Below, piece after piece: positions 1 through 34,594 of a DNA stretch of 34,594 nt. This DNA comes from Hyphochytrium catenoides (Eukaryota; Sar; Hyphochytriomycetes; Hyphochytriales; Hyphochytriaceae). Under the pieces are notes generated by a model. The model had not been told where the DNA came from. It ran no database searches and was given only the letters and a program-made list of their open reading frames with translations. The stretch is from positions 43,760-78,353 of the forward strand of contig FLMG01003832.1 in the NCBI GenBank assembly GCA_900088475.1, read 5' to 3'. The position numbers were made by a program, and so were the translations under genes. Every line of letters starts with the position of its first letter. Position 1 is the first letter of the stretch.

Positions 1-300
1 CTCCTTATTTTGCAATCCACTGCAGACCCACCCGCTCTTGGTGGCCCTCCTTTACCTGGATCTACATCTGGGTCTTCCGATAACCAGCTAACCTTTGAGA
101 CCCATGTTAAAAATGTCTTTACCCAGGTCTAAGTTGAAAGATTCCTAAAAGCTATAGAAGATTCAGTGCGTAGGGGACGTAGCACTAGATTGTGAAAGAT
201 TCTACTTTGTGTAATAGACGGCAACATCAAAGGTTTCAATATGGGTTCCTGCGTTACATTGTTCATAGAAGATGATCGGTATCAGAACATTTCCTGTCTC
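1..300 (+). pseudogene. possible decayed 3' part of a gene
   Basis: Frame 1 is open from the window edge to a TAA at 130-132 and reads like protein (Pro/Gly-rich, then LTFETHVKNVFTQV). After that stop the same frame continues with protein-like sequence (VERFLKAIEDSVRRGR) to a TGA at about 193-195, then again (CVIDGNIKGFN) until it runs into CT repeats near 300. Two in-frame stops in otherwise coherent sequence suggest a broken gene or an old retroelement fragment. The alternative is a short genuine C-terminus ending at 132, with the rest being chance. No family is recognised. The gene would begin outside the window. Confidence 0.25.
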
Positions 301-632
301 TCCTCTCTCTCTCTCGTCTCCCTTTCATCTTCCAGCCTCTCCTACTCCTATCTCTATTTCTTCCTCTCTCTCCCCCTTCCCTCAATGTCACCCTTCTCTT
401 TCGTCTCTCTCTTTGTCTTGTTGTCTTGTTGTTCTCTCCCTCTCTCTTCTTTCTGCTCCCCTTATTATGCATGGGGTCTTTGTCCTAAAGGGAAGTGCAC
501 TCTCCCCCTTCCCTCAATATCACCAAATCTCCTTCTCTCTCGTCTCTTTGTCTTGTTGTTCTCTTTCTCTCTCTCTTCTTTCTGTTTCCTTATTATGCAT
601 GGGGTCTTTGTCCTATAAGCGAAGTGCAGAGG
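298..632. repeat. CT-rich tract with a ~130-bp tandem duplication
   Basis: Pyrimidine-rich DNA. A unit beginning CCCCCTTCCCTCAAT at 372 recurs at 504, and the motif TTATTATGCATGGGGTCTTT at 462 recurs at 590, so a block of about 130 bp is duplicated head to tail. Long ORFs here are low-complexity (Ser/Leu-rich) artefacts of the CT repeat. The following 633-1043 holds no gene I can support. Confidence 0.7.
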
Positions 633-1043
633 GAAGAGGAAGTCCGTCCGATCTCATCTCTTTGACATAGTCTTCACCATACAAGGTAGAAAGAAGAGAG
701 AGACGCGTTTTGGCTTCTCCTCTCGTGTCATGCTTGGGCCATTGCTTCAGTAAAAAAGACTTAGAGAGCATGGGAGAGAGGAAGAAGCGGTGGAGAAAGG
801 AAGAGAAAACGAAACGATGACTTCCTATTTATCAATCTGTAAGGATAATAACTAACTTCAGCTTCTTCTCTTTGCGAGTATCATGACATGACATGACAAG
901 CAAGAGCCTTCTCTCTTTTCCTCTGTCTCTGAAAGTACTCGCAGAGAAGGCCTGAATATGTACGAGAAAGTGATGTAACGCAGAGAGGGAGAGAGAGAAG
1001 AACGAAGACAGTCTCCTGATCTCCATAAAACGAGGCTGGTTCC

Positions 1044-1826
1044 TTATTGCTTTGCGCCGCATTGGTTGCAAAAGACAACTCCAGGCATCACGGGCCCAGC
1101 GCCACAGTTTGCACAATTCTTTGCCGGCGCCTGCATTTGTTGCTGCGGCTGAGGAGGCTGCTGTTGGACAGGAACAGGTGGAGCATTGTACTGCTGAACT
1201 TGCTCTTGCGGAGGAAGAGGAACAGGAGGCTGTCCTCCTGCAGGGACGCCCGCCTCCATATAGTGATAGCCCTGCTCTCCTCCCTCAGGCGTGTACACAG
1301 GCGTTGCAACTCCTGCTCCATGTGTCTGCGCACCGGCAGCAGCGGAGAGAGAGGCCTTGTACATCTTATAGCCAGTCAAAAGTGCCGCAGCCAGCGCGGT
1401 GAAGGCCGTAAGAAAGCCAAAAGCAATGGCAGTGCGCATGACATCGCACTTAAATCCATAGGACTTTAGCACATCCTTACCATAACTCGATCCGCACGCA
1501 CCATCGCCGTTGATATCCGCACCTGCGGCCACCGACGCTGTGATCAAAAGCATCAAAAAGATCGCACCATCAAACAGCAGTGCAAATCCAGGATGGATCT
1601 TGGGTACATTCATAACATTGAACGCTACAACCCATCCGGTCAGGAATACGAAGCAAATGACGCCCAGGGCTAACAGTCCGACAAGTGCACTGACTTCATC
1701 TTCAAAACCATAATCATTGGCCTTTTGAAACCCACTTCCTGCCGCTGTGGCGAAGGTGATGAGAGAGAAAAGAATGGCAATGCCATGAAGAATCAGATCG
1801 TCCGTAAGGGCAATCTTTCCTGCCAT
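1044..1826 (-). CDS. four-TM (MARVEL/tetraspan-like) membrane protein with C-terminal zinc ribbon
   Basis: A 260-aa protein in one uninterrupted frame from an ATG (AAAG-ATG-G context) to TAA. Four hydrophobic segments lie at about residues 11-31, 44-68, 78-100 and 130-155. This is the tetraspan layout of MARVEL-type proteins, with a short polar loop carrying two Cys between segments 3 and 4. A Pro/Gln/Ala-rich cytoplasmic tail (about 165-235) follows. The last 25 residues hold a double CxxCG zinc-ribbon pattern (CANCG, then CNQCG 12 residues on), as in zinc-ribbon domains found in many membrane proteins. Seen: the TM pattern, the PQ-rich linker and four metal-type cysteines. Known of such folds: membrane apposition or vesicle trafficking. 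The exact role here is not inferable. A CT tract (coding strand) lies directly upstream. Confidence 0.8.
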   Translation of the reverse strand: MAGKIALTDDLILHGIAILFSLITFATAAGSGFQKANDYGFEDEVSALVGLLALGVICFVFLTGWVVAFNVMNVPKIHPGFALLFDGAIFLMLLITASVAAGADINGDGACGSSYGKDVLKSYGFKCDVMRTAIAFGFLTAFTALAAALLTGYKMYKASLSAAAGAQTHGAGVATPVYTPEGGEQGYHYMEAGVPAGGQPPVPLPPQEQVQQYNAPPVPVQQQPPQPQQQMQAPAKNCANCGAGPVMPGVVFCNQCGAKQ

Positions 1827-2130
1827 CTTTCCCGATAGAGAGAGAGAGAGAGAAGTATATTGGGTTTCTCTTTGACTAGTGGAACTTGGCGGGGAAGAGA
1901 GAGGATTTTAAGCACTGACAGAGAGAGAGAGAGGTGATGAGTCTTTCCTGCTTTCTTCACTTTGTCTGTAGGCTTGCGCACTTGGAAGCAAAAGCTTAAA
2001 TGACAGACCGTGGAAAGAAAAGAGGAGGAGACAGAGAGAAGAAGAAAGAGATGGAAGAGAGGGAGACAGGCCACCACAGGGCACAGTCGTGGAAAGGAAG
2101 AGAGGAAGAGACAGAGCGTGGAAGGTAGGA
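1827..2130 (-). promoter_or_regulatory. pyrimidine-rich leader/promoter region of the tetraspan gene
   Basis: Immediately upstream of the ATG at 1826, the coding (minus) strand is a CT repeat (GA on plus at 1836-1853), with further GA blocks at 1919-1932 and 2010-2120. No TATA box is evident. The same arrangement, with CT on the sense strand ahead of the start, is seen before the hydrolase gene at 17188. A promoter or 5'UTR role is inference. Confidence 0.3.
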
Positions 2131-2633
2131 GCATTGATGGAGACAAGCGACAAATGACACACATTCTTTATCTCTTGCGTCTCTTAGCACTTTCTTTTGG
2201 ACCTGACTGGTCTGATGGCGTCTGTGTAGCTGGTGCTTCCTGAGATCTTTTCTGCATCCCTCCTCACCGCCACCTGACTCTTTCTCTCTCTCTCTCTCTC
2301 TCTCACTCAGCTTTCTCTCTGATCTCCCCCAGCTTGCTCTCTCTGTGTTGCTCTCTCTCTCAGGCTAGCTGTTTCCTGAGGCTAGCTGTTTCCTGAGTTG
2401 GCTCTAGAAAATTTAATGTGGATGGAGTCAGGATGGAGGGCTGATAGTGGTCAAGCGAGAGGGAGAGAAAAAGATTAGGAGAGAACAGAAAAGAGAGAAA
2501 CTATAGAGTGGGGCGCACCATGACGAGATCAGGGCAAACAACATGGAGACATAGTCCAAAGACAAAAGAGAGAAGAAAAGGCCGTTCCCAAGTACCTGAG
2601 AAAGAGAGAAAAGATACAAGAGATAGGTATACA
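2131..2633. other. gene-poor stretch with CT repeat and a short tandem duplication
   Basis: Contains a (TC)n run at 2280-2306 and two adjacent copies of GGCTAGCTGTTTCCTGA near 2363-2397. No coding evidence beyond low-complexity frames. Confidence 0.5.
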
Positions 2634-2636
2634 GAC

Positions 2637-2693
<57 letters not shown>

Positions 2694-2707
2694 AAGAGAG
2701 AGAGAGA
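2634..2707. repeat. (GA)n microsatellite
   Basis: Nearly pure GA dinucleotide run with occasional AAAG interruptions. It produces Arg/Glu-repeat or Ser/Leu-repeat pseudo-ORFs on both strands. Confidence 0.9.
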
Positions 2708-2774
2708 CAGCTCTGTCTCAGGGAAGGGTCGGATACAAGGTGCCACTCGCAGTTTTTGCAGCTGTCAAACCTGA

Positions 2775-3540
2775 GAACCCGTCTTTGAAGCTTTCAGAGA
2801 CCTGAAAGATATCTTTTTAAGGCCTCTATGATAAGTCGTTATAAATTACTCCGTATATCTTTGAAATCATCTCTTGAAAGTAACCCATATTATCCGAATT
2901 CTGACGTCCTTGTTGGAATGATTTGACTCAAGGCTGACTCTGTGGCCTGACCCATTGTTGACCCATTACTGTTCTTAGCGTACTGATTGGTTATTCCACG
3001 GCACTGGGTAATATGGGTGTTATGGGTCGGATCGAACATAGCCGATTCTAATCGGTGCCACCTCTGGGGTTTGTGTTGTAATTGTGGACCCCCTCTCCTC
3101 CTGTTCCTTCTTTGGATTGTGGGTTGGGGGGACAGTGACAAGGGAACAACAGTACATACAACTTACTCCTGTCTGTGTCTCTCCATTATCTGTCTTGCTG
3201 ACGCTGGGGGGATGTTAATGTTTGTTGTATTGGATCATGAAGATTCTTGTATCTCTTGGATGGCTCTGTCTTGTGTAATTCTTGTGCGGTTTTTTCCTGA
3301 ACTGTTGGGGCCACATCTCTTTCACTCTGTCTCTTCTTGGTGGGGAAAAATTGCTATATTCTCTAACGTCTGATGGATTTCTTGCATCTCTGGCTGACTC
3401 TGTCTCGTGTCTGTTATTTATCAACTTCAACATTCCAGGTGGATTGTGGATCATGGCTCGTTGTGAAGGCCAAACAGAGAGGAGATCTGTCGAGACAGAT
3501 AGAAAGCGAGATACATAATCAGGTGTATTAAAGAGGCAGA
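2775..3540. other. non-repetitive stretch without a supported gene
   Basis: Balanced base composition. It contains the inverted pair ACCCATATTA (about 2883) and TAATATGGGT (about 3009), and two copies of TGACCCATT near 2947-2966. A plus-strand frame of about 128 codons (2987-3373) has no recognisable domain and no good start, so I do not call it a gene. Confidence 0.4.
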
Positions 3541-3599
3541 GTCATAGACAGAGTAAAACTACTTTCCAGAAGATTGAACAGAGAAAGAACAGGGACAAC

Positions 3600-3610
3600 A
3601 AGGAAAAAAC

Positions 3611-3645
<35 letters not shown>

Positions 3646-3845
3646 AAGAGAGAGAGAAAAAGAGAGAGTATCCGCTCCATTTATTTGGTGGTAAATGAGG
3701 ACGACGGAATGAGACAGAGAGAGAAAAGATATCCTAAGAAAGTGGGAGAGATGAGGCAAAAAGGCAGCAAAAGGAACAAGAGAAACAGACAAAACCAGGG
3801 AAGAAAGAGAGGAGAGAGAGAGAGACATCAAGAGACAGAGAGAGC
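3600..3845. repeat. GA-rich microsatellite block
   Basis: (GA)n with AAAG interruptions at 3608-3668 and again from 3805 to 3845. A 140-bp purine-rich spacer lies between them. Confidence 0.85.
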
Positions 3846-3899
3846 TCAAGATTTCGACGACCAGGGTTCTCTTTATGTCGCGGTTTGAGAGCCTCGCCG

Positions 3900-4190
3900 C
3901 TTCAACTCTGCGGCGACACACACTTTCTCTTTCGAGGCAGCTTTCTCCACATAGTGTTGAGAGGAAGGGTGGCGGCGGAGAGAGAGAACAAGAGAGAGAG
4001 AGAGACGACACACACTTTCTCTTTCGAGGCAGATTTCTCCACATAGTGTTGAGAGGAAGGGTGGCGGCGGAGAGAGAGAACAAGAGAGAGAGAGAGACGA
4101 CGCACACTTTCTCTTTCGAGGCAGCTTACTCCACATAGTGTTGAGAGGAAGGGTGGCGGCGCAGAGAGAGAGAGAACAAGAGAGAGAGAG
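3900..4190. repeat. 92-bp minisatellite, three copies
   Basis: A unit starting GACACACACTTTCTCTTTCG recurs with a period of exactly 92 bp (starts about 3915, 4007 and 4099; the third reads GACGCACAC). Each unit joins a unique part (TTTCGAGGCAG...CCACATAGTGTTGAGAGG) to a GA run. Divergent relatives of the unique part sit at about 4230-4265 and 4395-4430. Confidence 0.85.
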
Positions 4191-4662
4191 AGTGAAAGAG
4201 AGAGAGAGAAAGAGAGAGAAAGAGAGAGAATCTCTTTCCACGCAGCTTCTATAGATATTTTGGTTAGCAATGAGATGGAGGAAGCTGCGGAGAGAAGAGG
4301 AGAGACATTAGAAGAGAGAGAGAGCAAAGAGAGAGAGAGAAGAAGAAGAGAGGGAGAGCAAGAGAGAGAGAGAGAGAAAAAAGCAGAGAATCTGTTGTCG
4401 TCGAGGCAGCTTTCTATAGATATGTGGCTAGTATGGAAAGAGGAGAGAGACATAACAAGAGAGAGAGAACGAGAGAGAGAAATAAGAGAGAGAGAGAACA
4501 CAGAAGAGAGAGAGAGAGAAAGAGAGAGAACCAAAACATGCTTGATGGGATGGGGATAGGGAAGCATAATCCCTCGACAGCCTTGCATCGAGGAGAAGAG
4601 AAGGAGATGCGTGGCTGCCTGCTTTCTCTCTGACCAATGAAGAGAGTCCGTTCCGGCCAGAG

Positions 4663-4698
<36 letters not shown>

Positions 4699-4800
4699 CA
4701 CATAAGAAGGAGAGAGAGAGAGAGGATATAAGAGAGAGAGAGAGGATATACAAGAGAGAGAGTGAGAGAGAGAGCACGAGACAGAGAGCGAGAGAGAAGG
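4190..4800. repeat. long GA-rich microsatellite field
   Basis: Interrupted (GA)n runs at about 4190-4230, 4310-4380, 4455-4530 and 4663-4800. The islands between them resemble parts of the 92-bp unit. All long reading frames on the minus strand (Leu/Ser repeats) are artefacts. Confidence 0.85.
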
Positions 4801-4959
4801 AGGATTCGCTCTATGGGTTGCACAGAATAAAAAGGTTGCACGCGAGGTAGAGCCGTAGTCTCTCTTGCCCATCTGCTGCGTCAAAGCTTTGCATTCTTAG
4901 GCTTTATAGCACTTAACGAAGAGATGAGTTCACCAGTCTACGAGTGGCTCCCACGGAAG

Positions 4960-5334
4960 AGGAAAGAAGAGGAGATTTCCTCTTTCTCGCTCTCTTTTCT
5001 TCTTCTTCTTCGCCCACTTTCTCTCTTCTACTACGTTCGCTCCTTTTTAAGAGAAGTATTGTTCCGCTGTTCTACTCTTTCTCTCCTCTTCTTCTCTGTC
5101 TCTCTCTCCCCCTTTCTCTCGTCTCTCCTTTTCTCAGGTCAATCAGGAGATCGCTGATTAGGAGACTTCTCTCTCTCTCTTGCATCCACTGTCCTCCACA
5201 TACACGCTTTCTCTTTCTCTCTCTCTCTCTCTTCTCACCCTCTCCGTCTCTCTCCGTTGCCTGCTGCTTTCCTACCAACAAGGAGGCCAGAGAAAGAGAG
5301 ACAGATGAGAAAGCAGAGCATGATAAGAGAAAAC

Positions 5335-5365
<31 letters not shown>

Positions 5366-5395
5366 AAGAGAGAGAAAAGAGAGAGGGTAGTGCCC
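4960..5395. repeat. CT-rich block switching to GA-rich block
   Basis: CT-rich from 4975 to about 5256, then GA-rich from 5288 to 5390 on the same strand. The two halves are roughly complementary and could pair as a large imperfect hairpin. Confidence 0.6.
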
Positions 5396-5472
5396 CTCAA
5401 AGGCCAATCTTTTGAGGTGGTGACCTGTCTCCATCTCCCTCGCTATCAGGCAGTAGATCTATAGTCCCAGCA

Positions 5473-5490
5473 CTGCTGCTGCTGCTGCTG
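5473..5490. repeat. (CTG)6 trinucleotide repeat
   Basis: Six CTG units in a row. The surrounding 5400-5920 has no supported gene. Confidence 0.8.
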
Positions 5491-5924
5491 CCATCTTCTC
5501 TTCTTCGCCCTGAACGGAGGAGGAAGTTCTCCTTCTGTTGATCCTCAGAAAGTTCTGACAGCCAACAGGTGCGGCTGGTCTCTCATCTTTTTCTTCTTCT
5601 TTCAACACTAGCTCCTAGGGCAATCACGGCAGAAGACGCTTAGTTTGTCAGAAAGAAGATCCATCATCAGAGTGGTGAGGCGCCGCTGCGTGTTCTGGCC
5701 ACCACGATCAGAGGCTGTCTGACTATCCCTTGGCCTGCTTGGCCGCCTGACTACGATGGCAGGGATTCTCTATTCGAAGCGTGATGATGACTTCTTGAAA
5801 GCTGCCTGTGGACTGTTCGGAGAGCGGCGAAGTCACGGCGCTTGGTAAGTGTGCCGACCAAGCTCAGGACACAGCGGGAGAACAGGCAAAAGGTATTATG
5901 CACGTCATAGGGATTTAGCCGCGC

Positions 5925-6536
5925 GTGAATGGCCGTCACGACGATGGTGTGACAGACATTATCGGTCGGTCGCTCGACACCACGCTGACTCTTGGGAAGA
6001 CGACAGCCAGAGAAGGGACGGATCTCTTGTGTGTGCCTGCTGCTGAAGAAGGAAATGCGCTGATTGACATGATGCGACAGCGGCTACGCATCGTCGTGGG
6101 ATCTTTGCCACCCATGGGACGTGCCGGTCAAGACAAGCAACGACGTGAGATCCAACGCCTTGTCCTTGGACGCGCGGAGGATTATGGACCACCCGTCCGT
6201 GGTAATGCGTGGGTTCTCTCCCGACCTGACGTCTCCACATTCCTTAGAGTCCCCCGTTCAGCAAGGATGTCACCTACTCTCCCGTCGGAGATCAGGCAGG
6301 TTTGCGATGCCCTTGAAGACCCGTCGAGGTCTACCATTGGTACCACTTGCGGAGATTGTTGGACAGTGAATAGCAACGCTTTCGAGGCCCATGAGGCACA
6401 GAGCTCGTGGAGACGAGCAGGCCTTCGATTCCTTCTCTCGCGCCTTTCACGTCTTACCATGCCAGATCCCTTCTGCAGCACCGAGCGAGGGCACAGTCAT
6501 CCTGCTGCCGTGCAAAGCGTCTGGATAGTAGGTTGA
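5925..6536 (+). CDS. hypothetical ORF or exon, doubtful
   Basis: A 203-codon frame in balanced-composition DNA, from ATG to TGA. The amino-acid composition is not low-complexity, but no domain is recognisable. The end reads ATA-GTAGGT-TGA, so a splice donor (GTAGGT at about 6527) could precede the stop and the frame might be an exon of a longer gene. Two shorter open frames lie on the opposite strand (5959-6240 and 6182-6481), and I cannot decide which strand, if any, is coding. Confidence 0.22.
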   Translation: MNGRHDDGVTDIIGRSLDTTLTLGKTTAREGTDLLCVPAAEEGNALIDMMRQRLRIVVGSLPPMGRAGQDKQRREIQRLVLGRAEDYGPPVRGNAWVLSRPDVSTFLRVPRSARMSPTLPSEIRQVCDALEDPSRSTIGTTCGDCWTVNSNAFEAHEAQSSWRRAGLRFLLSRLSRLTMPDPFCSTERGHSHPAAVQSVWIVG

Positions 6537-7543
6537 TAACGTTGGACCACTAGCCAGGCGACAGCCAGACTCCGTCAAAGGAAAGCACATGGTGGTCTGC
6601 TGGTGTACACATTGTCAGCAGGTAAAGCGCAATAGCAGCAGCATGCGACATCGCACACGCGCATCTTCTGGGTAACAATCATCAAGGAGAGAGAGTGTTG
6701 CCCTTGAAGGAAGAAGATTGATCCGGTGGCAATGCTGATAGTGAGAAAGAAGAGATGGATAGAAGAGGAAGAGCTAAAGCTGCGCAACAACGACTCACCA
6801 AAAGTACGCAATGCTTTGTAGGGCAGGGAGGAGCAGGAGTCATCATCTAGGAGCTGACTAAGAATGGACCAAGAAGAGCGCTACTCGTGACAGAGTAGCG
6901 TCTGACTCTTGAGTGAATGCGCTACCGGAGCCTCGGGCTGACAACAGTCCATGGATGTCAGTTGGTCGCTAGCTCCAGCGGCGAGGAGAAGGTGTCCAGC
7001 AGCAGAAGCAGCAGAGGACACTTTGAAAAATATGGACGCTCCTTGCTCTCTTCTTCTTTCGACTTTTTCTCAAGAAATGAGCTAAGGCCTTACTCCTCCT
7101 TTGAAGAAAGAAGAAGAAGAGTAGGAGAAGAAGAAAGAAGAAGAAGAAGAAAAAAGAAAGAAGGAGAATAGACGGAGAAGAAGGAGAAGAAGAAGAAAGA
7201 GGAAAGAGGAAAGAGAAGGACCGAGGTAGGAAAGGCTTGGTCTCTTCATCAGCTCTTTCTCCCCTTCACCACTATTATCAGCTGATCTCTTCAGCAATGA
7301 TGAGAACAAAAGGAGAGGCAATGAAGACCACCTTCATCACACTGCCAGGCAAGCAGAAAGGGTTCTTTACTTCCTGGCAGGGAGGTTGAGGTCTGACAGA
7401 GCTCCAAAAAGAAGAAGAAGACTAGGAACATAGCGGATGAATCTCTTAGTAGTGCTTCGCCTCTCACCTCATCATGAGAAGCTAACAGCCCTAAGCTTCC
7501 AATCATTGCCGCTCCGTCCTGGTGTCAGGGGAACCGCTGCAGG
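6537..7543. other. stretch without a supported gene; AAG-rich tract
   Basis: Mixed sequence with a strong purine tract of AAG and GAAG repeats at 7100-7215. Frames across it are Lys/Glu/Arg or Ser/Leu/Phe repeats and are not credible proteins. Confidence 0.5.
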
Positions 7544-8582
7544 TCAGCCCAGAATCTCCTTATTCTTCCTCGTCTCCTGCAGCAGCAGGAAGCCCTTGTT
7601 CTTCTCGCTGTCTCGTTTGGCTTTCCTTCTCTTCCACGTCTCTTTCCTGTTGGACTTGGCCACTGAAAACAGCACATCATCATTGACAGCGGAGGATTCT
7701 CTAGCGTTTTTGTCAGGCGTCCCAGCTCCGGGGCTGCTATTATTGAGGTGGCGCCAACCAGGAAGAGTAGTCAACAGTGCGGCAGTCCGCATCGGATATG
7801 AAGCCGCTTCTGCGCGCACAGGTGGGATGCTCACCTCCTCCTGACAGCTAAGCAGCGGGCGCGCTTCTTGTCCTCTTCCCTGGCTGATCTTGTCCTGGGT
7901 GGCTCTGGATCAGGGTTTTCCTTATGGGAATCCTCCTCCTCCACACAGGTAAACCTTCCACTTTGCAGCCGGGACTCACTAGAAAGAGAGCCATTATCCT
8001 TGTAAGTGCTGTCCATCGTAAGAGAAGACATTACATTGGCAAGCCTCATCAACGCTCGTTTCCCTCGGGTGCTTGATGAGCGTCTGTACTTGGAAGGTCC
8101 TTCTTGACCGAACTGCTTCCTGCAGCAGCATGCTAGGCGAACGAACAACGCTACCTTTCTGCACTTCCTGCCGCGCACGCGTTCTATCGCAAGCCTTTGG
8201 CCACGTTCGTCCCTTGTGGGACTTCCTTTGGAGAAGAAGTTGGCCCAGCTCCTGTCTGGATCTAAAGGACAGCGGCAGTGCTGGTCATCGACGGGTTCCT
8301 CTCTCTTGCCAGTCTAGGATGTACTCCTTCTGTCGATAGAGAGGGAGAGGTTATGGTCGCGGTGAGAGCCAACAATCGCCAACATGAGGAAGAGCTAGCC
8401 ATCACGAGAAAGCGTGCCATGTCCTTCCTTGTGCCGTCAAAGGCTGAAGAAGATTGAGGCGTGGGCTGGCTGTTAGCTGGGCTGTTAGCCGCAAAAGAAG
8501 AACCTTCTTTGCCCTTCCTGAAGCGCCTTCCAGGTGCCAGAAGCCTCCTCCTGCTAGCTGTTTGTTTCTCAGAGATGGATCT
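7544..8582 (-). CDS. basic, Ser/Arg-rich protein of unknown function, three exons (5' end open)
   Basis: Exons by frame and splice phase: 8582-8406 (acceptor TTGCATAG before it, donor GTGATG after it, phase 0), 8313-7835 (acceptor CATCCTAG; donor AG|GTGAGC, phase 2) and 7733-7544 (acceptor AATAGCAG, phase 2; stop TGA). Introns are 92 and 101 nt. The joined frame gives about 281 residues with no internal stop. The first coding exon lies further upstream and is not resolved; an ATG directly followed by GTACC near 8630 is a candidate. The protein is hydrophilic and basic. A Cys-containing patch (QHCRC...) and a CCC motif lie in exon 2, acidic and Pro-rich runs in its second half, and Lys/Arg clusters near the C-terminus that look like nuclear-localisation signals. 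No family is recognised. The GTGATG donor is the weakest junction. Confidence 0.5.
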
Positions 8583-9101
8583 CTATGCAAGAGAGATTGG
8601 ATAGAGATTCGTCGATCTATTGCTTGGTACCATCAGTCAGCCCGCTAAGTTAGTAAGAGGAAGTTTTGGTGGCTAGAACGGTAAAGGCGTTAGTTGATAT
8701 ATAAAAGAAGAAGAAGGCCTATAGACTTTCTCTCCCTCCTCCGCTCTCTCTCTCTTTCCTTCTTCTCGCCCCCGTCTCCCGCTTTTCTCTCTCTCTCTTT
8801 CTCACTCACTCTTTCTGTGTCATATTTCCTATAGCCCTGCTCTTATCACTATTAAGAGCTCTAAGGATAAAGGACGGAAGGAGCAACAACCGGTCTATTT
8901 TACTCCGAGATAAAGATCGAGAGGCTATTGTCCTTGAACGACTTGGGCTGTCTAGGGATCTGGTGCAAATGGCAAGCAAATCTATGACTTTGCTGACGTC
9001 CGTGTTGGCTCTCCTAAGGAGGCATCGCTCTCTTTATGTTCCGGAATAATAGCCACTGAATGAAGTCCATGGCATAGATGGGAAGCCGTGCACAGTCTGC
9101 T
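8583..9101. other. intergenic, CT-rich with TATA-like element
   Basis: Holds a TATATAAAAG-like motif around 8697-8707 (readable on both strands as TATATA) and a CT-rich run at 8725-8815. I see no coding sequence. Confidence 0.35.
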
Positions 9102-9578
9102 TTAGACTCGCCTGATCGTTTCTAGCCTTGCAGGCGGACCAAAGTCACAGCCATCTTGCTGGATCTGTAGGTGGTTGGCCATCTGGCACAGTACGCAGGC
9201 AGGGCAGCACCAGGAGCAACAACAGTCGCCACAGCAGTCCCCATGCAACCCTAGGACCTGGCTTGCTTTTCTTCTTAACAAGCATGTCCAACAACAGCTA
9301 AAGCCCATGAAAATTGAGAGCAGACAGAACAAACTGTTCACAAGGCATCCGCAGTCATCGCAGCATCCATTAGAGCCAATCCTCTCTGAGATCTGGCCGA
9401 AGGTAATGCATGGACAGTACATCACCATACAGCAGTTTTTGCAGTTATCTGTGCATCCACATATTCCTGAGGACCAACCAAGACTCTGATGAACTGGAGC
9501 TGTGCTCATGACATAGACAACGTTCTGGTGGTTGTTGGGGCTTGCGGGCAGGCCGTTCTGAGTAGTGGCAACCTTCAT
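9102..9578 (-). CDS. PLAC8-family cysteine-rich protein
   Basis: A 158-aa protein from ATG to TAA. A short Asn/Gln-rich N-terminus is followed by the full PLAC8 domain (about residues 30-145). Visible hallmarks are WSSGICGCTDNCKNCC, the core CPCITFGQISE, a Cys-rich hydrophobic central segment (about 80-102), the RRK-x-LG-x-GD motif, and the terminal DCCCSWCCPACVLCQM block followed by NHLQIQ. Length and motif order match ordinary PLAC8/FWL/PCR proteins. These are small membrane-associated proteins linked to cell-size control and to divalent-metal or calcium transport in plants and animals. The function in this organism is not shown. An ORF immediately upstream (9590-10008) might be an extra 5' exon; see that entry. 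Confidence 0.9.
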   Translation of the reverse strand: MKVATTQNGLPASPNNHQNVVYVMSTAPVHQSLGWSSGICGCTDNCKNCCMVMYCPCITFGQISERIGSNGCCDDCGCLVNSLFCLLSIFMGFSCCWTCLLRRKASQVLGLHGDCCGDCCCSWCCPACVLCQMANHLQIQQDGCDFGPPARLETIRRV

Positions 9579-9589
9579 CTCTTGCCTCT

Positions 9590-10008
9590 GACGACGGTCC
9601 GGTAGGAGGGCCGGGGCTCTTTATCACTTCTTGGAAGAGAAAGCGAACGGATAATCCAACCAGCAGGACAGCCAATAAATTGATGATCGAGGTCTTCTTT
9701 CTAAGCCAATAGTTCTTCAAAGCAGTGACGTCTGACGCGGTGGAAAGCAGCTGCCGCCCTCGATAGAAAATGAAAAGTAATGCTGGCTCCTTTTTGGGAG
9801 GGTCATACACATTTTGCTCTTCTTGAAGAAGGTCAAATAGCTGGCACCCGGCGGCGGTGCAGTTGGAGAATGATGGTGATGATGAGTACATGCACTCGTA
9901 GAGAGCAAGAAGAAGCATATAGAGGAGTAGGTAGATCGGCCCTCTAACAATGTTATAACTGCTGAAGTAGTAACAATAACATGAACACGACGAAGACAGG
10001 AACGTCAT
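9590..10008 (-). CDS. hypothetical membrane-type ORF upstream of the PLAC8 gene
   Basis: An open frame from an ATG at 10008 runs toward the PLAC8 gene and stays open, in another frame, to 9445. Residues about 24-38 and 110-128 are hydrophobic (candidate TM segments), and the middle is mixed and protein-like (YDPPKKEPALLFIFYRG). It could be an independent protein or a 5' exon of the PLAC8 gene. A GTGATA donor near 9630 and a CGTCGTCAG acceptor just before the PLAC8 ATG would join the frames in phase 0 across 40 nt, shorter than the other introns here. No domain is recognised. Confidence 0.28.
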
Positions 10009-10333
10009 CCCTATTCCTGCTGATCAAAAAGAAGCCGCGGAGAACGAAGAGGTGACGAAGAAGAAGAAGCAGACAACCAAAACAACAATGGTCTATCCTC
10101 CTGCCTATTATAGAGAGAGAGTGCACACCTGTGATAACAACTCTACTACTGGCGTCCGGTCCGTTACATCCTGGTCCAGTAGCTGTAAAACAGGTGAAGA
10201 AACAAACAACAATGGTCATTGGCGGCGGAAGGAGGAGGACTCTCCTCAGAAAAGCTCATCAAGTGAATCCCGTCCCGTCAAGGAGGGCAACAACAAGTGC
10301 CATAGCAGCAGCAGCAGAAGGAGAAGAAGAAGC

Positions 10334-10381
10334 GCACTACTACTACTACTAGAAGCGTTAGTAGTAGCTTTAGTAGTGCAC
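10334..10381. repeat. imperfect inverted repeat of CTA/TAG triplets
   Basis: GCACTACTACTACTACTAGA is followed within a few bases by TTAGTAGTAGCTTTAGTAGT and GC, forming an imperfect hairpin of about 20 bp per arm with a short loop. Confidence 0.6.
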
Positions 10382-10761
10382 TAGGGAGTAACGACTCGAG
10401 TTCTACTGTTTTGTCGCACAAAGGTAAGAGAGCTGGGTCATCCAAAGCTCCGCTTCCTGGTAACCTCTCAATTGGTATGAAAGCACAGATAATATCTGCC
10501 TTAGGATTGGAGATATAGCGACGCCAGATACCATTCTCGGAGTTGAGCTTCGGCGGGCGTAAGACCTTATTCAGAATTACGGTACATGATCTGGACACCT
10601 ATGGGGGATTATCCTTGCTTTATGCGAAATGATGCAAGTATTGAGCCGCTGGTGGAAGGATGAAACCACCTTGATGTCCGTCTCATCATCAACTTCCTCT
10701 CAAGCCGAAGAAGAACGGAAGAAGCTGCTGCTGCTGCTCGAACCACGACGACGAGCACTCT

Positions 10762-11175
10762 TAGAACTAGTGCTCCCTCGTCATCGTCGCTGCTCCTGCT
10801 GTGCTGCTTCCTCTTCACTCTACAACTAGTGTTCCCTCGTTATCGTCGCTGATCCTGCTGGCTGGGCTGCTTCCTCTTCTCCAGGACTACTACTCCACCA
10901 GAAGAAGTAAAGTTCCCTCGTCATCGACGGTCGCTGCTCCTGCTGTGCTGCTTCCTCTTCACTCTAGAACTAGTTCCCTCGTCATCCATATCGTCGCTGC
11001 TGCTGCTGCGGTGCTGCTTCCTCTTTACTCTAGAACTACTACTGTTCCCTCGTCATCCATATCGTCGCTGCTGCTGCGGTGCAGCTTCCTCTTTACTCTA
11101 GAACTAACTACTGTTACTCCCTCGTCATCGTCGCTGCTCCTCTGCTCCTGCTGTGCTGCTTCCTCCTTTCTTTAG
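10762..11175. repeat. minisatellite of ~60-80-bp units, six copies
   Basis: Units share TCCCTCGTCATCGTCGCTGC, then a CTGCTGTGCTGCTTCCTCTT core and a CTCTAGAACTA tail. They start at about 10772, 10831, 10912, 10973, 11044 and 11119 and differ by small indels, CCATAT insertions and CTG-number changes. Trinucleotide-biased frames through it (Ser/Leu-rich) are not taken as genes. Confidence 0.75.
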
Positions 11176-11745
11176 TTCTCCACTCTTCTGTTGCTGCTGC
11201 TCCTCCTGCCAGTTAAACGTATCATCGCTCATCCTGGATTCCTCATCTTCTATCATCATCACCGGTCAAGATAGAGCTAAAGCAGCGCCAGCCTTCGTCC
11301 ACTAGTAGTCATTAGTCGTCAAGACGCATGCAACAACTAGGGAAATGTAATGAAGTACAAATAACAGGATCACCGGATTTTGGAGCAGGAGGTTTTTTGG
11401 AGTCTCTGCAGTCTATCTTGTAAGCGATCGGGCTAGTAGACTGATCTGGACAAGAGAGGATCCCATACGCTCGTCTTCTCTCGTCATCATCGCTGCTCCT
11501 GCTGTCCTGCTTCATCCTTTCTTTAGTTCTCCACTCTGTTGCCGCTGCCAAATAGACAAAGTATCATCGCTCATCTTGGTACTCCTCTATCATCATCATC
11601 ATCACCTGTCACTATAGGACTAAACCAGCGCCAGTCTTCGTCCACTAATAGTCAGTAGTAACGGAAGAATCATCACGACGGAATTTCCAAAGCTCGCTGT
11701 CATTAGGAGTCTCTGCAGCAGTCTTACTATACTTTCAAGCGACCC
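11119..11745. repeat. segmental tandem duplication of ~300 bp
   Basis: The segment 11119-11430 recurs, diverged, at 11483-11745. Both contain a TCGTCATC-CTGCT block ending CTTTAGTTCTCCACTCT, then GTATCATCGCTCATC, an (ATC)n run, CAGCGCCAG-CTTCGTCCACTA, and GGAGTCTCTGCAG followed by a TTCAAGCGA or TGTAAGCGA tail. The order is conserved, so this is a block duplication rather than chance repeats. Confidence 0.65.
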
Positions 11746-11749
11746 TCAC

Positions 11750-13385
11750 CTTTCTCCTCAAGATGATGATAAGGCCTTAGCTACTATTCTTATAAAAATA
11801 ATACTTTCTACCTAAAAAAGAGATTCAAGAAGAGGGAAGGAGAAGAAGAAGAAAAAAAAAAAGCAGAGGAAGCAGAGGAAGAAGAGACAAGAGTTACAAA
11901 GTCCTGGACACTATCTCTAACCAAGGCTTATTATTACCCGCGTAATCTTTCCCCTACTATCCCACGTTGCAGTTAGGTATATAGATCTTGATAGTTAAGA
12001 GTAGAAGGATCTGTAGCGTTAAAATTGATAGAGAAAAGCCTTTTCATTTAGAATGAGGATAATGCGGTGGGAAGCACAGCTCTCTCTCATTCTTGTTGAG
12101 TCCAGAACCTCATCTCCTTTCGTCTCGGAATGATAGATGATGATGGGGCACGGGCTATCTAATGATAATATCTGTTCTTCTCCCCTCCGTCATATAATAA
12201 TTAGACAAAGCTTGCCTCCTGTGGTGCTCTGCCTGGGAGCCCCAGATCCTCTGCTGTCATCTTGGTCATTGCCTCCTCACATCCACACCACGACGGGGTC
12301 GTTTGCCTTGCAGTGATCATGACAGGCAGAAGAAGTGAACTTGGCAGCTCCTCCCGGGCCACAGGCACTACGCTCTGTACATCTTTAGGACAGTGATGAT
12401 GATAAGGAGCCAGCGCAAACGCGGGTAGTAGGCCCGCCCTGCTGGCCCCAGGCTGCTTCGCTGCCTGATAACAATGAGGATGATCAAACATTATATTCCT
12501 GCTGCAACTCTATCTACGTACTCCACGCTGGAGAGCACACGGCCGGGTAAGCTCTTTCTATAGGTAATCATAGCAAGGTAATCATAGCAAGGGCGCCACC
12601 CCGGCCGGCCTGGTCTCGGGCCATGGGTGGGCTCTCTCTCTCCCTCTCTCCTGTTGTTGGCGCTCAAGAGACAAACGAGAAAGATGGCGTGCTAACCTCC
12701 CTCAACAGAGGGCACTTTCTTGCCTTGATCTAAGGACGTATAAGGTACTTCTGATGACGAAGAGCGGTACGGCCCGCGCTCCTTCTTCTTCTCAGGAGAC
12801 TCGCTGCCCGAGCTCTTCTTATGATTGTTTTGAAGACAGAGAGAGAGAAAGAGAGAGAGAGAGAGGATAGAGGGGGGAATGATAATTCGGCTGGTGGTTG
12901 TGGCTGGCGCAGTGTACCTTCTTCTGCTTGCGTTTGGTAGGGAGCTAGCCAAAACGTCATCCGATCTTCTAGGCTAGCTCCTGCGGGCAGCAGCCAGACG
13001 CCACCTGGAGGTCAGAGCATGGCAGGAAAAAAAAAGAACATATCTTCTCTCTTCCGTTATGTTCACAATGGAGAGGGAGCGAAGCGGAAGCAAAAATAAG
13101 TAGCCACTCTTCTCTTTCCTTTCTCTTCATCCGTGTAGTTTCTTCTTTTTTTCTCTCTCTCCTCTTCAATTTGCCTATCATTCCTTTCTTCTCTCTTCCT
13201 TTCTTACCAGGCTTTTTCATTTTTTTCACTACGGAGTACTTCTTCCCCTTCTCCTCCTAGATGGCTCTCGCGCCCTCCCCTCTCAAGTCTCTCTCTTCTC
13301 TCAAAGGCCTCTGAAGTCTCTCTCTTCGTCTCTCTCTTCGTCTCTCTCTTTCACTCTTCTCTTTTTTCTTTCTCTCGTCGCCTCG
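11750..13385. other. stretch without a supported gene
   Basis: Includes a purine tract (11830-11890) belonging to a dispersed repeat described in the findings, a GC-rich patch at 12590-12640, a 15-bp tandem repeat (GGTAATCATAGCAAG) near 12562 and a GA run at 12835-12866. Open frames at 12201-12491 and 12692-12952 (minus) are unremarkable and not called. Confidence 0.4.
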
Positions 13386-14545
13386 TCAGGTGGTAAAGAT
13401 CATCATCACTGTCAACCGAGAGACACGTCCTGCTCCAGAAGAGCACCACACCAACTACAAGACTGCTATAGAAGATAACCAAGCTAGTTTCTTTAAGCGA
13501 CAGTCCTCAAACTCTCTCTTTCTCTGTCGTCGGTCTTCTCTCTCTCTTTTTTTCCTCTGCCATGCTCATTCTGTCTTTCTCCTTCTCCTTCTCTTTCTTT
13601 CACGTTTTTCTCTTCATTATGCTGTTCTCTCTTCTCTCTCTTCTCTTCAAGATATCTTCTCTCTCTCTTCTCTACTATTTCACTCAATAATGAGCCCTTT
13701 TCCCCACTCACGCTTCCTCTCTCCTGCTCATTATAGTTTGCCTTCCTTCCTCCTCGCGTTTTTCTACTTTCGCCACGCTCCTCCTCTTCCCTTGCGGTCT
13801 ACTTTCTTTCTCTCTCTCTCTTCTTATCTTCCACCGTCATGTTGAACTATGATGACGAAGTTCCTTTCCCCTGTCTTCAAGCTTTTTGACAACCTCTCCG
13901 TCCGCTAATAATAATCATAACATGATCCGTTTCCCTAGTGTCCTCTCTTCTTGTGTCCTCTCTTCTTGCTGCTCCCCGTTGATTGAGCTCTATATTGTTC
14001 TTGCTGATCATTCCTGTTCTGGGGATCACCGGTGGAGTGGCTCTCTCTTTCTTCCTCTCTCTTCTCTTTTCTTCTTCTCAATTTGCCTCAATAGTCGCTC
14101 TTTCTCTTTCTCTCTCTGTCTCTCTCTCTCTTTCTCTCATCCCTTTGCATTTCTCGTCCTTGTTTCTCCAGTTGTCTCCTCTTACCGATTTCGTCATTCC
14201 CTGCTGCCATCAAGACAAAGTGTAAAAACGTTCTTCCTCTTCTGATTTTCTCACTGTTTTTGTTCTTTGTCTCTTTCTCTATATTGCTCTCTTGCTTTGC
14301 CTTGTCTCGAGGAGAAGATAGATCGCCTACTGTATCATCTTCCTCTTTCTGCTTATGGAGGCGTCGTAGTACTGCTTTGTTGCCCTTCTATTCTTACGCT
14401 TGTCGAAGTCTCTCTCTCTCTTTCTCCCCCTCTGTGTCTCTCTCCACTCTCCTCTTCCCTTCCCCTGCTGCTCCTCCAACAGCTTTGGCGTTTGTAAGAC
14501 TCTGTCTCCTTACTCGATCTAGCTCTCGATCTGCAGCAACAAGCT
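13300..14545. repeat. CT-rich region
   Basis: Degenerate CT-rich sequence with short TCTCTCTTCG repeats near 13316-13348 and many CT runs. Reading frames are Ser/Leu/Phe-rich and reflect base composition. Confidence 0.6.
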
Positions 14546-14574
14546 AATGACCAGCGAGAGGTTGAGATTGAGAT

Positions 14575-14752
14575 GGTGTAGAGAGAGTAAAAGAGAGAAA
14601 TGTTCTAGAGGTTAGAGGTGTAGAGACAGAAAGAAGAACAGAGAGAGAGTGGGAACGAGAGAGGAAAAGAGAGAGAAAAAGAGAGAGAGAAAATGAGAGA
14701 GAGGAAGAGAGAGAGAAAGAGAGAGAAGAAGAGAGAGAGAAAGAGAGAGAAG

Positions 14753-14818
<66 letters not shown>

Positions 14819-14900
14819 AAAAGAGAGAGATGAAATGAGAGGGAAAGAGAGTCATGAAAAATGAGAGAGAGAAAGAGAGAAACAGGATCGGAAAATAAAA
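14575..14900. repeat. GA-rich microsatellite field
   Basis: Interrupted (GA)n and GAAGA repeats, purest at 14755-14815. The strand polarity is opposite to the CT-rich DNA on both sides. Confidence 0.85.
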
Positions 14901-15540
14901 CGAGAGAAATAAACGAGAGAAATGATCCCGTGCTCTCTTTTCAGGAAATAAAAAAGCTGGAAAATAAGATCTAAGGAACAGTGCGCACGGCACCTACTAA
15001 AGAAGGCTCTAATTGCGCTCGTACGCACAAACTCAAGTGCAGGGAACCAGGAGCTAAACGGCCGCCATGAAACAGGTAACACGTGCACAAGCTTCACATC
15101 AACAGACCCACGACGCACAATTGTGCGCACAATATAATGTTTCCACTACCGTTTTACAGTAGTCTAGTGTTTTACCGTTAGCCATCCGCCCTTCAAGTGC
15201 ATTTGGTGCGCTCGGGGAGGAAACATGATCATAGCGAGGAAGAAAAGAGATAGAAGAAGAAGGAGAGGACGGGAGATGAGAGATGCGAGGAAGATGGTCC
15301 CTCGAACAATGACAAGCGCGACTGATAACGACGGGAGAGCCAGTTCTTCTTTTCCATGCTGTTCCCCACAAAGCCGATGAGTCTTTTATTATGGGAAGGC
15401 AGGAAGGCAAGTACCTCCTTGACAGGCTTCACATCGCGAATAAATGCTGTTTAATCTCAAATCAAGAAAGTTAAGGGGTTCTACATTTGTGATCAAGTGC
15501 GGTGTGTTTGTCTGTTTCTGCCAGAAGAGAAGAACTTACG
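14901..15540. other. balanced stretch without a supported gene
   Basis: Non-repetitive DNA between a GA field and a CT field. Frames of about 90-100 codons on the minus strand show no domain and no good splice context. Confidence 0.35.
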
Positions 15541-15872
15541 AACCTCTCTCTGCCTCTCTCTCTGCCTCTCTCTCTGTCTCTCTCTGCCTCTTCTTCTCAT
15601 CCAGTCTTGTTCACTCTTCTCTCTTTGGTCTCTCTCTGTCTCATTCTCTCCTTCCTCGTCTATCTCTCTCTCTTTTTCCTTACTCTCACTCTGTCTCTCT
15701 GCCTCTCATTGCGGACAGTTGTTCATCATCTTCATCCTTCCCCCTCGATCTATCTTCCTTCTTTGTCCTTGTCTCTAGTCTTTTATTCTCTTTTTCTCTT
15801 TCCCTCGCCGCTCTCGCGCACTCTCTCCCTCTCTGCGCACCTCTCTTGCTCTCTCCTTTCTCTTTCTCCCCT

Positions 15873-15918
<46 letters not shown>

Positions 15919-16109
15919 ATCATTCCCTCCAGCTGCCTACAGTAATGCTCCCTATCATCATCAGTTGTCTTGCAAGGTTTGTTCCACTTGCTCGGTCTAC
16001 AGAGCGATCTTCTCCGGCTCTAACTTCTCTTAGGCTGTTTTCCTTCTCCTTGGTTTGAGTTTCCACACTTTCTTCCCTCCTCTGCAGCTCTCCCTCTGGA
16101 ATCTTTTCG

Positions 16110-16182
<73 letters not shown>
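15541..16182. repeat. CT-rich field with long (CT)n
   Basis: Starts with tandem TGCCTCTCTCTC units (15550-15590). It includes (CT)n at 15872-15918 and a ~33-unit pure (CT)n at 16114-16180. Confidence 0.85.
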
Positions 16183-16184
<2 letters not shown>

Positions 16185-16308
16185 TTTGTTTTTGCTTCGC
16201 TCTCTCTTATTTCCGCAGAACCAAAGAGATTCCTCTATTCGTCTTATACCGACCTGTCGTTCTCATTACATGTCTTCTCCCATCGTAATCAAGCTAGTAA
16301 AGCCCAAT

Positions 16309-16350
<42 letters not shown>

Positions 16351-16354
16351 GACA

Positions 16355-16525
16355 CTGGCGCTGGTGCCGGTGGTGGCGCTGGGGTGGCAGGTTGCCCAAG
16401 CTTCTGCGGCAACAACATCGTCAAGGTTCTAACGAGAGAGAGAGAGAAACCCTGGCGCTGGTGTCGGTTGGCAGGTCGCCCAAGCTTCTGCGGCAACAGC
16501 ATCGTCAAGCAGGTCAAGGTTCTAT
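16355..16525. repeat. 97-bp direct repeat, two copies
   Basis: A unit beginning CTGGCGCTGGTG at 16355 recurs at 16452. Both copies contain GCCCAAGCTTCTGCGGCAAC followed by a CATCGTCAAG-GTTCTA end. A GA run separates the copies. Confidence 0.75.
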
Positions 16526-16751
16526 CGGAAGCCACTTTTATTCTCTCTCTCTTTCTCTCTCTCCACTTTCTCTCTTTTACTCTCTTCTTTGTTGCGCGGC
16601 TCACTCTATTTCTTTTCCATCCATCACTGCTGCGTCCGCTCATTTGGTTCTTCATTGCTTTTAGGATCAGCTCAGAACTCTCTCTTCGTCCTTTCAGTCA
16701 AGAAACACGTCCCTCCTTTATCCTCTCTCTCTCTCTCTTCTCTCTCTCTCT

Positions 16752-16819
16752 NNNNNNNNNNNNNNNNNNNNNNNNNNNNNNNNNNNNNNNNNNNNNNNNN
16801 NNNNNNNNNNNNNNNNNNN
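16752..16819. other. assembly gap (68 N)
   Basis: A run of N directly after a (CT)n tract. The true length is unknown, and the gap almost certainly hides more CT repeat. Confidence 0.95.
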
Positions 16820-16869
16820 CGACGAAAGATCTTTGACTATTATCTTCTCCCTCGCGGTGCTCTCAATCT

Positions 16870-16870
<1 letters not shown>

Positions 16871-16911
<41 letters not shown>

Positions 16912-17187
16912 CTCTTCTCTCTCATCTCTTTTTCTACATCATAATGAGAGAATTGGTTGGGCTCTGGTTCTGGTGCTCGTCTAGCATCTTCTGCTCGTAG
17001 ATGCGCTGATCCTTCCTCATTCCGACTCTTTCCTAAGAGAGAGCAAGTCCCCCTGCTCTCTTAACTCTCTGCTGTGTGCGTGTCTCTCTCTTCTGTACCG
17101 CCACCGCCGAAAGAAGTTTTTCAAGACTTAGGAAAGAGAAGAGCGAGGAGAAAAAGAAAAGAAGGAGAACGCAAAGGAGAAAAAACA
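16871..17187 (+). promoter_or_regulatory. pyrimidine-rich upstream region of the hydrolase gene
   Basis: (CT)n at 16874-16907, then CT-rich sequence to about 17090, then a purine-rich leader ending AAAAAACA-ATGG at the start codon. No clear TATA box. The regulatory role is inferred from position and from the matching arrangement before the gene at 1826. Confidence 0.3.
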
Positions 17188-19461
17188 ATGGCTTTTCCTC
17201 TTCGAAGGCTCTCTCTTCTCGTCTTTCTCTCTCTCTCTCTCTTCCTCTCGCTCCCTCCGTCGGTACGCTCAGCTATTTCCCTATACGGAAGCGTACGAAG
17301 CGGCCGAGCTCTGCCTGCCGCGGGCCCTCGAAAAGTAGTACCTGTACCGCGTGTAGGAGGAATAGTTCGCAACGGCCAGGTAGCAGTAAAAACTTCCGGG
17401 AACCACATGTCAGCTCCTGACTGGATGACAGTGACAAAGGCGCAAGACTACATGGCAAAGATTGCAGAAGAGGGACCAAACAGAGCGAAGGCCAGCCCTC
17501 TTCTCAATGAGCACAATGAGCAACGCCAGAGCACGAGACAGACGGAAAGAGACACTCCCGTTGCGGTCCCTAGAGACGAAGTAAGACAAGAGATCTCGTC
17601 GGCTAAGGATGTAGACCAGCCGTCTTCGGCAGGGAAAGAGCCTCAAAGCGATCCTCTTCTTGATGATGTCTCACCAGGGAAAGAGAAAGACTCTGTCTCT
17701 CTCCCGCCTCAAGAGAAGGTGGAAGAGACAAGATCTTCTTCTTCTTCTTCTCTCCCCATGTCAGGCGACTCTTCTTCTTCTTCTTCTTCTCTCGTCATTA
17801 GAGGAAGACCTTATCTCACGTACAATGAACTTGTGACGCTTGTGCAAGAAAAACTAGGCGTGACGCTTGGGCGGCGCGGCGGGCTTCTGGGTGCTCTGGA
17901 CGATTTCTTTGCTTCTGCCATGAAAGGCTTTCTTAAGACTGAGACAACGCCATACTTCGGGGCAATGTCAGCTATCAACTTCTTCTCCTATGGCAATGCG
18001 TTGAGTGCGCTGAAGGTCAGGTTCCTGCTTGGCGTGAGGCCAGTAAAGCTGACCTACAACGGCGTGAAGCTCCACGTGCTGGTGCTTGAGAGCAACCAAG
18101 GAGGCAAGCCTCTGCCTGGGCAGGAGGTGGTTGACATGGTCTTGGTCCACGGGTATAACGCTGATGGCTCCACCTTCTTTCCCATCATAGAAAAGCTGCT
18201 GGAGAGCCATCCAGATCCTAATGTTTACTATCGGTTCATCCTCCCTGACAGCGTCGGCCATGGAAGAAGCGCCAAGAACTTTCCTTCCCATCTGCAGCCT
18301 GGAAATGGAGATCTCATCCGGTTTATGGGCGAAGCGCTGGCTCATGTCCTAGAGAAGGTGGACGTGGATGGGAAAGTCATCATCGGCGCGCACTCACTCG
18401 GCGGTGCCAAGCTCCATGAGGCGCTTTGGGCAAAGCCGGCGCTGCTTGAGAAAGTGGCAGGACTCATAGAGTTTGAGACCTTTGGCCATCCAACGCCTGA
18501 GTATTCTTTCGCAGAGTCATTGGAGACAGGCCATGGATTCAACGCGCTAGCGCCGCAGAATAATGAGCAAGCTTGGCTGGCAGCCAACCTGGCCGTGGGC
18601 AAGAACAAGATCAGAGACAGTCATCTGAAGACCATGCTGCCGAACATGGTGCTGCAGAACTTCGTTGAGGCTGCCAATAGGCATAGTCACATCTTGGTAG
18701 ATATCAAAGGCTATCGTAAGAAGATACTACCGGACGGCTCTTCTTCTCTCTCCCGCAGCGCGGAGGAGAGCTCTCCTTTTCCTTCCCTAGAGAAGATGAA
18801 AGCTCTGTATGGGAAAGAAGACGGACCTTTCGTCTTCCTCGTCGAGGGAGAGCATGACAACCTCATCCCTCCCTATGTTGACTTCTATGAGAAGCACTTC
18901 GGCAGCGATCATCCTAACATTGAGTACGTCAAACTCCCAGACACCGGGCATATGCTAAGCCTCGAGAACCCAGAAGGCGCTGCCCATATTCTACATCGCA
19001 GTGTGCAGAGGAAGCTTACCAAGGAAGGAGCAGCATCTCCTTCTTCTGTTACTATCAATGTGAAAGTGGGAGGAGAAAGAGCAGAGCAAATGGGGAGAAA
19101 GCTCTCCTCTCTCTCCAGGTCTTCTTCCTCTCTTCAGTCTGCTGTTGTTGAGAAGAGAAGATTTAGACGGAACATCGCTGCCACGGCTCCGATGGCTGGG
19201 GAAGAACAAGAGTCTTCTTCTTCTCCATCTCTTTCTCTCCTCTTCTCTCCCGAAGGATTCGCCTCTCTCTATGAAGACCCGTTCTCTCCTAAGAACGCGC
19301 CTCGTCTCTCTCTCCTGCTAAAGGTTCAGGAGCATAACCAAGAAAAGGCTCTGGCTCAGCTGGAAGAGAAGGTCCCAGAAGAGAAGAGAGAAAGCTTTAG
19401 ACAGGAGATGAAGGAAGCCATAAAGGTCTCAGAGGACTTTGTGCGCTATTGGGGCGCCTAG
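17188..19461 (+). CDS. secreted or membrane-anchored alpha/beta-hydrolase
   Basis: I place the start at the ATG at 17188 (ACA-ATG-G context) because it is followed at once by a signal peptide (two Arg, then a Leu/Ser/Phe core to about residue 27, small residues before cleavage). Upstream in-frame codons lack ATG. The protein is 757 aa without introns. A polar, Ser-rich stretch (about 70-220, with poly-Ser) precedes the hydrolase core (about 310-600). The core has oxyanion motif HGYN (H321), nucleophile elbow GAHSLGG (S403), acid in EGEHDNLIP (D557) and catalytic His in TGHMLSLENP (H588), so the triad is complete. A serine-rich tail (about 610-757) follows and ends in a charged helix. The substrate (lipid or ester) cannot be told. 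The length is well above a minimal hydrolase because of both Ser-rich flanks. Confidence 0.85.
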   Translation: MAFPLRRLSLLVFLSLSLFLSLPPSVRSAISLYGSVRSGRALPAAGPRKVVPVPRVGGIVRNGQVAVKTSGNHMSAPDWMTVTKAQDYMAKIAEEGPNRAKASPLLNEHNEQRQSTRQTERDTPVAVPRDEVRQEISSAKDVDQPSSAGKEPQSDPLLDDVSPGKEKDSVSLPPQEKVEETRSSSSSSLPMSGDSSSSSSSLVIRGRPYLTYNELVTLVQEKLGVTLGRRGGLLGALDDFFASAMKGFLKTETTPYFGAMSAINFFSYGNALSALKVRFLLGVRPVKLTYNGVKLHVLVLESNQGGKPLPGQEVVDMVLVHGYNADGSTFFPIIEKLLESHPDPNVYYRFILPDSVGHGRSAKNFPSHLQPGNGDLIRFMGEALAHVLEKVDVDGKVIIGAHSLGGAKLHEALWAKPALLEKVAGLIEFETFGHPTPEYSFAESLETGHGFNALAPQNNEQAWLAANLAVGKNKIRDSHLKTMLPNMVLQNFVEAANRHSHILVDIKGYRKKILPDGSSSLSRSAEESSPFPSLEKMKALYGKEDGPFVFLVEGEHDNLIPPYVDFYEKHFGSDHPNIEYVKLPDTGHMLSLENPEGAAHILHRSVQRKLTKEGAASPSSVTINVKVGGERAEQMGRKLSSLSRSSSSLQSAVVEKRRFRRNIAATAPMAGEEQESSSSPSLSLLFSPEGFASLYEDPFSPKNAPRLSLLLKVQEHNQEKALAQLEEKVPEEKRESFRQEMKEAIKVSEDFVRYWGA

Positions 19462-19489
19462 GCTTCTTTCTCTTAGCTTCTTTGACGAT

Positions 19490-19496
19490 TTACCTT

Positions 19497-19535
<39 letters not shown>

Positions 19536-19751
19536 TATATCACATCTATGTCCTCTGTCTGTCTGTCTTTCAGAACTAAGGCTAGGTCATCGCTCTGGGT
19601 TGGCAGAGTAATCTTGTCACGTCTCATTTCTCCTTTCCTTGGTGCCAGTTCTCTCTCGCCTCGAACAGAGAATCTTTCTCTCCCAGGAACGCACCACGTT
19701 TTTCAAAAAGTTAGAAGAAATATAATTTAAAGAGCCAATTAATCGTCTACT

Positions 19752-19782
<31 letters not shown>

Positions 19783-19845
19783 TCCCCTCCTCCTACCTCC
19801 TCTTTTCCTCTCTCTACTTCCGCGCTCTCCGCCTCTTGTTCCTCC

Positions 19846-19906
<61 letters not shown>

Positions 19907-19925
19907 CTTTCTTTTTCTCTCTCTC
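19490..19925. repeat. (CT)n microsatellites downstream of the hydrolase gene
   Basis: Pure CT runs at about 19498-19535, 19758-19783 and 19855-19902, with CT-rich sequence between. The minus-strand Arg/Glu repeat frame here is an artefact. Confidence 0.85.
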
Positions 19926-22203
19926 TCTTGCTACTATCTGTATTGCATCACCATCATGAGCTCCTAAGAAAAGGCGAGAGTTAGGTAGAGGACCACCGGA
20001 GAGCCATGGCACCAGCAAGAAGTACGCCTGTCTCTCAGCGGTGCTGCTACTCGTGAACACCGCGGTCTCCCGCTAAATAATATCCCAGAGATGATGATGA
20101 TGAGCCTGCCAGCCGCCATTCCCGTCGTTCCGCCGCTTACTCTCCTGCAGGGTAGTAGGAAGAAGCTCTCTCCCTCCCTGGTGATGATGATGAAGAGTTC
20201 TCTTCGTGAGAAAGAGTTGCTGATTGACTCGAAGATCTAAACATAGGTCTTTTTTCACCAGGGAAGGTAAGGATCCATCTATTGCCGCCGCGCGGAGGAA
20301 AGACCCAGCAAGCGAGCCTCGTGATTGTCAATAGAGAAGATGGCAACAGATTGCCCTGCGCTGTGGGAGAAAGTAGGCGGCCCTAGACCCTTGACAGCGG
20401 GAGGAGAAATGATCTTGTTGTTGACTTGACAGCCCTAACATCTCAGCCCAAGATTGTGGGACTAAACCTTCTGGAGCCATCGTCCACCAAGAAGCTGCCA
20501 CTACCTCTTTCTAGGCTGATCTGCAGATGAGGCCAATGATAAAGGAGGAATGATACTGCTGATTCACCTTCTATAATAGGTCTCCAGACAGGTAGGAAGA
20601 GGAGCCTTCTCATTCGTTTATCTAGGGGAAGGAGGACGACAAAGGACGAGCGACTAGGTCAGGCTATGCCATACAGGCTGACACACAGACTAGAGCGTAC
20701 ATGCGGCGCTGTCTATGCGCAGTGATCCTTTGTCTTCTTGCAATGCTAAGAATGCTGATGGAGAGAAAGCTAACATTAGGTCCAATCATGTTAGCTGGAG
20801 TCGTAGTAGGAAAGAGACAAGCTGATGAGCAGAGCATCATTTCTTCTATTCGAATCCTTTCTTTCTTTCCTTCGCCACCACCCACCAGCCAGCAAGGAAG
20901 CCACCGCCTTGTGGTCGCTGCCCAGTTCCCTCTGGCCTGCAACCTTCCTCTCATCACAGCTCCATCTTCAGAACGCCAGGTTCATTTGCTTTCTTGCCTA
21001 CTATCTCCCCATCACAACGATAGGTAGTGCGCCGGACCAGAGAAGGCCTAAGCCGAGTTTGATGCCAGCTGTGGCGCAGACTTCGAAGACTTCAAGACCT
21101 ATCTGGAGACAATGCAGAAGTTCAGAAGAGCGTCATCATCCCTAAGCTTGGAGCACCTGTATGTAGATGATATTCTTCTCACACTTGCCCCTGTGTGGTC
21201 ATCACTTCAAAATTCTTGCCACATATCATTGTCGTCTCCATGGCCTTTCGCAAAGATAATGCGCCAGTTGCGGGACATTGTGGCGCGGGCATAGGCATCA
21301 TCTGCTTCAACGCACGGCCCCTCCCGCCGCCGCCATCGTCGTAGGCAGCAATTCTCTGCTTGACTTAGGAAGCAGCGCCAAAGGACTGGACGCGAATGGA
21401 TTCCCACGACACGGTTTGCACTGCTTTCCTTGTTTGAAGGCTGCTCGGCGTCTTCTCTTGCCGCCGTGTGAGTCGCTCATAAAAGCCTTCTGTTCTCGTC
21501 GCTCTTGTTGCCCTGCCTTCGTCGCATGCCTAGTACTATGCCTTCTTCGCCTGATGCCTTCACATCTTGATTACATCCTTCCCGCCTGCCACTGATCATC
21601 GACCATAAGATGTTTTGCCTCTCTCGCATGAGGATGAGGTCCGCCAGCTCCGTCTCCTCTCACTTCTCCGTGTCGCCACCTCTGCAGATTGGTCAACCTA
21701 GCTATCCTATCCACTTCCTCCTCAATGGTTGCTCTCTGTCCTAGTTCTTCCTAAGAGTTGCACATGGCAACGTACTGTTTGATGAATAATATAATCATTT
21801 CTGCATGTTCCCATCTGTTTGCTTCTTAGTTCATTGCTCATCTTTCTCCTTCGAGTCTCATGCAGTCTGTCGCGCGGAAAGCTCGCCTGAGAAACGTTCT
21901 GTTGTCTCGGAAGAAACCTCATGTCGAAGTACCGCTGGTGGTGCCCCAAGCTAGCATCACTATCACCAAGCTAGCATCACTATCATCAAGCTGACGCGCT
22001 GAGTCCTATCCGCATCTTCAACAAAGTCTAACAACGAACAGTCCGATGTAGAAAGCAGACTGCAAAGAAGCAGGAGAGACGGACGGTGTTGGCTGGTATC
22101 TAATACGTCTCCTGCTTGCTGGAGCCTTGGAGAGTCAGCTATGCGGATAGTAGGCTCATGTTGGACCATACTAATCAGTGCATGAGTCTTCCTTTGCGGG
22201 CAG
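19926..22203. other. balanced stretch with no confident gene
   Basis: Complex, non-repetitive DNA with frames of 60-110 codons on both strands. The best plus-strand one, 20701-21027, starts with ATG and a hydrophobic N-terminus, but nothing recognisable follows. A 22-bp tandem repeat (CCAAGCTAGCATCACTATCA) occurs at about 21947-21985. Short exons of multi-exon genes may be hidden here. Confidence 0.35.
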
Positions 22204-22751
22204 ATGATGGTGCATTTATTACGTCTTCCTAGTCTGCTGCTGTTGATCCGTCGTATTCCCTCATCCGCACTCGCGGCGGCTGCCTCCTCCGACAACGGGG
22301 CTCTCGGTAGAATAAGCACGGTCGGCTTGGGCTTCTCATCAGGGAGAATGGTGATGCTGGAGAAGATACCTTGCAACAATGGTCTCGGCGGCGAGGTGGG
22401 GTGAGGAGGAGACTACCGGCAGGAGAAGATTACTTCTTCCTTGATGATGATGGACAAGTCTTCAGCTATGGTCGTCAGGGTGGAGACTCTGGCTCTGCAA
22501 CTTCAGAAGAAGAGTATCATATCCTTCTTCCAAAGATACCTGATAACCGGTTGTGCCGCAGCTATCGAGAGCTCGTGGTGAATCGGCGGCAAGGCCATTT
22601 CCCCTATGACGACGACGTCGTCCTGATCAAAGAAAAAGCTAGCTTTGACAACGAATGGGATATCAGGACGTGCCCTAAGGGTAGAGCAGGCTCTATGGCC
22701 TGCACAGTTCTCATGAGAGCTATGCGCTTAAAGCTCGTCAAGGAGGCATGA
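22204..22751 (+). CDS. hypothetical two-exon ORF, doubtful strand
   Basis: An ATG frame from 22204 (hydrophobic N-terminus with Arg, like a targeting peptide) can be joined in phase 2 across an intron of about 65 nt. The donor is GG|GTGAGG near 22399 and the acceptor is GTCTTCAG near 22464. The downstream frame is Asp/Glu- and Arg-rich (SATSEEEYHILLPKIPDN, then PYDDDVVLIKEKASFDNEWD) and ends TGA at 22751. That second part reads like real protein, but no family is recognised. An overlapping open frame on the opposite strand (21963-22379) is equally plausible, so strand and model are uncertain. Confidence 0.28.
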
Positions 22752-23333
22752 TGCGCGGTGGAATGTCCGAATGGGAACAATGAAATCCTAGCATGATTGG
22801 ATTGTGTCCTTTATCTTCTGATGGCCGATGCTACTATCAGATTTGTCTGACTTGCGGATAGACGCTAGTGCTGAATGCAACGAGGATTGAGTCCTCTGTT
22901 TCCCCTGCAACATGATGATTAAAGCTCTTCGGAGGTAGCGTTCTCATCATCCCTAATAAGAAGGGTGTTCATCTACATTGGACGCACTTCGTCAACTCGG
23001 CTTGGATTGCGCTTCCGACACTACTTCTTCTTCTTGGAACCATTCGGAGCCCCCAATTTAGAGAAAGGAAAGGATGATGAGGTGCACGTCCGAGTCGTCA
23101 GCAACAGTGATTCTTTAGGAATGCTAGGTCATGCTCCTCCTGCTGGTTGAACCTCTTTTCTAGTGTTGCCTCTTCGTCGGTGCGGAGAGGCATCCAAAAG
23201 GCTCTCGTCACGCCTTCTGGACAATTGAGGAGAAAGGGGAGATGGGATCGTCAGTGAGATGTATTGAGAACTCTGTTCTCTGGAGGCCACTATGGCAAGG
23301 AAAACTCTTGTCCTATTTCCCTCGTCCAACGGT

Positions 23334-23993
23334 TTATCTCTCGCTATTATGTCCTTCACATTTGTTCCTGCTGCTCCCGGGAACTTTATCTCTTCGTCGC
23401 GACCTTTTTTTCATCGTCGCAGTCTTCCGGACACACTCTTTCATTGTTGCCAAGATTCTTCTCTTCTTTGAGGGATGATGATTCTCTTCTTTCGTGACTG
23501 TCTGATGAGGAGCTTCTGTCACTCTCTGTTCTTTCTTCTTCTTACATAGAGGGCATATCCTCTGCTTTCTTCGCCCTTGTACTTCAACTTCATAATCTAT
23601 TGAGCTCTCCTCACGCTGGCCCATAATCTTCATCATTAGTCTCATTCTTCTGCTATTGGTACTTAAACTAGGGAGAGCTTTTCTCAAGCAAATCTGCCAT
23701 CCCATCAAGAGGCCCATCACCGGTCTCCTGTCGATTGAATATTGCAAACAACTGATGGATTGATTGAGGAAATCAAACGATAACCTTTGGGGCGAGAGGC
23801 GTGGTTTACCGGTGCCTTTCCTAGCCGCTGCCGCTGCTGTATCTAGACGACTCTGCTGCTGAGCAAGCGGGCAAAGGTCCAGTCTGACCAGAGCAAGTAT
23901 TAGCCGCGCCAGGGAATGCCAAACTCTGCCCGTCAAGTGTTCCGTCCTTCTCCTACCAGACTCCAGCGAAGCTTCCGCTGTTCTGTCTGTCAA
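23334..23993 (-). CDS. hypothetical basic protein exon
   Basis: A 219-codon open frame without an ATG at its upstream end. The boundary GCTTGACAG at about 23990 looks like a splice acceptor, so this is probably an internal or last exon. The C-terminal half is protein-like and strongly basic (EVEVQGRRKQR, then CPLC and a KKKK run, later KKRRI and KKRSRRRD clusters), which suggests a nuclear or nucleic-acid-binding protein. The single CPLC pair is not enough to call a zinc finger. No family is recognised. Confidence 0.33.
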   Translation of the reverse strand: MTDRTAEASLESGRRRTEHLTGRVWHSLARLILALVRLDLCPLAQQQSRLDTAAAAARKGTGKPRLSPQRLSFDFLNQSISCLQYSIDRRPVMGLLMGWQICLRKALPSLSTNSRRMRLMMKIMGQREESSIDYEVEVQGRRKQRICPLCKKKKEQRVTEAPHQTVTKEENHHPSKKRRILATMKECVRKTATMKKRSRRRDKVPGSSRNKCEGHNSER

Positions 23994-25749
23994 GCCTTTA
24001 CATATTACTAATAAGAGGATGGTTTTGTTTCAAGTTCTCTGCCCACTGTTCACTGTCCAGTGTCCATCGAGCAGCAGAAATGCATCAAGCGTGCAGGTGA
24101 TGATATCTGTATGTGGAGAACTCCTTTTCAGCATTATTGGGACTGGAGTGTCACCTTACAGTGAGGAGATCGTACGTAGGAGGAACGTGGAGGACGCTAC
24201 GGACAATCTTCTCGTGCTTTATCTCTCGATAGCGCTTATTGTCCTATCCCAGGAGGAAGGAAGAGTCAGATAGAGTCGGTATCTCACCTTTATTCCCATC
24301 GCAAGCTTGTTTCACTGTTATGATAAGGATAAAGCTATCTCTGCCACCTCCGCGCTGGCGTTGCTGCTACTCGGAGCGAGCCCATTCACCTATTCGGCTA
24401 TCACCTTAATTATCAAGACAAATCTTCTCTCTAGGAATAGTAATGAAGGAGGAAGCAGCTCTAACGAATTGTGACCTCGATGTGACGGACTCTTTCGACA
24501 TCTCTTTCTCGGCTTCTCCGTGCTGAGGGCCGGCGGGCTGCTGATACTTCTGGTGCTGTTTGGGCTGCTGCTGACAGATCTTGTTGCCTTGCTGCCAATC
24601 CCTTTCTCTTCAGTCTTCTGCTGCTACGTAGCGCACTAGGATCTTGCACCTCTGACTGGCCTAACAGTGATCGCAGCTGAGGACGTTTTGCCTCTCTCAT
24701 TATGGATGAGGACTGGCTATCTACCCCGACTCTTTCTCTATTGGTCCGTCGCATCTGTCGGGAAGGCGCATGCTCCTTATTAGTCTTTATTATTGCTTTT
24801 ATAGCTCTTCAATAAAATAAACTCATTAGTCCTGCGTGACATAGTCATGGTCGTATAAAATCTAATAAAACACATTGTGTTGAGTGTTATTTTATTTGTT
24901 AAAATTCATTGAGAGCGACTACTACTACTATAACGAAGACGGAGTAAAAAAGAGAAGAATAAGAGGAAGAAGAGGAGAAAAGGAAAGAGAGGAAGAAGAA
25001 GAAGAAGGGGAAGATCAAATGCATATAATAATAGAAGTTACCTGGTGATATTTTCTATCTACTGTTCAAAGATAGAGAGAGAGAACCAGAAGAAGGGAGG
25101 ATAATTTGGGAGACCTTTGGTGGAGCTACAGAGGAGGTTCACGCCACGTTGCGACATTGGATAAGAGCTGTCTAGTTGAATTCACTGCATTTGGTTCTCA
25201 TACGTTTGGGACTATTCTATATTCGTCCAGTGATTCTTTATAAAAATTAAGGAAGTAAATAAAAATAGTAGGGTACTACTACTATGACTAACTAAAAAAC
25301 AGCACAGGATAGAAAAGAAGGCGAGGTAGAAGACAGAGATGAAGATGAGTTAAAGAGAAGAAGAAAAAGAAGAAGAAGACGATGGAGAAGAAGAGGAAGG
25401 AAAATAGGGAAATGAAGAAGAGGCAAGAGGTACAGATTCCTTGACTCTTCAACACACTCTCTCCTCCACCATCATGATCGGGGAAAAGGGAAGAAGAATC
25501 ATAATAGCTGAACTCTGCGGCAATAACGGTAGGATACGGAGGGGGAGGAGAAGAAGAGGAGGACGGCGTAGTTGACCAGGAATACGCTTCAGAAATTGCA
25601 GCGCATTCTCTCCATGAATAGCGAAAGAGATTCTGGTCTAAACAGAGTAGTTCTAAGCGCTTTTCCTCCAAAGTTAAAAATGAAAAAGGAGCAATTCTGG
25701 AGTGACTAAGGCCTTAGTAGACTACTGTTTAATAAAGTTTTATGTTGGC
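23994..25749. other. stretch without a supported gene; AT-rich and purine-rich repeat pieces
   Basis: Contains AT-rich DNA at 24775-24910 with an imperfect palindrome (AATAAAACACATTGTGTT then GAGTGTTATTTTATT). Two polypurine pieces headed by CTACTACTA (24916-25015 and 25274-25400) belong to a dispersed repeat family. It forms the left flank of the transposon. Confidence 0.4.
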
Positions 25750-25753
25750 TTAA

Positions 25754-25809
25754 GGGTGAGTTCACGAGAAACGTGAAGGTTTGTATGGGCAGTAATGGCA
25801 ATGGACCCA
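25754..25809 (+). repeat. left terminal inverted repeat
   Basis: The outer 24 bp (25754-25777) match the right end with three differences. The match continues more loosely (GCAGTAAT...GG...CCCA) to about 25809. It contains the palindrome TTCACG-AGAAA-CGTGAA at 25761-25777. Confidence 0.9.
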
Positions 25810-26480
25810 GAAGCACATGATTCGAAAGGACTCCAAAGGCAGCTGTATCGAGAATCCCTTGATATATAGTATGTCTTTATTCTTCATTAATGGCTGATAT
25901 TTGCTTACTATTCTACAATATTTTGTGCATGACCCTCCTTTATAAGGGTCGAAGGAGCCTCTTCTTGTCCACTGAAGCACCAAAAACAACCTCCATTCCG
26001 CCCTGCTGCATTCGAGTAAAGAGCCGAGTATCAAAAACTTCAGTTAGATAACTGATATATAACCACTAAAATGTATCAATAATGTAATGATTCTTTGACG
26101 GTTATTGATGGGATCGAGGTGGAAAACCATCACTCATTCCATCACCTTCATCACAGCATCATCACACCCTCGAGTTCTATCATTTTGTGTCATCATTATC
26201 CTCCTCATCATCATCAGGCCAACAACGGCACCACCATCAAATCTCTTCTTGGCCATCCAACCACCCTGTGGGACAACTGGCAAACGAGGCATGAGTCCTA
26301 GACTGCTCGCTCATTATCGTCATAGCGTGATGAATCGATATGCTGCTGCATAGTAGCTGCTAACACTGTCTATTCCGAGAGACAGCAGCACAGACACAAG
26401 TTGTCTACACCGTGTCTTTGCTCGATTATCATCAAACCAGTAACATCCAAATTGTTACGCCCAACGTCTTGCAACGGTAC
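25810..26480. other. left subterminal region of the transposon
   Basis: AT-richer than the flanking DNA, with a CATCAT-rich stretch at 26125-26225 and GTAATGATTCTTTGACGG at 26084. No ATG-started coding frame of note. It presumably holds the transposase promoter, but no clear TATA box is placed near 26495. Confidence 0.4.
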
Positions 26481-26498
26481 ATGGGTGTGATACAATGA
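26481..26498 (+). promoter_or_regulatory. short upstream ORF overlapping the transposase start
   Basis: ATG at 26481 opens a five-codon frame (MGVIQ) whose TGA stop overlaps the transposase ATG in the sequence ATGA at 26495-26498. If transcribed, it could lower translation of the transposase or pass ribosomes on by reinitiation. The function is inference. Confidence 0.3.
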
Positions 26499-29400
26499 GC
26501 TCCTCATCTACTATGTCCTCTGCATCCCCATCATTCATTGTCTATCAGCGCCTGCAGGCGTTTGTCGACAAGAAACCCCATGTGACAATTTCACAATTAG
26601 CCGAAGCAATGAGTCTATCTCGATATACGCTCACCGCCTTTATGAAGTCTCAAGGAGGTAAGTTCTTGTTCCAGTGAAAAAAAGAAACAATAGCCGCAGC
26701 AAAACTGCCTCCTCCTCGTCCACTAATGAAGCTATGTACCCAGTCTCTGCGTATGCTAAGACCCTAACAGCGGTTCAAAAGTTCCTTGATGATCAAGAAG
26801 GAAGTACGAGCACTCAATCGGAACAATACGGTGTAGGTTTCTCCTGTTGGTTCGTCTGATTGTGCATACACAGTAGCATTCCCCTCTTTCCTTTTTATAG
26901 TTCAACCACTCTCTTTCATCATCATTATGACACTTTCAAGCATAATTGGCGTATGTTAGACCCGACCAGCTAGAACTTACGGACCATATGTTGCTAGGGG
27001 CCAGTTCAGGACCTAACTGGTGAACAAGTCCACTCTTACCGATTCCTATCGCGCGAGGAGTATCTTCAGCGAGTTGCAGAAAATAACTTCAATCAGAGGG
27101 ATGAGATAGCTTCACCTGTACCTGTCAGGGTGACTATTTTAACAAGAACACCTCCTAAGACTTCAGGCAGTGACATCAAGCCATGGATTAACAACAGACT
27201 CTGGATGATTGCTCCGCGGGGCCATAACAACGAATCTCTGCAGCTGTATCCAGGACTTGCCGATGTGACAACTATCCGCGGAGGGAAAAGTCACGTTAGG
27301 GATCGATCATTCTACTGGAGGGTGGTTGCTAGGGGATGCTCATACAAAAGCATCTGGGAGGGGCCCTTATTTCAATGTATCGACCTGGAGAAGCCGGCTG
27401 ATGCCATATTTGAAGGCAAATCGCCAACCCAAATGTGGAAGAACGCGGCTGAAGCATATGGAAGACCATGGCAGTTCCAGCATGGTCGCGCTTTGCTGGG
27501 CTTCCTCGATGAGGGGATATGCATTGCTATTAGCGGTGCAGGAGGTGACAAAGAATTAGATGGAGATGACGATGGGGAGCTAAGGCTGCCCATGAGTACA
27601 AGGTTTGGACGACTAAGTCAGCTAAGTATCCGCCGCAAGCGGGACTTGGCAAGACTGATCCACGAAAAACTGCATAGTCTAATGACTGAAATCCATCCAG
27701 ACTCTCCCATAGAAGCTTTTAAGGTGCTCGTCGAGTTCAACAAGTATCGAAAGATATGGCTAGAGGGTGCCATAGGTGAAGAAGCTATATTGGAGTCTCT
27801 TTCAGCCGAAGCTCCTGTTGTGAGCGCGATATGTCAGGCCTTCAAGAATCTGGAGAAGTCTGGGGACCGGCTGCAAATGGGGTCCTTGATAGCTCCATAT
27901 CTGCCTATCTCTGTAGTCTCTAAGCTTTTAGGTGTGGGAGCGACTACCGTCCATAAAATGCGGACCTACGCTAGGCGACACGGAGCCGGAGCTCGGGTGG
28001 CTGCAGAGACGATTAAGCGTGACCGCCTTCAGGGAAGAGACCTCCTGGTCAAAGAGTTCTTGGAGGACCAAGATGTTCTGTACGCAAGCCCCACTCTACG
28101 GGACGGCAAACAGGTCATCTACAAAATGCATAACGATAACGACCTCTATTCACTGTATAGGTCTTATTGCATAGACATTGGCCGGGATGATGAAGTTATC
28201 AAGAAAACGAAGTTTCGTTCTCTCATCAAGAAAATGAAGCTTCGCAAATGGGACCCCAAGTCATGTCTCTGTAATCAGTGTGCACGGTATGGCTTCAAGA
28301 CCTTTGAGGATCTCCGGCAGATTGTGTCCGAGACGTATGAGATTATAGCCTCCTCTGATGAAGCCATACCGGAGGTCGCCAGAGATCGTGATGACGCGTT
28401 AGAGGCCATAAAGGCTGTACAGAACTATTATTGGAATGGTTTCAAGCAAGATCTTCAACTATCTTCCGTAAGTGGACTGCTATGTCTTAGACATGGTCTT
28501 TCTTTGGACGATAAAGTGGATAAGGACGGTCCCTTTTCTCACCGCTGCGATCATGAACACAACTCAAGCACGACGGAAGGGTGAGCAGTTGCATTAATGT
28601 TTGTTTGTGAGATGCCATTAGCTTCACGATGACGGCTTCTCTTATTCATTGTTACTCATTTGCCCCCATCACTGATTCCTTATCCCGCAGATGTGATCTA
28701 AGATCGCAGCTAGAAACGCTTACTTGGAGATTGCTTGGCAAGGCAAAGGAGTTAAGCGAGCGACCGACATCAACAACCCTTAATCGTAGGGTCATAGACA
28801 ATCTGAACGAAAGACTACTGAAGTGTGAGCAAAATCTAGAGTTCTATATTGCCCATCAAGCACGCAAAAGATTCTCTACACTCGTCAAATTAGCAGTGCG
28901 TGATGGTCTTTCTCTGAATCAAGCTGTAGTCATCATCGACCATAAAATGAAGTGGTTGCCACGATGGCATAGAGAGACACAAGCGCAGTACTTCGGGAAG
29001 TCAGGAATCACAATTTTTGGTGCTGTTGTTCTCTACAAGGACGATAGCGGTGAGTGTATGAGTTTGAGTACAACCCTACTTCGTCAGAATCTTACTTTCA
29101 TCATCTCTTGGCTGCTGCTAGGGCACTTCAATCTCATCAATATCCGCGCATTTAGCGACGAGAGCCACCAGGATTGGTCTCAGTCTCTGGTTCTCTTATC
29201 AAGTTGCCTACAGGAGCTATCCATAGCAACTGAGGGAAGAATCACCGAAGTTATTATCCAAAGCGATGGTGCTGGCAATTACTCCGGAACGGGGTTCTTC
29301 CTTGGACTCCCTTCAGCAGCTCCAGCAGGAATGAAGATTATCGGGCATCTGATCACAGAGGCAGGCGGTGGAAAGGATCGGGTAGATCAAGACTTTGCTG

Positions 29401-31109
29401 ACTTGGGAAGACAACTTCTGAAGTTTCTGAATTCGGGTCATGATTTGGTCTCCTCAAAAGATTTATTAGAGGCCGCAAACTTCGAGCTCACAAGGAAAGA
29501 AACTTCAATCAACATTGAAGTCGTCTTGGAGCGTCAAGAAGACACAAAAATTCTCACTCAAGCTGGCATCAAGGACTATTACTGGCGAGAATATTTTAGT
29601 ACCCCGTTAAACAATGAGCGGTCCCACGCTGAAGAAACCAGCAACACTACTAGTGAAGAGGGCGGGGCTGGCCTGGGACAGGTTGAGGCCAGACTCTACA
29701 ATTTCTATGGCATTGGGACCGGAAAGCACCTTGACCGTGCTAGTTTGATGTCGTTGGCTCCAGATGTGTAAGAGCTATCAATAAATCTGGCTGCTTATAG
29801 GAGTAAAGGTGAGAAGATCTTTAATCAAGTGTATGTCTCCTCGCTGGGCTCTATCGCTAAAAGCTGATCACCCGTTATCGTTCTTCTCTTTCGTCCTTTT
29901 GCGTGCGTCTGTCTTCCTTTAAGGTATTAAGGGGCGGGAAGATCGAGCATCCATTTTCAGGCCAGCTCAACAAATGTCCCAGGCGGACAAAGAAGAAGCC
30001 CAACGGAAGAGAGGAGAGAAGCAGAACAAGCGCAGAAAAAGTGGGGTTGGCGATTCTCTCAACCTTAACATCAGGGACAGAATCCGGTAGGATCATCATT
30101 GCCATATACTCTTTAAGTTTTTTATTTTACTCTTGTTGTTTAATGGATATAACCTGTCGTACCTGGGTCATAGAAGAAGCGCAACGACATCAGCACCGAC
30201 ACGAAGTGAGAGCGCTATGGACGAAGAGGGCGAGACAGGTTGTTCAGACCTTTTTGACGGCAGCTATCAAAGTGGCGACGGAGATAATGAGTCCGTATCC
30301 CTTTCTGACCTTGTCCTAACCGCAGAAGAGTTTGATGCTATGGTAGGTCTTATCTTTCTGACTTCGTTGATAGTTAGATGTTAAATTCATTAGTTGATCT
30401 ATCCTTCTTGGCAGCTGAAGGAAGCCGAAGATTTAGAACTAGACGAAGGGGATGACTATTACTACGACAATGAGCTTCAAGAAGGTAACGCAGCAGCACC
30501 CAAAGAAGGCTCCTCATCAGTGAGGCCGGATAACGACGAGGTGAGCCCTTGCGTCATGTTTATGAAGCCTTTTTACCCTATAGTGTCTGACCATCGGAAG
30601 TTATTGTATGGATGCTTTAGACAATAAGCCAGTATTATCGCGTGGGGCTCTATCGGAAGCCTGTTCGCAAAGGAAGCAAACGCTTCACAACAGAACAAGT
30701 CTCTTTTCTATTATCCCAGTACGACGCTCATGGATCTCGCGTCAATGAGCGTCAGGCGCATGAGAGGATGGCTCAGCTCTTCACAATCGAAAATGGTAAG
30801 CAATCCTTACTGCTCACTGAGGCCCAGATCAAGTCTTGGTTCTCCGCCGAGACTGCCCGGAGGAAAAAGAAGCCCACCGCTGCCGTAGGAGGTGAAGGTC
30901 AATATGGGCATACTGAGAGCTCATTGGAAAGGGACCGACTTCCCGATGTGAATGTGCTCGAAGGTGAGACACAACCTGACGAAGTTGATCCTAAAATAAA
31001 TCAAAAGCGCCAGCCTGTGGTGGACAAACCCAGTGCACGGAGACCACCTTTGTGCAAGAAGTGTCGCGCTCCAATGAAGGGTCACAGGCATGGATGTGAG
31101 CCTGCTTAG
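26495..31109 (+). CDS. transposase-like protein, eight exons, ~1269 aa
   Basis: Exons: 26495-26657, 26744-26832, 26998-28580, 28691-29767, 29961-30086, 30174-30342, 30415-30540 and 30633-31109. All introns are GT...AG and keep the frame. Intron 1 could instead be 17 nt (26658-26674), and exon 3 could start at 27010. Regions: HTH-like (18-53); second HTH-like stretch (about 388-415); Cys set C507/C509/C512; Cys/His cluster H599, C601, H603, H605, C613, which spans intron 3; RNase-H-like core with IIDHKMKW (D695), IIQSDGAGNYSG (D804) and GGGKDRVDQD (D841); a Glu/Asp-rich linker; a homeodomain-like module (1127-1191, LLTEAQIKSWFSAETARRKK); and a C-terminal knuckle CKKC-x6-H-x3-C (1252-1266). From memory the order of these blocks matches long uncharacterised proteins common in sponges and cnidarians. 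The catalytic role of the three Asp is inferred from spacing and context. Confidence 0.82.
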
Positions 31110-31290
31110 CGGGAAAGACTTCCTAGCTCATTGTAATATTCAATAAGCACTAGGGTTGTGATAAACCGAAAAGGAGATTATTTGCCCCAACGTCTTCCAT
31201 CCTTTGTTATTTTTGAACGACTGGAGGTAAGCTTAGAGACTCAATAAGCCCAAGCAAGTCAAACAAGGCATATTTATCACCCGGTTGTTA
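31110..31290. other. convergent intergenic region inside the transposon
   Basis: 181 bp between the two stop codons. It contains several ATAAGC or ATAAA-like motifs (for example CAATAAGC near 31142 and TATTTATC near 31271) that could serve as polyadenylation signals on either strand. No coding sequence. Confidence 0.4.
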
Positions 31291-32158
31291 TCAATAAGAT
31301 TGACTTTCTTCTACTCCAGGAGAAGCTTTGGCTCTTAGATATGACGCCAGTATTTTGAACTCCCGTTGTAGGGAGCTCACTCCATGACAGATTGTCTTTA
31401 CTTCCGCAAGCATGAGCGTTTGGAATTCGGTCATGGTATCGGACTTGATGACAGGTCCTGATGGTCGGGAAGTCTTAGCCTCGCCCAAATGCTCTTGTCT
31501 TCCTCGCCTCCGCGATCGGTCACAGTTCGTCACCATCCTCTCCAGATCAGTATCATCGCCACTGCAGTAGATTTGCATTAGACGTCTCAAGCTGCTAGAT
31601 AACCCGGTACTACCATTAGACTGAGCAAGAGAGTCGTTAGCATTCATTGTTTAAGTATGCGGAGTTGGTATAACCACTCAATACCTTGTATTCCTTGGAC
31701 AGATAAGCCCATTTGTTCTTGATAGACTTGACATCCCTGTCCACTTTCGCCCTCTTGCGAAGGGCTTGCTGAAAGCTCTTCCATATCTCAGCCATCTGGA
31801 GATTGCTTAGATCTTGGCTGTCAAATACCCGCTTCCATTCCGTTCTCAGCAGGATTAGAGCTTGCGTATCCTCCTCTGACCAATTGACGCGCTGTCTAGT
31901 CTTCTTCTTTTTGGTGCCTCGTTTAGTCGGCTCTGTGCTTTGGCGTTTTCTCGTGGAAGTTGCCAGATGTGCCTACCATGACAAATAACCGTGTCAAATA
32001 GAATGGAAGTCTGCGGGTTGGCTTGAAGTGTAAGAACTCTATACCTGGTCCTCGTTTCCTACAGGACCTCCAACTGGCTCCGTTTCTAACTGAGCTAACA
32101 GGATGGGTTCAAACCGATAAGCCCGCATATGCTGGTAAGAGAGGTTGCTGCTTAGCAT
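31291..32158 (-). CDS. Myb/SANT-like (trihelix) DNA-binding protein of the transposon, three exons
   Basis: Exons in coding order: 32158-32045 (38 codons), 31972-31685 (96 codons) and 31620-31291 (109 codons plus TGA). The introns, 72 and 64 nt, are GT...AG and both phase 0. The protein is 243 aa. I use the first ATG of the open frame at 32158; an in-frame TAG lies upstream. The N-terminus has AYRFEPIL. A basic run (46-66, with KKKK) resembles a nuclear-localisation signal. Residues 67-133 form a Myb/SANT-like domain (VNWSEEDTQAL..., AEIWKSFQQAL, SIKNKWAYLSKEYK). The C-terminus is an amphipathic helix that could mediate dimerisation. Myb-like partner proteins guide the transposase in Harbinger elements, so a similar accessory role is inferred here. 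It faces the transposase gene tail to tail. Confidence 0.75.
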
Positions 32159-32360
32159 GACGGACTACGAATGGTTTACATACATAGATCTTGACGTTGG
32201 GCTTCAGGCTCTCTATCAGAAGTATCTGACGAGAATGGACTTGATGGCTGAATCGCGTTATTATCTTCTGTCTCTCGTCCTGGTGGTGACTCTTTGTCGC
32301 CGCCATTTTCCTTCGGTACCTGCTTGTCTTTAGGCTTTGGTCGGGGCATGCTGAGGATAG

Positions 32361-32582
32361 GAGCCGGTCCGTGCGACGGTACTTGCAAGGCTAATTATTC
32401 GCTTTTCGTTGGCAAGACAGGTGGCAGCTCAAGCAGTTCAGCAGATTGACGATAAAAGCGATCAGAGGCTTCATGCAATCGCCTTTCTGCCTCCGCCTAC
32501 CGCCAACAAGATCCACCGCTTTTACAAAAAGTTCCTACTGTACGATACAATCCGCTACATCACCATCGACTGGTGTACATAG
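32361..32582 (+). CDS. small ORF fragment within the transposon
   Basis: A 73-codon open frame without ATG, ending TAG. The later part reads like protein (QQIDDKSDQRLHAIAFL, then KIHRFYKKFLLYDTIRYI). An acceptor-like GGCAAGACAG precedes GTGGCAGC at 32421, so it might be the last exon of a third gene. It runs into the tandem array at its 3' end. On the opposite strand an ATG frame of 70 codons (32388-32176) overlaps and could be leader sequence of the Myb-like gene. No family is recognised. Confidence 0.28.
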   Translation, partial: EPVRATVLARLIIRFSLARQVAAQAVQQIDDKSDQRLHAIAFLPPPTANKIHRFYKKFLLYDTIRYITIDWCT

Positions 32583-33300
32583 GCATAGAGTGTTACGCCT
32601 ATAGCTGACTGGGAGACCCTGTGCTTCCCTATAAGACTCTACAGCAGTCCATACTCCTGTTCCGAAGCAAAATTCTACCCTCTCGACTGGATCAACCATA
32701 GACATAGCGTGGTAGCGTAAAGCTGACTGGAGGTTATTGTGCTTTGATTTAGGACCCTATAGTCAAGCAAGTTCTCTTGTTTAGTCGGCCTACCCTCTCG
32801 ACTGGATCAACCATAGGTATAAGGTGGTAGCGTAAGCTGACTGGAGGTTATTGTGCTTTGATATAGGACCCTATAGTCAAGCAAGTTCTCTTATTTAGCC
32901 TGGCCTACCCTCTCGACTGGATCAACCATAGACATAGCGTGGTAGCGTAAAGCTGACTGGAGGTTATACTGCTTTGATATAGGACCCTATAGTCAAGCAA
33001 GTTCTCTTGTTTAGCCGGCCTACCCTCTCGACTGGATCAACCATAGCCATAGCGTGGTAGCGTAAAGCTGACTGGAGGTTATACAGTTTTGATATAGGAC
33101 CCTATAGTCAAGCAAGTTCTCTTGTTTGGTCGGCCTACCCTCTCGACTGGATCAACCATAGACATAGCGTGGTAACGTAAAGCTGACTGGAGGCTCTAGA
33201 CTGTAACATGCTTGTTCTCCTATCGTACTGTACGACATACAGCGTGTTACATCGACTGGATAGATTATGGGGGTACACTGTAATACTGAAGCTGACTAAA
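32564..33300. repeat. 115-bp tandem repeat array, right subterminal
   Basis: TACCCTCTCGACTGGATCAA occurs at 32676, 32791, 32906, 33021 and 33136, exactly 115 bp apart each time, with compensating small indels. Each unit has two GACTGG motifs about 40 bp apart (TCTCGACTGGATC and AGCTGACTGGAGG). More diverged copies continue on both sides (GACTGG at 32568 and 32607; CGACTGGATAG at about 33253). Nothing like it exists at the left end. Confidence 0.92.
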
Positions 33301-33596
33301 ACATGACCTTGCTTACACCCTGTACCATAATGAGGTGCCACATTATCGACCCGAGTAGGATGACTCGAGTAGTGCTCGAGGAAGCAGCCCCTCTTCAGAC
33401 GAAATTGAGCACGGAATTTGGAAATGAGAGAATCCCTAACGGTCAAATTCTGACCCATGGACATGGGTGGGCGAGCAATAATCACCACAAGGCTTTGCCA
33501 CTCCATTAGGGATAATGACCCCGTCGAACCTCCCATATCAAAAGCTATACAAACTCTGCACACGAGATTTGGGTTCTACAAACAGTAAATGTTAGA
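33301..33596. other. right subterminal region with short palindromes
   Basis: Contains CTCGAG-TAGTG-CTCGAG (about 33364-33380), CCCATGGACATGGG (about 33453) and the inverted pair ATCCCTAA (33432) and TTAGGGAT (33506). Open frames here lack coding features. Confidence 0.5.
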
Positions 33597-33650
33597 AAGT
33601 GGGCACCAAATTACTGCAAAATTTTGTTCGCGTTTCTCGCGAACTCGCCC
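33597..33650 (-). repeat. right terminal inverted repeat
   Basis: Reverse complement of the left end. The 24-bp core is 33627-33650, with palindrome TTCGCG-TTTCT-CGCGAA at 33627-33643. Looser similarity extends inward to about 33597. Confidence 0.9.
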
Positions 33651-33654
33651 TTAA

Positions 33655-33840
33655 TAGAACTACTACTAGTCAGACGAAGCTGGAGAAGAAGAAGAAAAAG
33701 GATCAGGGAGACAGACATAGGAGACAATAATGATGAAGATTAGGAAAAAGAAGAAGGAAGAGTTGCCAAGAGCTACAAAGCCTTGGATTCTTCTTCTTCA
33801 GCTCTAGTTCCACTGTTTATGGTTCTGCATAGAGTTCCAG
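33655..33840. repeat. polypurine dispersed-repeat piece at the right flank
   Basis: CTACTACTA is followed by an AAG/GAA-rich tract and then CCAAGAGCTACAAAGCC. The same order is seen, diverged, at 25274-25450 and in part at 11790-11920. Confidence 0.45.
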
Positions 33841-34562
33841 CTAGGCCGATATTCTTATGTTGAACCATCACCAAGTCGCTGAGGGATACGCCTAAGAAGT
33901 ATCACCAAACCGTAAACAGTCTCCCTCTGCAGTTTTGGTACTAGAAGCAGGAGAAATGAAGACCGCTGCTGACCTGTATCTACGAGAGCATATAACCTCC
34001 TGTTGAATCTCATAAGGTGAATGAGTGTCTCCCAGCCTTGAACTGTCTTCTCTCACAGTTCTCGACCAGAAAGCAGGACAAATGCGCGCTTCTTGTAGCT
34101 GCTGTCGGTCTGTATCTATGAACAAGTAGTTCTACTGTCAATGTGGAGGCTCTGCATAGAGTTCAGCTCGGTCAATATTCTATGGCGGCCATCACACTGT
34201 TGGGGAGGGACACGCCTAAGAAGTATCACCAAACCATAAACTGTCTCCCTCGGCAGTTCTTGTAACAAAGCGGGAGAAACAAAGACGGCTGTTGGACTGA
34301 ATGAGCATGGTTCTACTACTGTTAGTTTGGAGGCTTTGAAGAGTCAGATAGGCCCACAACCTCATGGTTGGACAACAAAGAGGGGATGATGAGTTCTCGC
34401 AGCCATGAACTGCCCTTGCTTTATAGACTTCACTCGTCTCTGGAGGCAGGAGAAATGAGCGCTACTTGTAGCTTTTGGTCCGTCTCTAATAAGAATAATA
34501 ATATGCTAGACCAAATGTCACATGTTGAGGATCAAACTTTTCTCCCACGTTCTTTCATCTGA
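33841..34562. repeat. nested tandem repeat, ~324-bp higher-order unit
   Basis: ACGCCTAAGAAGTATCACCA occurs at 33888 and 34212. The sequence between includes diverged sub-copies with CTGTCT(T/C)C...CAGTT, GCAGGA(G/C)AAATG and GGTC(T/C)GT(A/C)TCT motifs, so units of roughly 125-200 bp are nested in the 324-bp period. No gene is supported. Confidence 0.6.
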
Positions 34563-34594
34563 CTCTTTGTGGTTGTTCTTTTACTTTGGTCTTA

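Follow-up and report, generated by a model that had tools for sequence, protein, structure and literature searches.

Does the segment at 25750–33654 of the window (the whole stretch of 34,594 nt that was analysed) hold a complete DNA transposon, and to which superfamily would such an element belong? It looks like a real, complete and little-described transposon, which may be a member of the named group Sola. Its boundaries are given by the following features.

25750–25753, no strand: left copy of the TTAA target site
25754–25777, + strand: left terminal inverted repeat (TIR), 24 bp, with the palindrome TTCACG-AGAAA-CGTGAA inside
33627–33650, − strand: right TIR, 24 bp, with the palindrome TTCGCG-AGAAA-CGCGAA
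33651–33654, no strand: right copy of the TTAA target site

The element so delimited is ∼7.9 kb long, with a 4-bp target-site duplication (TTAA) and 24-bp TIRs that are identical at 21 of 24 positions, all three differences being transitions. Its ends begin with GGG(T/C)G, and the termini read GGG...CCC, i.e. 5′-RR...YY-3′. Among the 741 pairs of TTAA sites lying 0.5–15 kb apart in the window, the pair at 25750 and 33651 differs at 3 of 24 positions and the runner-up at 10, while the best TTAA pair across 200 first-order Markov windows has 7 mismatches in 24. The TTAA at either end and the matching TIRs of the original prediction were both found, and its claim of a complete TTAA-flanked transposon is borne out. 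Two convergent multi-exon genes and a one-sided tandem array had also been predicted inside the element, and these are present as follows.

26495–31109, + strand: gene 1, transposase model of 1249 aa, 8 GT-AG introns, open throughout
26495–26657, 26744–26832, 26998–28580, 28691–29049 and 29122–29767, + strand: gene 1, exons 1–5
29961–30086, 30174–30342, 30415–30540 and 30621–31109 (stop included), + strand: gene 1, exons 6–9
28692–29768, + strand: catalytic core of gene 1 with DDD triad D695, D780 and D820, in-frame intron 29050–29121 within
30669–31097, + strand: gene 1, C-terminal region, with a weak homeodomain-like helix-turn-helix and a CxxC...H...C motif
31291–32349, − strand: gene 2, Myb/SANT-like protein model of 296 aa, 3 introns, open throughout
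32349–32180, 32147–32045, 31972–31685 and 31620–31291, − strand: gene 2, exons
32675–33193, no strand: tandem array within the element, 115-bp unit repeated 4.5 times, 93% matches
33340–33454, no strand: subterminal stretch at the right end; contig C978 has a 79% copy

The predicted splicing of both genes was modelled from consensus sites and homology, and the frames stay open through 8 and 3 putative introns, with the first intron of gene 2 (32 nt) doubtful. The start of exon 5 of gene 1 matches the homologue P0030, and comparison of gene 1 with the copy on C810 gave an excess of differences at the third codon position. When the core is read contiguously through the intron 29050–29121, D695, D780 and D820 are residues 83, 192 and 232; the homologues of gene 1 keep this triad in the alignment, the third residue being D in 31 of the 32 aligned rows. 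By reading of the sequence, the D780–D820 interval comprises 39 residues with neither a cysteine nor a C/DxxH motif. With E up to 1, Pfam gave four matches to full-length gene 1, none reaching its cut-off, and a C-terminal piece of 77 aa matched Pfam Homeodomain with E 0.004 (17.4 bits, under the cut-off of 22.9); the zinc-type CxxC...H...C motif of the C-terminus was recognised by eye. The Myb-like partner that had been claimed is supported by a match of gene 2 to Pfam Myb_DNA-bind_4 over its cut-off of 27 (E 2.4e-9, 37.9 bits), and a genome search with gene 2 found no Myb gene beyond this locus. The C978 copy of the right subterminal stretch is a relic, with no end located there.

In the structural model, the predicted core has the strand–helix order of an RNase H-like integrase/transposase, in which strands 1 and 4 and the final helix carry the acidic triad, and no large insertion separates the second aspartate from the third; on this model the core of gene 1 appears to share its fold with retroviral integrases. 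In the structure comparison, the integrase-type predicted fold is backed by a strong integrase match from a second-look aligner, but Foldseek against the PDB gave no match with E < 0.001, the best being Argonaute/SPARTA chains (E 2.3e-3), with the first integrase at rank 12 (E 2.4e-2) and Mos1 at E 3.9e-2.

The transposase blocks may resemble proteins of sponges and cnidarians. Residues 380–1000 of gene 1 gave no match at E 0.01 in a first protein search; protein search retrieved 31 homologues, to which two organism names, Phytophthora lilii and Mucochytrium quahogii, were attached. Two of the homologues are labelled ‘unnamed’ or ‘uncharacterized’, and a precomputed Pfam domain or transposase name was listed for 0 of the 31. 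For the set A1 (residues 575–1194 of gene 1 and seven relatives, eight trimmed members), the best E was 0.0067 in Pfam and 0.0089 in NCBIfam, each in one member. The family P0001–P0029, which includes the Phytophthora lilii and Mucochytrium quahogii proteins, together with C66 and C146 from the same genome, has the core blocks D..KMK, QD, QSDNA..Y and GK...DAHFA in common with gene 1, at ∼20–25% identity over the core, and the predicted core of the family is of the same type. C66 is a single exon, in contrast to the nine exons of gene 1, and the C-terminal domains of the family occupy the same place as in gene 1 with no significant match to it (hhalign probability 0.24 on a scale of 0–100).

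In the genome, the 14-mer TTAAGGGYGAGTTC has exact matches at the two element ends and one more on C353; since ∼0.6 exact hits are expected by chance with uniform bases assumed, and no partner was found, the C353 occurrence was not counted as a copy. Searching with the 24-bp TIR gave further ends on C1088, homologous to the left end, and on C772, homologous to the right end, with 0 matches for the reversed-pattern control. The search for further copies gave these ends and a broken relative; no second full-length copy having both ends was found. No TIR was found around C810, where the contig leaves ∼3.5 kb on that side, nor were TIRs or target sites found around C66 and C146. The insertion lies inside a dispersed repeat. 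No empty site that retains one intact TTAA, as sought in the genome on the strength of the original prediction, appeared; the search gave only a paralogous empty site on C651, ∼70% identical, in which the TTAA is not conserved.

A single full copy, intact reading frames and a low copy number would also suit a host gene pair lying between chance TTAA repeats, or a domesticated transposase, neither of them mobile; however, the TIRs are exact up to the TTAA, further ends exist in the genome, and there are a broken relative and an insertion within a dispersed repeat, and we regard a non-mobile locus as very improbable. As for the class of a mobile element, TTAA duplication is shared with piggyBac, which has an RNase H-like DDD transposase with an insertion domain, whereas no such domain is predicted among the 39 residues between the second and third aspartate of gene 1. 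The families listed as matching gene 1 do not include PF13843 (DDE_Tnp_1_7), while elsewhere in this genome, on C996 and C1030, that profile scores above its cut-off, so piggyBac was rejected, as the earlier description of the transposase had anticipated. Passages of PMC2872659 give CC[C/T]T at piggyBac ends, whereas the element ends start with GGG, and a piggyBac-like element is scarcely credible. According to passages of PMC9587614, Kolobok has TTAA duplication, 5′-RR...YY-3′ termini and often a second protein, all of which recall this element with its GGG...CCC ends, but also C/DxxH between catalytic residues 2 and 3, with a zinc finger there in almost all lineages, and KolX, RecQ and nucleases as accessory proteins. 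C/DxxH is absent between D780 and D820, gene 1 has no zinc finger at that place, and none of these accessory proteins was recognised in the element; in line with the earlier description, it is not a typical Kolobok, and we consider a very divergent one improbable. The Nuwa lineage of PIF/Harbinger, in passages of PMC12730594, pairs its transposase with a second protein of Myb/SANT type, like that of gene 2, but PIF/Harbinger target duplications are of 0, 2 or 3 bp (3 bp canonical) in contrast to the 4-bp TTAA, and no Harbinger-type Pfam family is among the matches of full-length gene 1.

For Sola, passages of PMC10741241 describe a DDD transposase, 4-bp target duplications, sizes mostly of 2–9 kb, TIRs of 11–1124 bp and hosts that include bacteria and metazoans, and the DDD triad, 4-bp TTAA, 7.9 kb and 24-bp TIR of the element all lie within these features. 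The likeness is to these general descriptions. As for Sola3, it may favour TTAA as its target and be present in cnidarians. However, the literature passages do not state TTAA for Sola3, a table in PMC5704228 lists AT for a moth Sola, and the passages describing Sola do not mention a Myb/SANT second gene such as that of this element. On balance, the chances seem even that the element belongs to the known superfamily Sola, and then probably to Sola3, from an organism in which that superfamily had not been described before. The possible new group of the original prediction was not borne out. Sola fits by its published general features. Still, an undescribed superfamily marked by TTAA, a DDD transposase of integrase-like type and a partner of the Myb/SANT kind is a possible, if tentative, reading: the Pfam matches of full-length gene 1 are all under the cut-offs, those of A1 are weak, the 31 homologues have no precomputed Pfam domain, the element is not piggyBac, and the Kolobok signature is absent. 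Against it, the Myb partner is known from one copy only, TIRs and target sites of relatives are not in evidence (none found for C66 and C146), and the absence of library matches says little because the libraries searched contain no known model for Sola, Novosib, Academ, IS3EU and others. Rather doubtfully, we suggest an unnamed eukaryotic cut-and-paste superfamily that targets TTAA, with a compact integrase-like DDD transposase ending in a homeodomain-like part, TIR palindromes and a Myb/SANT partner, and with relatives of the transposase in an oomycete, a labyrinthulid and many other sources.

Whatever its name, the element is very probably an autonomous cut-and-paste DNA transposon of ∼7.9 kb, whose insertion duplicated the TTAA at its target; the computed basis for this comprises the boundaries, TIRs, open frames, homologues with the triad, predicted fold, further ends, broken relative and third-position excess. 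The DDD transposase of gene 1 would recognise the palindrome of either 24-bp TIR, cleave the DNA at the TTAA and insert the released ends into another TTAA site. The Myb/SANT protein of gene 2 would most likely be an accessory factor that binds the DNA of the element, as suggested by some PIF/Harbinger elements in which a Myb/SANT protein has such a role. We infer that this copy may be mobile at present.

TTAA targeting combined with clean excision is the reason why piggyBac serves as a laboratory tool. If the superfamily is indeed undescribed, it would represent a further independent origin of TTAA targeting, besides piggyBac and Kolobok, and an unrelated enzyme choosing TTAA with an integrase-like core that is far more compact would reveal the parts that set this choice. 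Because the lineage occurs in several sources and no Pfam model matched it, genes of this transposase lineage have probably been annotated as ‘hypothetical proteins’ of their hosts. If the element belongs to Sola3, the gain would be smaller, namely a structural model for the Sola-type core together with a Myb partner.

The element ends at 25750 and 33654 were defined by computation: as the original prediction held, TTAA borders this segment on both sides, and the 24 bases next inward at one end match those at the other in inverted orientation except at three positions, each a transition. The window contains 741 TTAA pairs with suitable spacing; this one had 3/24 mismatches and the runner-up 10, and no pair across 200 simulated windows did better than 7. 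The gene 1 model, multi-exon and open through its introns, and the tandem array inside the element also agree with what had been predicted. The introns mark the DNA of the window as eukaryotic.

25754-25777, plus strand: left terminal inverted repeat (TIR)
26495-31109, plus strand: gene 1, transposase model, eight GT-AG introns, 1249 aa
32349-31291, minus strand: gene 2, Myb/SANT model, 296 aa
Between gene 2 and the right TIR: tandem array, 4.5 units of 115 bp
33627-33650, minus strand: right TIR

In each TIR a 6-bp palindrome flanks AGAAA, being TTCACG-AGAAA-CGTGAA on the left and TTCGCG-AGAAA-CGCGAA on the right; one pair is changed on both sides between them, thus the symmetry is preserved. 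As single strands both TIRs fold into hairpins (z -4.2 left, -2.8 right), and 0/200 and 2/200 shuffles, respectively, folded equally well. In double-stranded DNA, the palindrome reads most simply as a putative binding site for a dimer.

Searching the genome (42.5 Mb, 1105 contigs) for the 24-bp TIR with three mismatches allowed returned four places, namely both element ends and further ends on contigs C772 and C1088, and the same search with the pattern read backwards gave zero matches. Other copies were recovered in part, as ends, and no second complete copy was found. C772 carries a right end with a perfect palindrome, an inward stretch similar over tens of bases and the terminus TTAG. The left end on C1088 has a palindrome with a G-C pair and one pair broken; its likeness continues ~20 bp inward of the TIR and it terminates at ATAA (61 bases read), and this inward stretch had no additional copy at three mismatches. 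The right inward pattern had one extra match, with one mismatch, at G000:C17:2638-2662 (minus strand), no TIR being present in the 57 bases read outward, and this is perhaps a truncated copy. On C978 the right subterminal stretch recurs as a 79% copy that lacks an end.

The flanks (25430-25750 and 33655-34594) are part of a dispersed, diverged repeat, and joined as a 644-base query they gave 63 matching pieces, three of them within C624, the contig whose positions 43760-78353 form the window. A flank stretch like AAGAGCTACAAAGCCTTGG was found again on C651, C950 and C648, and part of the right flank occurs twice within that flank, the second copy at 77%. A single place, C651:5056-5229, aligns over the junction of the element, at 70% and without the element. 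The expectation of an empty site with a single TTAA was not borne out, as the junction bases there are not TTAA and no allelic empty site was found; this place is a paralogous empty site in a loose sense only.

The gene 1 model is supported by C810, a broken relative which encodes the same protein piecewise (36-73% identity, with shifting frames and stops), by P0030, a protein from another source whose alignment, its first eight residues excluded, begins at the start of exon 5, and by a structure model computed without splicing, in which the residues with pLDDT below 50 (121-144) match those of intron 4, which is in frame (about 120-144). By codon position, the window differs from C810 at 0.34, 0.27 and 0.60 (719 codons, a few counted twice), a sign of selection for the protein. 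The last frame (29961-31109), whose stop ends gene 1 at 31109, yields a C-terminal part that has a CxxC...H...C motif by eye and a weak homeodomain match (E 0.004, under Pfam's cut-off). In gene 2 the Myb/SANT domain scores well above the Pfam cut-off, and the genome search found no further copy of this gene.

A protein search with gene 1 residues 380-1000, scoring the 8000 best candidates, returned no homologues. A distant relative on contig C66 (L036:6128-9292), an intact single exon of 1055 aa that is DDD transposase-like, retrieved 29 proteins, 30-56% identical, two of which carry organism names (Phytophthora lilii and Mucochytrium quahogii). Further pieces of this family lie on C146 (a 537-aa frame), C105 and C974, and a TIR looked for around C66 was not found. 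In BLASTP, gene 1 matched 28 of the 29 with E no higher than 3e-4 (best 9e-18; the remaining one 0.02), these E-values being computed within this small set. Two close relatives were added by a profile built from gene 1 and seven of these proteins: P0030 (47% identity to gene 1 over 225 aligned positions) and P0031 (45% over 187), mostly in exon 5. For the triad, computed together with the predicted fold, an alignment of 32 sequences (the 29 proteins, gene 1, C66 and C146) has aspartate at D695 in 30, at D780 in 30 and at D820 in 31, with K816 in 30 and E811 in 26; on these counts D820 was taken as the third catalytic residue. The three aspartates are invariant in the eight-sequence alignment A1.

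As predicted, the transposase is not piggyBac-like, and two tested features of that group are absent. Sola3 uses TTAA. This target is not stated for Sola3 in the accessible text of PMC4455052, PMC5199201, PMC10294476, PMC5753468, PMC8634313, PMC4735498, PMC2872659 and PMC5704228, and the element shares the general features of Sola in the available part of PMC10741241. The Kolobok signature motif, as defined in the part seen of PMC9587614, is lacking. The Nuwa lineage of Harbinger has a Myb partner in common with the element but a different target size, according to the portion available of PMC12730594. None of the listed titles and abstract openings, which lie mostly outside the subscription literature, concerns the gene 1 transposase. 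Because of these feature comparisons and literature results, we give about an even chance that the element belongs to Sola, and consider membership of an unnamed superfamily, as originally proposed, possible but rather unlikely.

Elsewhere in the genome, pieces scoring above the Pfam threshold for PF13843, the piggyBac transposase family, lie at G000:C996:57832-58851 and C1030:50247-50501, hence piggyBac elements or their relics are present. In the window, CT/AG simple repeats are very numerous in 1-25700 (59 TRF rows for the whole window) and yield long Leu-Ser frames, a trap for gene finders. By eye only, 9102-9620 (minus strand) is a cysteine-rich, PLAC8-like frame, and 17065-19461 (plus strand), of 798 aa, has an alpha/beta-hydrolase look.

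As to chemistry, binding and the role of gene 2, we infer that the gene 1 protein, as a dimer or higher multimer, would bind the TIR palindromes, its DDD site with metal ions would cut at the TTAA boundary, and the freed ends would be joined to TTAA at a new site. Probably as a helper, the Myb/SANT protein would bind element DNA.
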